Positions 1 through 64,000 of a DNA stretch of 64,000 nt are shown piece by piece. Where the stretch lies: contig NZ_KI392031.1 in NCBI RefSeq assembly GCF_000158475.2, positions 993,786-1,057,785 on the forward strand. Reading direction: 5' to 3'. Each line of letters opens with the position of its first letter. Position 1 is the stretch's first letter. This DNA is from Oxalobacter paraformigenes (GTDB lineage: Bacteria; Pseudomonadota; Gammaproteobacteria; Burkholderiales; Burkholderiaceae_D). Both the position numbers and the translations under genes were made by a program. A model generated the notes under the pieces. The model searched no databases, had not been told where the DNA came from, and saw only the letters and a program-made list of their open reading frames with translations.

Positions 1-97
1 CAGCCTGTGGCGTCACACCGATTTTCCGGGCCAGCTCGGACTGGCTGATATTCAAACCGTGACGGCAGTCTTCAATTCTTTTGGCAATTTTATCCAT
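1..97 (-). CDS. XRE-family helix-turn-helix regulator, N-terminus only (cut by window edge)
   Basis: Reading leftward from an ATG at 97, the frame gives about 32 residues beginning MDKIAKRIEDCRHGLNISQS and continuing with a Q-S-E-L-A-R-K-I-G-V-T-P-Q-A stretch. This is the first two helices of a Cro/CI-type (XRE) DNA-binding domain, with the usual 'S-Q-x-x-L-A-x-x-I-G-V-T-P-Q' recognition region. The rest lies outside the window, so it cannot be said whether it is a short regulator, an antitoxin or a repressor with a C-terminal domain. No clear ribosome binding site precedes the ATG. It runs in the same direction as the rec genes, downstream of recD. Confidence 0.7.
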   Translation of the reverse strand, partial: MDKIAKRIEDCRHGLNISQSELARKIGVTPQA

Positions 98-231
98 GGA
101 AAACGGAACGGCTTTCGGGCGAAAGAGGGTTTATGAACATTTCCGTATATTGTATTACCAAACCGGACTCATCCATCAAAATAAAATGTAACCGTATTTT
201 ACAGAGGCCGCTTCCCTGTCGTCCTGGAAAA

Positions 232-2106
232 TCATGCCGAATGCAGGAATGCCGGTTTTCCCTTACGGATTGCCTCGCGCAATCTTTCCGGCAGGCCGGA
301 GTGCCGGACTGCGTTGTTTTTCAGGCTCTCCGCCAGAACGGTTTTCGGCGCCATCACCGCTATTTTTTCGCGTGCGCGGGTAATGCCGGTATAAACCAGT
401 TCCCGGCAAAGCACACGGGAAAACTGTGCGGGCAGCAAAAGGGCGACCGAATCGAATTCCGACCCCTGCGACTGATGAACGGTCATGGCAAAAGACGTTT
501 CATGTTCACCCAGACGGGAAGGGGACAACGCCCTGAACGTCCCGTCTTCTTTCGGGAAAAAAACCGCCAGACGGCCCGATGCATCGGGAAGCGCGATTCC
601 GACATCGCCATTGAAAAGCCTTAGCGCATAGTCGTTTCGCCGGATCATGACCGGTCTTCCGGCAAACCAGTCGGCACTGGCGGACTGGCCGGCACGCCCC
701 GTTTTCGACAGATGCGCGGCGATCAGGCGATTGACCGCCTTAACGCCGCAAGGCCCTTCCCGGACGGCGCACAGAATGCGGAAACGGCTGAACGCCCGGA
801 AAACCCGGACGGGATCATGCGGATGGTTTTCCAGGCAATCGAAATAATCCCGGTAAGCCGTCACAAGCGTCGTTTCCAGACGCGATGCAACTTCCGTATC
901 GGCCGTATCGAACCAGACAACCGAAGCATCCTTTCCGGAACAGAGAAAATCCAGCGCTTCCTCACTCCGGCGCATCCGGATATCGGCCGCCAGTTTGCCG
1001 ATACCCGAATCCTCACTGAACCGGTAATTGCGCGTCAGCCAGACGACCCGGTTTTCCAGCGGCGTCGCCTGTCCGGACGGGGACGAAAGCGACGGGGGAG
1101 GGCGCAAACCCGTCAGTTTTTCCAGATCGGCAAGGCAGGCTTCGGAAAACACCCGCTTTCCGCTCAGTTCCGAAAAAACCGACCCCGCTTCCACGGCAGC
1201 CAGCTGATCCTTGTCGCCCAGCAAAATCACTCTGGCATGGGCAGGCAGGGCAGCGAAAAGCCGGGACGCCATTGCCAGATCGAGCATTGACGCTTCATCG
1301 ACAATCAGGGTATCCAGCGGAAGCGGATTTGTCGCATGGAACCGCACGCTTCCCCTGTCGCCCGTCATGCCCAAAAGCCGGTGGACTGTCCGCGCTTCTT
1401 TCGGGATCAGCGGCTGCATGTGAAGCGGGAAAAGAGAAGAGCGCTGCGAAATGGCCTCCAGCATGCGCATGGCGGCTTTCCCGGTCGGCGCGGCCAGCAC
1501 GATCCGGTTTTCCGGATCGGTTTCCAAAAGACAGGCCAGAAGCGAAGCGACTGTGGTGGTTTTGCCGGTTCCCGGGCCGCCCGACACGATCAGGAACGGT
1601 TCCCGCAAGGCCAGCGCGACAGCGGCCTTTTGCCAGTCGAACGGTTTTCCTTTTCCGGAGGGAAACAGGATATCCAGCAGGGGACGGATGAGCGCGGCAT
1701 CGACTTTGCCCGGAACGTTCCGGGCCGCGATGCATTCCGCCAGAGCGCGTTCATAATCGAAATAACGGTGCAGATACAGGCGCTCGTCGCCGTCCAGAAT
1801 CAGGGGAGCGTTTCCGGGATCGGCGGCTTCAGCGACGACGCCGGACGCCAGCAATGTTTCCCGGATGCTTTCGGGTGATACCCCTTCCCCGGAACCGGCC
1901 AGTTCTGCCAGCGCCAGACAGGCGTTTCCGGAAGAAACGGCCAGACTGACGCGATACGCCGCCTCCTTGAGCAGCGCTTCGCCCGGCCTGTCCAGAGGAG
2001 AAGCGGCCTTTTTTCCGCGGCTTTCCCGCGCCCAGGCCAGCACGTATTCGGAAAAGGCGCGGGCAAGCGTCTGTTCGGGCGTTTCGGAAAAAACCGCTTG
2101 CTTCAT
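232..2106 (-). CDS. recD: RecBCD enzyme subunit RecD (exodeoxyribonuclease V alpha chain)
   Basis: The 624-residue product is close to the usual RecD length. It is the fast 5'-3' helicase motor of the RecBCD complex, which resects double-strand breaks before RecA loading. A Walker A loop GGPGTGKTTT lies near residues 176-185, followed by VDEASMLD (Walker B), GDKDQLAAVEAG, and late helicase motifs TVHQSQGSEF and YTGITRARE of superfamily 1B. The frame is open much further upstream, but the start is the ATG at 2106: it overlaps the recB stop as ATGA and gives the natural RecD N-terminus (MKQAVFSETPEQ). It is the last gene of the recC-recB-recD operon and is translationally coupled to recB. Confidence 0.95.
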   Translation of the reverse strand: MKQAVFSETPEQTLARAFSEYVLAWARESRGKKAASPLDRPGEALLKEAAYRVSLAVSSGNACLALAELAGSGEGVSPESIRETLLASGVVAEAADPGNAPLILDGDERLYLHRYFDYERALAECIAARNVPGKVDAALIRPLLDILFPSGKGKPFDWQKAAVALALREPFLIVSGGPGTGKTTTVASLLACLLETDPENRIVLAAPTGKAAMRMLEAISQRSSLFPLHMQPLIPKEARTVHRLLGMTGDRGSVRFHATNPLPLDTLIVDEASMLDLAMASRLFAALPAHARVILLGDKDQLAAVEAGSVFSELSGKRVFSEACLADLEKLTGLRPPPSLSSPSGQATPLENRVVWLTRNYRFSEDSGIGKLAADIRMRRSEEALDFLCSGKDASVVWFDTADTEVASRLETTLVTAYRDYFDCLENHPHDPVRVFRAFSRFRILCAVREGPCGVKAVNRLIAAHLSKTGRAGQSASADWFAGRPVMIRRNDYALRLFNGDVGIALPDASGRLAVFFPKEDGTFRALSPSRLGEHETSFAMTVHQSQGSEFDSVALLLPAQFSRVLCRELVYTGITRAREKIAVMAPKTVLAESLKNNAVRHSGLPERLREAIRKGKPAFLHSA

Positions 2107-5100
2107 GCGTGTTTCCCTCCATCGGCAAAACCGGGCTGTTTCAACAGCCTGTCGATCGCTTCGACGGTTTCCTGTCCGGGTTTGTGAAAGAAGACGCCGG
2201 AAGGCGTGCCGTCCCCGTTTTTCCAGTCCGGACGGACGCCGCGCACGAAGAGATAGAACACGCCGCCGAAATGCCGTCCGTAATCGTAATCCGGCAGGCG
2301 ACCCGACAAATACCGGTGGAGCGCTACCGTGTAAAGCAGATATTGCCAGTGATAACCGTGTTCCGCCATTTCCGTTTCGATACGGGCAATTCCGTAGTCT
2401 TCCGGACGGTATCCCAGATGGTTCGACTTCCAGTCCAGAAGGTAAAAGCGGCCATCCATTTCGAAAACCAGATCGACAAACCCGTTCAGATAAGCTGTCA
2501 TGTCGTCGAAAGCCAGTTCTGGAACGGCATAGCCGGACTTTTTGACCAGCCGGTTCAGCCGTTTTGCCGAAAGCCTCGCCGCCGCCAGACAGAAGGGCCA
2601 TTCGGTCAGCCGGCGTCCGTTCCCCACGTTTCCCAGACAGATGCCGTCCGGAAGCGGTGTCGCCATGACGTCACCCAGCATCTTTAAGGCCCTGCCTTTC
2701 AGCACAGCCTGTCCTTCTTCCGCACCGGACAAAAGCTTCCCGCCGACACGCTGCGGAAACTGCTTCAGCGCGCTTTCGACCGCCTTTTCCCAGGTCGATT
2801 CATCGGTAAAATCGGCGTTTTCGAATACCGCATGCAGACAGCTTCCTGCATACGTCCCCTTCGGAAAAAGCAGGATATCGTTTGCCGGAAGCGCCTCAGG
2901 CCGGTTTTCGGACAGGCCGGACAATCCGGCAAAAAGCGCACGCTCGTCGTGGTCGCCAGTTTCCGTGTCATCGACCGCATTGCGCATCAGGCCGCTGAAA
3001 CTGTTCATGCGCCAGCCGGTTCCGACCGTTTTGTCAAACCTCGCCGCCGTCAGGAGAGTGGCTGTTTCATCGCTTGCATCCACCGTAGCGCCCACGCTAT
3101 CCGGCAAGGCGGTGACGGCAATATGGGGGCATCGGGATGCCAGCGATTCCCAGGCGCTTCCGATCTGTTCCGGTTCCGGGAGCAAAACCGTTTCCTCTTT
3201 TTTCCCGTCTTTTGCCGCCAGCCAGTCGGGAGGGGCGAACCCGTCGCCCGCCACCAGCCAGTTCAACAGGCTTTTGCGCGATTCGGTCGTCGTTTTCGTT
3301 TCGCTTTCGCCCCGGCGCGTCACCCGGACGTAACAGCCCGCCACCAGATAACAGCGGTACACCGCACGCGTCAACGCCACGTAAATCAGCCGCATGTCTT
3401 CCGCAGCCCGTTCCAGCGCGGCATTTTTCCGGACGGTTTCCTGTTCGTCATCCGCCAGTTTGCGGTAATCGACAACCGTTGCATGGCCTTCATGGTATTC
3501 CAGGCCTTCGCCCGTCTCATTGCCGCGCCTCGGAAAATTGTCCCAGAGCAGCGGGCAGAAAACGAAGGGGAATTCCAGCCCCTTGGAACGGTGCAGCGTC
3601 ATGACCTGAACGAGATGGCGGTCTGTCTCCAGTCGCAATTCTTCCTCTTCGGCCTTCTTTTTGCCTTCGCGCCTCTCGGCATACCAGCGCATCAGGGAAT
3701 CCGGCGCGTTTTCCGTCCCGGATTCGCGGCCGACGAGTTCGAGAAGATGCATCAGATTCGTCAGGCGGCGCTCGCCGTCGGCAAACGCCAGAAGGCGGGA
3801 AACGACGCCTTCGCGATGGATCAGCCACCGCAAGGCACAAGCGGCCCCATTTTCCCGCCATGCCCGGCGGTACTGGCCGAACCGCCCGATCCAGCCGGAC
3901 AGGGCCGCCTCGTCGCCGGCCAGCGCTTCGATCGCGCCGGCATCCAGTCCGATCATTTCAGTGGACACCGCCGCCATCAGGAGCGACTCGTCGTCCGGCG
4001 TCAGCATGGCAAAAAGAAGGCATTCCAGTTCCCGCGCTTCGCGCGACTGGAAAACACTTTCCTGCGAAAGCGACACGCTGCCGATGCCACGCCGCGCCAG
4101 CGCCTGCCTGACCATCGCCGCTTCGCGATGGCTGCGCACCAATACGGCGACATCCCCGGCCCCGGCAGGCCGTCCGCCAATCGCCAGTTTGCCGGCCTTG
4201 CCCGCGTTGATCAGCCGGGCGACTTCATCGGCCATCGCTTCCAGCGCCTGTTTCCGGGCGGCAGACCGTTTTAGCCATTCGCCGTTTTCCTGCCCCAGCA
4301 TCCAGACACACAAGGCAGGGAAAGGGCCCGGACCGTCGCCGGATTCATCCGTCAGAACAGGCAATTCCCGTTTGCCGGGCCGGACCGGCACAAAATCGAG
4401 CCCATCCTGCAAGAAAGCCCGTTTATTGACGGAAAAGAGCGTATTGCAGGCTGCAATCAGTTCCGGAACCGAACGATGGTTTTCCGCCAGCGAATAGCGG
4501 GCGAGGGCATCCAGATTTTCCCGCGCGGCAAAATAGGTATGGAGATCGGCATTCCGAAAACTGTAGATCGCCTGTTTCGGATCGCCCACCAGAAAAACAG
4601 GCGACTCCGGTTCGCGGTAAACTGCTGAAAAAATCGCATACTGGAGCGGATCGGTATCCTGGAATTCGTCGATCAGGGCAGCGGGAAACTGCATCCGCAC
4701 CGCTTCGGCCAGCCAGGGCATACCGGGATCGTTCAGGGCCTCGTATAGATTCGCCAGCATATCGTCGAAAGCGATCGTGCGCCGCTCGCGTTTTTTTTCT
4801 TTCAGCGAGACCGTCGCTTCCGCGAGAAAGCGCTTTAACAAACCGTAACGCGCCGCTTCCAGCGCGTTTTCCCGTTTCCGGCAGGTTTCGATCAGCCGGT
4901 CGGCCATGCCGAAAAACGGATGCCGGGGCACGGTCTGGCCTTTTTTCGTGCTGCCGGATAACCGGGTGTCCGCCATCAGTTCCGTTTTGGCCGTATTGCC
5001 GATCATCGCGAACGCGTTGCCTGCCGCGAAAAAACGGTCGAAAGCGCGGGCGGCGCTTTCGATTGCCGGAGCCTTGTACCGGTTGCGGTAGAGGACATTG

Positions 5101-5864
5101 CGCTCTGCCGCGTCCTTCAAAAGGGCCTTGACCGTTTCCTTTTCGGACGTCCAGCAACTTGCCGCCATATGGAAAGTGGCTTCCAGCTTCCCGCTGCCGT
5201 CTTCGGCCGCTTCCGGCGCTTCCGGCGCCGTCTCCGGCCATTTCACCGTCGCCAGCGGCCTGGCCAGATGGCGTCTTAACAGGGCTTCCAGCCTGTCGGG
5301 CGTGAAACGCTTTTTTTCCAGCCACGCCGACAAGGCGGGAGAAAGACGGCCCCCGGCAACATGCCTGCGCCAGAAATCGTTGACGGCTTCCCGCACCAGT
5401 TCCGAATCGTCCGCTTCCGCCTTCACCGAAAAAGCCTGCCCGGAAGAAAAGGCCGACAGGGCCAGCGCGCGCTGGCAGAAACTGTGGATCGTAAAGATCG
5501 CCGCCTGATCGAAAGACTGGAAAGCCAGCCGGAGCAGGGCGGTCATCTCCTGCGGATCGTCCCCCGCGGCCATCCTTTTTTCCAGCAGCTTTTCAACAAA
5601 GCCGTCATCCGTATCCGCGGCACGGCCTTCGAGATACGCCAGCGCCCGGCCGATCCGGCTCCGGATGCGGTCGCGCAATTCATCTGTTGCCGCCCGCGTG
5701 AAGGTGACCACCAGAATTTCCCTAACTTCCCGCTTTTTTTCCAGCAACAGCCTCAGATAAAGGCCGCCGATATTCCAGGTTTTTCCCGTTCCGGCCGAGG
5801 CCTCGATCAGCCTCCACCCGTAAAGCGGGCAGGAAAACACGTCGAATTCATTCACCGGTTTCAC
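2103..5864 (-). CDS. recB: RecBCD enzyme subunit RecB (helicase-nuclease, exodeoxyribonuclease V beta chain)
   Basis: The 1253-residue product is slightly longer than enterobacterial RecB. It combines a 3'-5' superfamily 1A helicase with the single nuclease domain of RecBCD. The Walker A loop ASAGTGKTW is near residues 22-30, and the UvrD-like motifs DEFQDTDPLQYAIF, GDPKQAIYSFR and VMTLHRSKGLEFPFVF follow. The C-terminal RecB nuclease motif LLDWKSNHLGY is near 1142-1152, with the metal-binding Asp and catalytic Lys both present, so the enzyme looks fully active. The start overlaps the recC stop by 17 bases and the end overlaps recD by 4, indicating tight coupling. Confidence 0.96.
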   Translation of the reverse strand: MKPVNEFDVFSCPLYGWRLIEASAGTGKTWNIGGLYLRLLLEKKREVREILVVTFTRAATDELRDRIRSRIGRALAYLEGRAADTDDGFVEKLLEKRMAAGDDPQEMTALLRLAFQSFDQAAIFTIHSFCQRALALSAFSSGQAFSVKAEADDSELVREAVNDFWRRHVAGGRLSPALSAWLEKKRFTPDRLEALLRRHLARPLATVKWPETAPEAPEAAEDGSGKLEATFHMAASCWTSEKETVKALLKDAAERNVLYRNRYKAPAIESAARAFDRFFAAGNAFAMIGNTAKTELMADTRLSGSTKKGQTVPRHPFFGMADRLIETCRKRENALEAARYGLLKRFLAEATVSLKEKKRERRTIAFDDMLANLYEALNDPGMPWLAEAVRMQFPAALIDEFQDTDPLQYAIFSAVYREPESPVFLVGDPKQAIYSFRNADLHTYFAARENLDALARYSLAENHRSVPELIAACNTLFSVNKRAFLQDGLDFVPVRPGKRELPVLTDESGDGPGPFPALCVWMLGQENGEWLKRSAARKQALEAMADEVARLINAGKAGKLAIGGRPAGAGDVAVLVRSHREAAMVRQALARRGIGSVSLSQESVFQSREARELECLLFAMLTPDDESLLMAAVSTEMIGLDAGAIEALAGDEAALSGWIGRFGQYRRAWRENGAACALRWLIHREGVVSRLLAFADGERRLTNLMHLLELVGRESGTENAPDSLMRWYAERREGKKKAEEEELRLETDRHLVQVMTLHRSKGLEFPFVFCPLLWDNFPRRGNETGEGLEYHEGHATVVDYRKLADDEQETVRKNAALERAAEDMRLIYVALTRAVYRCYLVAGCYVRVTRRGESETKTTTESRKSLLNWLVAGDGFAPPDWLAAKDGKKEETVLLPEPEQIGSAWESLASRCPHIAVTALPDSVGATVDASDETATLLTAARFDKTVGTGWRMNSFSGLMRNAVDDTETGDHDERALFAGLSGLSENRPEALPANDILLFPKGTYAGSCLHAVFENADFTDESTWEKAVESALKQFPQRVGGKLLSGAEEGQAVLKGRALKMLGDVMATPLPDGICLGNVGNGRRLTEWPFCLAAARLSAKRLNRLVKKSGYAVPELAFDDMTAYLNGFVDLVFEMDGRFYLLDWKSNHLGYRPEDYGIARIETEMAEHGYHWQYLLYTVALHRYLSGRLPDYDYGRHFGGVFYLFVRGVRPDWKNGDGTPSGVFFHKPGQETVEAIDRLLKQPGFADGGKHA

Positions 5865-8800
5865 GGACGCCTCCTTTCATATGCGCAAGGAGCGGGCCGA
5901 ATACCCGGTTCGCCAGAGCGGCGAAATCCGCGTCCAGCGGTTCTCTTACGCCGCGCATCGCCAGCCAGTTGAATGCGTCGGCGCTTTCCCCGCGGCGGCT
6001 GCCGTCTGCCGGCCGCCATATGCCGTTCGCCTTTCCGGCGTGCCCGCCGCTCTGGACGAATTCCCAGGCCGAACGCGGGAAAAAATGCAGCGGCCGGTTC
6101 AGCCCCGTCCGGTAAATATCCATCAGATCCCGCAAAACCGCTCTGGCCCGGCCATACGGTTCCAGTACCGTTTTGCCGTCCCGGAAATGCCAGACCGAAG
6201 ACAGCGCCACTCCCTCCGGCGCGCAAGCGTTCAAAAACAGGTGTTCGATCCAGGCGGCCAGATAATCCCGGGGCGCGCCCTCGTCATACCGGTAGCGGAT
6301 CAGGCCGGTTTTCCGCACGTCGCTCAAGGAACCGGAAAGCCGCCAGATTTCCCCGCCGAGATCGAACTCCAGCGTACGGCTGACCGGCGCGACGAATCCG
6401 GTTTTCAGGTCGGCCGACAGCGCTTGCGCAAAAGCCGACAACTCCATCAGCTCGCTCTGGCGCTGTTGGGCGCCCATGGCCCCGGCGGGAAATTCATTGC
6501 CGGCGGCGGCCGACCGCGCGATATCTTCCGGCGCCATCCCGTCCAGATAAAGCGGCAAAAGCCGGTCGGCCAGCCTCCGCCTTGCCGTTCTGTCCACCGT
6601 AAAAGGTTCATCAGAAGCCAGTTCTTTTTCCTTGCGCGGGAAGTCGAGACCGAGCCGCGAACGCATCAGATAACGGTTCGGATGGCAGAAAAACCGGATC
6701 AGATCATCGAGAAGAACGTCTCGCCATGACGCGTCCGGGAAAGCCAGCGGCGCCCTGAAAAAAGGCGTTCCCGCAGCCAGTTCATCCCCGATGTCATTAT
6801 CCAATCCATCTTCTGAAGTATCGTATTCAAGTTCTTCTTTTATATTGATTTTTTCTTTTTTCAAATTCAGCGCATCGCACAGGTCGGAACGGAAACTGAC
6901 CATTCTTTCATCCGCGCGGCCATTGAAATAGTCGGGTGAAAAAGGCTGGAGCGGGTGTTCGACAAGCAGCTTTTCCCGTGCCGCAAGGCGGGCTTCCCCG
7001 TCCGTTTTTTCCGCCAGCGCCGGTTCCAGCACCTCCAGCAGTTCGGCAATCAGGATGGAAGGCGGTTTCGGGGAATTGTCGCGGATATTTCTGCCCGTAC
7101 AACTCAGATAAAGGCTTTTTCCGGCGGACAGGACGAGATCGAGAAAAACGTTCTTGTCGGTCTCGTGCGGCAAGCAGTCGCCTTTTCGGGGAGCGAGCCG
7201 GATCAGGTCGAATTCCTGCTGCCGTACCTCGGCCGGGTACACGCCATCGTCCAGTCCGATGACATACACATGCCCGAAAGGCAAATTGCGCAAACTGTCC
7301 ATCGGCGCAAACGTCACGACGCCGGCCGGCACGCTGCCCTGTCCGGCGCCTTCCAGCGCCCGTTCCAGCGCATGGCGGGCGATGATGAAGCCGGTCTCGA
7401 ACGCTTCTCCGGCCTGTGTCATGGCGTCACGCAGGCCGGCAATCCGCATCCGGACTTCCCGGTCGGCCTCCAGCGTTTCAGGCGTCACCGTGACGAACGC
7501 ATCGAGTATGCCATGCCAGGTCTGCCACCAGCCGGCGGCCGTTTTCGGATGCGACAGATCGCGTTTCAGCTGCCGCACGGCTTCGACAAAGCGCCACAAT
7601 TGCCCCAGCCCGGCCGCCTGCGTGCCGGCAGCATGGCCGGCCGGCAGCCGGTCGGCAAAAGGCACGCGCCTGCCGTCGGGCAAGGCGTAAGCGAGAAACA
7701 GCCTGTGCAGGCCGTCATGGAAACTGTGGCCGTCTTCTTCCGGCAAACCGAACTCGCGCTTGTGCGCGCCATCGATTGCCCAGCAAATGCCGGCGTCGCC
7801 CAGCCAGCCGCGAATTTTGTCCAGATCGCCCCCGAAGCCGAAAGTGGCCCCGATTTCAGGCAACATCAGCACATCGATCACTCCGGCGGCGGTAAAACGC
7901 GACGACGCCAGCGCCAGCAAATCGAGCAGGGCGCGCGACACCGGGTTGATGCGGCTGTCTTTCCGGCCGGTAATGACATAGGGAATTTGGGGAGCGGAAC
8001 GGTTGTGACTGAAAACCGCCTCGATCATCGGCGCTATCTCGTCGAGATCGGGCGACACGACCAGAATATCGCCGGGGCCGGGCGGATCGCCGGAAGCAAA
8101 CCGCCTCAAAAGCTGGTCGTGCAGGATTTCGATTTCCCGCGTCCGCGAATGCGCCAGATGAATTTCCAGACTGCCATCCCTCCCCAGATGCGAAAGGGAA
8201 CCCGCTTCCAGCTCCGTCAGATCCAGTATCGCATCCTGCAAACGCGACAGAAGCGTTTCGGGCCTTGCCCGTTCCGCACAGGAAATGAACCCGTCGTTTT
8301 CACGGCCGACCGGTTCCAGCCGCGCCAGCAGCGATTCGAGCGAAGCCCGGCTCTCTTTTCCCCAGGAAGCGAGCAAACGGTTCCCGGTTTCGTGATACAG
8401 GTCTTTCTGGCGCTTCGAGAGCCAGGCCAGCCGCCGGGAATCGACGATTTCGAACCAGTATTCACGGCAGGGATTGACGACATACAACTCGATATCCATC
8501 CACCGGCCAAGGCGATTCAATATCCCGACATGGTACGGCGCAACCGACGGTTCAAGGAAAAGATGGACACGCTCCGGCAAACGGGCAGCCATCTCTTCAC
8601 CCCCGGTTTCCAGCATTTTCAGGAACCGTTCCGCCGGCTCTTCTTCAAGCGTCCCCGTCTCTTCAGCGATCTTCCGCCACAATGCCGCCTGCCATGCCTG
8701 ATCCTCCCCGGCAACCGCCTGTTTCGGATGGCCTTTGCGGACGATTTCCACCGTTTCGCCTTTCGACCAGGCGGCAAGCCATTCCGGGCGGGAGAGAACG

Positions 8801-9204
8801 TACTGTTCGAAAAGCGAGGCGATCCGGCAAGCCAGATCGAAACGCATGATCTCGTCGCACCGCGACAGGTAGCCTGCAATCCGGGGATAGGGGGCGGCAA
8901 AACCCGGTTCTTCCAGAAGCCGCAAAATCCGCCATGACAGCACGCTGGACGAAAAAGGCGAGGTTTCCGGCACCTCGACGAATTTCCCGATTTGCCGCCA
9001 GAGCCACTGGGCCAGAAAGGAAAATTCCACCCCGGCGCAAACGCCAGCCGTATCGGCTATCGCCAGCATCAGTTTCCGTTTGATGGCCGCACTTGGCACG
9101 ATCACCTGTTCCGCTGTGAAAACCGTTGCCGGACGTTTTGCCAGATTCTCGCAAAACGTCTGCAACAGGACATCGAAACGGTTGGACAGGTTCAGGTTCA
9201 GCAT
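5848..9204 (-). CDS. recC: RecBCD enzyme subunit RecC (exodeoxyribonuclease V gamma chain)
   Basis: RecC is a dead-helicase scaffold that splits the duplex and scans for Chi. The start chosen is the ATG at 9204, giving 1118 residues beginning MLNLNLSNRFDVLLQTF, essentially the length of E. coli RecC. The frame stays open to 9486, but that extra stretch has no RecC character. Typical family segments include VPSAAIKRKLMLAIAD near the N-terminus, FFLARPLAF-like helicase-fold segments and DSLRNLPFGHVYVIGLDDG, where SF1 helicases have their ATPase site but RecC does not. It is the first gene of the recCBD operon. Whether a Chi-like site is recognised, and which, cannot be read from the sequence. 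Confidence 0.94.
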   Translation of the reverse strand: MLNLNLSNRFDVLLQTFCENLAKRPATVFTAEQVIVPSAAIKRKLMLAIADTAGVCAGVEFSFLAQWLWRQIGKFVEVPETSPFSSSVLSWRILRLLEEPGFAAPYPRIAGYLSRCDEIMRFDLACRIASLFEQYVLSRPEWLAAWSKGETVEIVRKGHPKQAVAGEDQAWQAALWRKIAEETGTLEEEPAERFLKMLETGGEEMAARLPERVHLFLEPSVAPYHVGILNRLGRWMDIELYVVNPCREYWFEIVDSRRLAWLSKRQKDLYHETGNRLLASWGKESRASLESLLARLEPVGRENDGFISCAERARPETLLSRLQDAILDLTELEAGSLSHLGRDGSLEIHLAHSRTREIEILHDQLLRRFASGDPPGPGDILVVSPDLDEIAPMIEAVFSHNRSAPQIPYVITGRKDSRINPVSRALLDLLALASSRFTAAGVIDVLMLPEIGATFGFGGDLDKIRGWLGDAGICWAIDGAHKREFGLPEEDGHSFHDGLHRLFLAYALPDGRRVPFADRLPAGHAAGTQAAGLGQLWRFVEAVRQLKRDLSHPKTAAGWWQTWHGILDAFVTVTPETLEADREVRMRIAGLRDAMTQAGEAFETGFIIARHALERALEGAGQGSVPAGVVTFAPMDSLRNLPFGHVYVIGLDDGVYPAEVRQQEFDLIRLAPRKGDCLPHETDKNVFLDLVLSAGKSLYLSCTGRNIRDNSPKPPSILIAELLEVLEPALAEKTDGEARLAAREKLLVEHPLQPFSPDYFNGRADERMVSFRSDLCDALNLKKEKINIKEELEYDTSEDGLDNDIGDELAAGTPFFRAPLAFPDASWRDVLLDDLIRFFCHPNRYLMRSRLGLDFPRKEKELASDEPFTVDRTARRRLADRLLPLYLDGMAPEDIARSAAAGNEFPAGAMGAQQRQSELMELSAFAQALSADLKTGFVAPVSRTLEFDLGGEIWRLSGSLSDVRKTGLIRYRYDEGAPRDYLAAWIEHLFLNACAPEGVALSSVWHFRDGKTVLEPYGRARAVLRDLMDIYRTGLNRPLHFFPRSAWEFVQSGGHAGKANGIWRPADGSRRGESADAFNWLAMRGVREPLDADFAALANRVFGPLLAHMKGGVRETGE

Positions 9205-10152
9205 GCCATGAAATGAAAACCGGACAGTCACCGGCAAAAAGCGTATCTTAAGCCATAATGGAATGCTGTAGCGTATGGTTCGGGGACAAATCGTGCCGGA
9301 TTGTACCATCGCAAGCGAACATGGCATGAAATCGGGGCAAAAGAGGGCCTTGGCCCTCCCGGAAAAAGACCGTTTTACCCGGCGCCCGGCTGCCTCCGCC
9401 AAACGGCACAGGTATTGCAAAGCCACCAACCGTTCCGCAAAATCCCTGAAAACCGCCACGCTTTTTCCGGGAGGCAAGCGGAACAAGGCCAGCTTTCTGG
9501 CGTCGCCAATCCATGCTCCGGACGCGAAAACGGAAACAGACGCCGGAAAAAGAAAAGGCGATTTTTAACGTCAGGAGCCGTACCGCCCGTCCTTACCGGA
9601 GAACCGGCCGCAGGGAGAAGAGGGAACCGGCAAGCCGGCCAAATCGTATCGCAGAAAAGGACGTTTGCGATTCACCGCTTTCCGGAAAGTGAATCGCCAA
9701 AGCGGAAATCGCTTTCCTGTCCGGCTGTACCGTTCCCATGACATCGCTTTTGGCCGTTCCTTTTGCCGGGATGGCCGGACAGCTTCAGGCGCGTCATTTC
9801 GCCGGGGTATGCGCAGCAGAGCGGAAGCGTTCCGGCCCGGACTTCAGCGGGCAATCCGGCAAGGGCGGCCAAACCGCCGGAAAAAACGGCCCCTTGCAAG
9901 CTGAACGAAAACCGTCCCTCCAAAAAGGGAAAAAACGGGAAAAAGCCTGCCGAAAAGGGCATTCCGGAAGCGGGAATGCTCCAAAATCCTGAAAACAGGC
10001 GGAAAAACGGAAAAAACGGCCATAAAAACACCCGATCGCCTTACCCCGATCGTTTGCGAAGTGGTAAGGTAACGTTCTTTCGTTTTTGTAGCGATCCCTG
10101 ACCGGTTTTTCCCGTGAACAAAACCGTCCGGATTTGCCGTATCTGACCCACC
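9205..10152. other. Gene-less interval between recC and the AEC permease (about 950 bp)
   Basis: No convincing gene, RNA or repeat is visible. Several frames are open, but their translations are low-complexity (Gly/Phe/Pro- or Arg/Lys-rich) and follow the GGAAAAACGG-like composition of the region. The recC promoter must lie just right of 9204 on the minus strand. A TAAGAT-like -10 near 9246-9251 is the best candidate, without a good -35. Confidence 0.4.
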
Positions 10153-11079
10153 ATGCTCGCCATCGCCAACATCGTCCTGCCGGTTTTCGCGCTCATCGTC
10201 GCGGGTTACGTCCTGCGCAAGCGAAACATCCTGAGCGGCCATGCCTGCACCGAACTGAACCGCTTTGTCGTGTATCTGGCGCTTCCCGCCCTCATGATCG
10301 ACGTCATGGTCAACAGTTCCTGGGCCGAACTGTACCAGCCCGAATTTTTCTATGCGTTTGAGATCGGCGTTTTTCTCATCTTTTTCGGCGTGCTGGCCGT
10401 TCACTGGATCCGAACGAAAAATCCGGCCTCCGCCACGATCGACGCGACTTCCGCATCCTACGCCAATACCGGCTATATCGGCTTGCCGCTTTGCGCGCTG
10501 ACCTTCGGAGCCGACAAGCTCGGGCCCGCGATGGTGGCGGCCATCCTGACCGTCTCCGCCAATTTCGCCGTTTCCATCGTCCTGCTTGAAGCCAGTTCCC
10601 AATCGGGGAAAAGCGTCTTTGCCACCCTGAAAAACGTCGGCGTCTCGCTGTGCAAAAACCCCCTGATCGCCGCGCCTGTCCTTGCCGGCCTTTTCTGCGC
10701 CACCGGACTGCACCTGCCGTATGGCGTCGCCCAGTCCGTCAAACTGCTGGGAGGCGCAGCCAGCCCCTGTGCGCTGGTGGCGACCGGCCTTTTTCTGGCA
10801 CAGCGTCAGGAAAGCGCCAGCCCGGCAATCGCCATCGAGCTGGTGATCCTGAAACTGGTCGCCCAGCCGCTGATCGTCTGGTATTTCGCCTTTCACGTCT
10901 TTGCCATGCCGCTACTCTGGGCCAAATCGGCCGTCATCCTGTCGGCTCTCCCCACCGGCACCGGCCCGTTCATGCTGGCCGAGCTTTACGGCAAGGGGGG
11001 AGGCATCGCCTCGCGCACCATTTTCCTCTCGACCGTTTTCGGCATCGCGACCCTGTCGGTCTGGCTGACGATCCTGTAA
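10153..11079 (+). CDS. AEC (auxin efflux carrier) family permease, possible malonate transporter
   Basis: The 308-residue inner-membrane protein has the ten-helix AEC/bile-acid-transporter-like layout. It starts with MLAIANIVLPVFALIVAGY and carries SYANTGYIGLPLCALTFG, the conserved N-x-G-x-x-G-x-P crossover in helix 4. The C-terminal half has ALPTGTGPFMLAELYG, the equivalent broken helix of the second repeat. AEC proteins carry organic anions; MdcF, the malonate carrier of some mdc operons, belongs here. The gene is 1.45 kb upstream of mdcA on the same strand, separated by the alkyltransferase gene. The mdc operon itself has no transporter, so malonate uptake is a reasonable but unproven role. 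Other dicarboxylates remain possible. Confidence 0.8.
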   Translation: MLAIANIVLPVFALIVAGYVLRKRNILSGHACTELNRFVVYLALPALMIDVMVNSSWAELYQPEFFYAFEIGVFLIFFGVLAVHWIRTKNPASATIDATSASYANTGYIGLPLCALTFGADKLGPAMVAAILTVSANFAVSIVLLEASSQSGKSVFATLKNVGVSLCKNPLIAAPVLAGLFCATGLHLPYGVAQSVKLLGGAASPCALVATGLFLAQRQESASPAIAIELVILKLVAQPLIVWYFAFHVFAMPLLWAKSAVILSALPTGTGPFMLAELYGKGGGIASRTIFLSTVFGIATLSVWLTIL

Positions 11080-11404
11080 ACGGGACAGCCTCTCTTTTCC
11101 GACTGAAGCGGCGCTGTGCCGGGATACCGCAGAAACGCGTTCCCCGGATGGCCGGTGTCGGGAAAACCGGAAGTCAGGCCATTTCCCCGATCGCAAAACC
11201 GTATTGGCCAGCCTGTTTTCAGCCGCCCTCACGCGACAGCGCGACCGCAAATACCGGGATTTTTCCTGAAATGCCCCGGCAAAAGCGGCGGTGGGCATGC
11301 CGGGAAAAACCGTTCATGCCGCGATGAATTCAGTTATCATAAGCGTGCACCGGACAGGTCACCCCCGTTCTTCCGTCCGTCTTTTCCCGCAAGGAGACAA
11401 GCGC
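11080..11404. other. Intergenic stretch before the alkyltransferase gene
   Basis: No gene is supported here. A TATCAT -10-like hexamer sits near 11335-11340, about 65 bases before the next start codon. A good AAGGAGA ribosome binding site precedes the ATG at 11405. Confidence 0.35.
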
Positions 11405-11869
11405 ATGCTTTATTGCCAGACCATTCCTTCTCCCGTCGGTCTCCTCACGGTTGCCGAAGAAAACGGCCGTATTGTCTTCATCAAATTCGGGAAAAAGCCG
11501 TCCGGTACCCCGGTTGACAGGGAAACGCCGCTTATCGCCGAAGCGGTGCGCCAGCTGGCCGCCTATTTCGACGGCCGCCTGAAAACCTTCGATCTGCCGC
11601 TGGAAATGTCCGGCACGCCTTTCCGGATGAAAACCTGGGAAGCGCTGAAAACGATTCCCTATGGCGAAACGCGCAGTTACGGCGATATCGCCCGCCAGAT
11701 CGGTTGCCCGAAAGCGTTCCGCGCCGTCGGGATGGCCAACCACCATAACCCCATCTCCATCGTCGTTCCCTGCCATCGCGTCATCGGATCGGACGGCTCG
11801 CTGACCGGTTACGGGGGCGGTTTGCCGGTCAAGGTGCGGCTGCTGGAACTGGAAAAACGCTATCGGTAA
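11405..11869 (+). CDS. ogt: Methylated-DNA--[protein]-cysteine S-methyltransferase (Ogt/MGMT)
   Basis: This suicide repair protein transfers O6-alkyl groups from guanine to its own cysteine. The 154 residues show the short N-terminal ribonuclease-like domain followed by the DNA-binding/active-site domain. The latter has F-R-x-x-x-W-x-A-L-x-x-I-P-Y-G-E-T-x-S-Y, then VVPCHRVIGSDG with the acceptor Cys at about residue 123, and the terminal KVRLLELEK. The ATG at 11405 is chosen because AAGGAGA lies six to seven bases upstream. An in-frame extension to 11291 has no family similarity. It lacks an AraC-like Ada domain, so it is the stand-alone type and not Ada. It appears to be monocistronic. Confidence 0.93.
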   Translation: MLYCQTIPSPVGLLTVAEENGRIVFIKFGKKPSGTPVDRETPLIAEAVRQLAAYFDGRLKTFDLPLEMSGTPFRMKTWEALKTIPYGETRSYGDIARQIGCPKAFRAVGMANHHNPISIVVPCHRVIGSDGSLTGYGGGLPVKVRLLELEKRYR

Positions 11870-12528
11870 AAAAGAAAATCCGGCAATCCCGCAAACCGGG
11901 GCCGGAGAAGAAGTCCGGCACGCCGCAAGCGATCCGGAAGTGGAAACGGCCATTCTGAAAACCCTTATCGAATCGGGTGGAGGAAACCGGCAACGGTTTT
12001 CTTCCCGGCTGACAGCCGAAAACCCGCCTTTAGGGCCACATTTTTTCCCGGAAGCGGAAAAAGGCGGAGCGGATTTGTCCGGCATGGCAACGGCATCGGT
12101 CACGCGGCAAACCCGTACGACAGAAAACCGGGAAAGGACGGAAAACATACCCGGCCATGAAGCGCATCGGCCAGAAGCGCGCCGTCCGGTTCGACAGCCG
12201 GAGAGCCACTTCAGGCAAGCGGAAAAAACCGTACGAACACACATATCGCCGAAATGTTTTTCCGGCGTCTCCCGCAAAACGATCCCGCATGGGACTGGCT
12301 GTTCGCATAAAAAACAGACAACCATTTTTCTTTTAATACAACCTGTTGAATGGTATATTTTATGTATCACTTTATAAAATGTTTTCTTTCCTGACGACAG
12401 GGCATTTTCCGTTTCATCCCGTCAATCGTTACGGTAAAGTTAACAAACAAGCTGCCGGCCTAATTGATTGAACCGCCTGTCCGGCCTATGCTCTCAGCAT
12501 CGAATCGTCAAACGAAAGGAGACATTCC
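11870..12528. promoter_or_regulatory. Upstream region of the mdc operon, with an AT-rich promoter-like island
   Basis: Most of this 659-bp gap is featureless. From about 12316 to 12400 the composition becomes strongly AT-rich. It contains TTGAAT (12346-12351) and TATAAA (12373-12378), but with a 21-base spacing that is too long for a standard sigma-70 promoter unless an activator such as MdcR bends it. ATAC and GTAT half-sites flank this block (12336-12339, 12353-12356). A small dyad ATGCT-ctc-AGCAT lies at 12488-12500, just before the AAGGAG site of mdcA. The exact promoter is unproven. Confidence 0.4.
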
Positions 12529-14184
12529 ATGTTGCAGCAAACCGCATCGCCGAAAAGATGGGACACCCGGCGGCAGGAAAAACGGGAACGGATGGCGCGT
12601 CTGGGCCTGACAGGCAAAGTCCTTCCCTCCGGCGAAGTCCCGGCCATGCTGGAAAAACTGATCGCGCCGGGCGACAGGGTCGTTCTGGAAGGGAACAACC
12701 AGAAGCAGGCGGATTTTCTGGCCCGCATGCTGGCGCAGACCGATCCCGGCAAACTGCATGACTTGCATATGATCATGCCCAGCGTCAGCCTGCCGGAACA
12801 CCTCGACCTTTTTGAAAAGGGCATCGCCCGCAAAATCGACTTTTCCTATTCCGGCGCGCAGAGCCTGCGCATGTCGCAGTTGCTGGAAGACGGCTTGCTG
12901 GAAGTCGGCGCCATCCATACCTATATCGAACTCTATTCACGACTCTTCGTCGATCTGATCCCGAACGTCGCGCTGGTCGCCGCCTACAAGGCCGACAGAA
13001 ACGGCAATCTCTATACCGGCCCCAGTACGGAAGATACACCGGCCATTGCCGAAGCGACGGCTTTCAAGAACGGCATCGTCATCGCGCAGGTCAACGAACT
13101 GGTCGAAAACGAGGCCGATTTGCCCCGCGTCGATATTCCCGGCTCATGGGTCGATTTCGTCGTGGTGGCCGACAAGCCGTTTTTCATCGAACCGCTGTTC
13201 ACCCGCGATCCGCGCCTGATAAAACCTGTCCATATCCTGATGGCGATGATGGCGATCAAGGGCATTTACGCGAAACATCAGGTGCAATCCCTGAACCACG
13301 GTATCGGTTTCAATACCGCCGCCATCGAATTGCTGCTGCCCACGTATGGCGAAAGACTGGGCCTCAAGGGAAAAATCTGCAAAAACTGGACGCTGAATCC
13401 GCATCCGACGCTGATTCCGGCCATCGAAACCGGCTGGGTCGAAACGGTTCACTGTTTCGGCGGGGAACTGGGCATGGAAGACTACATCGCCGCCCGGCCT
13501 GACGTCTTCTTCACCGGCATGGACGGTTCCATGCGCTCGAACCGGGCCTTTTGCCAGATGGCCGGACAATACGCCGTGGACATGTTCATCGGCTCGACCC
13601 TGCAAGTCGATGGCGCGGCCAATTCCTCGACCGTGACAAAAGGCCGCGTGTCCGGCTTCGGCGGCGCGCCGAACATGGGCCACGACCCGCACGGCCGCCG
13701 TCATGCCACTCCGGCATGGCTTGACATGATGGAAGGAAACGATCCGCTGGAACGCGGAAAGAAACTCGTCGTGCAAATGGTCGAAACGTATCAGTCCGGC
13801 TCCAGCCCGACCTTTGTCGAAAATCTGGACGCCGTCGAGGTCGCGAAAGAATCCGGCATGCCGCTGGCTCCGGTCATGATTTACGGCGACGATGTGACGC
13901 ACGTCCTGACGGAAGAGGGCATTGCCTATCTCTACCGCGCCAAATCGCTTAAAGAACGGAAGGACATGGTCGCGGCCGTCGCCGGCATTACCGAAGTCGG
14001 CATGGCGGCAAAACCCGACACCGTCAAACGCCTGCGTCAGGAAAACAAGATCGCCTTTCCGGAAGATCTGGGCATTGCCCGTACCGAAGCAAAACGCTCG
14101 CTGCTTGCGGCGGGCAGTATTGCCGAACTGGTCGAATGGTCGGGCGGTCTCTATAACCCGCCGTCCCGTTTCAGGAGCTGGTAA
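12529..14184 (+). CDS. mdcA: Malonate decarboxylase alpha subunit (acetyl-S-ACP:malonate ACP transferase)
   Basis: The 551-residue protein is the CoA-transferase-fold subunit that swaps acetate for malonate on the carrier protein MdcC during the malonate decarboxylase cycle in the cytoplasm. Recognisable MdcA segments include ARLGLTGKVLPSGEVPAMLE near the N-terminus, LNHGIGFNTAAIELLLPTYG mid-protein, and FFTGMDGSMRSNRAFCQMAG and RVSGFGGAPNMGHDPHGRRH towards the C-terminus. The start has a strong AAGGAG site. It is the first gene of mdcABCDEGH, and its stop overlaps the mdcB start (TAATG). Expression is probably under control of the LysR regulator at the far end of the locus. Confidence 0.95.
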   Translation: MLQQTASPKRWDTRRQEKRERMARLGLTGKVLPSGEVPAMLEKLIAPGDRVVLEGNNQKQADFLARMLAQTDPGKLHDLHMIMPSVSLPEHLDLFEKGIARKIDFSYSGAQSLRMSQLLEDGLLEVGAIHTYIELYSRLFVDLIPNVALVAAYKADRNGNLYTGPSTEDTPAIAEATAFKNGIVIAQVNELVENEADLPRVDIPGSWVDFVVVADKPFFIEPLFTRDPRLIKPVHILMAMMAIKGIYAKHQVQSLNHGIGFNTAAIELLLPTYGERLGLKGKICKNWTLNPHPTLIPAIETGWVETVHCFGGELGMEDYIAARPDVFFTGMDGSMRSNRAFCQMAGQYAVDMFIGSTLQVDGAANSSTVTKGRVSGFGGAPNMGHDPHGRRHATPAWLDMMEGNDPLERGKKLVVQMVETYQSGSSPTFVENLDAVEVAKESGMPLAPVMIYGDDVTHVLTEEGIAYLYRAKSLKERKDMVAAVAGITEVGMAAKPDTVKRLRQENKIAFPEDLGIARTEAKRSLLAAGSIAELVEWSGGLYNPPSRFRSW

Positions 14185-15071
14185 TGAATACACTGACTGA
14201 ATGGAATCACATCCGGGCGGAAACCGTTGCGCAAAAACTGGCCGGCAGGGCGGTACAGGCGCTGCTGGACGAAGCGCGGCTTTCCCCCAAGCCCGGACTG
14301 GTCGATGCACGCGGTTCCGGAGCCCATGACGACATGGACCTTCCCATGCTCGAAGCGTCCGCCGAAAGCCTCCGGCCGTTTTTTGCCGCGATGGCGCTGG
14401 CCGGATGGGCCAGAACGCCGGACACGGCCCTGCGGCGGCAGATCGGCGCGATCGGCCGGGAAGGGGAAAAAACGATGCTGGAAACGACTGGCGGCGTCAA
14501 CACGCACCGCGGCGCCATCTGGGCGCTGGGCCTTTTGGTGACGGCTTCCGCCATGCATGAAGGAAGCGCAGAAATCCCGGCCATAACCGGCGCGGCGTCA
14601 CGGCTTGCCCGGCTGGAAGACACGGCCTGTCCGGCGGTTTTTTCCAAAGGCCGTTATGTGACGCATCGCTACCGGGTGCCCGGCGCGCGCGGGGAAGCGC
14701 AACGCGGTTTCCCGCACGTCACCCGGCTGGCGCTGCCGCAACTGGCGAAAAGCCGGGAGCAGGGGATGAGCGAGGAAGCGGCGCGTGTGGATGCGCTTTT
14801 GGCCATCATGACTTCGCTTGCCGACACCTGCGTACTTGCCAGAGGCGGCCTGACAGCGCTGGACGCCATGCATGCCGGGGCCCGCTCCGTGCTTGAATGC
14901 GGCGGCATCGGCAGCGCCGCTGGAAAAAAAGCATTCGGATTACTGGAAAACGCCATGCTGTCGGCTGGAGTCTCGCCGGGCGGAGCGGCCGATCTGCTGG
15001 CCGCGGCCCTGTTTCTCGACAGTATCGCCACCGGGTTGTCCCACAAGGAGGAAAGCATATGGAACGCATAG
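14184..15071 (+). CDS. mdcB: Triphosphoribosyl-dephospho-CoA synthase MdcB
   Basis: The 295-residue protein belongs to the CitG/MdcB family. It condenses ATP with dephospho-CoA to make 2'-(5''-triphosphoribosyl)-3'-dephospho-CoA, the precursor of the MdcC prosthetic group. The family signatures are clear: LSPKPGLVDARGSGAHDDMD near residues 33-52, TGGVNTHRGAIWALGLL near 95-112, and a C-terminal SPGGAADLLAAALFLD. The start overlaps the mdcA stop by one base and the end overlaps mdcC by 13, so it is embedded in the operon. MdcB lies directly after mdcA, as in Pseudomonas-type loci, and not near the end as in Acinetobacter. Confidence 0.93.
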   Translation: MNTLTEWNHIRAETVAQKLAGRAVQALLDEARLSPKPGLVDARGSGAHDDMDLPMLEASAESLRPFFAAMALAGWARTPDTALRRQIGAIGREGEKTMLETTGGVNTHRGAIWALGLLVTASAMHEGSAEIPAITGAASRLARLEDTACPAVFSKGRYVTHRYRVPGARGEAQRGFPHVTRLALPQLAKSREQGMSEEAARVDALLAIMTSLADTCVLARGGLTALDAMHAGARSVLECGGIGSAAGKKAFGLLENAMLSAGVSPGGAADLLAAALFLDSIATGLSHKEESIWNA

Positions 15072-15358
15072 AACTGGAATACACCGGCAGCAAAGTCGCC
15101 GGAAAGAAAGCGCTGGCCGGCGTCGTCGGTTCCGGCGACATGGAAGCCCTGTTTGAACCGGACAAAAGCGGCAAACTGGCCGTTTCCATCAAGACATCCG
15201 TCGACGGCAGCACACTCCGCTGGCAGCGGCTTTTCGACCGGATTGCCGGCAGCGGCGCGCTGCCTGCCGGCAGGCTTTCCATCCACGATTTCGGCGCGAC
15301 GCCCGGTGTCGCCCGTCTGAGAATCGAACAGGTTTTCGAGGAGGCAAGCCATGAATGA
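15059..15358 (+). CDS. mdcC: Malonate decarboxylase acyl carrier protein (delta subunit)
   Basis: At 99 residues this is the small acyl carrier of the complex. The conserved G-V-V-G-S-G-D-M-E segment places the prosthetic-group serine at residue 25, as known for Klebsiella MdcC, so the protein should be modified by the MdcB/MdcG products. The start at 15059 is set by GGAGGA seven to twelve bases upstream and gives the expected N-terminus MERIELEYTGSKVAGKKAL. It overlaps mdcB by 13 bases and mdcD by 8. The frame is open further upstream inside mdcB, which is irrelevant. The protein carries malonyl and acetyl groups between MdcA, MdcH and MdcD/E. Confidence 0.94.
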   Translation: MERIELEYTGSKVAGKKALAGVVGSGDMEALFEPDKSGKLAVSIKTSVDGSTLRWQRLFDRIAGSGALPAGRLSIHDFGATPGVARLRIEQVFEEASHE

Positions 15359-16184
15359 CACACGCTTTATCGAATTGTCCGCCCGCGACCGTGCCAAAGG
15401 AGTGCTGGACGCCGGCACATACCGCGAACTGCTCGGCCCGTTCGACTACATCATGTCGCCCTGGCTCGAACCGCAGGGCATCATTCCGCAGGCCGACGAC
15501 GGCATGGTCGTCGCCAAGGGCACAATCGCCGGAAAACCGGCTGTCGTCGTCGCCATCGAAGGCACCTTCCAGGGTGGCAGCATGGGTGAGGTATCCGGCG
15601 CGAAAATGGCGGCCGCACTGGAAATGGCGGCCGAAGACAACAAAAACGGCATCCCGACACAAGCCGTTCTCTGTCTGGAAACCGGCGGTGTGCGCCTTCA
15701 GGAAGCCAACCTCGGCCTGGCGGCGATTGCCGACATTCATGCCGCCATCGTCGATCTGAGGCGTTATGTCCCTGTGATCGGCATCATTGCCGGAACGGTC
15801 GGCTGCTTCGGCGGCATGTCGATTGCCGCCGCCCTGTGCAGCTACCTGATCGTCACGCGGGAAGCGCGTCTCGGCCTGAACGGCCCGCAGGTGATCGAAC
15901 AGGAAGCGGGCATCGACGAATACGATTCGCGCAACCGTCCGCTCATCTGGAGCCTGACCGGCGGCGAAGCGCGCTTTCAAAACGGATTTGTCGACGCGCT
16001 GGTGGACGACTCGCTTTCTGCCGTGAAAGCGGCCGCCACAAAATTCATCGAAAAGGGCAAGCCTGACAGCCTGCGCAATGAACGATACGATGCATTCCTG
16101 TCGAAACTGAACGCTTTCGATACCCGCCAGCAGGCCGATGCGAAACGGACGGCTGAATTATTCGGAAAAGGAGACCGGTCATGA
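15351..16184 (+). CDS. mdcD: Malonate decarboxylase beta subunit (malonyl-S-ACP decarboxylase)
   Basis: The 277-residue crotonase/carboxyltransferase-fold subunit works with MdcE to decarboxylate malonyl-ACP without biotin. It carries EGTFQGGSMGEVSGAKMAAA, where glycine-rich turns form the oxyanion site, followed by VLCLETGGVRLQEANLGL and IAGTVGCFGGMSIAAALCSY. No biotin-carrier gene or MadB-like membrane pump is adjacent, which fits the soluble, biotin-independent Mdc type. The ATG at 15351 overlaps mdcC by 8 bases, with GAGGCAAGCC upstream. The stop overlaps mdcE as ATGA. Confidence 0.95.
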   Translation: MNDTRFIELSARDRAKGVLDAGTYRELLGPFDYIMSPWLEPQGIIPQADDGMVVAKGTIAGKPAVVVAIEGTFQGGSMGEVSGAKMAAALEMAAEDNKNGIPTQAVLCLETGGVRLQEANLGLAAIADIHAAIVDLRRYVPVIGIIAGTVGCFGGMSIAAALCSYLIVTREARLGLNGPQVIEQEAGIDEYDSRNRPLIWSLTGGEARFQNGFVDALVDDSLSAVKAAATKFIEKGKPDSLRNERYDAFLSKLNAFDTRQQADAKRTAELFGKGDRS

Positions 16185-17005
16185 AGGCAAACGACAAAAC
16201 GAACAAGGCCAGCCGCGGCGCAATCTGGTTCGATATTTTTGCCGCGCCACTGACGGAACGGACAGGGCAATGTCCCTCCGTCAGGGTAGCCGACGGGGAA
16301 CTGGACGGACAGACGGTACGGGTCATTGCCGTCGTTCCCGATCCCGCCAACCATTATCCGCGGGCGGCAAAAGGCGAAGTGGGCCTTTTGGAAGGCTGGA
16401 CACTCGGCAAAATGGTCGCCGAAGCGGTCGAAGAAGACCGTGACAAGCCGGCCAAACGCGCCATTATCGCGATAATCGACGTGCCCAGCCAGGCTTACGG
16501 CAGAAGAGAGGAAGCCTTCGGCATCCATCTCGCGCTGGCTTCCGCGGCCGGAGCGTATGCCTCGGCGCGGCTGGCCGGGCATCCCGTTATCGGGCTGATC
16601 GTCGGCAAAGCCATGTCCGGCGCGTTTCTCGCCCACGGCTATCAGGCCAACCGGCTGATCGCCCTAAACGACAGGGACGTGATGATTCATGCGATGGGCA
16701 AGGCTTCCGCCGCCCGTATCACGCTCCGGACTGTCGAGGCGCTGGAAAAACTGGCGTCAACGATTCCGCCGATGGCTTACGACATCGCCAATTACGAAAC
16801 ACTCGGATTGCTGGAAGACCTGATCGACGTGGCCGACCCCGGCCATCCCGCTGACGACGAAGTCGCCACTGTCCGGTCGGCGGTCGCCCGCGCCATCGAA
16901 ACCGCCCGGGCAAACGGCCCGGCCTTAACAAACCGGCTCGGTTCGCCCAACCGCGCCAGCACGTCGCTTGTCCGCGAACGCATGCGCGAACAATGGCAGG
17001 GATGA
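16181..17005 (+). CDS. mdcE: Malonate decarboxylase gamma subunit
   Basis: The 274-residue partner of MdcD has the same carboxyltransferase ancestry. Family-typical segments are IDVPSQAYGRREEAFGIHLA, the following HPVIGLIVGKAMSGAFLAHG, and DRDVMIHAMGKASAARITLR. Together MdcD and MdcE release CO2 from malonyl-MdcC and leave acetyl-MdcC. The start overlaps the mdcD stop by four bases, after an AAAGGAGA site. The stop TGA is followed seven bases later by mdcG. The MdcF carrier that lies between mdcE and mdcG in Klebsiella is absent here. Confidence 0.94.
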   Translation: MKANDKTNKASRGAIWFDIFAAPLTERTGQCPSVRVADGELDGQTVRVIAVVPDPANHYPRAAKGEVGLLEGWTLGKMVAEAVEEDRDKPAKRAIIAIIDVPSQAYGRREEAFGIHLALASAAGAYASARLAGHPVIGLIVGKAMSGAFLAHGYQANRLIALNDRDVMIHAMGKASAARITLRTVEALEKLASTIPPMAYDIANYETLGLLEDLIDVADPGHPADDEVATVRSAVARAIETARANGPALTNRLGSPNRASTSLVRERMREQWQG

Positions 17006-17012
17006 ACCGGCG

Positions 17013-17735
17013 ATGAAAGCGGCCAGTACTTCTCCCTTCACAGCAGCCGTACCGTCTTGCCGCCCGCACGATCTGCTGTGGCTCGACAGCCCTGCCGCGC
17101 TTTTTTCGGGCAACCCGTTGCCGGCATGGGTCGGTAAACAGTGGCATGCCGGATTGCCCGTCGTCGTCCGGCGCGACAAGCGCTCAAAAGGCCCGATTCC
17201 GGTCGGCATCCGGGGAAAGAGGCGCTCCGAACGGGCCGCGGCATGGGTGTCGCCAGACAGCGTCCGGCACGTCGTCACACCCGAATCGCTGGCAACCGAC
17301 CGGCAAAAGCTGGCCGCCTCGCCTTTCGCGCGGACAAAACCGGTCAGAGCCATTTTCGAACTGGCAAGGCTGGAACTTCCCTGGACATGGGGCGTTACCG
17401 GCAGTTGCGCCTATGCGCTGGCTACCGGCCAGCCCGTCATGCATGAAGAGAGCGACCTCGACATCCTGATACGCTGTCCCGACCGGCAGGAACGGAACGC
17501 CTTTGCCCGGCTTGCCAAAGTGCTGGACACGCTTCCCTGCCGGACGGACATCCAGATCGAAACGCCAGCCGGTGCGTTCGCCCTGAAAGAATGGCTCCGC
17601 ATCAAGCCCGGAACCGGCGAAAACGGGGGAGGGAACAGCAGCCTGGGCCAAGTTCTCCTGAAAACGGATTCCGGCCCGGTACTGTGCGCCGACCCCTGGC
17701 AAATTCCCCCTTTGAAAGAAAGAGACACGCCATGA
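17013..17735 (+). CDS. mdcG: Phosphoribosyl-dephospho-CoA transferase MdcG (holo-ACP synthase)
   Basis: The 240-residue protein is the nucleotidyltransferase-fold enzyme that attaches the triphosphoribosyl-dephospho-CoA group to Ser25 of MdcC. The hallmark is a Gly-Ser pair at about residues 130-131 (VTGSCAYALATG) followed by the metal-binding D-x-D at about 148-150 (SDLDILI). The start is taken at 17013, just after the mdcE stop. A longer in-frame version beginning at 16968 lies inside mdcE and would not match the family. The stop overlaps mdcH as ATGA. Confidence 0.9.
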   Translation: MKAASTSPFTAAVPSCRPHDLLWLDSPAALFSGNPLPAWVGKQWHAGLPVVVRRDKRSKGPIPVGIRGKRRSERAAAWVSPDSVRHVVTPESLATDRQKLAASPFARTKPVRAIFELARLELPWTWGVTGSCAYALATGQPVMHEESDLDILIRCPDRQERNAFARLAKVLDTLPCRTDIQIETPAGAFALKEWLRIKPGTGENGGGNSSLGQVLLKTDSGPVLCADPWQIPPLKERDTP

Positions 17736-18664
17736 ACAAAACGCTTTTCATGTTTCCGGGGCAGGGCGCCCAGATTCCCGGCATGCTCCACGATCTGGCC
17801 CGGTCAATTCCCTGCCAGCGCTGGCTCGACCGGGCAAGCGAAGCGCTCGGCGAAGACGTGACGGCACTGGATACGCCCGACGCCCTCAAAAGAACCCGGG
17901 CCGTCCAGTTGTGCATCCTGATCGCCGGAGTCGCCTGCGCCGACTGGCTGATCGGCCAAAAAGCGGTTCCGGACTTCGTGTCGGGCCTCTCGATCGGCGC
18001 GTTTCCGGCAGCGGTCACGTCCGGCGCGCTCGGTTTTGATGAAGCCGTCCGGCTGGTCTCGCTGCGGGGCGAACTCATGGAAAACGCCTGTCCTGAAGGA
18101 TACGGCCTGGCTGCCATCGGCGGGCTGCCGGAACGGGACATAAGACCGCTTGTCGAAGCCGTCAATTCACCGGATGATCCCGTTTTTCTCGCCAATTTCA
18201 ACGCGGCCGACCAGTTCGTCATCGCCGGGTCCAACGACGCGATGGAAGAGGTCATGGCAGAAGCCCGGCAAAAAGGCGCGACCAAAACCGACCGGCTCTC
18301 TGTTGCCGTGCCCTCGCATTGCCCCTTGCTGGATGAAGCGGCCCGAAAACTCGCCGACGCCATCGGAAAAACCGCGTTCAGACGGCCGTCGATCGCCTAC
18401 CTGAGCGGCAGCACCGGCCGTGTGCTCTGGCAACCCGACCGGATTGCCGACGATCTGGCTTTCAATATGGCGCGCCCCGTCCGCTGGGCCGACGCCATGC
18501 GCTCCGCCTATGAAAGAGGCGTGCGGCTGGCGGTGGAAATGCCGCCCGGCTCGGTGCTGACCGGACTCGCGAAACGGGTCATGGAAGAGGGCGAAGCCGT
18601 TTCCTGCCAGCAGCAGGGACTGGACACTGTTTTGACGCTTGCGAAACGGCTGAAAACCTTCTGA
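17732..18664 (+). CDS. mdcH: Malonyl-CoA:ACP transacylase (malonate decarboxylase epsilon subunit)
   Basis: The 310-residue acyltransferase of the FabD fold primes the carrier by loading malonyl from malonyl-CoA onto MdcC. It shows the FabD start LFMFPGQGAQIPGM, the nucleophile elbow SGLSIGAF with Ser at about residue 87, and AVPSHCPLLDEAA, which supplies the catalytic His near the C-terminal third. The ATG at 17732 overlaps the mdcG stop. It is the last gene of the operon and ends 21 bases before the convergent mdcR stop, with no obvious terminator hairpin in between. Confidence 0.93.
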   Translation: MNKTLFMFPGQGAQIPGMLHDLARSIPCQRWLDRASEALGEDVTALDTPDALKRTRAVQLCILIAGVACADWLIGQKAVPDFVSGLSIGAFPAAVTSGALGFDEAVRLVSLRGELMENACPEGYGLAAIGGLPERDIRPLVEAVNSPDDPVFLANFNAADQFVIAGSNDAMEEVMAEARQKGATKTDRLSVAVPSHCPLLDEAARKLADAIGKTAFRRPSIAYLSGSTGRVLWQPDRIADDLAFNMARPVRWADAMRSAYERGVRLAVEMPPGSVLTGLAKRVMEEGEAVSCQQQGLDTVLTLAKRLKTF

Positions 18665-18685
18665 AACGAAAAACGCGCCCGTCAG

Positions 18686-19603
18686 TCAGTTTGCCGCCTG
18701 CCGCACCCTCATCCGCGCCTCCGCCACCAGCGCCAGCATGTCGGGATCGCGCTCGCGGTTTCGGGGAAAAACCAGCGCAACTGTCTGGCGCTTCCGGTAC
18801 TTTTCAGCCAGTTCGACCAGTTTCACCGTGTTTCCGAACACCTTGCCGATGCGGGACGGCACCAGCGAACAGCCGACTCCGGCCTGCACCAGATTCATCA
18901 GCGAAAAAATATCGTTCAGCCGCGTGACGACTTCCGGTTCATATCCCGCTTCCGCAAAGGCGTCCGCAAACCCCTGCGCCGTGGCGAAGCCGTCATTCAA
19001 GGCCACGAATTTTTCATGACGCAAGCCGGCCAGATCGGCCGGATCGGATACCCGATCCGCCAGCGACAGGGGAATTGCCAGACAAAGCGTGTCTTCAAAC
19101 AGCGGCAGCACTTCCAGAGCCGCCATCTCGTCCATTTCCCGGGAAACCGACACCAGAACGGCATCGAGCCGGCCGTCGGCAAGGCGATCCAGCAGATTCC
19201 GGTTGGAATCCATCGTCAGGTCGATTTCCATTTCCGGACGCCGGCGTTTCAGCCCCATGATCAGCTGCGGCACCATTTCAGTCGTCAGCGAATAAAGGCA
19301 TCCGAGTTTCATCCGGCCGCTGCCATAACCGGCCGCCTCGCGCGTCGCCTCAACCGCTCGCCGGATCACCATCAGCGCTTCTTCGGCATAATGCCCGAGC
19401 GTCTGTGCCGCGGGAAGGGGCCGCAGATTCCGGCCCTCCTGCACGAAAAGTGGGCATCTCAGCACGTCTTCCAGCGAATGCAGGGCACGATGGACGCTCA
19501 CGCCACTGATCCCCAGCGCTTCGGCAACCCGCGCAATCGTCTTTTTTTCCATGAACGCCAGAAAAATCTCCAGCTTCCGGATCGTCAGTTCACTGTCAAT
19601 CAT
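18686..19603 (-). CDS. mdcR: LysR-type regulator of the malonate decarboxylase operon
   Basis: The 305-residue protein has an N-terminal winged HTH (LEIFLAFMEKKTIARVAEAL, then SGVSVHRALHSLEDVLRCPL) and a periplasmic-binding-protein-like effector domain from about residue 90 onward. It ends mdcABCDEGH in convergent orientation, so it is very probably MdcR, which activates mdc genes in response to malonate in other bacteria. I take the ATG at 19603 as the start; a GTG at 19621 would add six residues, and neither has a clear ribosome binding site. A perfect palindrome with LysR spacing lies 28 bases upstream (19631-19645), suggesting autoregulation. Confidence 0.85.
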   Translation of the reverse strand: MIDSELTIRKLEIFLAFMEKKTIARVAEALGISGVSVHRALHSLEDVLRCPLFVQEGRNLRPLPAAQTLGHYAEEALMVIRRAVEATREAAGYGSGRMKLGCLYSLTTEMVPQLIMGLKRRRPEMEIDLTMDSNRNLLDRLADGRLDAVLVSVSREMDEMAALEVLPLFEDTLCLAIPLSLADRVSDPADLAGLRHEKFVALNDGFATAQGFADAFAEAGYEPEVVTRLNDIFSLMNLVQAGVGCSLVPSRIGKVFGNTVKLVELAEKYRKRQTVALVFPRNRERDPDMLALVAEARMRVRQAAN

Positions 19604-19630
19604 GTTCGGTCGGGAAAACACTGGCCGCTA

Positions 19631-19645
19631 TTCTCACCGTGAGAA
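19631..19645. promoter_or_regulatory. Perfect 15-bp palindrome upstream of mdcR (candidate LysR operator)
   Basis: TTCTCAC-C-GTGAGAA is a perfect 7+7 inverted repeat around one base. It contains a T-N11-A pair as expected of LysR binding boxes. It lies between mdcR (minus) and the amidotransferase gene (plus), 28 bases from the chosen mdcR start. I did not find a second copy in front of mdcA, so it may serve only autoregulation. Confidence 0.55.
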
Positions 19646-19775
19646 CGCCTGCCAGTCGCTATCTGTCATTCTGGCGATCTTTTCCTCTCCTGTCCATGCT
19701 CTTTTGCCTGTTTCGGTGTGGCACAATTGCTGATTGTCCCATTACAATAAGCCAAACAGCGAACAGGACAGAAAC

Positions 19776-20474
19776 ATGGCGATTCTGATTGTCGAGACAG
19801 GGGAGACCCCCGGAAAAATGCCTGAAAAATGCGGCACCATAGCGCAATGGTTTGAAAACGCGCTGGATGAAATCGGGAAAAAGGCGGAAACCGTCCGGCC
19901 TTATCGGGGCGAAGCGCTGCCGGTAGCGACTTCCGTGGCAGGCGCGATCATCACCGGCTCCTGGAGCATGGTTACCGACCGGGAAGACTGGAGCGAGAAA
20001 ACCGCCGAATGGATCCGGGAGCTGCTGTTCTTCGATATCCCGGTTTTCGGCGTCTGTTACGGCCACCAGTTGATGGCCCATGCGCTGGGCGGTCTGGTCG
20101 GCGACAACCCTGAAGGAGGGGAAAAGGGCGCCTTTACCGTCTCCCTGACCGGCAAGGCCGCAAAAAACCCGCTTTTCGACGGCTTCCCCGACCGGTTTCC
20201 GGCTTATCTCTTCCATCAACAAAGCGTTCTCGAACCGCCGAAAAATTGCGACATTCTGGGTACATCGGAAAAGGACGCCTGCCAGATCCTCCGTTACGGT
20301 CCCAGCGCCTTTTCGGTGCAGTTTCATCCGGAATTCACCGCCGACATCCTGAAAGCGGCGTGTCTGGAAAACCCGGGAGAAAACGGGTTTGAAAACTATC
20401 CGATTGCCGAGAACACCCCCTGGCCCCGACGGCTCCTGCATAATTTCTGCCGTATCGTCGAGGATATCGGCTAG
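19776..20474 (+). CDS. Class I glutamine amidotransferase-like protein (GMP-synthase-type GATase domain)
   Basis: The 232-residue protein consists of a single class I glutamine amidotransferase domain with no attached synthetase. The nucleophile elbow PVFGVCYGHQLMAHALGG places the catalytic Cys at about residue 94. The partner His and Glu lie in VQFHPEFT near residues 187-194. Such stand-alone proteins resemble YfeJ and the N-terminal half of GuaA and often have uncertain substrates. The ATG at 19776 is chosen after a weak AGGACAG site; a longer start at 19734 adds a polar stretch without homology. A TACAAT -10 at 19743-19748 is the probable promoter. It is divergent from mdcR. Confidence 0.82.
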   Translation: MAILIVETGETPGKMPEKCGTIAQWFENALDEIGKKAETVRPYRGEALPVATSVAGAIITGSWSMVTDREDWSEKTAEWIRELLFFDIPVFGVCYGHQLMAHALGGLVGDNPEGGEKGAFTVSLTGKAAKNPLFDGFPDRFPAYLFHQQSVLEPPKNCDILGTSEKDACQILRYGPSAFSVQFHPEFTADILKAACLENPGENGFENYPIAENTPWPRRLLHNFCRIVEDIG

Positions 20475-20747
20475 GGAAAAACCGGAAAACCGCACGCTGT
20501 CACTGAAGCGGCCCCATCCTGTATCCATTCGCCGCAAGGCTCTTCACTCCTGCCGTTCCCGCCGGGAAAACGGCCATGGCCCGGAGCGCGTCCCGGCCTG
20601 TTCCGGCAAAAAGCCTCAAACACGCTGTATCCCTCATCCGGACAGCTCGCGAAAAACGCGGAACCCGTCCCGTTTTTTGTAAATGCCCCGTTTCCTGTAA
20701 AAACGGCTTTTCGCCAGACCTGCGTTTCGCCTTCCCGGTAAACGCAT
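20475..20747. other. Intergenic interval between convergent genes
   Basis: With the terminator to its right, this makes a gap of about 326 bp between the stop codons of the amidotransferase and the NlpE-like gene. No gene or repeat is visible. Open frames here are short and Arg/Pro-rich. Confidence 0.4.
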
Positions 20748-20776
20748 AAAAAAACGGCGCTCTTAAAGAGCGCCGT
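20748..20776 (-). terminator. Rho-independent terminator of the NlpE-like gene
   Basis: A perfect 10-bp stem ACGGCGCTCT / AGAGCGCCGT with loop TAA occupies 20754-20776. A run of seven A on the left (20748-20754) becomes a U-run when read on the minus strand. It lies about 25 bases beyond the stop of the minus-strand gene. Confidence 0.88.
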
Positions 20777-20800
20777 CGATTCGCGTCTGAAACCGTGCGA

Positions 20801-21538
20801 TTATTTGGCCTTCACATAATCGCCAGCCAGCGTTTTGCCGTTGGAACAGAAAAGCGCCATATCGTTCTGGTCGTCGGCCTTGGACGTGAAAACGTTCATT
20901 GTGTCCGGCCCGGTCGAACGGATAACGAGCGTGCTCTTCAGGTCAGGATTGACGGTCTGCAACGGGATTTCGATCTGGTCGTTGACGATCTTGCCCTGGC
21001 CGTTGAACGTGCAGCCTTCTTCAACACCGTCTGCCGCAAACGAAACGGTCACGCCGTTTTGCGCATTGCCCAAAATGGTCAACGTTTCGCCGCTGCCGGC
21101 CAGCATCTGGTCGCCTGCCAGTCTGTAACGGCCCGAAAAATCGGAAGCGACTTTCGGTTTGACTTTTTTCAGGATGTACTGATCGGCCATCGTTTCGGAA
21201 CGCTTGCCTTCCTTGTTCGTCATTTCGATGGAGTCCGCCGACTTGACGATGAAATATTGCGTATCAAACGGGAAAGTGACGGTAACGATGCCTTTGTCCA
21301 TTTTCCAGGTGCCGACCTGGGAAAGGGAAGCGCCATCGGTATTTTCATAAAGCTGGGTTTCCACCACCGAACCGTCCTGATTGAAGGTAACGGCTGTTTT
21401 GATTCCCGGACAGTCCGCGCAGGGAATGGTGCCGGCATACATGCCTTGCGGCGGGGTATTGTCCCTCGACGAATCGCTGCAAGCCGCCAGAATGCCGACC
21501 ATAAACAGGCCCATCAGAAAAAGTGAAAATCGTTTCAT
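20801..21538 (-). CDS. NlpE-like outer-membrane lipoprotein (copper resistance/envelope stress sensor family)
   Basis: The 245-residue protein starts with a lipoprotein signal, MKRFSLFLMGLFMVGILAAC, with the lipidated Cys at residue 20 in an L-A-A-C lipobox. Mature residues near 33-50 carry YAGTIPCADCPGIKTAVTF, the C-x-x-C-P-G signature of the NlpE N-terminal domain. This domain is linked to copper stress and surface sensing through Cpx in enterobacteria. The C-terminal half is another beta-rich segment without the classical OB-fold signature. The ATG at 21538 is preferred because GGAG lies six bases upstream; the in-frame ATG at 21544 abuts that GGAG. No cpx genes lie nearby, so signalling is unproven. 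Confidence 0.82.
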   Translation of the reverse strand: MKRFSLFLMGLFMVGILAACSDSSRDNTPPQGMYAGTIPCADCPGIKTAVTFNQDGSVVETQLYENTDGASLSQVGTWKMDKGIVTVTFPFDTQYFIVKSADSIEMTNKEGKRSETMADQYILKKVKPKVASDFSGRYRLAGDQMLAGSGETLTILGNAQNGVTVSFAADGVEEGCTFNGQGKIVNDQIEIPLQTVNPDLKSTLVIRSTGPDTMNVFTSKADDQNDMALFCSNGKTLAGDYVKAK

Positions 21539-21700
21539 ATGCATCTCCAGGTGTTTTGAAAAAAAATCCTGCCATTCACAAGGTTTCAAAAAACACGCCA
21601 AGGCTAACGCAGTCGCTACCCGATGAAGTGACCCATATCAGAAAGCGTATAAAAAACCGGGAAAAACCCATGAAAACGCCCCAACACGCCGATATTCGAC

Positions 21701-21726
21701 AAAAAAGCCGGGCGTGGCCCGGCTTT
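21701..21726 (-). terminator. Rho-independent terminator of the SDR gene
   Basis: The stem AAAGCCGGGC / GCCCGGCTTT is a perfect 10 bp (21704-21713 with 21717-21726) around loop GTG. An A-run on the left forms the U-run of the minus-strand transcript. It lies directly after the stop of the SDR gene at 21743. Confidence 0.87.
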
Positions 21727-21742
21727 GCGGCACAAAACAGGA

Positions 21743-22501
21743 TCAGGCGATCTTCGGCTGCCCATCCGACGCCGTCACGCCGCCATCGACCGGAATGCAG
21801 GCCCCGTTGATGAAACTGGCGTCGTCGCTCGCCAGAAACGCCATGACCGACGCCACTTCCTCCGGCTGCGCCGGACGGCCAAGCGGAATCCGCTCGTTGA
21901 ATTTTTCCTGGACGGCGGCATCGAAGTCTTTTGTCATATTCGTCTTCACCAGACTGGGGCAAACCGCATTGATGCGGACGCCCGACAGGCCGTGATCCAT
22001 CGCCATCGCACGGGTCAGGTTGGATACGGCTCCCTTGGAAGCGCAATAAAAAGCCGCGCCCCAGTCGCCGCCCAGCCCGGATACCGAAGAGGTATTGATC
22101 ATGCATCCTTTCGATTTGATCAGGTGGGGAAGGGAATATTTCGCGCCGAAAACAACCCCGTCGATATTGACGGAAGCGATGCGCCGCCAGTCTTCCAGCG
22201 ACGTTTCCAGCACGGAACCGACCACATGGACGCCGGCATTGTTGATCATGACATCGAGCCTTCCATACCGGGCGACCGTATCGGCAATCATTTTTTCAAC
22301 CGCTTTCGGGTCGGACACATCGACAAACAGGGCCATTGTTCTTTCCGGAGGAAGGGAAGCCGCCATTTTCTCAACATCCTCTTTTACGTAATCCGCCAGA
22401 ACAACAGTGGCCCCTTCCGAGGAAAACCGCCGTGCTGCCGCTGCGCCGATACCGTTGCCGGCGCCTGTAATCAAAACCACTTTACCTGCAAAACGATTCA
22501 T
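21743..22501 (-). CDS. SDR-family NAD(P)-dependent oxidoreductase (FabG-like)
   Basis: The 252-residue classical short-chain dehydrogenase has the dinucleotide-binding TGAGNGIG at about residues 12-19, NNAG near 85-90, a catalytic Ser in INTSSVSG, Tyr and Lys in Y-C-A-S-K, and the late PLGRPAQPEEVAS loop. ADYV after beta-2 places an Asp that would favour NAD over NADP. The start at 22501 has an AAGGAG site; the frame extends to 22543 without support. The substrate cannot be deduced. It is monocistronic, with its own terminator. Confidence 0.88.
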   Translation of the reverse strand: MNRFAGKVVLITGAGNGIGAAAARRFSSEGATVVLADYVKEDVEKMAASLPPERTMALFVDVSDPKAVEKMIADTVARYGRLDVMINNAGVHVVGSVLETSLEDWRRIASVNIDGVVFGAKYSLPHLIKSKGCMINTSSVSGLGGDWGAAFYCASKGAVSNLTRAMAMDHGLSGVRINAVCPSLVKTNMTKDFDAAVQEKFNERIPLGRPAQPEEVASVMAFLASDDASFINGACIPVDGGVTASDGQPKIA

Positions 22502-22628
22502 TTCCGTCTCCTTTAAAGGGTTTGTATCTGATTTTGAAACCATAACCCCTCAAGACGGGAAGGACAAGAATTAAAGGGAATTTTTCCGGTTTTCTTGGCC
22601 TAAGCCAAAAACTGGCCACATGAAACAG

Positions 22629-23312
22629 TCAGACACGTCCGGAGAGCTGTTTTTTTCGGAACTTCCGGTGCTCTACCATCGTACCGATGATTTCCACGGC
22701 ATCCAGGTGGGAACGGATGCGAGGATAATCGTCGTTTAAGGCAATCAGCTCGAACAGCATAGTGTGAGACAAATCAAGTCCTTTCGGCCGGTATTTCCGG
22801 AGAATAACGTTCATCTTGTCCCCGTATTTCGCCACGACGAAATCGCCCGGTTCCGGAGCGATTGCCGGATCCACAATCACCCAGTCGCCTTTTTCGAATT
22901 CCGGCATCATTGCCAGACCTGTAATCTCGAGCGCAAAAGAATGGGCCGACAAGGGAGCATGCGTAAACAACCATTTCAGGGGCTTGTGGTAAATGGATAA
23001 ATTCCGGGACGCGCAATTGACCCTGGCTGCCTGTTCGGCAGTAATCAGGGGAATCTGGTTGACGTCTCCCCAAAATGTCGATACCGACTGAAAATTTCCC
23101 AGCGACATGGGGCCTGCGCCCGTTTCCAGCCATAAAGCCGAACACCCCACCATTTCCTGCGCTTTCAGCATGCCCTGTTTGGAAATGCCTCTGACCTGCC
23201 AGTTATGGATGGTTTGCGGCGATACATTAAACAGACGGGCCAGTTCCGACTGGCCGCTGACGCGTTTTAGCATCCTTGCCGCTTCGTATAAACGTTTCAT
23301 TTGTTCATGCAT
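22629..23312 (-). CDS. S24/LexA-like transcriptional repressor with degenerate catalytic site
   Basis: The 227-residue protein has an N-terminal HTH (GQSELARLFNVSPQTIHNW, residues about 20-38) and a C-terminal S24 fold (about 120-225), like phage CI repressors. In the usual G-D-S-M-x-P nucleophile motif it reads GLAMMP, with Ala134 in place of Ser. The Lys position appears to be Arg172 in NVILRKY. Self-cleavage is therefore not expected, so induction would need another route. The start is the ATG at 23312, with the ATG at 23300 as an alternative; neither has a good ribosome binding site. It may be a leftover or domesticated prophage regulator; no phage genes lie nearby. Confidence 0.82.
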   Translation of the reverse strand: MHEQMKRLYEAARMLKRVSGQSELARLFNVSPQTIHNWQVRGISKQGMLKAQEMVGCSALWLETGAGPMSLGNFQSVSTFWGDVNQIPLITAEQAARVNCASRNLSIYHKPLKWLFTHAPLSAHSFALEITGLAMMPEFEKGDWVIVDPAIAPEPGDFVVAKYGDKMNVILRKYRPKGLDLSHTMLFELIALNDDYPRIRSHLDAVEIIGTMVEHRKFRKKQLSGRV

Positions 23313-23353
23313 ACACGCATTTTCTGAAATTTGACTGTCCTGTGTTACACGGC

Positions 23354-23370
23354 ATGTTTGACAGAAACAT
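23354..23370. promoter_or_regulatory. Inverted repeat between the S24 repressor and a divergent promoter (candidate operator)
   Basis: ATGTTT-gacag-AAACAT is a perfect 6+6 dyad with a 5-base spacer, 42 bases upstream of the repressor start. It overlaps the -35 TTGACA of a plus-strand promoter. That position suits a CI-like repressor that represses the opposite strand and regulates itself. Confidence 0.5.
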
Positions 23371-23386
23371 CAACAATACGTTTAAT
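23358..23386 (+). promoter_or_regulatory. Sigma-70-like promoter, TTGACA-N17-TTTAAT
   Basis: A consensus -35 (23358-23363) and a -10 TTTAAT (23381-23386) are spaced exactly 17 bases apart, directed rightward away from the S24 repressor. No protein gene follows for more than 1 kb. The first downstream feature is tRNA-Leu at 23774, so it could drive the tRNA from a long leader, an unannotated small RNA, or be a relic. Confidence 0.5.
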
Positions 23387-23773
23387 AAATAAAGAACAAA
23401 CCTTAAAAAAAGGGCAAATCTTTTGTTTTTCCTTGTCAAAAATCACATTCCGCCTTTCACAGAAACCGGCAAATTACTTTTCAGCCAGTATGGCAAAACT
23501 GAAAATACGCTTGAAAAACAATCCTTAAACTGCCTTCAGACATTTAATGACAATATAGCTGGCGTACAAACAAAACTTGTCATATTGTTACCAAACGCCC
23601 CTCTGTTTTTCTTACGACAAATCCGGATTTCCTGTTTTGACCTGTTACATTTTTAAACAAATTTCTTGTAAGAAATACAAAAAAAACAGACGGATTGTTC
23701 CGGCTTCCCCCAGCCGGACACGGTAAAAATCCGTTGGTTTCGCCATGCCGATCTGTTACAATGCCAGTCCATC
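23387..23773. other. AT-rich gene-less stretch upstream of tRNA-Leu
   Basis: Composition differs sharply from the GC-rich surroundings to about 23690. Only short frames are open (65-77 codons, using TTG starts and lacking ribosome binding sites), and none looks like a protein. No hairpin with a U-run was found. It may be remnant mobile DNA next to the tRNA or a transcribed non-coding leader. Confidence 0.4.
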
Positions 23774-23860
23774 GCCCGGGTGGTGAAATTGGTAGACACA
23801 AGAGACTTAAAATCTCTCGCCAGAAATGGCGTACCGGTTCGATTCCGGTCTCGGGCACCA
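23774..23860 (+). tRNA. tRNA-Leu (anticodon UAA)
   Basis: The 87 bases include an encoded CCA. Acceptor arms GCCCGGG and CTCGGGC pair with one G-U. The anticodon stem AGAGA/TCTCT encloses loop CTTAAAA, giving anticodon TAA. A long class II variable arm CGCCA-gaaa-TGGCG is present, and the T arm ACCGG-TTCGATT-CCGGT is perfect. The long variable arm and anticodon identify leucine. The 3' half of this gene is duplicated in inverted orientation at 27241-27347. Confidence 0.96.
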
Positions 23861-23920
23861 GCGATCTCCCGATTCATGCGGATATCCGGGCATTTCGCGG
23901 CAAGCGCCGGAGAACTTTAC
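23807..23920 (+). repeat. Left copy of an inverted repeat: tRNA-Leu 3' half plus 60 bp downstream
   Basis: The segment from the anticodon loop of tRNA-Leu through the CCA and about 60 bases beyond is repeated, inverted and slightly diverged, at 27241-27347. From the variable arm outward the two copies agree at roughly nine bases in ten by eye. They share the downstream block CGATTCATGCGGAT and TTTCGCGGCAAGCGCCGGA. Duplicated 3' tRNA halves usually mark integration sites, but these usually stand in direct orientation. Confidence 0.85.
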
Positions 23921-24433
23921 GGATTCCCCTTGCCGGGCCGTTTTCCGGGCATTTACCAGCCTGTTCCCCTCTTTTTCCATCTCTCCCGCAAGAACGCCGG
24001 GGGCTGCCATTCTATATGGGAACCGCCTCGCTTCCGCAAAACCCGGTTGTGGCACAGCAGAGAGCAATCTGCCATTTCGTGACGTTTAAAAAATTCCGGG
24101 CTTTTTCGCATCGAACGGATCCATTTCAACGGGTACAGGCGTCCTCTTTTCCGCAAACCGTTCCCGGACCCGTTTTCTCCTTGGCGATTCTTCCTTTTTT
24201 CCGTGTAAGCCGGAAATCCTGCCAGAAACAGAAAGGCTCTTTGTGGCCACCGTTTTCAGCCTTTCCTTTTTCCGGCCTCCGGAAAACACGCCTTCCAGGC
24301 CGGCCGACCGGCCCGGTGTGGAAAAGAAAGCCGCACAGGCTGCCGGGGCGTTCCCGCACGTTTTTCAAAGGAAGAAAGTGTCAAAAGATTGCCCGAACGC
24401 AATATTTTTTCCTTTTATCCTATATAATAAAAA
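23921..24433. other. Interval between the tRNA-Leu repeat and the esterase gene
   Basis: No gene is supported. Frames that run through the tRNA and this region translate into Arg/Pro/Phe-rich sequence typical of non-coding DNA here. From about 24375 it becomes AT-rich and leads into a TATAAT -10 before the esterase. Confidence 0.4.
24423..24428 (+). promoter_or_regulatory. Consensus -10 element of the esterase gene
   Basis: TATAAT lies at 24423-24428, with no convincing -35 upstream. Transcription would begin near 24435, at or after the first possible ATG (24434). This argues either for a leaderless message or for translation from the internal ATG at 24476. Confidence 0.45.
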
Positions 24434-25330
24434 ATGTCTTTCATTGCGGCCAAAATTCACTTGTTCCCGTTCCGAATGTCGTCTTCCTCTCCAGCCGGTT
24501 CTTCCGGAATTTCCATAACCGAAACCGTTTACCGGCAGTCGGAAAACATGCCGTTGAAAGCGCTGATTTACCGGCCGGCGGGAGAAGGGCCTTTTCCCGC
24601 CGTCGTCTGCGTTCATGGAGGAGCCTGGGTGGCGGGCGACCGTTTCGCCACACAAGGTTTTGCCGAACGGGTCGCGCAAACCGGTATTGTCGTGATGGCG
24701 ATCGATACCCGGCTGGCTCCGCAACATCCGTATCCGGCCGCCGTTGCCGACGTCAATTGCGCGACCCGCTGGCTGAAACACCATGCGGCAGAATACGGAG
24801 CGGATCCCCTAAGAACAGGGGGACTGGGCATTTCAAGCGGCGGGTATCTCGTTCTCCTCTCCGCCATGCGTTTCGACGATCCACGCTACTGTCAGGAGAA
24901 ACCCGCAAACCTTCCCTTAACTGCCTTAACCGATGCCAGAATGGCGTTTGTCGTCACCTGCTCGGGCGTTCTCGATCCGCTGGCCCGTTTTGCCCTGGCG
25001 GAAAAAAACGGCAATCTCGCCATCACGCTGTGCCATCGCGCTTTTTTCCGGAACCCGCAAACGATGGAAGAAGCAAACCCTCCGCTGATACTGTCCCGTC
25101 ACGAAAAGGCGGATCTCCCGCCGGCGCTCTTTTTTCAGGGCAGCGACGACCCGCGCCTGCCGCCCGATACCGCCGCAAAAACGGCAGCGGCCTGGCGAAA
25201 AGCCGGGGGAAGGGGAAAAGCCATCCTGTATCCTGAAACGGGGCACGCCGTCGGGACATGGCGAAGAAAAGAACTGGCGGACATGCTTTCCCGGCTTCAC
25301 GAGCTTGCATCGGGATCCTTATCATCGTAA
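24434..25330 (+). CDS. Alpha/beta-hydrolase (HSL/BD-FAE-like esterase or lipase)
   Basis: At up to 298 residues this is an alpha/beta hydrolase of the hormone-sensitive-lipase/acetylesterase type. The oxyanion-hole motif VCVHGGAWVAGD is followed by the nucleophile elbow GLGISSGGYL, the acid in FFQGSDDPRLPP and the base in ETGHAVGTW, so the triad is complete. There is no signal peptide, so it is probably cytoplasmic. The start is uncertain: 24434 lies right at the TATAAT element, while an in-frame ATG at 24476 gives 284 residues and suits the promoter better. Neither has a Shine-Dalgarno sequence. It is the first of three genes lying between the inverted tRNA-Leu repeats. Confidence 0.8.
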   Translation: MSFIAAKIHLFPFRMSSSSPAGSSGISITETVYRQSENMPLKALIYRPAGEGPFPAVVCVHGGAWVAGDRFATQGFAERVAQTGIVVMAIDTRLAPQHPYPAAVADVNCATRWLKHHAAEYGADPLRTGGLGISSGGYLVLLSAMRFDDPRYCQEKPANLPLTALTDARMAFVVTCSGVLDPLARFALAEKNGNLAITLCHRAFFRNPQTMEEANPPLILSRHEKADLPPALFFQGSDDPRLPPDTAAKTAAAWRKAGGRGKAILYPETGHAVGTWRRKELADMLSRLHELASGSLSS

Positions 25331-25512
25331 TCTGTCGCCTTGAATCGGAAACATGGCCATTTACCCATCCAGCGGGACCGTTATGCCTGTCATGGCCTCA
25401 TCCGCAATGCACCCCGTCAGCTTTTCAAAAAAACGGAAAAAACCACGAAACCGGACAGAACCCTGCTTTCCCGTCCCCCTTCAGGGATTGTCCGAAAACA
25501 TCGACCACATCA

Positions 25513-25965
25513 ATGCTCAATCTGAACCCGGCGGACTTCAAGCCGCTTGTATGGAAAAAGGAATATGAATCCGGCCATCCGCTTATGGACGAACAGCATC
25601 GCCGGCTTTTTGCAGAAGTCAACGAATTGCTGGCGGCCCTGCGGGAAAACAGGCCGAAAGCGGAAATCGGCGCCTTAATCGAAAAACTGTTCGCTGATAC
25701 CCGCGAACACTTCGGCACGGAAGAAGCCCTCCTGTCTGAAGCGGGTTACGATGAAACGCCTGTTCACGCGCTGATCCACAAACAGCTCCTGCAAAAGGGC
25801 GCACGGCTTGTCGCCCGGTTCGAGGAGAACCGGCTCGATTTCAGCGAGATTTTCCTTTATCTGGCCAAGGATATCGTCATGGATCATATCCTGAAAATCG
25901 ACATAAAATATTTCGGGCAGCTGGATTGGGCAACTGTCCCGGCAACCTGGCAAACCCGTCATTAG
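25513..25965 (+). CDS. Bacteriohemerythrin
   Basis: The 150-residue protein is a single four-helix hemerythrin domain that binds O2 at a di-iron centre. All seven expected ligands are present: His29 (DEQH), His66 and Glu70 (H-F-G-T-E), His85 and His89 (H-x3-H), and His125 and Asp130 (H-x4-D). No signalling domain is fused, so it is a free cytoplasmic O2 carrier or sensor. The family is common in microaerophilic and anaerobic proteobacteria. The ATG at 25513 gives the standard N-terminus (P-L-V-W-x-x-x-Y-x-x-G-H). It lies 182 bases after the esterase gene. Confidence 0.93.
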   Translation: MLNLNPADFKPLVWKKEYESGHPLMDEQHRRLFAEVNELLAALRENRPKAEIGALIEKLFADTREHFGTEEALLSEAGYDETPVHALIHKQLLQKGARLVARFEENRLDFSEIFLYLAKDIVMDHILKIDIKYFGQLDWATVPATWQTRH

Positions 25966-26268
25966 CCCGTTTTTCCCTCCGTGCTGGCGTCACCTGAGCT
26001 GCCGAAGCGGCCATCTCCCCGAAACGGACGAATTCCGGCCCGAAAAAAGGGGTTTTCCGGTTTTCGTGTCCCGTTCTGTTCCATCAGGACAACGATATGC
26101 CCCCAGCCTGCGGCAAGTTCGCTATGATGAGGCCATGCCGTTTCCGTTTTCATGGCGAACCCGTTGTTTATGGAAAAGCCGGCCGGTTCCTGCCAGAAGA
26201 TTCCGGGCCGATTGGCCGCTACAGAAAACGGAAACGCCTGTTCCCCACCCTTTCCCACAGGAGGAAAC
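25966..26268. other. Short gene-less interval
   Basis: Nothing recognisable lies here apart from the good CAGGAGGAAAC ribosome binding site at its right end, which serves the next gene. Confidence 0.4.
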
Positions 26269-27123
26269 ATGATGCTCCCGGCCGAAACCGGAAAACTGAA
26301 CATAACGGTTCTTGTCGACGATACCGTCGCATCCGAAGAACTGGCTGCCGAACACGGCGTATCTATCCTTGTCGAACTTCCAAACGGCCGCCGCTGGCTT
26401 GTCGATACGGGCACAACCGACATATTCATGGAAAACGCCCGCAGGATGGGCATCAGTCTGGACGATCTGGCCGGAATCGCCATTACCCACGGGCACGACG
26501 ACCATACGGGCGGCCTGACTTTCTACTCCCGGCTCAAGGGAAAACCGCCGGTTTACGGCCATCCCTATATCTGGCACAAATCCTACCAGATCAAACCGGG
26601 CCAGCCCGTGCGCGTCACCGGCATGCCCTATCTGGCGAGAAAGGACGCCGCCCCGTCGTTTCAGGCCGTCAACCATGTCACCCGGCTTGACGACGATCTG
26701 TACTTCTTTACCGACATTCCCCGCGCGCCCGGCAGTTTCGCCCCGATTGCCGGAAATTTCTTCAACGAAGACGGGACCGGGCCGGTTCCCCTGATCGACG
26801 ACGCGTCCATCGTCATCAAAACCCCGAAGGGTCTGGTCGTCATTATCGGATGCGGCCATGCCGGCTATACCAACATCCTAAACGCCATCCATGCGGCGTT
26901 TCCGGGAGAAAAACTGCTGGCGGTCATCGGCGGCCTGCATCTGATGAATGCCGGAGAAAACGTGCTAGCTGAAGCCGTCGATTGCACCCGCCGCATCAAG
27001 GCCGACGATTTCGTTTTTTACTGCGGACACTGTACGGGCGAGAACACGCTCCGGTATTTCAGCCAGGCTTTCGGTGAAAAGGCCGTCAGGCCAATGGGAG
27101 CGGGAAGGGTGCTTCACTTCTGA
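26269..27123 (+). CDS. Metallo-beta-lactamase-fold hydrolase (dihydropterin synthase-like/arylsulfatase-type MBL)
   Basis: The 284-residue MBL-fold protein has the metal motif T-H-G-H-D-D-H-T-G-G at about residues 73-82 (His74, His76, Asp78, His79). Later metal ligands probably lie in IIGCGHAGYTN and GGLHLMN. It resembles the family annotated as 7,8-dihydropterin-6-methyl-4-(beta-D-ribofuranosyl)-aminobenzene-5'-phosphate synthase, whose name comes from an archaeal member; in bacteria the substrate is generally unknown. Two ATGs occur (26269 and 26272) after a strong AGGAGG site. It is followed by the inverted partial tRNA-Leu copy. Confidence 0.85.
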   Translation: MMLPAETGKLNITVLVDDTVASEELAAEHGVSILVELPNGRRWLVDTGTTDIFMENARRMGISLDDLAGIAITHGHDDHTGGLTFYSRLKGKPPVYGHPYIWHKSYQIKPGQPVRVTGMPYLARKDAAPSFQAVNHVTRLDDDLYFFTDIPRAPGSFAPIAGNFFNEDGTGPVPLIDDASIVIKTPKGLVVIIGCGHAGYTNILNAIHAAFPGEKLLAVIGGLHLMNAGENVLAEAVDCTRRIKADDFVFYCGHCTGENTLRYFSQAFGEKAVRPMGAGRVLHF

Positions 27124-27743
27124 GAGGCGCCGTTCACTTCCGGAATGGGGGTGCGGATACCTGACACAGGACGCCAAAAGAAGCGTCCTGTTTCGGCATG
27201 GCTTGATGCCGTTTTTGCAGGTAAATGCCATAAAGTCCGAGAAAGTTTTCCGGCGCTTGCCGCGAAATACCCGGGCATCCGCATGAATCGGAAGATCGCT
27301 GGCAAGACCGGCATCGAACCGGTACGCCACTCTGACGGGAGATTTCAGGCCGCTTGCGCCAAAGCGTGCCCTTTTGCGCGGCGACCCGGGAAGCGCGGCT
27401 CGCTTTACGTCCCTTATACGGCCGCCTGTCCTTTCCGCATTCCGCACGATCCTTTTGAAAGGAAAGGACTGTCTCACCGCTCCCGGTTTGGACAGCCGGC
27501 GAAAATATGCCCGTTTTCTGTCGCCAAACAACATCCGGCAGCGCTTTCGCTCTGGACAGCCTGTTCCCCGAGGGGGTAACCTATCGGCATAAAGGGCCGG
27601 TTCTGCCGTTGCTTTTCCTGCCTGAACCGTCAGGGCCGAACGAATTGCCCGGCTGCCGTCCCCAGTCGTTTCCCGTATTGCCCGCCGGATGGAAAACAGC
27701 TGTTTTCCATCCTGTCCCAACCACTCTATGGAAGGATCAGTCT
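27124..27743. other. Interval carrying the tRNA-Leu remnant, before the alcohol dehydrogenase
   Basis: Apart from the inverted tRNA-derived repeat (27241-27347), no gene is visible in these 620 bp. Open frames on both strands read through the remnant and give Arg/Pro-rich sequence. A GGAAGGATC ribosome binding site for the next gene lies at the right end. Confidence 0.4.
27241..27347 (-). repeat. Inverted, decayed copy of the tRNA-Leu 3' half plus downstream flank (tRNA pseudogene fragment)
   Basis: Read on the minus strand, this matches 23807-23920: the end of an anticodon stem-loop, a T arm ACCGG-TTCGATG-CCGGT, then an acceptor strand missing three bases, then the same flank CGATTCATGCGGAT and TTTCGCGGCAAGCGCCGGA. 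The 5' half of a tRNA is absent, and the acceptor deletion rules out function. The bases at the anticodon position differ from those of tRNA-Leu(UAA), so the copy may come from a related tRNA or be simply mutated. Confidence 0.85.
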
Positions 27744-28817
27744 ATGCGTACCATGAAAGCGGCCGTTTTCGTCAAACCCGGCAAAATCGTTCTCGATGAA
27801 AAACCCGTCCCCAAAGTCGGCCCCGGCGACGCACTGGTCAAGATCACGACGACTACCATCTGCGGAACCGACGTCCATATCCTGAAAGGGGAATATCCTG
27901 TCAAACCCGGGCTGATCATCGGCCACGAACCCGTCGGGGTTATCGAGGAACTCGGCGTGGGCGTCACCGGCTACCGTGTCGGCCAGCGCGTGGTCGTCGG
28001 AGCCATCACCCCCTGCGGCCAGTGTTATGCCTGTCTGGACAACCATTCTTCCCAGTGCGGGGGACATGGCGCCTACGGCTGGAAAGCGCTCGGCGGCTGG
28101 AAATTCGGCAACACCATCGACGGCTGCCAGGCCGAATACGTACTGGTGCCGGACGCCATGGCCAATCTGGAACCCATTCCGGACGACCTGACCGATGAAC
28201 AGGTCCTGATGTGTCCTGACATCATGAGCACCGGTTTTTCGGGCGCCGAAAGCGGAAGAGTCAAAATCGGCGATACCGTCGTCATTTTCGCGCAGGGACC
28301 GATCGGGCTCTGCGCCACTGCCGGCGCGAAGCTCCGGGGCGCAACGCGGATTATCACGGTGGACGGGATTCCCGAACGGCTGGCCATTTCGAAACGGATG
28401 GGCGCGGACATCACCATCAATTTCCGCGAAAAAGACCCGATCGACGAAATCATGAAAATCACCGACGGAAAAGGAGTGGATGTCGCCATCGAGGCGCTGG
28501 GCACGCAGCAGACGTTCGAGAGCTGCCTGCGCGTTCTGAAACCGGGCGGCGTGCTGTCCAGTCTGGGCGTCTATTCCGGCAAGCTGACCTTGCCGGGCGA
28601 CGCTTTCGCCGCAGGACTGGCTGACCAGACGATTGTCACCACGCTTTGCCCCGGCGGCAAGGAACGCATGCGCCGGTTGCTGAACGTCGTCGAAAGCGGG
28701 CGCGTCGATCTGAAACAGCTGGTCACGCACCGTTTTCCGCTCGACAGAATCGAGGAAGCCTACGATCTCTTCGCGAACGCACGCGACGGCGTGCTGAAAA
28801 TCGCCATCACTCCCTGA
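27744..28817 (+). CDS. Zinc-dependent NAD(P) alcohol dehydrogenase (secondary-alcohol type)
   Basis: The 357-residue MDR-family enzyme should interconvert alcohols and aldehydes or ketones. Catalytic zinc ligands are Cys40 (ICGTDVH), His61-Glu62 (GHE) and Asp in MCPDIMSTGF, the arrangement of clostridial/thermoanaerobic secondary ADHs. GGWKFGNTIDG is also shared with that group. It additionally has four clustered cysteines (PCGQCYAC then SSQC) that look like a structural zinc lobe, which the clostridial enzymes lack. The Rossmann motif is IFAQGPIGLCAT. The start follows a GGAAGGATC site. A strong hairpin after the stop suggests a single-gene unit. Confidence 0.9.
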   Translation: MRTMKAAVFVKPGKIVLDEKPVPKVGPGDALVKITTTTICGTDVHILKGEYPVKPGLIIGHEPVGVIEELGVGVTGYRVGQRVVVGAITPCGQCYACLDNHSSQCGGHGAYGWKALGGWKFGNTIDGCQAEYVLVPDAMANLEPIPDDLTDEQVLMCPDIMSTGFSGAESGRVKIGDTVVIFAQGPIGLCATAGAKLRGATRIITVDGIPERLAISKRMGADITINFREKDPIDEIMKITDGKGVDVAIEALGTQQTFESCLRVLKPGGVLSSLGVYSGKLTLPGDAFAAGLADQTIVTTLCPGGKERMRRLLNVVESGRVDLKQLVTHRFPLDRIEEAYDLFANARDGVLKIAITP

Positions 28818-28837
28818 CATATCTCAACGGGCATCAT

Positions 28838-28868
28838 CCGGCCGGATTGTATCCTGCAATTCGGCCGG
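28838..28868 (+). terminator. Hairpin downstream of the alcohol dehydrogenase gene
   Basis: CCGGCCGGATTG and CAATTCGGCCGG form a 12-bp stem with one G-U pair around a 7-base loop, 20 bases after the stop codon. It is very stable, but no U-run follows, so it may be a terminator of non-classical type or an mRNA 3'-end stabiliser. Confidence 0.5.
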
Positions 28869-29014
28869 ATTGCATTGGGCATCCTTCTTCATCTCCGTTT
28901 TTGAACCGGCAAGAGCGCAAACGGGACAAACCGTCCCGCGGGGGATTTTTTGCACGGCCAGTCCGGCATCCGGATACCGGCCGTTTGATTATCCGAAACG
29001 AAAAAGGAAACGAC

Positions 29015-29407
29015 ATGAACGAAAGACCCCCCATCACCGTAACGACCCACGACTACGAACGGCTTGAACAAATGCTCAGAAACGCCAAATACCGGAACAT
29101 TCCGGGCATGGCCGATTTGCAGCGTGAACTGGACAGGGCCAATGTCGTCGAACCTGAAGAATTGCCGGAAGACGTCATTACCATTAATTCCACAGCCCGT
29201 TTCATCGACGATTGCACAAACGACCAGTATGAAATTACCCTGGTCTATCCGGACAAGGCCGACGGCGTCTCGAAAATTTCCGTTCTCGCCCCTGTCGGAA
29301 GCGCACTGCTTGGCTTGTCGGCCGGACAGTCGATACCCTGGCAAGTCCCCGGCCGGCAAAAGCTGCAACTGAGAGTGCTCGACGTCAAAGCGCCGAAACT
29401 GATATGA
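29015..29407 (+). CDS. rnk: Regulator of nucleoside diphosphate kinase (Rnk), GreA/GreB-like C-terminal domain
   Basis: The 130-residue protein has a short N-terminal helical hairpin (THDYERLEQMLRNAKYR) and a GreA/GreB-type FKBP-like domain (STARFIDDCTNDQYEITLVY, then SVLAPVGSALLGLSAGQSI). The coiled coil is shorter than in GreA and lacks its acidic tip, which marks Rnk. Rnk binds RNA polymerase without transcript-cleavage activity and affects nucleotide pools indirectly. The start follows AAAAAGGAAA. It is apparently monocistronic. Confidence 0.88.
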   Translation: MNERPPITVTTHDYERLEQMLRNAKYRNIPGMADLQRELDRANVVEPEELPEDVITINSTARFIDDCTNDQYEITLVYPDKADGVSKISVLAPVGSALLGLSAGQSIPWQVPGRQKLQLRVLDVKAPKLI

Positions 29408-29584
29408 CATTCAACATCATGCCCGGATTTTTTGCCGGCAATCCGCTTTAAGTTAAGAAAAGCCTTTTTCCTTACCGTTACGGCAAGGCCGAAAGCGGAA
29501 AAACCTCATCGGGAAAACGCTTTTATTCGCTGAATGAATAGCGAAAAACCCGACATTAAACGACCTGACAGAAAGGGATGGATC

Positions 29585-30313
29585 ATGAACGAAGCGACAA
29601 TCGCTCTGGTGACAGGGGGCAACAAAGGCATCGGTTACGAAATTTGCCGGTTACTGCTGCGCAAAGGCTGCCATGTGCTTCTGGGCGCACGTAACCGTTC
29701 GGAAGGGGAAGCCGCCGTGGCCGCCCTGGCAAGGGAAGAGGGCGGCGCCATCGAATTCATCGCCATCGATCTGAACGATCCGAAAACTTTCCATGCCGCA
29801 CAGGCGGGCATTTCGGAAAAATTCGGCAGGCTCGATATCCTGATCAATAACGCCGGCGTCGCGCCGGACGGCGATTACAAGGTATTCGACGTTCCCTCAA
29901 GGATTCTGAAAGAAACCTTCGACACCAACTTTTTTGCGCTGGTGGAACTGACGCAATCCCTGCTGCCCCTGATCCGGAAAAGCCCGGCCGGACGCATCGT
30001 CAACCAGTCCAGCATTCTGGCTTCCCTGACCGCGCAAAGCCTTCCGGATTCACCGATTAAACAGGGAAAAGCATTTGCCTATAATGCCAGCAAAACCGCC
30101 GTCAACGCGTTTACCGTTCATCTGGCCGATTTCCTTCAGGGAACGCCCGTCAAGGTCAACTCGGCCCATCCCGGAAGCGTCAGGACTGCAATGAACCCGA
30201 CTGGCAGTCTGGAAGATTTCGAGGGCGCCAAAACAGCCGTTGCGCTGGCCCTTTTGCCGGAAGACGGCCCGAGCGGCGGTTTCTTTTACATGGGAACGCC
30301 ATTGCCCTGGTAA
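29585..30313 (+). CDS. SDR-family oxidoreductase (carbonyl-reductase-like)
   Basis: The 242-residue short-chain dehydrogenase has TGGNKGIGYEIC at the N-terminus, NNAG near residue 88, a catalytic Ser in NQSSILAS, and Tyr/Lys in Y-N-A-S-K. The GARNRSEG stretch after beta-2 carries an Arg that favours NADPH. Sequence and length recall plant and animal carbonyl-reductase-like SDRs. The ATG at 29585 follows AAGGGATGGATC; an earlier in-frame ATG at 29534 would add a charged extension. It is not closely related to the SDR at 21743-22501. Confidence 0.85.
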   Translation: MNEATIALVTGGNKGIGYEICRLLLRKGCHVLLGARNRSEGEAAVAALAREEGGAIEFIAIDLNDPKTFHAAQAGISEKFGRLDILINNAGVAPDGDYKVFDVPSRILKETFDTNFFALVELTQSLLPLIRKSPAGRIVNQSSILASLTAQSLPDSPIKQGKAFAYNASKTAVNAFTVHLADFLQGTPVKVNSAHPGSVRTAMNPTGSLEDFEGAKTAVALALLPEDGPSGGFFYMGTPLPW

Positions 30314-30442
30314 GCCCCTTCCTTATGGCGAAACAAAAAAAGAAGCATCCCGAAAGATTCTTCCCTGCATGCTGCAACAACCCGTTCCGGTTCAGCGGCC
30401 TTTTTCCGGGAACCGGTAAGGGCGCGAAAAGGGCCGCCTTCA

Positions 30443-30769
30443 TCAGTAGTGGTGTCTTCCGCCCCTCATGTAACGGTGAGAACGGTTGAATTCCCGGTAA
30501 GAACGTTCCTGCTCGCGCTGCAGCCTTTGCTGCTCGTTATACAACCGGTCCTGTTCACGCTGGATCCGGTAATAATCCTGATAACCGTCCTGATAGCGGG
30601 GAGCGGCATTGTCCTGATAACGGGGAGCGGCATTGTAATGATAATACTGCGGGCTTTCTTCAATGCTATCGTTGAAATAGCCGAACCGGCCAGCCTCAAC
30701 CGGCGCCGAAAAAACCAGCGCGCACAACAGGGCCGCGCCCATGAAAATACCAGGTTTAAAACGGATCAT
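30443..30769 (-). CDS. Small secreted Arg/Gln/Tyr-rich protein with internal 8-residue repeat
   Basis: I do not recognise a family. The 108-residue product has a clear Sec signal (MIRFKPGIFMGAALLCALVF, cleavage likely after PVEA), so it is periplasmic or surface-exposed. The mature part has a repeated N-A-A-P-R-Y-Q-D unit, then a Gln/Arg/Glu-rich stretch (REQDRLYNEQQRLQREQERS) likely to form one amphipathic helix, and a His/Arg/Tyr-rich tail. The start follows GAAAAGGAGC, a strong ribosome binding site, so it is probably expressed. It stands alone, convergent with the SDR gene. Confidence 0.75.
   Translation of the reverse strand: MIRFKPGIFMGAALLCALVFSAPVEAGRFGYFNDSIEESPQYYHYNAAPRYQDNAAPRYQDGYQDYYRIQREQDRLYNEQQRLQREQERSYREFNRSHRYMRGGRHHY
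30588..30635 (-). repeat. 24-bp tandem duplication inside the small secreted protein gene
   Basis: Two adjacent 24-base units (30588-30611 and 30612-30635) differ at a single base and encode the duplicated N-A-A-P-R-Y-Q-D segment in frame. Such a repeat could expand or contract by slippage without breaking the frame. Confidence 0.85.
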
Positions 30770-31048
30770 CGCCTGCTCCTTTTCAGTTCGGTTAGGGTAA
30801 CCCCTTCAGGGTAACAAATATTTCCCAGTCTAATCAAACCCTTGCCGCTTTCATTGAGCGAACCGGAGACAAAACCGTTTTTTTCTGCCGGAAATGTCTC
30901 TGAAAAGTCACGAACTGGCGTCCTGAAAACCCCGAAGGGCACAAAACAAATGGCGTTTTCCCAAACAAAAACAAACCGGAAAGAGGGGGAAAAAGGTAAG
31001 ATATCCCGGTTGCAACGCCTGTCTATCCATACTGTTTCGGAGTGCGAA

Positions 31049-32149
31049 GTGTCTTATCGTCATATTGTCTTCGATCTGGAAGGAACCCTTGTCGCGCCGG
31101 ATTGGTATGACACCGGTGAGCGGGACAATTCTGCCGGACAATTCCATCCCTGTACCGGTGTCCGGCCGCTCGTTCAGGGATTGAAGGCCATGTCCTACAT
31201 TCTGGGAGCGATAACGTTCCAGCCCGAAAAAAAGGGAATGGACATGCTTGAAAAGACCGGGCTGGCCGCCTACTTTTCCTGCTCTGTCCAAAGCGGCGCT
31301 CCCTCCGGATCCCTCGGCAATCCGCTGGAACGCTATCTGCAAAAAACGGAAGCTGCCCGACCGGACGTGCTATTCGTCACGGCCGGCAAAACCGGGCTGG
31401 AAATGGCCCGCGAGGCGAACGTGGATTGTGTCCTTGCCCGGTGGTGTCCGGAAAACGTTCCGGACGATATGCCGGTGTTTTGCCTGAACCGTCCCGACGA
31501 TCTGGCCGTTTTTCTGGGGAAACCCGGCCGGAACCTCCCCGATCCCTGGCTTTCCTGGGCGATCGAACTCCAGTTCATCGCGCAGGCGGGGCAAACCTAT
31601 TCAAGGGATCCTTTCGATCTGGAACGCTTCGACCGTATCCGCGAAATAGCGGCTGAAATCATGAGCGCCAAATCCGGGCTGGGCCTGGAAACGGTCAAAG
31701 ACCTTTTCTGCAATGAAACCGGATTCCAGACTCCGAAACTGGACACCCGCGCCGCGATATTTTCGGACGGCAAAATTCTCATGGTCAGGGAATCGCAGGG
31801 CAAATGGTCGCTCCCCGGCGGCTGGATCGATATCGACCAGTCAGTCGCGTCCAACACCATCAAGGAAGTGAAAGAAGAAGCGGGACTGGACGTTGAACCC
31901 GTGCGACTGATCGCTGTTTTGGACGGCAACCGGAAACAGCCCCGACACTACGCTTACGGCATTTGCAAACTGTTCGTTTTGTGCCGTGCGAAAGGCGGAC
32001 AGTTCCGCCCCAATCACGAGACCTCGGCCAGCGCGTTCTTTTCACCGGACGCTCTTCCGCCGCTTTTCACCGAAAAGAACACCGAAGAACAGATCAGGAT
32101 GTGTTTTCTGGCTGCGGCCGACGAAAACTGGCAGGTTTTGTTCGACTGA
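31049..32149 (+). CDS. Fusion of a degenerate HAD-like domain to a Nudix hydrolase
   Basis: The 366 residues fall into two parts. Residues 1 to about 190 look like a HAD phosphatase of the phosphoglycolate type: HIVFDLEGTL at the start keeps Asp9, but the usual second Asp is Glu11. The later G-D-x-x-x-D loop reads TAGKTGLEMA, without its acids, so this half is probably inactive. From about 200 (WLSWAIELQFIAQAGQTYSR) it is a Nudix hydrolase with the N-terminal helical extension and the box GGWIDIDQSVASNTIKEVKE followed by EAG. The box's first Glu is Gln, but the catalytic Glu pair is kept. The start is a GTG at 31049 with GGAG upstream; ATGs at 30950 or 30842 are possible. Confidence 0.78.
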   Translation: MSYRHIVFDLEGTLVAPDWYDTGERDNSAGQFHPCTGVRPLVQGLKAMSYILGAITFQPEKKGMDMLEKTGLAAYFSCSVQSGAPSGSLGNPLERYLQKTEAARPDVLFVTAGKTGLEMAREANVDCVLARWCPENVPDDMPVFCLNRPDDLAVFLGKPGRNLPDPWLSWAIELQFIAQAGQTYSRDPFDLERFDRIREIAAEIMSAKSGLGLETVKDLFCNETGFQTPKLDTRAAIFSDGKILMVRESQGKWSLPGGWIDIDQSVASNTIKEVKEEAGLDVEPVRLIAVLDGNRKQPRHYAYGICKLFVLCRAKGGQFRPNHETSASAFFSPDALPPLFTEKNTEEQIRMCFLAAADENWQVLFD

Positions 32150-32536
32150 GCGGTTTTCCTTCCCGGCCTGCCCCGATACCGGCGCTCGACACGGCTCAGC
32201 CTGTCCACCGATGTGCCGGCACCGGCGAAAACGGGCCTTCGTTGCGCCGCCTGCAAAAAATTTCCTGCCCGGCTTTTTTCCTGTTTTTCCCGCCAGCCCG
32301 CCTCCGGCGAACACCACGATCCGAAAGCGACAGTCTGCATTGCTATACAGCAAACTTATTGATACACTCTATTCACTCAAAACACTTCTGACAGTCCAGT
32401 CAGGAAATCCCGGTAAACGGACGTTCTGCCGTAGCGGGAATTTCCGTGTTTTTTACAAACAGGCCGTCCGGCAAACCCGTAGCCGCACATGCGCGCTGCC
32501 GGCAAGCCGATGCCCGCCGTGAAAGCGGTTTTTCTG
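32150..32536. other. Gene-less interval before the DUF805 pair
   Basis: No gene is supported. An extended -10-like TGCTATACA lies at 32341-32349 and might start the DUF805 transcript, but no -35 fits. Confidence 0.35.
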
Positions 32537-32929
32537 ATGGATAAAGGCATGGGAATCATCGACACGTATATCGGAAGCTTCAGAAACTTCGACGATTTCG
32601 AGGGGCGGTCAAGCCGGGCGGAATTCTGGATTTTTCACCTCCTTTCCCTGCTTGTCCAGTTTGTCTTTGCCATCATTGGCGAATTCTGGATGATCGGGGC
32701 AGTTTTGCAAGTCGTTTTCTTTGTCGTGCTTATCGTTCCCTCCATCAGTCTCGTCATCCGGCGGCTTCACGATACCGGCACGAGCGGATGGTTCCTGCTG
32801 ATGCTTTTCCTCCCGCTTTTCAATTTTCTGGTGCTTTGCCTGCTCCTCTTTTACCGGAGCGACCCTTACGATAACGGTTACGGGCCGCCGGGAAACAGCC
32901 CGCAGAAAACCGTTCCCGACCCTTCGTGA
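32537..32929 (+). CDS. DUF805 inner-membrane protein (first of two)
   Basis: The 130-residue protein has the DUF805 entry motif FDDFEGRSSRAEFWIF, followed by hydrophobic helices and the conserved R-R-L-H-D-T-G-x-S-G-W segment between helices. It ends in a short cytoplasmic tail after GYGPP. Function is unknown for the whole family. The start is uncertain: ATGs occur at 32489, 32537 and 32549, none with a clear ribosome binding site, and the family norm of about ten residues before the F-x-D-F-x-G-R motif favours 32537 or 32549. A paralogue follows 169 bases downstream. Confidence 0.78.
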   Translation: MDKGMGIIDTYIGSFRNFDDFEGRSSRAEFWIFHLLSLLVQFVFAIIGEFWMIGAVLQVVFFVVLIVPSISLVIRRLHDTGTSGWFLLMLFLPLFNFLVLCLLLFYRSDPYDNGYGPPGNSPQKTVPDPS

Positions 32930-33098
32930 CGCAGGCGCATCGCAAAACCCTTTTTCTCCGGCCAGGCCATGCCAGAATCCAAAAAAGAAGACAAACCCGG
33001 CATGAAAACCGGCAGGATGAAGGGGAGGGGAACTGTCCGGATGGAAAATTTGCTGATACACTTTCCCGGTTGAAAAGACGTGACCGACCGATGCCGCC

Positions 33099-33446
33099 AT
33101 GAAAAAATGGTTTTCCGCCTACGCCCTGACTTTCTCGCGATACCTGGACTATCGTGGCCGCTCATCGCGGCAGGAAATCTGGAACTTCGCCATAAACACC
33201 CTGATCATTGATTTTTTCATCTTGCTGCTGGCCGGCGATATGCCGATGGCCGTTTTCCATATCGTCGCCATGATCGTTCTGGCGGCGCTGGCCGTGCGCC
33301 GGTTTCACGATATCGGCCTGTCCGGCTGGTATGCGATCGCATTGATCATTCCGGTTGTCAACCTGTGCGCTTTTTTCGTGCTCCTGTTTTTCAAAAGCGT
33401 CCCCGGCGAAAACCGGTACGGCCCGCGGCCGGCACAGGCCGACTGA
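33099..33446 (+). CDS. DUF805 inner-membrane protein (second of two)
   Basis: The 115-residue paralogue of the preceding gene has SRYLDYRGRSSRQEIWNF at the entry, R-R-F-H-D-I-G-L-S-G-W in the middle, and a final G-x-N-R-Y-G-P-R tail. It is shorter by one hydrophobic segment. The two proteins are clearly related but well diverged, so the duplication is old. No ribosome binding site is obvious before 33099. It ends three bases from the convergent zinc-ribbon gene. Confidence 0.8.
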   Translation: MKKWFSAYALTFSRYLDYRGRSSRQEIWNFAINTLIIDFFILLLAGDMPMAVFHIVAMIVLAALAVRRFHDIGLSGWYAIALIIPVVNLCAFFVLLFFKSVPGENRYGPRPAQAD

Positions 33447-33449
33447 GCG

Positions 33450-33719
33450 TCAGTGATGGTCTGTCCACCGCTTCAAAGTAGGAAAAAAGGCTTTCATCAA
33501 CTGGCGCGCCTCGTCTCTCGACATGCCTTCCTGTGAAGCCAGATGCGGGGCGCAATGCTCGATCATCTGATCCATCGTCATGTCCGACGTGAATTTTCCG
33601 TGGTTGTAGCAGTAGCTGCAATAATCCGGGTTGGCCGTTCCGTTGGCGTTCTTGCCGTACACGATATCACGGTCCGACATCGGCATGCCGCACGACTGGC
33701 AGCGTTTTTCGTTTTCCAT
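33450..33719 (-). CDS. Zinc-ribbon domain protein (putative zinc ribbon, transcription-factor-like)
   Basis: The 89-residue protein begins MENEKRCQSCGMPMSDRDIV with a C-x-x-C, then has a second C-x-x-C in YCSYCYNHGKFT. The four cysteines form a zinc ribbon of the type found in small proteins often called putative zinc ribbon. The C-terminal 45 residues (M-x-Q-M-I-E-H-C then EARQLMKAFFPTLKRW) are helical and conserved in the family; the role is unknown. The start has an AAAGGA site. Confidence 0.82.
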   Translation of the reverse strand: MENEKRCQSCGMPMSDRDIVYGKNANGTANPDYCSYCYNHGKFTSDMTMDQMIEHCAPHLASQEGMSRDEARQLMKAFFPTLKRWTDHH

Positions 33720-33910
33720 GAGCGGTGATCCTTTCGTCAGTCAGTCGCAAATGTCCATCGCGAAAATTTTCCGGGTTCAGGAAAAGAACACTTATATATA
33801 AAAAATGCGGTATTGAAAAGCATTATTTCAGCCATCCATTCCTTTTATATCATATTTCCCGGAAAATGCACGGCAATGGACATTTCCGTGAATACCGGAA
33901 GCGCATTCGC

Positions 33911-33916
33911 TATAAT
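33911..33916 (+). promoter_or_regulatory. -10 element of the trhP-dnaQ unit
   Basis: A consensus TATAAT lies 28 bases before the trhP start codon in an AT-rich patch (33770-33920). No convincing -35 is present at the correct distance. Confidence 0.5.
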
Positions 33917-33943
33917 GACCCTTTACTCATACGAACGTTTGCC

Positions 33944-35326
33944 ATGCCTGATTCACCCGAACTTCTTTTGCCTGCCGGTTCCCTCGAAAAAATGCGGGCC
34001 GCCTACGATTTCGGCGCCGATGCCGTGTATGCGGGGCAGCCTCGTTACAGCCTGCGTGCCAGAAACAACGCGTTTTCCACGCTTGACGCCCTGAAAGAGG
34101 GTATCGACGAAGCGCACCGGCGCGGCAAAAAGTTCTACGTCGCCAGCAACATCTACGCCCACAACGCCAAGCTGAAAACCTATCTGGCCGACATGGCCCC
34201 CGTTATCGACATGAAACCGGACGCGCTGATTATGGCCGATCCCGGCCTGATCATGCTGGTTCGCGACCGCTGGCCCGAGGTTCCCGTCCATCTGTCGGTA
34301 CAGGCCAACGCCATCAACTGGGCTGACGTCAAATTCTGGCAGCGGATGGGGCTCATGCGCGTCATCCTTTCGCGCGAACTGTCGCTGGACGAAATCGCGG
34401 AAATCCGCCAGCGCTGTCCGGACATGGAACTGGAAGTCTTCGTGCACGGGGCGCTTTGCGTCGCCTATTCGGGCCGGTGCCTGCTGTCGGGTTACTTCAA
34501 CCACCGCGACTCCAATCAGGGCACCTGCACCAATTCCTGCCGCTGGAACTACAAAATCGCCAATGCCGCGGAAGACGCCACCGGCGACATTCTCCCGCTC
34601 GACATGGCGCAAATCATGGCAGCCCCAGAAATACCGCCTTCCGCACTGGGCGAGATGCCGCGGCATCCGGCCGCCGAGAGAGTCTATCTGATCGAGGAGG
34701 GCAAGCGGCCGGGCCAGCTCTTGCCGATTATGGAAGACGAACACGGCACCTACATCATGAATTCGAAAGATTTGCGCGCGATCGAGCACATCGGACGGCT
34801 GGTCGAAATCGGCGTCGATTCTCTCAAAATCGAGGGGCGTACCAAATCCGTTTATTATGTCGTCCGTACCGCACAGGCTTACCGTCAGGCCATCGACGAC
34901 GCCGTGGCCGGCCGGCCGTTCGACACCCGTCTTTTAGGGGCGCTTCAGGGGCTTGCCAACCGGGGCTATACCGACGGTTTCTACAAACGCCACCACACGC
35001 AGGAATACCAGAATTACCTTTCCGGCGCTTCCGAACTGCACAACAGCCATTACGTCGGCGACGTGGTTTCCGCGGAAAACGGCTGGGCAACCGTTCTCGT
35101 CAAAAACCGTTTTTCGGTCGGCGATACACTGGAAATTTTCCATCCGGCAGGCAACACGGTCGTTTCGCTGGAAAAAATGACAAACGAGGAAGGGGAAACC
35201 GTGACCGTCGCCCCGGGAAGCGGGCATCGCGTCCGTATTCCGCTCAAAGCGCGTTACAATGGCGCCTTCATCGCCCGCCGCCTGTCCGGTGGCACATCGG
35301 GAGAAAACGGAAAAGATTCACCATGA
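33944..35326 (+). CDS. trhP: U32-family tRNA hydroxylation protein TrhP (YegQ-like)
   Basis: The 460-residue U32 protein matches TrhP/YegQ in length. TrhP-type enzymes help form 5-hydroxyuridine at the wobble position of tRNAs. It starts PELLLPAGSLEKMRAAYDFG and contains the U32 signature E-V-F-V-H-G-A-L-C-V-A-Y-S-G-R-C-L-L-S. Further cysteines lie in QGTCTNSCRW, and together they would hold an Fe-S cluster. The later segment LKIEGRTKSVYYVVRTAQAY is also typical. The start at 33944 gives the natural N-terminus (MPDSPELLLPAGS); longer in-frame versions to 33725 are not supported. Its stop overlaps dnaQ as ATGA. Confidence 0.9.
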   Translation: MPDSPELLLPAGSLEKMRAAYDFGADAVYAGQPRYSLRARNNAFSTLDALKEGIDEAHRRGKKFYVASNIYAHNAKLKTYLADMAPVIDMKPDALIMADPGLIMLVRDRWPEVPVHLSVQANAINWADVKFWQRMGLMRVILSRELSLDEIAEIRQRCPDMELEVFVHGALCVAYSGRCLLSGYFNHRDSNQGTCTNSCRWNYKIANAAEDATGDILPLDMAQIMAAPEIPPSALGEMPRHPAAERVYLIEEGKRPGQLLPIMEDEHGTYIMNSKDLRAIEHIGRLVEIGVDSLKIEGRTKSVYYVVRTAQAYRQAIDDAVAGRPFDTRLLGALQGLANRGYTDGFYKRHHTQEYQNYLSGASELHNSHYVGDVVSAENGWATVLVKNRFSVGDTLEIFHPAGNTVVSLEKMTNEEGETVTVAPGSGHRVRIPLKARYNGAFIARRLSGGTSGENGKDSP

Positions 35327-36069
35327 GACAAATCGTACTCGATACCGAAACAACCGGCCTGTACGCCAACGATGGCGACCGGATCATTGAAATCGGTTGC
35401 GTGGAAGTGTTGAACCGCCGCGTGACCGACCACCATTTCCATCAATACATCAACCCGGAACGCGACTCGCACCCGGACGCGCTGGCTGTTCACGGCCTGA
35501 CGACGGAATTTCTGTCTGACAAACCGAAATTCGCCGAAATCGCGCAGGCTTTCTGCGATTTCATCAAGGGTGCCGAACTCGTCATCCACAACGCCCCGTT
35601 CGACGTGGGTTTCCTGAATGCCGAACTGGCACGGCTTAATCTGCCGCCTGTCGAGGAACTGGCTTCCTGCATTACGGACAGCCTCCTTAAAGCCCGGGAC
35701 ATGTTTCCGGGCCGGCGCAATTCACTGGATGCGCTCTGCGAACGCTTTGAAATCGACAATACGCACCGGACACTGCACGGGGCCTTGCTTGACGCCGAAC
35801 TGCTGGCCGAAGTGTATCTGGCCATGACGCGCGGGCAGGAAACGCTGGAAATCGAAAAACTGACCCTGTCGGCCGCCGAAGAAGAAGCCCGGAAAAACCA
35901 TCCGCTGTCGTCCTTGCGCATACTGGTTCTCGCGCCGACCGAGGAAGAACTGCAAAAGCACGAAGAAGTGCTGGACGACATTGAAAAGGGAAACAAGGGC
36001 GCTCCCTGCGTCTGGCGCATGGAAGCCGTTGCCGGAACCGGGGCGTCGGAAATGAAAGAAGCGTCGTAA
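35323..36069 (+). CDS. dnaQ: DNA polymerase III epsilon subunit (3'-5' proofreading exonuclease)
   Basis: The 248-residue DEDDh exonuclease has all active-site motifs: LDTETTG with Asp7 and Glu9 (Exo I), HNAPFDVGFLN (Exo II) and H-G-A-L-L-D-A-E-L-L (Exo III). A C-terminal region of about 65 residues would bind the alpha subunit DnaE. RNase HI (rnhA), which often neighbours dnaQ, is not adjacent. Instead the gene is translationally coupled to trhP, which is less usual. Confidence 0.93.
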   Translation: MRQIVLDTETTGLYANDGDRIIEIGCVEVLNRRVTDHHFHQYINPERDSHPDALAVHGLTTEFLSDKPKFAEIAQAFCDFIKGAELVIHNAPFDVGFLNAELARLNLPPVEELASCITDSLLKARDMFPGRRNSLDALCERFEIDNTHRTLHGALLDAELLAEVYLAMTRGQETLEIEKLTLSAAEEEARKNHPLSSLRILVLAPTEEELQKHEEVLDDIEKGNKGAPCVWRMEAVAGTGASEMKEAS

Positions 36070-36081
36070 ACGCGGAAAAAA

Positions 36082-36519
36082 TCAGGCGTCCGCTTTAACG
36101 GCCCGGCGCAAAAGCGCTCTCAGGTTGACGTCCTTTTGCCAGCAGACATGTTCTTCGTTTAGAAAAGCCAGCCGCTTCATTTCGCTGACTTCGGTATCGA
36201 GCTGGCTTTTCAAAAGCCGCTCGGCCACGCCCGCATCCGGATGGATGCAGCCGAAAAAATTGACGATATCGCCATACTGGATCAGGAGACTGGGAAAGTT
36301 CTCGACATCCAGATCGCCGAGCAGATCGGCATGATCTTCAATATCGATCCATAAAAACACAATGTCGGCATATTTTTCCGCCAGCGCCTCGAACGTCGGC
36401 CGCCACCCGCGACAGGCCCCGCACCAGTGCGCGCAAAAACACGCGACGATCCATGAATTTTCCGACAGGGTCGCATCCAGAAGGGGATAGTCCGGTTCTT
36501 TTAGCTGGATAAAAGGCAT
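36082..36519 (-). CDS. Thioredoxin-family protein
   Basis: The 145-residue cytoplasmic thioredoxin-fold protein has active site WCGAC (Cys33, Cys36) in place of the usual WCGPC. The cis-proline region is ENFPSLLIQYGD. The C-terminal extension of about 40 residues beyond the fold (S-E-M-K-R-L-A-F-L then LRALLRRAVK) is charged and helical. The A-for-P change in the active site tends to shift redox potential, so it may be a specialised reductase. No signal peptide is present. It is convergent with dnaQ, 12 bases apart. Confidence 0.87.
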   Translation of the reverse strand: MPFIQLKEPDYPLLDATLSENSWIVACFCAHWCGACRGWRPTFEALAEKYADIVFLWIDIEDHADLLGDLDVENFPSLLIQYGDIVNFFGCIHPDAGVAERLLKSQLDTEVSEMKRLAFLNEEHVCWQKDVNLRALLRRAVKADA

Positions 36520-36681
36520 AGTGGCAATCGAAACGATAAGGCGATAAACTCGGGGAAGCTATTTTAACGCAAGCCTGACGGCAAATATACTGTTTCGGCA
36601 TGCCGCAAGCTTGTCCTGCCGCAAACAGGGACACCCGTACAGGACGCGCCCGACAGACATTCAAGGCGGAGAACAAACATC

Positions 36682-37578
36682 GTGAACAGGACTTCCTATC
36701 GCGGGCGATTCGCGCCTTCGCCGACAGGCGAACTGCATTTCGGCTCGTTAATCGCCGCGGTCGGCAGCTATCTGGACGCCAAAGCGAACGGCGGCGAATG
36801 GATCGTCCGTATCGAAGACGTCGATATCACCCGGTGCCGTCCCGAATATGAAACGTCCATTCTGCAAACGCTGGAGGCTTTCGGTTTCGAGTGGGACGGC
36901 CCCGTCTTCCGCCAGTCCGGACGGAGAGAATATTACCGGGACGTGTTCGAATCGCTCAAAAAGAAAGGATTCGTCTATGGATGCGCATGCACCCGGAAAG
37001 AAATCGCCGACTTCGCCTCCGGCATCGACGGCGCGCCCGTTTATCCGGGTACCTGCCGCAACGGCCTGCCGCCGGGGAAAACGGCCCGGGCCTGGCGGCT
37101 CAGGGTTCCCGACCGGGTCATTGCGTTTGACGACGCCATCCAGGGCCATCAGTCCCAGAACCTTGAAAAAGATGTGGGCGACTTCATCCTGCTGCGCACC
37201 GACGGTCTTTTCGCCTATCAGCTGGCCGTGGCGGCAGACGACATCGCGCAGGAAATCAGCCATGTCGTGCGCGGCGCCGACCTGCTGGCGTCCACGCCCC
37301 GCCAGATCTGGCTTTACGAATGTCTCGGCGAAAAAGCCCCGGCTTACGCCCATCTGCCGCTGGCGGTCAATGAGGCAGGCGAAAAACTGTCGAAACAGAC
37401 CCGCGCAAAACCGATCCGGACAAATGATCCGGCCGTTCCTCTCAGAGCAGCCCTGCGTTTTCTCAATCTTCATCCTGATAAAACGGGGAGTTCCCTGCAC
37501 GATTTGTGGAACTGGGCGATAATGAACTGGTCAGTTGAAAACGTCCCCCGAAAACAGACAATAAAAAGTCCGATTTAA
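36682..37578 (+). CDS. gluQ: Glutamyl-Q tRNA(Asp) synthetase
   Basis: The 298-residue truncated glutamyl-tRNA synthetase paralogue lacks the anticodon-binding domain. It activates glutamate and attaches it to queuosine 34 of tRNA(Asp). The class I signature is RFAPSPTGELHFGSLIAA, and the second signature is EKLSKQT. The zinc site is formed by C-A-C in YGCACTRKE together with Y-P-G-T-C. The start is a GTG at 36682; GGCGGAG lies upstream at a rather long spacing. It stands alone, 103 bases from a tandem CoA-binding pair. Confidence 0.92.
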   Translation: MNRTSYRGRFAPSPTGELHFGSLIAAVGSYLDAKANGGEWIVRIEDVDITRCRPEYETSILQTLEAFGFEWDGPVFRQSGRREYYRDVFESLKKKGFVYGCACTRKEIADFASGIDGAPVYPGTCRNGLPPGKTARAWRLRVPDRVIAFDDAIQGHQSQNLEKDVGDFILLRTDGLFAYQLAVAADDIAQEISHVVRGADLLASTPRQIWLYECLGEKAPAYAHLPLAVNEAGEKLSKQTRAKPIRTNDPAVPLRAALRFLNLHPDKTGSSLHDLWNWAIMNWSVENVPRKQTIKSPI

Positions 37579-37596
37579 ACAAACAGGAGAACAGAC

Positions 37597-38010
37597 ATGA
37601 TAGTGAAAGATGAAAAAGGCATCCGGGAAATTCTGCAAAACAACCACGTTGTCGCCATTGTCGGCTATTCCGCCAACGAAGAAAAAGGCGCGCACTACGT
37701 CCCCAAATTCCTGAAAGAACACGGTTACCAGATCGTTCCGGTCAATCCGACGGTCACCGAAGGGCTTGGCGAAAAAGCTTACCCTTCCTTAAAGGATATC
37801 CCTTTTCCCGTCGATATCGTCGATTGCTTCCGCCGGCCGGACGCCATGCCGGAAATCGCCCGTGAAGCGGTCGAAATCGGTGCCAAAGTCCTCTGGATGC
37901 AAAAAGGCATCGAAAGCGCGGAAGCCGCGAAAATCGCCTCCGACGCCGGTCTGAAAGTCGTCTCGGATCGTTGCATGCTGGAACAGTACACCGAACTGTT
38001 CCTGAAATAA
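37597..38010 (+). CDS. CoA-binding (YccU-like) protein, first copy
   Basis: The 137-residue protein is a single Rossmann-like CoA-binding domain of the YccU type: HVVAIVGYSANEEKGAHYVP near the N-terminus, then VPVNPTVTEGLGEKAYPSL, VDIVDCFRRPDA and GAKVLWMQKGIES. This fold is shared with the N-terminal part of succinyl-CoA synthetase alpha, but no ligase parts are present and the role is unknown. AGGAGAACAG precedes the ATG. A terminator and a close paralogue follow. Confidence 0.87.
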   Translation: MIVKDEKGIREILQNNHVVAIVGYSANEEKGAHYVPKFLKEHGYQIVPVNPTVTEGLGEKAYPSLKDIPFPVDIVDCFRRPDAMPEIAREAVEIGAKVLWMQKGIESAEAAKIASDAGLKVVSDRCMLEQYTELFLK

Positions 38011-38020
38011 GGCCTTTTCC

Positions 38021-38063
38021 AAAGCCGCTGTCCCTTTCCGCAAGGCAGGGGACGGCTTTTTTT
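38021..38063 (+). terminator. Rho-independent terminator after the first YccU-like gene
   Basis: AAAGCCG at 38021-38027 pairs with CGGCTTT at 38053-38059, and the GTCCC/GGGGAC segments extend the stem past a 2-base bulge. Seven T follow from 38057 to 38063. It lies ten bases after the stop codon. Confidence 0.8.
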
Positions 38064-38199
38064 GCATGACGCCTTTTCCCCGCCAGACCTTGCCGGTTTC
38101 AGCGGCCTTTCTAGACAAATATCATCTGCCATGCCGGCAATCCGGCCCAGAATGGAACGTCACCCTTTTCCTTTCAAAACCGCACAGAAGGAGACCGCC

Positions 38200-38613
38200 A
38201 TGCTCGTAAACGATCCCGAAGGCATCAAAAAAATACTGGAAGAAACCAAAACCATCGCTGTTGTCGGCTTTTCCGACGACCCGGGAAAAGCCGGCTATTT
38301 TGTACCCGAACATCTGCAAGGGGTAGGGTACCGCATCATTCCGGTCAATCCGAACCTGACCGAAGGGCTGGGAGAAAAATGCTATCCGTCGCTTCTGGAT
38401 ATCCCGAAAGACATACAGGTCGATATGGTGGACTGTTTCCGCCGCGCGGAATTCATCCCCGAAATCGCCCGGCAGGCTGTTGCCATCGGCGCCAAAGTGC
38501 TGTGGATGCAAAAAGGCATCACCAGTGAAGAAGGCGCGAAAATCGCCTCCGACGCGGGTCTGAAAGTCGTCCAGAGCCTGTGCGCCATGAAAGAGCACAA
38601 TCTGCTTTTTTAA
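38200..38613 (+). CDS. CoA-binding (YccU-like) protein, second copy
   Basis: The 137-residue paralogue of the previous gene is the same length, with TIAVVGFSDDPGKAGYFVPE, VPVNPNLTEGLGEKCYPSL, VDMVDCFRRAEF and GAKVLWMQKGITS. The pair is easily aligned end to end; the C-terminal tails differ (MLEQYTELFLK against AMKEHNLLF). AAGGAGACC precedes the start at 38200. The terminator between the copies means separate transcripts and perhaps different regulation. Confidence 0.87.
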   Translation: MLVNDPEGIKKILEETKTIAVVGFSDDPGKAGYFVPEHLQGVGYRIIPVNPNLTEGLGEKCYPSLLDIPKDIQVDMVDCFRRAEFIPEIARQAVAIGAKVLWMQKGITSEEGAKIASDAGLKVVQSLCAMKEHNLLF

Positions 38614-38622
38614 GCGGAAAAT

Positions 38623-38645
38623 CCGGCTTTTTGAAAAAAAGCCGG
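38623..38645 (+). terminator. Hairpin after the second YccU-like gene
   Basis: CCGGCTTTTT and AAAAAGCCGG form a perfect 10-bp stem with loop GAA, nine bases after the stop. There is no downstream U-run outside the stem, so termination strength is uncertain. Confidence 0.55.
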
Positions 38646-38739
38646 CATTCCATACGCTCTTGAGAAAGACCGTTTTGCCAGGAAACATCGCCGAAAATCA
38701 GCCGGAATTCCGATCGCGTTGCCAAGCCCGATAGTGATA

Positions 38740-38784
38740 AAAAGGATTATAAAAACCTTTTATTTAATTGAAAATCAAATAAAA
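38740..38784. promoter_or_regulatory. Two overlapping AT-rich dyads upstream of marR (candidate operators)
   Basis: AAAAGG-N10-CCTTTT (38740-38761) and TTTTATTT-N11-AAATAAAA (38758-38784) are both perfect inverted repeats and overlap by four bases. They lie in an AT-rich island 165-210 bases before the MarR gene. MarR proteins typically bind such pseudopalindromes over their own promoters. The rest of the 336-bp gap (38614-38949) shows nothing else. Confidence 0.45.
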
Positions 38785-38949
38785 ATTTACAAAATCCTCT
38801 TTTTTGCCATTCAGGCAGCCATCTGAAAGCTGGCGTTTTTTCCGCTTCCTGACAAATCAGGTTTTCCGGAAAACCGCTTGCCGTTTAATCTGATTTCGGA
38901 TAATCTCGTTTCGTACTTCTTAAATAAAGGTCCATCGACAAACGACAGG

Positions 38950-39390
38950 ATGATTACCGACGAAATCTTCTATCGCCATTTCACGCTGGCACAGCAGGAA
39001 AACCGCATTTACGGCGAATGGTGCAAAAAACGCGGCATTCCCTATCCCTGGCTTTTGATACTGGACATGCTGCTGCGCCCGGAAAATGGAGTCGAACCCG
39101 CCATGCTTTCCGACGCGCTTTCCATTCCCCGCCAGACGGTGACCAGTCTTTTGGACCAGCTCGAGAAAAACGGCCTGATCCGCCGGGAGCCCCATCCGGC
39201 CGACCGCCGCCGGATCAGGCTGTTTCTGACGGAAAAAGGGCAGGGCACGATCACCGCCATCCTGAAAGAACTGTCCGTTCATGAAAACGCGGTGATCGAC
39301 GAAATCTCCCGCGAGGAAATGGCGACTTTCAACCGCATTTATTCGACAATGGTCGAAAAACTGCAAAAGAGGCTGATTGATGGCAACTGA
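38950..39390 (+). CDS. MarR-family transcriptional regulator
   Basis: The 146-residue winged-helix regulator has the DNA-binding core LSDALSIPRQTVTSLLDQLE, then NGLIRREPHPADRRRIRLFL, whose D-R-R-x-x-x-L beta-wing signature is typical of MarR. The start chosen is the ATG at 38950; the frame is open back to 38878 through a TTG, without a ribosome binding site. It overlaps the downstream MFS gene by 11 bases, so it very probably controls that transporter together with itself. Confidence 0.87.
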   Translation: MITDEIFYRHFTLAQQENRIYGEWCKKRGIPYPWLLILDMLLRPENGVEPAMLSDALSIPRQTVTSLLDQLEKNGLIRREPHPADRRRIRLFLTEKGQGTITAILKELSVHENAVIDEISREEMATFNRIYSTMVEKLQKRLIDGN

Positions 39391-40564
39391 ACGCGTGACG
39401 CCGGAAACGGGTATAGACGTACCGCAAGCGACCGGCACGACAACCGGTCACGGACACGCCACCCGGTTCATCTTTCTGGCGCTGGGACTGGCGATTTCCG
39501 CCTGGGCCGTCCTCGTCCCCTACGCCAAGGCGCGCCTTGCCGTCGATGAAGCCATACTGGGCCTGCTGTTGCTCCTGATCGGCTCGGGAGCGCTCCTCTC
39601 CATGCCTTTCGCCGGATGGCTGACCGGCAAATTCGGCTGCCGCAAGACGCTGGTCGTTTCCACTACCGTTTTCATGCTCTCCCTGATCGCGCTGGCTTTC
39701 GTTTCCACACCCGCCTCATTCGGTATCGCGCTGTTCCTCTTCGGCGCGTCGTCCGGCGTGGTGGACGTGGCGATGAACATTCAGGCCATTCTGGTTGAAA
39801 AAGAACGCAACCGCAGCATGATGTCCGGCTTTCACGGCATGTACAGCGTCGGCGGTTTTTTCGGGGCCGTCATTCTTTCCGGACTCCTGAAAGCCGGGCT
39901 GTCGCCGCTGGCCGCCACCGCCTGTCTCGGCGTCACGCTGATCGTTTTGCTTGTCGCTTTTTTCGCCCGCTACCTGTTTCCCTACGGAAATCAGGGCAAG
40001 AGCCGCTCCTTTTTCGTGCTGCCCAAAGGCGGCATTCTTCTGCTGGGTATCTTGTGCTTTATCCTCTACATGGGTGACGGCGTCGTGCTCGACTGGGGCG
40101 CACTCTTCATGACGACGACCAAATCCGTCCCGCCCGATACGGCAGGCCTTGCCTTTGCCGTGTTTTCGGTCGCCATTTCCACCGGCCGCCTTTTCGGAGA
40201 CCGGCTCGCCGAATGGCTGGGTGTTACAAAACTCATGACGGGAAGCGGCCTCATTGCCGCGGCAGGGTTCGTTCTCGTCATGGCGGCATCCTCGACCGTC
40301 ACGGCTTTCGCCGGGTTCATTATCGTCGGACTGGGCGCCTCCAACCTCATCCCGATGCTGTTTTCCATCGCCTCGCGCCAGAAAATCATGCCCGTCAATC
40401 TGGCGATTTCATCCGTCACGACACTGGGCTATCTGGGCCTTCTGATCGGGCCGGCCATGATGGGCTTTATCGCCCACGCCACCAGCCTTTATGTCGTCTT
40501 CGGTATCGTGGCTGCCCTGATGATTTTCGTCAGCCTCGCCTCGCGCAAACTGCACGGCCTGTAA
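39380..40564 (+). CDS. MFS transporter (YbjJ-like), MarR-linked
   Basis: The 394-residue protein has about twelve membrane segments. The loop 2-3 motif is GWLTGKFGCRKTLV, the MFS G-x-L-x-x-x-x-G-x-R-x pattern with Cys-Arg-Lys. VDVAMNIQAILVEKERNRSMM followed by FHGMYSVGG resembles the YbjJ/fucose-permease-like branch. The N-terminus carries a short H-G-H tract before helix 1. The start at 39380 lies inside the MarR gene, with AGAGG upstream. The substrate is unknown; the MarR link suggests drug or small aromatic export. Confidence 0.85.
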   Translation: MATERVTPETGIDVPQATGTTTGHGHATRFIFLALGLAISAWAVLVPYAKARLAVDEAILGLLLLLIGSGALLSMPFAGWLTGKFGCRKTLVVSTTVFMLSLIALAFVSTPASFGIALFLFGASSGVVDVAMNIQAILVEKERNRSMMSGFHGMYSVGGFFGAVILSGLLKAGLSPLAATACLGVTLIVLLVAFFARYLFPYGNQGKSRSFFVLPKGGILLLGILCFILYMGDGVVLDWGALFMTTTKSVPPDTAGLAFAVFSVAISTGRLFGDRLAEWLGVTKLMTGSGLIAAAGFVLVMAASSTVTAFAGFIIVGLGASNLIPMLFSIASRQKIMPVNLAISSVTTLGYLGLLIGPAMMGFIAHATSLYVVFGIVAALMIFVSLASRKLHGL

Positions 40565-40582
40565 AACGGGGAAGGGACAGTC

Positions 40583-40635
40583 CTGTCCGGAAAAACAGGA
40601 AAACCTGTCTTTCCGGACGGCTTCTTCCTGTTTTT
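40583..40635 (+). terminator. Long hairpin terminator after the MFS gene
   Basis: CTGTCCGGAAA (40583-40593) pairs with TTTCCGGACGG (40610-40620) with one G-U, and the inner CAGG/CCTG pairs extend the stem past a one-base mismatch to a loop of AAAA. Five T at 40631-40635 follow at some distance. About 286 bp beyond it, up to tsaB, show no gene. Confidence 0.7.
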
Positions 40636-40921
40636 GGCTCCTGAAAAGCCTGTTCAGGGAGCCTCCGCCATCCGGAAAGCGGCCCGGACAGCCTGTGGCC
40701 TTGCGCTGTCATGTTCTTCTCCGACCCGTATAAAAACGGCGCTTTTCCACCCCTTCCTTTTCCGGTTTTCCGGTTTTTTCCGGCAAAGCTCCCCTTGCCG
40801 GTCAGACCGCCATCCGTACCGGCGAAACGGCAATGGAGGAGAGCGGGTAAAACCGGAACAGGCCGTAAAGAAGCAAGACCGGGATATTCGCCAGGCGGCT
40901 GCCCCGCGGTACAATATAGCC

Positions 40922-41620
40922 ATGTCTACGATAATTGCCATTGATACCTCATCCGATATCGCGTCCGTCGCGCTGATGCGCGGTGAAACGATCCATTCCG
41001 CTTCAAGCGAGGGTTTTTCCACCCATTCGCTTACCGCGCTGCCCATGTTGCAGGAATTGCTGAAAAAGGAAGGGCTGGCCATTTCCGATTGCGACGCGGT
41101 CGCTTTCGGCTGCGGCCCCGGTTCCTTCACCGGCCTCCGCACAGCCTGCGGCATCGTGCAGGGCCTCTCTTTCGGCCTGGCCATGCCGGTCGTGCCGGTG
41201 GTAACGCTTGAGGCGATGGCTGAAGCATGCCGTTTTCAAACCGGCGCAAGCGATGTGCTGGCCTTGCTGGACGCCCGCATGCATGAAGTTTACTGGGCAC
41301 AGTACCGGTATGAAAACGGAGAATGGACAACCGTTACCGAACCGCGTCTTACGGCAGCGTCCGGAGTGGCTCCAAAAGGAAATCCCGTTTTCTGCGGAAA
41401 TGGCCTGGCGGCCTATGCCGGCGAACTGGAGGCGGTTGCCGGCAAATCGCGGCAATACCCGGCCATTTACCCGCATGCCGAAGCGGTGGCAAGGCTGGCC
41501 AAAGCGCGCTTTGCGCGTGGGGAAACGGTCAGCGCCTCGCAAATCCAGCCGCTTTACCTGCGCAACAAGGTCGCCCTGAAAACGGCGGAACGTCTGGCCC
41601 TGAAGGAAAAAACGGCATGA
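40922..41620 (+). CDS. tsaB: tRNA threonylcarbamoyladenosine biosynthesis protein TsaB
   Basis: The 232-residue ASKHA-fold protein supports TsaD, TsaE and TsaC in forming t6A37 on ANN-decoding tRNAs. Typical segments are IIAIDTSSDIASVAL, then SLTALPMLQELL and GCGPGSFTGLRTACGIVQGL. The start at 40922 is the first ATG; the frame stays open upstream without similarity. The stop overlaps rimI as ATGA, the common tsaB-rimI pairing. Confidence 0.94.
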   Translation: MSTIIAIDTSSDIASVALMRGETIHSASSEGFSTHSLTALPMLQELLKKEGLAISDCDAVAFGCGPGSFTGLRTACGIVQGLSFGLAMPVVPVVTLEAMAEACRFQTGASDVLALLDARMHEVYWAQYRYENGEWTTVTEPRLTAASGVAPKGNPVFCGNGLAAYAGELEAVAGKSRQYPAIYPHAEAVARLAKARFARGETVSASQIQPLYLRNKVALKTAERLALKEKTA

Positions 41621-42117
41621 GCGCGGCAGAACGGACAGAAACAGGCCCTGTTTTCTCCGGCGAAGAGAGCGATGTCGAAATCTTCACCTTCGAGCCGATG
41701 CTCTTTAAGGATCTGCACGAAGTCTATTACATCGAGCAAAGCGTTTTTTCCTATCACTGGACTTATCCCAACTTCCAGAGTTCCGTTGCCGCAAACGATC
41801 AGGGCTGGGTACTGCGCAACGAGGCCGGAAAAATGCTCGGTTATTTCATCGCCATGGAAGCGGTCGATGAAATGCACCTGCTGAAAATCGCCGTGGCCGA
41901 AGCGTGGCAGGGGCAGGGATATGGCCGCATGCTGATGGAAAAAGCCATCGAAATCGCCCGCGAACAGGACATGCAATCCATGATTCTGGAAGTCCGTCCC
42001 ACCAATGAACCGGCCGTCGCCCTGTACAAAAACACCGGGTTCAAAACCATCGGCGTCCGAAAAGGGTATTATGTCGATACCAAAGAAGACGCTCTTGTCA
42101 TGAGGCTGGACTTATGA
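41617..42117 (+). CDS. rimI: Ribosomal-protein-alanine N-acetyltransferase RimI
   Basis: The 166-residue GNAT acetyltransferase acetylates the N-terminal Ala of ribosomal protein S18. The acetyl-CoA loop is W-Q-G-Q-G-Y-G-R-M-L-M, followed by ILEVRPTNEPAVALYKNTGF, which is diagnostic of RimI. The N-terminus is about 15 residues longer than usual. It overlaps tsaB by four bases and the uracil-DNA glycosylase gene by four, so the three form one transcript. Confidence 0.92.
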   Translation: MSAAERTETGPVFSGEESDVEIFTFEPMLFKDLHEVYYIEQSVFSYHWTYPNFQSSVAANDQGWVLRNEAGKMLGYFIAMEAVDEMHLLKIAVAEAWQGQGYGRMLMEKAIEIAREQDMQSMILEVRPTNEPAVALYKNTGFKTIGVRKGYYVDTKEDALVMRLDL

Positions 42118-43067
42118 GCGAACTGGATGAAAAAACCCGCGAACGCTATCTGAAAGAGATGGGCATCACCATCTGGACATTGCGCGACGCCGCGCCTGCG
42201 GCCGACACCCTGTCCGTCACGCCGGATACGGCTATTGATACCCGTGCGCTTATGCCGCCGGAAGCGGAACCGGCGCGGAAACCGTCCCGGCCGGAAAAAA
42301 CGCCGGCATCCGGCCCCGGCCTTCCGGAAGATTTCCCGGCCATGTTGCCGCCCGAAGCATTCGGGGACGATTTTCCGCCTCCGCCGGCATCCGGCACCGG
42401 TTTTCCCGCTTTCGACGTGGCGGATGCCGCCACCGCATCTGCGCTTTCTGCCGAAACGGCTGCCGGCCCCGACAGCTGGGAAAAACTGCTCGGTGAGATC
42501 GGCCATTGCGAACGTTGCCACCTCTGCAAGACCCGCAACAAGGTCGTGCCGGGTATAGGCGACCGGGAAGCGGACTGGCTTTTTATCGGGGAAGGCCCCG
42601 GTTTTCACGAAGACCGGCAGGGCGAACCGTTTGTGGGCCGTTCCGGCAAACTGCTGGATGCCATGATGGCCGCCATGCGGATGAAACGGGGAGAAAACGT
42701 CTATATCGCCAACATCGTCAAATGCCGCGCCAGCAACGAATCCGGCAAGGACCGCCAGCCGACGGAAGAAGAAGCCGCCATCTGCATGCCGTATCTGGAA
42801 CGCCAGATCGACCTGATCCGGCCGAAAATCATGGTGGCGCTCGGCAAAACGGCAGCTGTCGCGCTGTTAAACACCGGAAGGGACGTTTCGCTGGGCTCGC
42901 TCAGAAACCGGGAACACTTTTTCCGGACGGGCGGCCGGAAAATCCCGCTTGTCGTCACCTACCATCCTTCTTATCTGCTGCGCACGCCCGGCGGAAAAAA
43001 ACAGGCCTGGCAAGACCTGTGCCGGGCGCTGGACATTTACGATGAGGAAAAGAAAAGGGAAGAATAG
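42114..43067 (+). CDS. Family 4 uracil-DNA glycosylase with long N-terminal extension
   Basis: The 317-residue protein removes uracil from DNA. The catalytic part begins near residue 121. The Fe-S cysteines C132, C135 and C138 (HCERCHLC), with another in NIVKCRASN, indicate the cluster-containing type. Motif 1 reads FIGEGPGFHEDRQGEPFVGR, with GEGPG in place of the more frequent GEAPG, and the second active-site motif is TYHPSYLLR. The first 120 residues are Pro/Ala/Glu-rich and probably disordered, a length of linker seen in some betaproteobacterial homologues. It is coupled to rimI by a 4-base overlap. Confidence 0.9.
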   Translation: MSELDEKTRERYLKEMGITIWTLRDAAPAADTLSVTPDTAIDTRALMPPEAEPARKPSRPEKTPASGPGLPEDFPAMLPPEAFGDDFPPPPASGTGFPAFDVADAATASALSAETAAGPDSWEKLLGEIGHCERCHLCKTRNKVVPGIGDREADWLFIGEGPGFHEDRQGEPFVGRSGKLLDAMMAAMRMKRGENVYIANIVKCRASNESGKDRQPTEEEAAICMPYLERQIDLIRPKIMVALGKTAAVALLNTGRDVSLGSLRNREHFFRTGGRKIPLVVTYHPSYLLRTPGGKKQAWQDLCRALDIYDEEKKREE

Positions 43068-43073
43068 GGGCGT

Positions 43074-43487
<414 letters not shown>

Positions 43488-43488
43488 G

Positions 43489-44196
43489 TCAGTCTCCTGT
43501 CATCCCGTCCATGCCGGAACCGGGAAACGATCCTGTCAGAAACCAGCCGTAAAGCTGCCGCGCGAAACGGTTCAACTGCCCGGCAAAGCGCCGGTTGATC
43601 CGGGTCAGGGCGTTATATCCCAAAACGGCGGGAATGGCGACCGCCAGACCCAGCGCCGTCATAATCAGCGATTCGCCGACCGGCCCGGCGATTTTGTCGA
43701 TGGATGCCTGCCCGGAAACACCGATAGAAACAAGCGCATGATAAATGCCCCAGACCGTGCCGAAAAGCCCGATAAACGGGGCGGTTGCCCCGATGGAAGC
43801 CAGAGCGGACAGACCGTGCTGCATTTTCGCCATGCTCTCGTCGATGGATCCGCGCAGGTTTTCCGTCAGCCATTCGGCCATGCCCATCCGTTCACGCAGT
43901 TTTTCCGGGCCCTCGGTATAGTGTTTTGCCGCTATCAGACCGTCTCTGGCGAGCGCATGAAAAGGATTGTCTTCCGGCGCGGTCTCCAGCATTTCAAGCC
44001 CGGCAGAAAAGGTGGTGGCTTTCCAGAAAACCGCCATCCGTTTCGACAGGCCGTACAATTTCCAGGCGCGCCAGACGCGTGCGGCAATGATCGTCCAGGA
44101 AACGACGGACATGGCCAAAAGCAAAAGCGCCACACATCTGATCACCCAACCGCCCTGATTCCACAGGGCCAGTACGCCATAGGGATTGTTGTCCAT
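43489..44196 (-). CDS. exbB: ExbB/TolQ-family proton channel subunit
   Basis: The 235-residue inner-membrane protein has an N-terminal helix (VIRCVALLLLAMSVVSWTII) and, near residues 130-200, two further helices with LASIGATAPFIGLFGTVWGI and MTALGLAVAIPAVLGYNAL. These are the pore-lining segments of the ExbB pentamer. It begins 20 bases after the tonB stop and is followed by exbD. Confidence 0.92.
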   Translation of the reverse strand: MDNNPYGVLALWNQGGWVIRCVALLLLAMSVVSWTIIAARVWRAWKLYGLSKRMAVFWKATTFSAGLEMLETAPEDNPFHALARDGLIAAKHYTEGPEKLRERMGMAEWLTENLRGSIDESMAKMQHGLSALASIGATAPFIGLFGTVWGIYHALVSIGVSGQASIDKIAGPVGESLIMTALGLAVAIPAVLGYNALTRINRRFAGQLNRFARQLYGWFLTGSFPGSGMDGMTGD

Positions 44197-44215
44197 TTAC
44201 AAAACCTTGTTCATT

Positions 44216-45094
44216 TCATTCATCGTTCAGAGAAAACCGGATCGGTTGCACATACCGGAAAGCAACCGGCCGGCCGTCCTTTTTCGCCGGAACATAACGC
44301 CAGTGGCGAACGGTCTTCAATGCCGACTCGTCCAGCCGGGAAAAACCGCTGGAACGTTTCACTTTCACATCCGCGACATGGCCGTCCGCCCGAATGTAAA
44401 CCGACAAAAGCACCAGGCCTTCCTCACCCATGCGCCGCGAAACAGCCGGGTAAGGCGGCTTCGGATTGCTGAAAAAACCGGCATCGGCATACGGCATTGC
44501 CGTTCCGCCTGAACCGTCAGCGTTTCCACTGCCGCCTCCCCTTTGTCCGCCTCCGTTTTCCACGGTTTTGCCGGCATTCCCCTTTACAGGCGAATGGCCA
44601 GCCGAACCCGGTTCAACGCGCTTTTCCCGGCCGTCATTGCCGGCACGGCCAAAAAGAGCTTTCTCCGTCCGTACCGCGCCGGAGGATTCTTCCGCCGGAA
44701 CGGCAATGCCATCTGCCGAAGTGGCGCGGTCCTCACTGTCTGGCCGGATTTTCCTGCCCTCGCGCTTTCCCGAAACATCCTTTTTCATCCCGGACGGAAA
44801 CGCCCCGGACGCGACGGCCGCTCCTTCCGGTCTCCTTATTTCCGGCCGCGTTCCTTCCCGTTTTTTTCCGTTTCCCGGCCGGTTACCGGCGCGTCCGCCC
44901 GACTCCCCATCGCCGGAAACGAGCACCCCCATGACAGGCGCGGCTATCGCCGGTTTTTCATCGCCTCCCGTCCACCCGATCCAGCCGATAAAAAACAGGT
45001 GGACAGCCAGCGCCAGCACGAGACAAATGCCGCTCTCCCGCGAGACCCGGAGCGTCGCCCATGGAGAAACGAACGGCTTGTCGGCTTTGTTCAT
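44216..45094 (-). CDS. tonB: TonB energy-transducing protein
   Basis: The 292-residue protein has one N-terminal anchor (GICLVLALAVHLFFIGWIGW), a long periplasmic linker and the TonB C-terminal domain (PKPPYPAVSRRMGEEGLVLL, then SSGFSRLDESALKTVRHWRY). The linker is Gly/Arg/Lys/Glu-rich with a glycine-rich run, and lacks the usual Pro-Glu/Pro-Lys repeats. The start at 45094 gives the anchor at about residues 18-38. The frame extends to 45139 without support. It is the first gene of tonB-exbB-exbD; no TonB-dependent receptor lies within the window. Confidence 0.9.
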   Translation of the reverse strand: MNKADKPFVSPWATLRVSRESGICLVLALAVHLFFIGWIGWTGGDEKPAIAAPVMGVLVSGDGESGGRAGNRPGNGKKREGTRPEIRRPEGAAVASGAFPSGMKKDVSGKREGRKIRPDSEDRATSADGIAVPAEESSGAVRTEKALFGRAGNDGREKRVEPGSAGHSPVKGNAGKTVENGGGQRGGGSGNADGSGGTAMPYADAGFFSNPKPPYPAVSRRMGEEGLVLLSVYIRADGHVADVKVKRSSGFSRLDESALKTVRHWRYVPAKKDGRPVAFRYVQPIRFSLNDE

Positions 45095-45332
45095 GAAAAG
45101 GCAAAATCCTGTCGAAAAAGAAGCTTTCCAATAAGACACAGCGGCTATTGTAGCCGCGAACTTCCGCCAATCCTACCCATCCGGAAACCCGGCCGCCCGT
45201 TTGGATACCGGAGTTGTCGCCAAAACCGTTCCACAAAACAGGACAAGCGGGTGCGAACGCGACTTCCGGGCCTTGCCAGAGCAAGGCATGACAGAGTATA
45301 AAGACATTCTTTTTCTTTTTTCGACGACAGCA

Positions 45333-46532
45333 ATGGCAAGCGAACGGAACACGACTGCCGCAAAAATGAATTCCCGGCTTTTTTTGCTGATCACCATGGG
45401 CATGATGTCGGCATTCGGGCCATTCGTCACCGACTTTTACCTTCCCGGACTGCCTGCGCTGGCCAGCTATTTCGGCACAACCACCTCATGGGTCCAGTTA
45501 AGTCTGACGTCCAGCATGCTGGGACTGGCGGGCGGCCAGTTGCTGATCGGCCCGGCCAGCGACAAATACGGACGAAAAGGGCCACTGCTCCTGTCGATGG
45601 CGCTCTTCATCGTCTCGACTGTCGCCTGTCTCTTTTCCTGGAATATCGAATCTTTCGTTTTTTTCCGGGTATTTCAGGGCATCGCCGGAGCGGGCGGCGT
45701 TGTCATTTCCAAATCCGTCGCCGCCGATCTCTATCAGGGCAAGGAACTGAACGACTTTTTTTCACTTCTGATGGTCATCAACGGACTGGCTCCGATCATC
45801 GCGCCCATCGTCGGCGGCTTTGTGATGAAATATACCGACTGGGAAGGCATTTTCCTTATCCTGCTTCTGGTCGGGATTGTCCTTTTTGCCGTCAGCTTCC
45901 GCTTTCGCGAATCCCTTCCGGCAGAGCGGCGGATTCCCGGCAGCGTGTTCAACTCTTTCGGAAAATTCGTCCCCATTCTCGGAAACGGCCGCTTCATGCA
46001 TTACGTCTTTATCCAGACGTTTTCGATGGGCGTCTTTTTCACATATATCGCCTCGTCGCCCTTTCTGATTCAGGATCATTTTCATCTCGACGCCTTCGCC
46101 TACAGCCTCTGCTTTGCCGTCAACGCTTCCGGCATGATCGTGGGCAGCCGGATCACGCCAGGTTTTTCCAGCGTGTTTTCCGCGCTGAAAACCGGCGTTT
46201 TCGGACTGGGGCTGTCCAGTCTCGCTTTCGTGTCCGTTCTGGTAACCGACGGGGGATTTTACCTGCTGGAAGCGCTGCTCTTTGCGATGATGACGTTTCT
46301 CGGGATGATCCTGCCGACTTCCACCTCGCTGGCGCTAACGCTTGAACGGAAAAACGCCGGCGGCGCATCGGCCATCATCGGATTTTTCCTGTTTATCTTC
46401 GGCGCCATCGTCTCGCCAATGACCGGCTTCGGGTCCATGATCTTTTCCATCAGCGTCATGACGCTGGCGTGCTGTCTGCTGGCCTTGCTGTTTTTGTTCA
46501 TTGCCGGGAAAAACCCCCGTCCGCCTGCCTGA
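45333..46532 (+). CDS. Bcr/CflA-type MFS multidrug transporter
   Basis: The 399-residue, roughly twelve-helix drug:H+ antiporter starts SRLFLLITMGMMSAFGPFVT, continues D-F-Y-L-P-G-L-P-A-L-A, and has the loop motif GPASDKYGRKGPLLLSM. FRVFQGIAGAGGVVISKSVA matches the Bcr/CflA branch (bicyclomycin/chloramphenicol resistance) in helix 4-5. The ATG at 45333 is chosen; an in-frame ATG at 45288 is possible. It runs divergently from tonB, 238 bases apart. The natural substrate is not known. Confidence 0.87.
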   Translation: MASERNTTAAKMNSRLFLLITMGMMSAFGPFVTDFYLPGLPALASYFGTTTSWVQLSLTSSMLGLAGGQLLIGPASDKYGRKGPLLLSMALFIVSTVACLFSWNIESFVFFRVFQGIAGAGGVVISKSVAADLYQGKELNDFFSLLMVINGLAPIIAPIVGGFVMKYTDWEGIFLILLLVGIVLFAVSFRFRESLPAERRIPGSVFNSFGKFVPILGNGRFMHYVFIQTFSMGVFFTYIASSPFLIQDHFHLDAFAYSLCFAVNASGMIVGSRITPGFSSVFSALKTGVFGLGLSSLAFVSVLVTDGGFYLLEALLFAMMTFLGMILPTSTSLALTLERKNAGGASAIIGFFLFIFGAIVSPMTGFGSMIFSISVMTLACCLLALLFLFIAGKNPRPPA

Positions 46533-46610
46533 AAAAACCGGAAATTTTCCAGTCCGTCCATAAGGGCCGATGCCCGTTTGGCCCGTCACGCCCGATCCCT
46601 TGCCGGCCGT

Positions 46611-49019
46611 TCAGTCCGGCGGCTGCTTTCTCTGTCCGGAATAATGCTGCAGTACCTGAAAGAGATGCGGCACGTCGATCGGTTTGGCCAGATAGGCATT
46701 CATGCCGGCTTCCAGCGATTTCTCGATATCTTCCTCGAAAGCGTTGGCCGACAGGCCGATAACCGGCACCGTTTTGGCGTCCGCTCTGGGCGAATGCCGG
46801 ATAATCCGGGTCGCTTCCAGTCCGTTCATAACCGGCATTTGCACATCCATCAGAATGGCCAGATAACTGCCCGGCATGGCCAGCAGGAATTTCTCCACCG
46901 CTTCCTGGCCGTTTCCGGCCGTATCCACTTTCAGACGACGCGCCTGAAGCAGCGTCTGCGCGATCTCCCGGTTAATGTCGTTGTCTTCCACCAGCAACAC
47001 CCGCCGGCCTGCCAGGGCGGCTTCCGGATCGGGAGTTGTTTCGGAAGCGCCCGTGTCGGTTACCGACAGCAGAAATTCATAGACCGTCGAGGGAAAAAGG
47101 GGTTTTTGCAGGAAATGGACAATACCGGCTTTTTGCGCTTCGGCACGGATTCCGCGGACATGGTAAGTCACCATTCCGACAGAGAGGCTGTCCGAATAAC
47201 GGTTCCGCACGGTTTTCACCAGATCCGTCACTTTCCGGACAGGGGATTTCCAGCTCAACAGCAAGAGATCGAAGGCCTTGCCGTTCCGTCTGGCTTCTTC
47301 CAGCGCATCAAGCGCCGCCTCATCCGAAAAAACCGTTTCCGTTTCCACACCGAACCGCGCAAGCGCTTCGGCGGTATGGCCGTTTTCACCGGAGCGCTCA
47401 TCGACCAGCAGGGCGCGATACCCGGCAAACCGGTCTTTCAGATCCGGCTGTTCCGGCAATGCCTCAACCGGATCGAGCCAGACCTGTGCGACAAAACGGC
47501 TGCCTTTCCCCGGTTCGCTTTCCACATCGACACGTCCGTTCATCAGCTGGACGTAACTGTGGACAATCGCCAGGCCAAGCCCGGAACCGCCCCGGTTTTC
47601 CCGGTGCCGCACGTCCTGCTCGAAAGGCAGAAATACCCTCTCGATCACATCCGGCTCCATGCCGATCCCGTTATCGCTTACCGTAAAGACGAGTTCGCAT
47701 GTCCTCTTAATCCGCTGGCCTTCCTCGACTTGCAGTTCAACCCGTCCTCCGCTATCGGTAAACTTGATGGCGTTGGAGAGCAAATTGGAAACGATCTGTT
47801 TCAGTTTCAGGGCATCCCCGCTGTACAGTTCCCTGACGTTCTCCGCGATTTCCACGTGAAAACCGATACGTTTTTTTTGGGCCTGCGCATAAACCGCGCT
47901 GACAATATCGTCGATGAAAGCGACAAAACTGAATTCCCGTTTTTTGAGTTCCATCCTGCCGCTTTCGATCTTCGACATGTCCAGTATGTCATTAATAAGC
48001 GAGAGCAGGGAACCGGAAGAAAACTCGAGCTTGTTCAAACACTCCCTTATTTTCACGGGATCGTTCACGCAATCCCTGGCAATCGAGATCAGCCCGGTAA
48101 TGGCATTCATCGGCGTGCGGATATCGTGGGACATGCGCGCCAGAAAATCGGATTTGACCTGATTGGCGCGCTCGGCCATTTCCAGCGCGTTGCGCAACAT
48201 GGCTGTCCGTTCTTCCAGCTTTTTCTGCAAATCCCGCAATTCGGTAACGTCCGTGATATCGAGATAGATCACCAGATAGACCGGGTCATCCGCTATCCGG
48301 TCGATGCATTCCGCATTGAGCTGAAGCCAGGCGTCCTCTCCCTGCCGGTTTTTCTCCCGTATCACGAAACGGACCGGCTCGCCTTTCTGCATGAGCGGCA
48401 TGTTCTCCGCGAAAGCTTCGCGGTTTTCAGGAATGTCCAGACGGTAAAGCGGGCAGGGCGAACCCTGTTCCGGGCGTTTCCCGAAAAACGCCACAAACCG
48501 TTCATTCGCCCCGATAAATTCAGGCATCCCGTTTTTCCTCATCCGGAACCGGGCAACAAACCCCGGCAGACTGTCGAAGGCGACCGTTCTTTCCTGTTGC
48601 GCCCTGACCAGATCGGTGATATCGGCAAAAACGCAGTAAATAACCTGTTTTCCCCCGACAAATTCATCGGTAAAGGTGCCGATGATCTTGATCCAGATAT
48701 AAGCGCCGTCTTTCTGCGGCATCCGGCAGACGACCTCGTAGCGTTTTTCTCCCGCATCCCGCGCCGCCAGAATCCTGTCGCCGATCTGGCGCAACATTCC
48801 GGGATCGTCCCGGTAATGTTCGCTGACGCGATTGTGAAAACGGGTTTCGTACTCTTCCCGTGTGTAGCCCGTCCGCGAATAATAGTAATCGTTGCCCCAG
48901 AGAACGGTAAAATGCTCGTCCAGCAAATGCTTCGACACACTGACGTGCATGGCGCTCATCAGGGTGTTGTACTCGTAATCCAGTCTGTCGTACTGTTGCT
49001 TTAAAGGGGCTACAGACAT
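46611..49019 (-). CDS. Hybrid histidine kinase with PAS domains and two receiver domains, one degenerate
   Basis: The 802-residue protein lacks membrane segments, so it is a cytoplasmic sensor kinase. In order: PAS with PAC (about 1-140), second PAS (about 145-262), HisKA with the phosphorylated His298 (MSHDIRTPMNA), HATPase (about 400-515, with N-box NLLSNAIKF and G1 DNGIG), first receiver (about 534-650) and second receiver (673-795). The first receiver has Ser589 where the phosphate-accepting Asp should be (LLLLSWKSP), so it is a pseudo-receiver; the second has Asp725 (LMDVQMP) and Lys779. No Hpt domain or response-regulator partner is adjacent. The start at 49019 has a weak GAGGTG site. 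Confidence 0.92.
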   Translation of the reverse strand: MSVAPLKQQYDRLDYEYNTLMSAMHVSVSKHLLDEHFTVLWGNDYYYSRTGYTREEYETRFHNRVSEHYRDDPGMLRQIGDRILAARDAGEKRYEVVCRMPQKDGAYIWIKIIGTFTDEFVGGKQVIYCVFADITDLVRAQQERTVAFDSLPGFVARFRMRKNGMPEFIGANERFVAFFGKRPEQGSPCPLYRLDIPENREAFAENMPLMQKGEPVRFVIREKNRQGEDAWLQLNAECIDRIADDPVYLVIYLDITDVTELRDLQKKLEERTAMLRNALEMAERANQVKSDFLARMSHDIRTPMNAITGLISIARDCVNDPVKIRECLNKLEFSSGSLLSLINDILDMSKIESGRMELKKREFSFVAFIDDIVSAVYAQAQKKRIGFHVEIAENVRELYSGDALKLKQIVSNLLSNAIKFTDSGGRVELQVEEGQRIKRTCELVFTVSDNGIGMEPDVIERVFLPFEQDVRHRENRGGSGLGLAIVHSYVQLMNGRVDVESEPGKGSRFVAQVWLDPVEALPEQPDLKDRFAGYRALLVDERSGENGHTAEALARFGVETETVFSDEAALDALEEARRNGKAFDLLLLSWKSPVRKVTDLVKTVRNRYSDSLSVGMVTYHVRGIRAEAQKAGIVHFLQKPLFPSTVYEFLLSVTDTGASETTPDPEAALAGRRVLLVEDNDINREIAQTLLQARRLKVDTAGNGQEAVEKFLLAMPGSYLAILMDVQMPVMNGLEATRIIRHSPRADAKTVPVIGLSANAFEEDIEKSLEAGMNAYLAKPIDVPHLFQVLQHYSGQRKQPPD

Positions 49020-49478
49020 GTGACACCTCGCTAAATCAAACGGGAAGACACCTTTCCTTCACCGCTTCCCGCTGGAGGAAATCGCCAGAACGGGAATCGG
49101 CTTCATCTGCATCGGCAGTTTTTATTAAAACAGGAAATCTTTCCTTCATGCAAGTCAATACCGGTATAAACCGGGCTGTCTCCGGTTTTTAATCCCGCTA
49201 TTCACCCTGTTCGTTGTTTTTGGCAGAGACGCCGGATTTTCAGAAAAAACGGCCGAAACGCCTCCGGCCTGAAAAAATGCCCCTGTCCCGCCGCCCGGCT
49301 CGCCCTATAAAACCGGACAACACGCCGTTTTGCTGTCCGCCGGCATTCCGGCAGGCAGTCAGGCTGCCGTCGCGAAACCGGCACAGCGATCCTTTCCGTT
49401 GCAAGCGAAAAGCTGCTGCCGCCGGACAGAACAGACGGCATTTCCCGTTTTTTCCCGGAAAACGGCTTTCCGGATGGT
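49020..49478. other. Gene-less interval between the hybrid kinase and lplT
   Basis: No gene is supported. A small stem AAACCGG/CCGGTTT at 49168-49188 is followed by T residues on the plus strand, but no plus-strand gene precedes it. The kinase promoter should lie at the left end. Confidence 0.35.
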
Positions 49479-50729
49479 TTAATGGCGTTTTTCTTCGCCG
49501 ATCAGCGAAAGGGAATCCTTGATTTTCTGGTTACGCGCATGCCAGTGCATCACCAAAAGCATCATGCCCGACACGAAACTGCCGAAAATGACGATCACGG
49601 CATCGACCGAGAGATCGAATGAAACCAGCAGCGAATAAATGCCGAGCATCGACAGAATGGACAGATTCTCGTTGAAATTCTGCACGGCAATCGAATGGCC
49701 TGCCGAGAGGAGGACATGACCGCGATGCTGCAATAGGGCATTCATCGGCACAACGAAGAAACCGGCCAGCGCGCCCACCAGAACCAATAGCGGATAAGCC
49801 AGATAAACGGAATGAACCAGCGTCATGATCATGACGACAAGCCCCATCGCCACGCCCAGCGGCATGACCTTCAGGGACTGTTTGAGCTTCACGAATTTGG
49901 CGGCGGACACCGCGCCGATGGCGATTCCGACCGCGACAATCCCCTGAAGGAAAGCGGCCTTGTCCAGCGTCAGGCCCAGCGAATGCTGTGCCCACTTCAG
50001 CACGATAAACTGAAGCGTTGCGCCCGCTCCCCAGAAAAGGGTCGTGACCGCCAGGGAAATCTGGCCCAGCTTGTCGTGCCAGAGCGTCGTGAAACTGCGG
50101 TAGAAATTCCTGACCAGCAAGACCGGATTTTTGGGCTGTCTGGCATAACGCGCTCCCGTATCGGGAATGCGGAGATTGAAAAGCGCCGCCAGAATGTAAA
50201 CCCCCATAATGACCACCAGCGCCGCCACGGCAGGCGAACCGGCAAAAGGCATATGATCCAGCAAAAAGGCGGAAACGTGTTTATTGATCAGCGCGCCGCC
50301 CAACACGGTGCCGAGAACGATCGAACTGACCGTCAGTCCCTCGATCCAGCCATTGGCGATCACGAGTTTTTCAGCCGGCAGCAATTCCGTCAGAATGCCG
50401 TATTTGGCCGGGGAATAGGCGGCGGCGCCCAGCCCGACGACCGCGTAGGCCAGCAAGGGGTGCACCCCGACGAAAATGAGGCTGCAACCGCAGAATTTGA
50501 TCGTATTTGTGATGAACATGACCTTGCCTTTGGGCAGGGCGTCGGCAAAAGCGCCGACAAACGCGGCCAGCCCGACATACGACATCACGAAAAAAAGTCT
50601 CAGAAGAGGCGTCATCCACGGCGCGGCGTTCATTTGCGCCAGGAGGGCAATGGCAACGATCAGCAGGGCATTGTCGGCCAGCGAAGAAAAGAATTCCGCG
50701 GCCATGACGGAATAAAAGCCTCGATTCAT
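49479..50729 (-). CDS. lplT: Lysophospholipid transporter LplT
   Basis: The 416-residue MFS protein flips lysophospholipids across the inner membrane for re-acylation. It begins MNRGFYSVMAAEFFSSLADN, the LplT signature, followed by A-L-L-I-V-A-I-A. AYSPAKYGILTELLPAEKLV and ANGWIEGLTVSSIVLGTVLG are also diagnostic. The usual partner acyltransferase (aas) is not adjacent. It is divergent from alr-radA with 255 bases between, the arrangement common in Burkholderiales. Confidence 0.92.
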   Translation of the reverse strand: MNRGFYSVMAAEFFSSLADNALLIVAIALLAQMNAAPWMTPLLRLFFVMSYVGLAAFVGAFADALPKGKVMFITNTIKFCGCSLIFVGVHPLLAYAVVGLGAAAYSPAKYGILTELLPAEKLVIANGWIEGLTVSSIVLGTVLGGALINKHVSAFLLDHMPFAGSPAVAALVVIMGVYILAALFNLRIPDTGARYARQPKNPVLLVRNFYRSFTTLWHDKLGQISLAVTTLFWGAGATLQFIVLKWAQHSLGLTLDKAAFLQGIVAVGIAIGAVSAAKFVKLKQSLKVMPLGVAMGLVVMIMTLVHSVYLAYPLLVLVGALAGFFVVPMNALLQHRGHVLLSAGHSIAVQNFNENLSILSMLGIYSLLVSFDLSVDAVIVIFGSFVSGMMLLVMHWHARNQKIKDSLSLIGEEKRH

Positions 50730-50984
50730 GAGTGATATATCCGGTCAAACGTCGAAAGGGAAAAGTTTACTCCATCGAACCCCCTCCGGTCATTTTTTTT
50801 TGCTCCCGGCAAGGCTTTCCGGAAAGCGCCTGCCCCGTTTGCCGCCCGGCCGATTTCCCGGATGCGATTGCTTCGGGGCAGGCAAGGGAGGTAAGATGTA
50901 TGCTTGTTATCGCCTTTTCCGGGCAACGGCCCGCAAAGACGGTTTTCCGCGCCAACCGCGGGTTTTCCTGACCCGATTTATCTC

Positions 50985-52064
50985 ATGACCAGACCTTTAG
51001 TTGCCAGTATCGACATCGCTGCCATGCAGCACAACCTTTCCCTTGTCCGTTCCACGGTTCCCCGGGCGAAAATATGGGCCGTCGTCAAGGCCAACGCCTA
51101 CGGACACGGACTCGAACGGTCCGTCCGGGCGTTTTCCGACGCCGACGGATTCGCCCTGATCGAAATCGAGGCAGCCATCCATCTTCGCGAAATCGGCTGG
51201 AAAAAACCGATATTGCTGCTCGAAGGGTTTTTCTATCCCCATGAACTGCCGACTCTGGCCCGTTACAATATCGCGTTTGCCGTGCATTGCGACGAACAGA
51301 TCGACATGCTGGAAAAATCCCGTCTGGACATGCCGGTTGACGTTCATCTGAAAATGAACACCGGCATGAACCGGCTCGGTTTTTTGCCGTCGGAATACGG
51401 CAAGGCCCTTGAACGGTTGAAAAAAATCCCGAACGTCCGCGACATTTCCTACATGACGCATTTTGCGAATTCGGAAGCGAAAAAACATCCCCTGCTTTCA
51501 GTAAAAGAGCAGTTGCGGCGTTTCGACTCGGCCACGCAAGGCCTGAAAGGCGACCGCAACCTGTCCAATTCCGGCGCCATTTTGCTGCATCCGGAAATCC
51601 GTACCGACTGGGTACGCCCCGGCATCATGCTATACGGCGGCACGCCGGGAGGAAAAACGGCGGCGGAATACGGACTCGAACCCGCCATGACCCTAAGCAG
51701 CGAAATCATCCAGATCCAGCATATCAGGGAAGGCGACTCCATCGGATACGGCAGCATTTTCACGGCGAAAGGCCCGATGAAAACCGGCGTCGTCGCCTGC
51801 GGCTACGCGGACGGCTATCCCCGTATGGCTCCGGAAGGCACGCCGATCATGGTCGATGGCGTCAAAACCCGTCTGGTCGGACGCGTTTCGATGGACATGA
51901 TCACTGTCGATCTGACCCCGGTTCCTGACGCGCATGTCGGCAGCAAGGTAACGCTCTGGGGAAAAGAGCTGCCTATCGACGAAGTCGCCGAAGCGGCGGG
52001 AACCGTCGGATACGAACTCATGTGCGCCCTGTCCCTGCGGCCGAGAATCGTGGAATGCTGGTAA
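50985..52064 (+). CDS. alr: Alanine racemase
   Basis: The 359-residue PLP enzyme makes D-alanine for peptidoglycan. The cofactor lysine is Lys35 in WAVVKANAYGHG. The second catalytic residue, Tyr in SIGYGSIF, is present, as is the dimer-site segment GRVSMDMITVDL. The ATG at 50985 gives the usual N-terminus (MTRPLVASIDIAAMQHNL); the frame extends to 50904 without similarity. It is followed 22 bases later by radA. Confidence 0.95.
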   Translation: MTRPLVASIDIAAMQHNLSLVRSTVPRAKIWAVVKANAYGHGLERSVRAFSDADGFALIEIEAAIHLREIGWKKPILLLEGFFYPHELPTLARYNIAFAVHCDEQIDMLEKSRLDMPVDVHLKMNTGMNRLGFLPSEYGKALERLKKIPNVRDISYMTHFANSEAKKHPLLSVKEQLRRFDSATQGLKGDRNLSNSGAILLHPEIRTDWVRPGIMLYGGTPGGKTAAEYGLEPAMTLSSEIIQIQHIREGDSIGYGSIFTAKGPMKTGVVACGYADGYPRMAPEGTPIMVDGVKTRLVGRVSMDMITVDLTPVPDAHVGSKVTLWGKELPIDEVAEAAGTVGYELMCALSLRPRIVECW

Positions 52065-52086
52065 TCCTGTCCTGAGGAACAAACCT

Positions 52087-53457
52087 GTGGCGAAAGCGAA
52101 AATCCAGTACACCTGTACCGAATGCGGCGGCATCAGCAGCAAATGGGCCGGAAAATGTCCGGCCTGCGGCCAGTGGAACACACTGGTCGAGACACTTGTC
52201 GAATCCGCCCCGGCCAACCGTTTTTCCGGCAACCGGCAGGGCCTTGCCCAGACTGCGCCCGTCCTGTCGCTCTCGGACATTGACGCGATCGACGTTCCCC
52301 GTTTTCATTCGGGCATCGGCGAATTCGACCGGGTCCTGGGAGGAGGGCTCGTTCCCGGCGGCGTCGTGCTGATCGGCGGCGACCCGGGCATCGGCAAATC
52401 GACCTTGCTCCTGCAAGCCCTCGTCAATCTCGCCAGCTCGAAAAACGTGCTGTACGTCAGCGGCGAGGAATCCGGTTCGCAAGTCGCCCTGCGGGCGAAA
52501 CGGCTTGGCCTCACGGCCGCAAATCTCCAGCTTCAGGCTGAAATCCAGCTCGAAAAAATTCTGGGCACGCTCTCGGAACACAAACCCGAAGTCGCCGTCA
52601 TCGACTCTATCCAGACCCTGTATTCCGACGCCTTAACTTCCGCGCCGGGTTCCGTCGCGCAAGTCAGGGAATGCGCCGCCCAGCTGACCCGCTTTGCCAA
52701 GCAGTCGGGAACGACCATCATCATGGTCGGGCACGTGACCAAGGAAGGGGCGTTGGCCGGCCCGCGCGTGCTGGAACATATCGTCGATACCGTGCTTTAC
52801 TTCGAGGGAGACACCCACTCCAGTTTCCGGCTGATCCGCGCCTTCAAGAACCGGTTCGGCGCGGTCAATGAACTGGGCGTTTTCGCGATGACGGAAAAAG
52901 GCCTGAAAGGCGTTTCCAACCCGTCGGCCCTGTTTTTGTCCCAGCATGAACGGCAAATCGCCGGTTCATGCGTCATGGCAACGCTGGAAGGCATGCGGCC
53001 GCTTCTGGTCGAAATACAGGCGCTGGTCGATACTTCGCCGACGCCCAATGCCCGCCGCCTTTCCGTCGGACTGGAACAGAACCGTCTCGCCATGCTATTG
53101 GCGGTCATGCACCGGCACGCCAATATCGCCGCCTACGATCAGGACGTTTTCATCAATGCCGTCGGCGGCGTCCGGATCAGCGAACCGGCCGCCGATCTGG
53201 CCGTGCTGTTGGCCATCCATTCCTCGCTGCGCAACAAGCCGCTGCCGCGCGGGCTGGTCGTCTTCGGCGAAGTCGGGCTGGCAGGAGAAATCCGGCCCGC
53301 GCCCAGAGGACAGGACCGTTTGCGCGAAGCCGTCAAACTGGGCTTTTCGATCGCCCTTATCCCGAAATCCAACGCTCCCAAACAGCCTTTCGAGGGCCTG
53401 ACCGTGATCGGCGTCGAACGGATTGACGAAGCCTTCGACCGGATCCGGGAGCTGTAG
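52087..53457 (+). CDS. radA: DNA repair protein RadA
   Basis: The 456-residue RecA-like branch-migration helicase acts in recombination. It has an N-terminal C4 zinc finger (Cys10, Cys13, Cys24, Cys27), Walker A GGDPGIGKST near residues 98-107, the RadA-specific K-N-R-F-G motif in FKNRFGAVNELG, and a C-terminal Lon-protease-like domain without an active protease dyad. The start is a GTG after TGAGGAAC. It is coupled with alr in one likely transcript. Confidence 0.95.
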   Translation: MAKAKIQYTCTECGGISSKWAGKCPACGQWNTLVETLVESAPANRFSGNRQGLAQTAPVLSLSDIDAIDVPRFHSGIGEFDRVLGGGLVPGGVVLIGGDPGIGKSTLLLQALVNLASSKNVLYVSGEESGSQVALRAKRLGLTAANLQLQAEIQLEKILGTLSEHKPEVAVIDSIQTLYSDALTSAPGSVAQVRECAAQLTRFAKQSGTTIIMVGHVTKEGALAGPRVLEHIVDTVLYFEGDTHSSFRLIRAFKNRFGAVNELGVFAMTEKGLKGVSNPSALFLSQHERQIAGSCVMATLEGMRPLLVEIQALVDTSPTPNARRLSVGLEQNRLAMLLAVMHRHANIAAYDQDVFINAVGGVRISEPAADLAVLLAIHSSLRNKPLPRGLVVFGEVGLAGEIRPAPRGQDRLREAVKLGFSIALIPKSNAPKQPFEGLTVIGVERIDEAFDRIREL

Positions 53458-53717
53458 GAAACGCGTACCCGGAAAATCCGGCCTTTCCGTAATTTGTTCG
53501 CGAAACGGCTATCGGCTTCCCGGAAACAGACCGGACAAGGGAAAGCCATTCCTCATCCGGCACGGGAAAAAGGCGGATTCAGGCAGGATTTTCAGGCTGG
53601 CCACGCAAAACCGCACGCGTCAAAAACGCCCGCTGGTGAAAATGGGCAGGGAATCAGGCCGGAAGATGCCGGGCGATGCGGCACAGGCTGTTTTCCCTTG
53701 CCTTGACCGGACTCCCG

Positions 53718-55112
53718 TCAGATCGCGGCGGCCCTGACATCGGCATAAAGATAACGGCTGACCAGAAGATAAGCTCCCCAGACCAGAATGCCTGTTACCA
53801 CCCACGAGACCGGATAGACGACAAGCAGGGCGCTGAAAGAAGGGTAGAGCGGACAAACCAGATAAATCCACAAAAGACGCAGCAGACAGGTGCCGAATAC
53901 CGTCAGAATCGTCGGCAATGTCGAACGGCCAAGCCCGCGCAGTGCCGAACCCGGAATTTCAAACGTGGCGGTAATGAACTGGAGCATCAAAAGCAGTTCC
54001 ATCCGTTCGCTGGCAAACGCGGCCACCACCGGATCGGACGTAAAAAGCGAGATGAAAAACGCCTGTTGCCAGACAAAGAGGCACCCCATGACAGCCAGCG
54101 CCAGCGCCGACATGCCGAGCGTGAGCCGGAAAACACGGCGGCACCGTTCCATCTGGCGCGCCCCGTAGTTCTGTCCGATAAAGGTCACGGTCGCATTGCT
54201 GAAAGCCAGCACCACAAAATAGCTGTAGATTTCGAAATTCAGGGCAATGGCCGAACCGGCAACCGCGTCCGAACCGAACCGGTTGATCGCGGCCTGAATG
54301 AACAGGTTGGCGACCGAAAAAACCACGCCCTGCACGCCTGCCGGGACACCGATTCGCAAAATACGGGCCAGTTCCGGCCGGTGAATGCGCGCGTGCTTCA
54401 GATGCATCCGGTACGGATCGGCTTCGCGCCTCAGAATAAAGAGTATCATGGCGGCACTGACCACGAATGAAACAGCCGTGGCAATGGCCACTCCCGCCAC
54501 ACTCATATCGAAACCGATGACGAGAATCAGGTTCAGCACTGTATTGACGATACCGGAGACAATCAGGCAATACAGGGGCCGTTTGGTGTCGCCCATGCTG
54601 CGCAGAATGGCTGACCCGAAGTTATAGAAAATCATGAAAGGCATGCCCAGAAAAAATATCCGCAGATAGAGGACGGCCATGTCGAGAATGTTTTCCGGCG
54701 TATCGAGCAGAATCAGGACAGGCCGTGCGATGAGCATGCCCGCGATCAGGATCGCCAGACCGCAGACGATGGAGAGCACGCCAACGGTACTGATGGCGTC
54801 GCGAATGCCTTGCCGGTTTTTTTGGCCGATATAGTTGGCAATCAGCACATTGGCGCCAATGGAAATGCCGATAAACAGGTTGATCATCAGCCCGATAACC
54901 GGCCCGTTGGCGCCCACGGCGGCCAGCGCTTCGCTGCTGGAAAATTTGCCGACAACCGCGACGTCGATGGAATTGCACAGCTGCTGGAGCACGCTGCTCA
55001 AGGCCAGCGGCAAGGCAAAGAACAGGATCTTGTCGAACAGACTCCCTTCCAGCGGGTTGAGATGCCCGCCTTTTTTTCGGGATGGGTCAGTCTGTGTAGT
55101 CGTTTCTGTCAT
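53718..55112 (-). CDS. MATE-family multidrug/sodium exporter
   Basis: The 464-residue membrane protein has twelve hydrophobic segments in two related halves. Segments such as PLALSSVLQQLCNSIDVAVV, SIGANVLIANYIGQKNRQGI and VSGIVNTVLNLILVIGFDMS are typical of MATE exporters of the DinF/VmrA branch. It exports organic cations against Na+ or H+. The ATG at 55112 is preferred over the longer frame to 55157; no ribosome binding site is clear. It stands alone, convergent with radA. Confidence 0.9.
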   Translation of the reverse strand: MTETTTQTDPSRKKGGHLNPLEGSLFDKILFFALPLALSSVLQQLCNSIDVAVVGKFSSSEALAAVGANGPVIGLMINLFIGISIGANVLIANYIGQKNRQGIRDAISTVGVLSIVCGLAILIAGMLIARPVLILLDTPENILDMAVLYLRIFFLGMPFMIFYNFGSAILRSMGDTKRPLYCLIVSGIVNTVLNLILVIGFDMSVAGVAIATAVSFVVSAAMILFILRREADPYRMHLKHARIHRPELARILRIGVPAGVQGVVFSVANLFIQAAINRFGSDAVAGSAIALNFEIYSYFVVLAFSNATVTFIGQNYGARQMERCRRVFRLTLGMSALALAVMGCLFVWQQAFFISLFTSDPVVAAFASERMELLLMLQFITATFEIPGSALRGLGRSTLPTILTVFGTCLLRLLWIYLVCPLYPSFSALLVVYPVSWVVTGILVWGAYLLVSRYLYADVRAAAI

Positions 55113-55414
55113 GGAGGGGATAACCCGGGCAAGTAAGCGCCGATGAATGGCGCGCACGCTATTCTAGATGAGCCGTGACCAATTGGACAGCGCACGGCAA
55201 CAAACTGTTACCATTTCAGGGGTTGCCATTCATGGCAGTTTGGCTCGCCTGCCCGGCCGCGAGACAGGCCTGCCGCGTTCGCCTGACAGGATGGAATGCT
55301 TCAGACATCGGAACGCTTTCGTTGAAACAGAAAGGCTACCGGGGAGACAGGCAACAGGAAAATGTCCAGACAGACGCCGCTTTCCGGCAGGGAAAACCTT
55401 ACCTCAACTCCCTG
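55113..55414. other. Interval between hpnE and the MATE gene
   Basis: About 300 bp without a supported gene. The MATE promoter should lie at its left end. A 91-codon plus-strand frame here is Arg/Pro-rich and unlike a protein. Confidence 0.35.
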
Positions 55415-56728
55415 TCAAAGTGGCGATTTTGCCAAAATCCTGACGGCTTTCACGCCGCTGGAAACGGCCGATTCCAGCGTTCCCGGATACTCGCCGCTGA
55501 CATAATCGCCTGCCAGAAGAAGACCGCGTTCGTCCAGAAGCGTACCCGGCCTGGCCAGACCGGCAAGACATTTGAACGTGGCTCTCTTTTCGGTAATCAC
55601 ACGCGACCAGAGGGGTGTTTCCAGTTCGGGGCGTCCGAAACTTTCCGCCAGCTGGCTTCCGATCCCGGCTGCCAGATCTTCTGTTCCGGTTTCGCCCACG
55701 GCGGACGAAACGCTGACCACGACAGCGAAAAGGCCGTCCTGCCCGTCGATAAAATGCCCCCGGTCGAAGACATACTGTCCCCATTGCCGCTTTTCCGGAT
55801 AATCCAGCAAGGCGTAAAACGGCTGTTCGAGCCGGATAAAAGGGGGATATTGCAAATAGCAGGTCGTGACCGGTTCGAAGTCAAGCGCATCCAGCGCCGC
55901 CGTATCCGCCAGTCCGGACAACAGGGCGCCGGCAACGGGCGCGGAAGTCGCGACAATCACGGCGTCGTACCGTTTATCCGCCTTGCCGTCCAGTATCCAG
56001 TTTTTTCCGTCGAAAGCGATCTGGCGCACCGTCTGGCCCAGACGGATTTCACCGCCCTGCGCCGCGCAGTATTCAAGCGCTTTTTCGGGAAAAAGGGCGG
56101 AAAGATCGGTTTTCGGAATCAGCATGTCCGATGCAGCCCGCTTTTTTCCGAGACTGTCGCGCAAAACGGCCATGAACACGTTTGCGGAAGCTTCTTCAGG
56201 AGACGTATTCAGGGCGGCCAGACAAAGCGGACGCCAGAGCAGGGCATACAGTTTGGGCGTTTGCCGGAACTGTTCCAGCAGGCGAATCACCGGCCGGTCT
56301 TCCCCGATATCCCACCTGATCGCCCGGCACCTGGTGAAAAACCGGGCCAGCGCCAGCCGGTCTTCCGCGTCGAGTCCCGACGCTTTCAAAAGCCCTCCCG
56401 CCAGATGGAGGGGAGCGGGCCAGCGCGGCGTCACGAAGTCCATCGCTTTCGAGCAGGGCGGATAACGCATTTGCAGGGGCAGATTCAGAAAGACGGTACC
56501 GGGGTCGATTCCTATTTGACGCATCAGCCTCAGGGTTTCCCGGTAAGCGCCGAGAAGCATGTGCTGGCCGTTATCGGCCGCCATCCCTTCCAGAACCGTT
56601 TTCCGGGCACGGCCGCCGGGAATACGCGAGGCCTCGAAAAGGGTGACCCCGTAACCGGCCGATACGGCTTCCACCGCGGCGGCGCATCCTGCCCATCCCG
56701 CACCGATAACGGCAATTTCCTTATCCAT
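55415..56728 (-). CDS. hpnE: Hydroxysqualene dehydroxylase HpnE (squalene-associated FAD-dependent oxidoreductase)
   Basis: The 437-residue flavoprotein of the phytoene-desaturase fold has the FAD-binding motif IAVIGAGWAGCAAAVEA at the N-terminus, then a PGGRAR turn and NGQHMLLGAYRETLRLM, which is typical of HpnE. The C-terminal FAD segment is LLLAGDYVSGEYPGTLESAV. HpnE reduces hydroxysqualene to squalene in the three-step HpnC-HpnD-HpnE route that feeds hopanoids. It overlaps hpnD by eight bases and follows it. Confidence 0.92.
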   Translation of the reverse strand: MDKEIAVIGAGWAGCAAAVEAVSAGYGVTLFEASRIPGGRARKTVLEGMAADNGQHMLLGAYRETLRLMRQIGIDPGTVFLNLPLQMRYPPCSKAMDFVTPRWPAPLHLAGGLLKASGLDAEDRLALARFFTRCRAIRWDIGEDRPVIRLLEQFRQTPKLYALLWRPLCLAALNTSPEEASANVFMAVLRDSLGKKRAASDMLIPKTDLSALFPEKALEYCAAQGGEIRLGQTVRQIAFDGKNWILDGKADKRYDAVIVATSAPVAGALLSGLADTAALDALDFEPVTTCYLQYPPFIRLEQPFYALLDYPEKRQWGQYVFDRGHFIDGQDGLFAVVVSVSSAVGETGTEDLAAGIGSQLAESFGRPELETPLWSRVITEKRATFKCLAGLARPGTLLDERGLLLAGDYVSGEYPGTLESAVSSGVKAVRILAKSPL

Positions 56729-57557
56729 TGAGCCAGGTTTTCCAGGCCAGCCAAAGCTTCCGGGATTTCGTCAGCGACACCCTTTCCGTCAGGACGGGGA
56801 AATCGCACCGTTCGATTTCACCCAGCAATTCCCGGTAAATCGTCGCCATCATGACGCCGGGCTTTTGCGCTTCCCGATCCGCTTCCGGCAACAGTGAAAA
56901 CGCCTCCTCGTAAAGCCCTTGCGCCCGCGCTGCCTGAAATTGCATCAGTTTCCGGAAAGCCCCGGTATAACGCCGCTTGAAGAGATCGTCTTCCGTAACG
57001 CCGAACCGTTCCAGTTCGTCCTGCGGCAAATAGATTCTTCCCATACCGATATCTTCACCCACATCGCGGATGATATTCGTCAGCTGGAAAGCCAGTCCGA
57101 GTTTTTCCGCGTATTCCAGCGTATCCGCCTGGGTCACGCCGAAAATTTTCGCGGCTAAAATGCCGACAACGCCGGCTACATGCCAGCAATATTTTTCCAG
57201 TTCACCAAAACTCGCATAGCGTTTCCGGTCGAGATCCATCTCCATACCATCGACAATGGCACCCAGCTGGCTTTCCTCGATGGAAAACGCCTGAAGATGA
57301 GGCATCAGGGCCTGCGTAATCAGATGGTCAGGGTGGCCGGCATACATGTCGGCGATTTCCCGGCGCCAGCCGGCCAGTTTTCTCCGCGCCGATTCCGTAT
57401 CCAGCGAACGGTCATCGACAATATCGTCCACCTCACGGCAAAAAGCGTACAGGGCCGTGATGGCTTTGCGGCGGACGGGCGGGAGGAACCGGAAACTGCC
57501 ATAAAAACTGGAACCGCTTCCCGCCGCCTTGTGCTGGCAATACTGGTCTGGCAACAT
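56721..57557 (-). CDS. hpnD: Presqualene diphosphate synthase HpnD
   Basis: The 278-residue class I isoprenoid synthase couples two farnesyl diphosphates head to head. The first aspartate motif is R-E-V-D-D-I-V-D-D (Asp44-Asp49), and the second is RDVGEDIGMGRIYLPQDEL. HpnD is distinguished from HpnC by the compact N-terminus S-F-Y-G-S-F-R-F-L-P. It is the first gene of an hpnD-hpnE pair. HpnC, which turns presqualene diphosphate into hydroxysqualene, is not next to it, nor are shc/hpnF or hpnA genes. Confidence 0.93.
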   Translation of the reverse strand: MLPDQYCQHKAAGSGSSFYGSFRFLPPVRRKAITALYAFCREVDDIVDDRSLDTESARRKLAGWRREIADMYAGHPDHLITQALMPHLQAFSIEESQLGAIVDGMEMDLDRKRYASFGELEKYCWHVAGVVGILAAKIFGVTQADTLEYAEKLGLAFQLTNIIRDVGEDIGMGRIYLPQDELERFGVTEDDLFKRRYTGAFRKLMQFQAARAQGLYEEAFSLLPEADREAQKPGVMMATIYRELLGEIERCDFPVLTERVSLTKSRKLWLAWKTWLNG

Positions 57558-57643
57558 AAGTGCGGAATTGAAAAAGCAGAAACGCCATTATCCCGCAAAA
57601 TGTCCGTCCGTCAAAACGGTTCCGGAAAACGGCCAGACGCTGT

Positions 57644-58129
57644 TCAATCCGTTTTCGGGCGCAAGACAGGCAAATCGCCCCCGTGCGTCCGCGGGACATG
57701 CGTGCAGTCCGCCCCCTTTTCGTGAGCCGCGCCGGACACCGGACAGGAAAGTGCATTCAAAATGCCGCAACTGGCGACGTCGCTGGCCTCGCGACAACTG
57801 CCCCGCAGCGTCCTGAGCTGTTTTTCCAGCTTTTTCAGATCCCGGATCCGCTCGGCGACGTGCCCGATATGCTCGTCCAGAAGCGCGTTGACCCTGTCGC
57901 AACTTTCTTCCGGCCTGTCCTTGAAATGCAGGAGAACGCGGATTTCATCCAGCGTCATGTCCAGCGAACGGCAGTGGCGGATGAAAAGCAGGCGTTCCAC
58001 ATGCACTTCCGTGTAAACCCGGTAATTGCTGCCCGTTCTTCCGATTTTCGGCAACAGTCCCGCTTTTTCGTAATAACGGATCGTCTCGACCGGCATGCCC
58101 GTCTTTTGCGCCAGTTCACCGATTTTCAT
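57644..58129 (-). CDS. MerR-family metal-responsive regulator, PbrR/CadR type
   Basis: The 161-residue MerR protein has an N-terminal winged HTH (MKIGELAQKTGMPVETIRYY, then EKAGLLP), a long dimer helix and metal-binding cysteines Cys77, Cys112 and Cys121. The C-x8-C spacing of the last pair resembles PbrR; CadR usually has C-x6-C. It senses Pb, Cd or Zn. The tail is longer than usual and ends with more Cys/His residues (SCPVSGAAH, CTHVPRTHGGD). The start at 58129 follows AAAGGAG. It is divergent from the metal-exporting ATPase, with the shared operator in the 129-bp gap. Confidence 0.9.
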   Translation of the reverse strand: MKIGELAQKTGMPVETIRYYEKAGLLPKIGRTGSNYRVYTEVHVERLLFIRHCRSLDMTLDEIRVLLHFKDRPEESCDRVNALLDEHIGHVAERIRDLKKLEKQLRTLRGSCREASDVASCGILNALSCPVSGAAHEKGADCTHVPRTHGGDLPVLRPKTD

Positions 58130-58205
58130 GTCATGGCTCCTTTCCCCTGGCGTGACCGGAATTCCGGCCATTCCCAAATTATCCCGAAAAGTATTATATC
58201 CGCAC

Positions 58206-58236
58206 TTGACTCTAAAGCGGCTACAGGGTTTTCAAT
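58206..58236 (+). promoter_or_regulatory. MerR-type promoter and operator of the metal-exporting ATPase
   Basis: The -35 is TTGACT (58206-58211) and the -10 TTCAAT (58231-58236), separated by 19 bases, longer than the 17 of ordinary promoters and typical of MerR-activated ones. Between them lies the operator (58209-58229), with left arm ACTCTAAAG and right arm GGCTACAGGGT, close to the ACCCTATAG-type arms of pbr/cad/mer operators. Metal-bound MerR untwists this spacer to activate transcription. Confidence 0.88.
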
Positions 58237-58258
58237 AGAGGAAAACGGGAGAAAAACC

Positions 58259-60622
58259 ATGACACACGACTCTTTCGACAAACGGGAACACCCTCATGCC
58301 GATGAGGGCGCCTCTCATGAACCGGCCGGCGAACGACACGCGCACGTTCACGCGTCTCATGCGCATTCCCATCACGATCACGGGCATGCCCATCATCGCC
58401 ATTCCGATGGGAAAGAGGAGCACGACCATTCCCATACTCTTTCCCACACCCATGCGCATGGCGGATGCGGCGCCTCGTGCCCTCCCGGCTTTTTCGGAGC
58501 GGATATCCAGACGGCGCACCCGAAAGGACAGGCCGTTTTCTATATCGGCAGCATGGATTGCTCGGTCGAGGAAAACGATATCCGGAACATCCTGTCGAAA
58601 ATAAAAGGCATCCGGAGCCTGAACTTCCAGCTTGCTTCCCGCACCCTGTCCATTGACGCCGACAGCGAAACGGTGGAAAAAAGCGTCGCCGCCATCAAAA
58701 AGGCCGGGTACCGGCCCGAACGCATCGTGACCGACGGCCCGGAAATCAGCGTTCCCAAAAAGGAAGAGCGGGTCTGGCATCTCTGGCTGGCCTTGACGAT
58801 CGCCGGCTTCGTCGAAGTCCTGCATTTTTTCGCCGGCGACATTACCATCGTCAAAATCGGGGGAATGGCCCTGTCCGCCGTCGCCATCTGGCTGGCGGGC
58901 TTTTCCACTTACCGCAAGGGGCTGGCCGCGCTTCTGGAAAGGCGGCTCAACATCAATGCCCTGATGACGGTGGCTGTCACAGGCGCTTTCCTGATCGGCC
59001 AGTGGCCCGAGGCCGCGATGGTCATGGCGCTTTACGCGATCGCCGAAATGATCGAGGCCCGGTCAGTCGATCGCGCCCGAAACGCCATCCGCAACCTGCT
59101 TGACCTGACGCCGCCGACCGCCGAAATCCGGAATGAAAACGGGATATGGACGGCCATACCGGTCAAAAACGTCACGCTAAACACCCTTGTCAGAATCCGC
59201 CCCGGCGACCGCATTCCGCTGGACGGCGTCGTTTCCGGCGGGAGCGGGACAGTCGATCAGTCTCCCGTGACAGGCGAGAGCATTCCGGTTGACAAGAAAC
59301 CCGGGGATTCCGTTTTTGCCGGCACGATCAACCAAACCGGCATACTCGAATTCCGGGTGACGGCGCTTTCCGGCGACACGGTCGTCGCCCGCATCATCAA
59401 GGCCGTTGAAGAAGCGCAGGAAACCAGCGCGCCGACCCAGCGTTTCGTGGACAAGTTCGCCGCCATCTATACACCACTGGTCTTTCTGTTTGCGCTTGGC
59501 GTGGCGCTTGTCACGCCATTCCTCTTTGGCTGGACATGGCTTGAAGCGCTCTACAAGGCGCTGGTGATGCTGGTTATCGCCTGTCCCTGCGCGCTGGTGA
59601 TCGCCACACCGGTCACCGTCGTCAGCGGACTGGCGGCGGCGGCACGCCGCGGCATCCTGATGAAAGGAGGCGTCTATCTGGAAGAGGCGCGCACCCTCAA
59701 AGTCGTGGCGCTGGACAAGACCGGCACGGTCACCGAAGGCAAACCGCGACTTCTGGACGTACAAATCGTCGCATCCGGCTTGCCGGAAAACGACATACTC
59801 GACTGGGCGGCCAGTCTTGCCGACAGTTCCGGCCATCCCGTCTCAAAAGCGATTGCCGCCGGACTGCACCGCACGGCACGAGCTGTTGCCCATTTCACCG
59901 ATCTGCCGGGCAGGGGAGTGAAAGGGACCGTCGAAGGCCAGGCGCTCGTCATGGGCAACCATCGCCTGATCGAGGAAAAGGGCCTGTGCCGGCCTGCCAT
60001 TCATGCATTGCTGCTCGAACACGAAAGACAGGGCCATACCGTGACGGTACTCGCGTCCGACACTGAAGCGCTCGCCGTTTTCGCGGTCGCCGACACCATC
60101 AGGGAAACGTCCCGCGAAGCGCTGGCCGCGCTGAAAAAGAAAGGAATCGTCACCGTCATGCTGACCGGCGACAATGAAACGACCGCAAAAACGATTGCGG
60201 CCGAAGCGGGCATTGAAAACGTCCGCGGCAACCTCTTGCCCTCGGAAAAACTGGACGCCGTTCGCGAACTGCAAAGACGGTTCGGTGACACCGCCATGAT
60301 CGGGGATGGCATCAATGACGCGCCCGCGCTGGCCCATGCCGATATCGGCATCGCCATGGGCGAGGCCGGCACCGACATTGCCGTGGAAGCGGCCGATGTG
60401 GTCATCATGAACGACGATCTGCGCCGGATTCCCCAGATGATCGAGTTGTCGGCCGGCACCTATTCGATTCTCTGGCAGAACATTGTGATCGCGCTGGGCA
60501 TCAAGCTCGTTTTCTTCGCGCTGGCCCTGTTCGGATCGGCAACGATGTGGATGGCGGTTTTCGCCGACATGGGCGCCAGCCTGCTGGTGCTGCTAAACGG
60601 CTTGCGCGCCCTCAAAAAATAA
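58259..60622 (+). CDS. Zn2+/Cd2+/Pb2+-exporting P1B-type ATPase (ZntA/CadA/PbrA-like)
   Basis: The 787-residue inner-membrane pump exports divalent soft metals. Residues 1-70 hold 22 His by my count, plus a C-G-A-S-C motif. A heavy-metal-associated domain (about 90-160) follows, reading SMDCSVEEN, with a single Cys at 101 in place of C-x-x-C. The transport motif is CPC in VIACPCALVIAT, the phosphorylation site is DKTGTVTEG, and the hinge is MIGDGINDAPALAHADIGIA. The late Asp of helix 8 (VFADMGASLLVLLN) marks the Zn/Cd/Pb subgroup. The start at 58259 follows AACGGGAG. It is driven from the MerR-type promoter directly upstream. Confidence 0.93.
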   Translation: MTHDSFDKREHPHADEGASHEPAGERHAHVHASHAHSHHDHGHAHHRHSDGKEEHDHSHTLSHTHAHGGCGASCPPGFFGADIQTAHPKGQAVFYIGSMDCSVEENDIRNILSKIKGIRSLNFQLASRTLSIDADSETVEKSVAAIKKAGYRPERIVTDGPEISVPKKEERVWHLWLALTIAGFVEVLHFFAGDITIVKIGGMALSAVAIWLAGFSTYRKGLAALLERRLNINALMTVAVTGAFLIGQWPEAAMVMALYAIAEMIEARSVDRARNAIRNLLDLTPPTAEIRNENGIWTAIPVKNVTLNTLVRIRPGDRIPLDGVVSGGSGTVDQSPVTGESIPVDKKPGDSVFAGTINQTGILEFRVTALSGDTVVARIIKAVEEAQETSAPTQRFVDKFAAIYTPLVFLFALGVALVTPFLFGWTWLEALYKALVMLVIACPCALVIATPVTVVSGLAAAARRGILMKGGVYLEEARTLKVVALDKTGTVTEGKPRLLDVQIVASGLPENDILDWAASLADSSGHPVSKAIAAGLHRTARAVAHFTDLPGRGVKGTVEGQALVMGNHRLIEEKGLCRPAIHALLLEHERQGHTVTVLASDTEALAVFAVADTIRETSREALAALKKKGIVTVMLTGDNETTAKTIAAEAGIENVRGNLLPSEKLDAVRELQRRFGDTAMIGDGINDAPALAHADIGIAMGEAGTDIAVEAADVVIMNDDLRRIPQMIELSAGTYSILWQNIVIALGIKLVFFALALFGSATMWMAVFADMGASLLVLLNGLRALKK

Positions 60623-60717
60623 GAATGCGGGACAGTCAAACCGGGTAAAATAGCGCGGGACGGCAGGGGAGCCAACGACTTTCAGTCCTGCCGGAAAACG
60701 CTATCCGGAACGAGTCC

Positions 60718-62229
60718 ATGAATGAAACGCTTTTATATCTCCTGATCTTTCTCGCCACTGCCTGTCTTATCCTTTTGCTGATCCAGCTTTTCCGGCAGGC
60801 GCGGCAACCGGCTTCTTCCGTTTCGCTGGATGGGTGGCGGCAACAGCTGGAACAGGCCATGCAAGCCGTCGGCGAACGGACGGAACGGCAATTGCGCGAA
60901 CAGGTGCTGATGAGCGCGCAGGGAACCCGGCAGGAGCTGACCGCGTCACTTGCCCAGTTCCAGCAAGGCGTCACCCAGCAGATGACAAACGTTTCAACCC
61001 TCCAGAACGGCCAGATACGCGCCTTTTCCGAACAGCTTGCCCGCTTGACGGCGGGAAACGCCGAACAGCTTGAAAAAATGCGGGAAAACATCGCCGCACA
61101 AGCCCTTTTCACCCGTCAGGAACAGTCGGACGCCATGAAACGCTTCGGCGACACGCTGCACCAGACCCTCACATCGCTGACGGAATCGAATGCGAAACGC
61201 ATGACCGAAGTCCGGGCCGTTCTGGAAGAAAAAATACGCGAACTGCAAACCGACAATGCGGCAAAGCTGGAAGAGATGCGCAAAACGGTCGATGAAAAAC
61301 TGCATGCCACGCTGGAACAGCGGCTGGGCGAATCGTTCCGGCTCGTTTCCGAACGGCTGGAAAAAGTGCATCAGGGACTGGGCGAAATGCACCAGCTGGC
61401 CATGGGAGTGGGCGACCTGAAAAGGGTGCTGACCAATGTGAAAACCCGCGGCACCTGGGGAGAAGTCCAGCTGGAAATGCTGCTCGAACAGCTCATGACG
61501 CCGAACCAGTACGCCAAAAACGTGGAAACGGTTCCGGGTTCCGGCGCGTTCGTCGAGTTCGCCATCAGGCTGCCCGGCAAACACGATGAATCCGCTCCCG
61601 TCTGGCTGCCGGTCGATGCCAAATTCCCGAAAGAACAGTACGAGCGTCTGATGGAAGCCTCCGAAGCCGCTGACGCCGACGGGGTAGCGCAGGCGGGGAG
61701 GGAACTGGAACGGGCTATCCGGCTTCAGGCCAAAACGATTGCCGACAAATACCTTTCGCCGCCGCATACGACCGATTTCGCCCTGCTGTTTTTACCGACA
61801 GAAGGGCTTTACGCCGAAGTCATGCGCCGTCCCGGCCTCTCCGACGAATTGCAGCGCACCTGCCGGATCAGCATCGCCGGGCCATCCACCCTGTCAGCGC
61901 TTTTGAACAGCCTGCAAATGGGATTCCGGACACTGGCGCTGGAAAAAAGATCGTCCGAAGTCTGGGAAATACTGGGCGCCGTCAAAACCGAATTCGCCAA
62001 GTTCGGATCGGTACTGGACGCGACCAAAAAAGTACTGGAACGCGCCGCGAAAAACATCGACGACGCCCAGATCCGGACCCGCCAGATGTCGCGCAAACTG
62101 AAGACTGTCGAAGCGCTGCCGGAAAACAGGGCGGAAGAATTGCTGGGCATCGAAGGACTTCCCGGCGACAGCAAACAGGCCGGCGAGCCAAGAGTCAAAC
62201 CGGCCGAAGGACTGCCGTTGTCGCAATAA
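60718..62229 (+). CDS. rmuC: DNA recombination protein RmuC
   Basis: The 503-residue protein has an N-terminal membrane anchor (LLYLLIFLATACLILLLIQL), a long coiled coil to about residue 220 and the RmuC nuclease-like domain. The domain carries T-R-G-T-W-G-E-V-Q-L-E-M-L-L-E, then VWLPVDAKFPKEQYERLMEA and TDFALLFLPTEGLYAEV. RmuC limits recombination at inverted repeats and acts in phage defence in some bacteria; its nuclease activity is inferred from fold. It stands alone, 95 bases after the ATPase gene. Confidence 0.93.
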   Translation: MNETLLYLLIFLATACLILLLIQLFRQARQPASSVSLDGWRQQLEQAMQAVGERTERQLREQVLMSAQGTRQELTASLAQFQQGVTQQMTNVSTLQNGQIRAFSEQLARLTAGNAEQLEKMRENIAAQALFTRQEQSDAMKRFGDTLHQTLTSLTESNAKRMTEVRAVLEEKIRELQTDNAAKLEEMRKTVDEKLHATLEQRLGESFRLVSERLEKVHQGLGEMHQLAMGVGDLKRVLTNVKTRGTWGEVQLEMLLEQLMTPNQYAKNVETVPGSGAFVEFAIRLPGKHDESAPVWLPVDAKFPKEQYERLMEASEAADADGVAQAGRELERAIRLQAKTIADKYLSPPHTTDFALLFLPTEGLYAEVMRRPGLSDELQRTCRISIAGPSTLSALLNSLQMGFRTLALEKRSSEVWEILGAVKTEFAKFGSVLDATKKVLERAAKNIDDAQIRTRQMSRKLKTVEALPENRAEELLGIEGLPGDSKQAGEPRVKPAEGLPLSQ

Positions 62230-62423
62230 AAGAACAATTCCTGGAAACGGCCTCAAAAAAATCGTTTAAGCTCATGATTTTTATTTATTTTATCTGACAC
62301 ATTCGTCAGCATAAAAGAAATTGCCGTTTAGCAAAAAATAACAATACGTGAGATAATCTTTCCTGAAAGTAATTAAACGACCGTCTATAAGCTGCCGATT
62401 TCAAACGTACCGCACTTTTAATA

Positions 62424-64000
62424 ATGACCCAGTTCAAGCAATGGATGCAGGACGCCCCGGTACGACCGGTACGGATTACCCTGATTTATTTCATTTTCGG
62501 TCTGTTGTGGATGCTGGCCTGCTGTTTCATCGGCATTAACACCGACTGGAAAAACGATGAATTGCTTTTTGTTCTTTTTGCGAACCGCTTTTTATACGCC
62601 GTTCTCTCGTCGCTGTTCCTTTACGTCTTGTTGCGGAAGATAAAAACCTTTCCCGCTATCGGAAAATGGAATTTGTCACCGAAAAAACTGGTCGTCGCCA
62701 ATTTTCTTTTCTGTCTGTTCTGGATCGCTTTCATCCGTCTGTTCACTTATCTGGCGCTGGACGATTTCACGCTCCGTGCCCAGTTCATCTATGTTTCCGG
62801 CCTGCTTTTGATCGGCTGCTCTTCCGTTTTCCTGTTTCTGCTTTTAAGTTCGATCCAGAACCGGGCCGATGCGAACCGTCAGGACACGCCTTTCGTACTG
62901 CCCCGCAACGCTTACCGGATCATGCTGGCATTCGTGTGTCTTGCCCTGTCCATCCCCCTTATCAGCTTTCTTTTCATCGAACTTTTGACGCCAAAGATCG
63001 AAAAAAACGCTTTTTCGGAACTGGAAATGTCATCCGGCATCCGGGCAAAGCAACTGGAAGGCTGGCTTGACGAACGCGAGCATTCCACTTTCCTGACGCT
63101 GACCAGTCCCGGCTTCATTGACGATGTCAGAAAACTGCAAACCACCCGAAGTCCGGCAGCGAAAACCGCTATCCTCGCCAGGCTCGAATCCCTGAAAACA
63201 GCCCAGCAATACGACTCCCTGATCCTTTTCGATGCGCAACGCCATCCGCTCTTTTCAGTCGGCAAACCGGTCAACAGGTCTTATCTGAACAGGCAGATCG
63301 ACAACGCGGCCGGCAAAACTTATGAAGAGCTGAACAAAAAAGACAAGAACCGGCGCGATTTCATCGTGCCACTCTATTTCATCAGCACCAGCGTTCCGCT
63401 TGGCTGGGTCTATGTCAAACTGGACGAACAGGCCTATCTGTCCGCCTACCTCGATCACTGGGCGAGAGATATCGCGAACAAGCGCATCCTTCTGATCGAC
63501 CGGGAAGGGAACGATTTCATGCTTTACCGGACGGAACAGGACGAGTCCGGCAAGGTCGTTGTCAGATCGTACAACGCAACCGGCAATGTTCTGCCGCAGG
63601 CCATTGCAGCAGGCGAACGCCGCGTCAAGGGGCCGACACTGTATAAGGAGATCGCCCTGGCGGCCTGGCATCCGGTTGAGGGAATGGACTGGTATGCCGT
63701 TGTCAAGATCGACCGGAAAAACCTGATGGCCCCGGTGCGCAGTCTCGCGCTCTGGTTCAATCTGGCTTTCATCACCATCCTGATCATTTTCGGGATTGTC
63801 CTGCTGTTTATCTGGCATATGGTCCAGCGTTCCCAGCTCATCGCCTCCGATCTCCGGGAAAAACAGCTGCTGAACAATTTTTACACACTGCCCTTTATCG
63901 GAATGGGGATCCTTTCGGTTTCCCTGGACAAATGGATCCACTTCAACGACAAGCTGTGTGAAATTTTCGGTTACACACCGGAAGAATTCGGGAAAAAAGG
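62424..64000 (+). CDS. Membrane-bound sensor protein with periplasmic domain and PAS domain (C-terminus beyond the window)
   Basis: From the ATG at 62424 the frame is open for 525 codons to the window edge. It has four hydrophobic segments in the first 180 residues (RITLIYFIFGLLWMLACCFI is the first), then a helix LAFVCLALSIPLISFLFIEL. An extracytoplasmic domain of about 250 residues follows (M-S-S-G-I-R-A-K-Q-L-E-G-W-L-D-E-R, dCACHE-like), then a membrane helix IIFGIVLLFIWHMV and the start of a PAS domain (L-N-N-F-Y-T-L-P-F-I-G-M-G-I-L, W-I-H-F-N-D-K-L-C-E-I-F-G-Y-T). The layout fits a GGDEF/EAL or histidine-kinase sensor; the output domain is not visible. A GATAAT -10-like element lies at 62352-62357 in an AT-rich leader. 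Confidence 0.85.
   Translation, partial: MTQFKQWMQDAPVRPVRITLIYFIFGLLWMLACCFIGINTDWKNDELLFVLFANRFLYAVLSSLFLYVLLRKIKTFPAIGKWNLSPKKLVVANFLFCLFWIAFIRLFTYLALDDFTLRAQFIYVSGLLLIGCSSVFLFLLLSSIQNRADANRQDTPFVLPRNAYRIMLAFVCLALSIPLISFLFIELLTPKIEKNAFSELEMSSGIRAKQLEGWLDEREHSTFLTLTSPGFIDDVRKLQTTRSPAAKTAILARLESLKTAQQYDSLILFDAQRHPLFSVGKPVNRSYLNRQIDNAAGKTYEELNKKDKNRRDFIVPLYFISTSVPLGWVYVKLDEQAYLSAYLDHWARDIANKRILLIDREGNDFMLYRTEQDESGKVVVRSYNATGNVLPQAIAAGERRVKGPTLYKEIALAAWHPVEGMDWYAVVKIDRKNLMAPVRSLALWFNLAFITILIIFGIVLLFIWHMVQRSQLIASDLREKQLLNNFYTLPFIGMGILSVSLDKWIHFNDKLCEIFGYTPEEFGKK

Follow-up and report, generated by a model that had tools for sequence, protein, structure and literature searches.

An inverted, decayed partial copy of tRNA-Leu(UAA) and the reversal in place of the intact gene in Oxalobacter paraformigenes

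Within the 64,000-nucleotide stretch of Oxalobacter paraformigenes DNA analyzed here (the window), the tRNA-Leu(UAA) gene stands reversed, promoter included, among neighbors that have kept their ancestral order, and part of the gene occurs a second time, decayed and in opposite orientation, on the far side of a three-gene block. This fragment is probably a non-functional scar, left when DNA at a tRNA site prone to rearrangement was locally duplicated and inverted. The reversal of the tRNA gene, which appears to have recurred in the genus, is more notable than the scar.

The inverted repeat and the tRNA pseudogene

The intact tRNA-Leu(UAA) gene (23774..23860, + strand; ARAGORN, and Rfam RF00005 with 56.4 bits) encodes its CCA; in most congeners the gene at this place points the other way. 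Its positions 26–87, together with 58 bp of downstream DNA, form the source arm of an inverted duplication (23799..23918, + strand), and recur as the reverse complement at 27242–27356 (− strand), 3.4 kb from the intact gene. The repeat is real: its gapped alignment scores 144, none of 200 shuffles exceeds 26, and in a whole-genome search the inverted copy is recovered with an E value of 2e-30. Over the whole 120 nt the copies are 84% identical, without a long identical run. The repeat search of the window delimited one pair of arms at 23858–23918/27242–27302 (92% over 61 nt) and another, in the TΨC part, at 23827–23851/27305–27329 (96% over 25 nt). The 58-bp flank alone (copy at 27242..27299, − strand; repeat search and alignment) is 91.4% identical between the copies, differing at 5 of 58 positions, and in the gapped alignment the 28 nt of tRNA positions 26–53 differ by seven mismatches and one gap. 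Both ends of the repeat are sharp; no similarity continues past either, and the promoter, the first 25 nt of the tRNA and the DNA following the flank are all absent beside the fragment. A preliminary description of the locus, made from the letters of the sequence, had noticed this repeat between 23807 and 27347, with a flank of about 60 bp and about nine in ten bases shared; the repeat is confirmed, with ends that lie slightly wider (23799 and 27356).

The tRNA-derived part of the far copy (27300..27356, − strand) aligns with positions 26–87 of the tRNA-Leu with one single-nucleotide and one 4-nt deletion. It lacks the first 25 nt, so that it starts in the anticodon stem at position 26 rather than lacking exactly the 5′ half as had been thought, and four acceptor bases, not three, are deleted. 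Neither ARAGORN nor Rfam calls a tRNA here. Because of the loss of the four acceptor bases and the failure of both programs to call it, the fragment, still tRNA-like and unable to form a tRNA, is classed as a dead tRNA pseudogene. Derivation from another tRNA-Leu was rejected, two other leucine tRNAs having scored 17 and 11 in comparison with 34 for tRNA-Leu(UAA). The window tRNA reads GGTCTCGGGC in its acceptor, the nine relatives compared show GGTCC or GGTTC there, and the fragment reads GGTCTTG. This C-to-T change (GGTCT) is found, among the tRNAs of the 10 genomes compared, only in that of the window genome, and it is present in the fragment. Since the change is common to the fragment and the window tRNA alone, the copying was probably later than the change and took place within the window lineage, one shared T being weak evidence on timing.

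The flank is unique to this pair. There is no third copy in the genome (2,488,386 bases), and none in 12 congeners, where matches to a query of the tRNA plus flank stop at the tRNA. Among a sample of 145 family genomes a single 22-nt match of chance size was obtained, a phage collection gave nothing (the matches listed are tRNA genes), and viral contigs and genome contigs gave 0 matches, in collections that, by their own account, may omit records of the genome of the window and of those very near it. The check proposed at the outset, whether the flank is a dispersed repeat, thus returned two copies in the genome and none in the 12 congeners, and that candidate was rejected. A structured RNA was rejected as well (z of about 0 for the fold of both copies against shuffles, and no Rfam match), as was a terminator, terminator-like sites being no more frequent than in shuffles. 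With no fold above shuffles, no terminator excess and no recombinase, no function is indicated for fragment or flank, and the case is best taken as that of a scar. For the DNA adjoining the fragment (27330–27726), a search of six congeners gave no convincing source.

Gene order and tRNA orientation in the genus

The repeat encloses three genes, which had been named correctly from the beginning: an alpha/beta hydrolase or esterase (24434..25330, + strand; Pfam BD-FAE/Abhydrolase_3), which is the ancestral neighbor of the tRNA; a bacteriohemerythrin (25543..25965, + strand; TIGR02481, NF033749), ancestral here and of a short single-domain form; and an MBL-fold hydrolase (26269..27123, + strand; PF00753). 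The ancestral left neighbor is a CI/LexA-like repressor with an S24 peptidase (22629..23312, − strand; PF00717, phrog_4), and the ancestral right neighbor is a zinc-dependent alcohol dehydrogenase (27741..28817, + strand), 90% identical in Oxalobacter formigenes HC-1 (NZ_CP018787.1; G001 hereafter). Just upstream of the dehydrogenase gene, at 27687–27712, there is a perfect 26-nt palindrome, GGATGGAAAACAGCTGTTTTCCATCC, which looks operator-like; a 24-nt sequence related to it occurs at around 35136–35159. In G001 (L040 8681-11700), two tandem, longer hemerythrin-domain genes replace the single short bacteriohemerythrin of the window, with the domain at the gene end and, as read by eye, apparent sensor and GGDEF-type parts upstream.

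Two relatives, G001 and G008, have the esterase, hemerythrin and dehydrogenase genes contiguous, in the order and orientation of the window, with a single tRNA copy and no insertion; in G011 and G012 the esterase and dehydrogenase genes are contiguous, with one divergent tRNA each. The esterase gene is found at the equivalent place in six genomes (G001, G005, G006, G008, G011, and G012), and in all six the tRNA is divergent from it. G002 and G007 have no esterase gene here, and their tRNA diverges from whichever gene follows in the row. Furthermore, beyond a prophage in G001, the S24, SDR, NlpE, and GATase region continues in the window's orientation relative to the esterase. Because these genes keep that orientation, only the tRNA and its promoter are reversed relative to both neighbors, and the enclosed block retains the ancestral orientation. 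The promoter region (23747..23773, + strand, with TGTTACAAT as the −10 region) is conserved with the tRNA in G001, as judged by sequence comparison, positions 23747–23860 of the window being 93% identical to that genome. Three changes thus belong to the window lineage: promoter and tRNA were inverted in place, the MBL gene was added, and the fragment appeared. The MBL gene occupies another chromosomal place in G001, G005, and G006, and was therefore moved or gained in the window.

This gene order bears directly on mobility, which the preliminary description had suggested for the block. Considering the order and orientation of the genes in G001 and G008 and the left flank of G001, the block has been neither inserted nor inverted, and its mobility is not supported. 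The arms do not resemble the attL and attR of an integrated element: they are inverted instead of direct, and the repeat runs 58 bp beyond the 3′ end of the tRNA. Compared with G001 and G008, only the MBL gene is new. No PF00589 integrase gene occurs in the bounded block or anywhere within 96 kb (the nearest are at C2:921087 and C2:1404718 of the window's genome, G000), no phage structural genes were found near the locus, and the intergenic open reading frames hold no phage remnants of note.

Nevertheless, elements do integrate at tRNA-Leu(UAA) in the genus. In G001, a prophage of about 36 kb is integrated in this gene (G001:C1:1410829-1446680), with its integrase gene directly after the tRNA (G001:C1:1411456-1411935). 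A copy of the att sequence, CCGGTCCCGGGCACCA, adjoins the S24 region at about 1446666; the att core is about 16 nt long and ends at CCA. The S24 repressor gene is conserved in that genome, outside the prophage. A 4.2-kb portion of the same prophage recurs with 88% identity at 2075387–2079591. G007 likewise has an integrase gene directly downstream of the tRNA, and integrase-like starts could be read by eye at this position in G002 and G008.

A reversed tRNA-Leu(UAA) is also present in G004 (L047 5724-5810), where it lies with its promoter between an FMN reductase-like gene, so named by eye, and a gene of the 33725 family. The order GATase, FMN reductase-like gene, tRNA, 33725-family gene is that of G005 and G006, minus the esterase. 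In a tree of the 33725 protein, G004 groups with G005 and G006 (100/99) and G000 lies near G001; well-supported branches require two changes of tRNA orientation, which the bootstrap trees also show, a count that rests on one gene tree with nine ingroup rows. The flip in G004, a second species represented by a draft assembly in which misassembly is possible, is thus apparently separate from that in the window lineage. The orientation of tRNA-Leu(UAG) relative to shared neighbors also differs, being one way in G001 and G004 and the other way in G000, G002, G007, and G012 (loci L169 9829-9915 and L168 10469-10554). A bacterial tRNA gene that serves as an integration site can accordingly be reversed in place together with its promoter, apparently twice in one genus, and an inverted tRNA fragment is not necessarily the mark of a mobile element.

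Origin of the fragment

In the scar reading, the site would be one where insertion and loss of elements leave room for rearrangement. In the window lineage, tRNA-Leu(UAA) and its promoter would have turned round at their place between the genes for the S24 repressor and the esterase, and a reversed copy of about 115 bp, comprising the 3′ part of the tRNA and the 58-bp flank, would have arisen at a distance of 3.4 kb. This copying most likely went through the repair of a break or a switch of template, one of its ends falling within the anticodon stem, and the copied segment would then have decayed to a pseudogene. The duplication and the flip would both date from a single episode. Several features speak against the scar reading. 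The fragment sits beyond the esterase gene, away from the old position of the tRNA, and the divergence is uneven, with 7 of 28 positions differing in the anticodon and variable part versus 5 of 58 in the flank, a pattern poorly explained by one neutral copy. In addition, single rearrangements worked through by hand, namely an inversion with staggered breaks and a simple tandem inversion duplication, do not give the observed order in one step; for the former, the esterase and dehydrogenase genes keep their orientation.

A remnant of a tRNA-targeting integrative element is an unlikely but possible source. The flank would be element DNA adjoining an integrase gene since lost, and the two arms would be an attL and a further att site from a tandem or related element, turned against each other by a later inversion. 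In its favor, integration at this tRNA is proven for the genus, with an integrase gene and an attR about 36 kb away in G001 and an integrase gene in G007, and the anticodon arm matches imperfectly, which is compatible with a phage att site. The CI-like repressor gene adjoining the tRNA points the same way, but its counterpart in G001 lies outside the prophage, whose core of about 16 nt ends at CCA. Moreover, neither an integrase nor a phage structural gene is near, no match to the flank came from phages, viral contigs or the elements of congeners, and the enclosed genes are mostly ancestral chromosomal ones. Of the old integration followed by inversion proposed in the preliminary description, the integration of the block is contradicted by the gene order of G001 and G008, each of which has a single tRNA copy, by the lack of an integrase in 96 kb and by a repeat reaching 58 bp past the tRNA end as against a core of about 16 nt; the inversion stands, as one of the tRNA with its promoter and not of the block. 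With the integration of the block contradicted and the flank unique to the pair, a distinct duplication route, offered there as the alternative, is the better half of that interpretation.

The relation between the two copies may also be turned around, the fragment being the decayed original tRNA in its ancestral orientation, the intact left gene a newer inverted copy, and the esterase and hemerythrin genes having been shifted between them by a further rearrangement. We regard this as quite unlikely. It would account for the orientations, ancestral for the fragment and derived for the intact gene relative to the esterase and dehydrogenase genes, but the fragment lies beyond the esterase, hemerythrin and MBL genes, the tRNA of the relatives precedes the esterase gene, and neither a promoter nor the first 25 nt is found beside the fragment.

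More speculatively, the flips in the genus might be the work of a specific process, tied to integration and loss of elements, by which integration-site tRNA-Leu genes are repeatedly turned in place with their promoters, the fragment being a trapped intermediate; we hold this to be rather improbable. If the flips are so tied, methods that find islands by direct tRNA repeats would miss the remnants. That the pair acts as a switch, recombination between the inverted repeats flipping the block and altering the expression of its genes, is hardly credible although the repeats do flank a gene block, given that the copies share just 84% of 120 nt and nowhere agree over a long stretch, that no recombinase gene is close by, that the block has its ancestral orientation and that the flank folds no better than shuffles (z of about 0).

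Comparison with known systems

The locus shares with DNA duplication associated with inversion (PMC4671568; for Thermus, PMC8963470) a short breakpoint segment present twice, in opposite orientation, at both ends of a few genes. In that process, the enclosed segment is inverted relative to relatives, whereas here the block is ancestral, the esterase and hemerythrin genes having kept their orientation relative to the S24 and dehydrogenase genes, and it is the tRNA itself that is reversed.

In Haloquadratum walsbyi, an imperfect copy of tRNA-Thr1 lies 6.7 kb away without an integrase, one of the partial tRNA duplications that tRNA-targeting integrases leave behind (PMC3119063). The two cases have in common a truncated and decayed 3′ copy a few kilobases away, with no integrase nearby; the present copy differs in being inverted, in continuing for 58 bp downstream of the tRNA, and in enclosing mostly ancestral genes. 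The prophage of O. formigenes HC-1, a further case for comparison, uses the same tRNA gene at the same chromosomal place; its att repeat is direct and about 16 nt long, its integrase gene lies beside the tRNA, and the prophage occupies the side of the tRNA away from the esterase gene.
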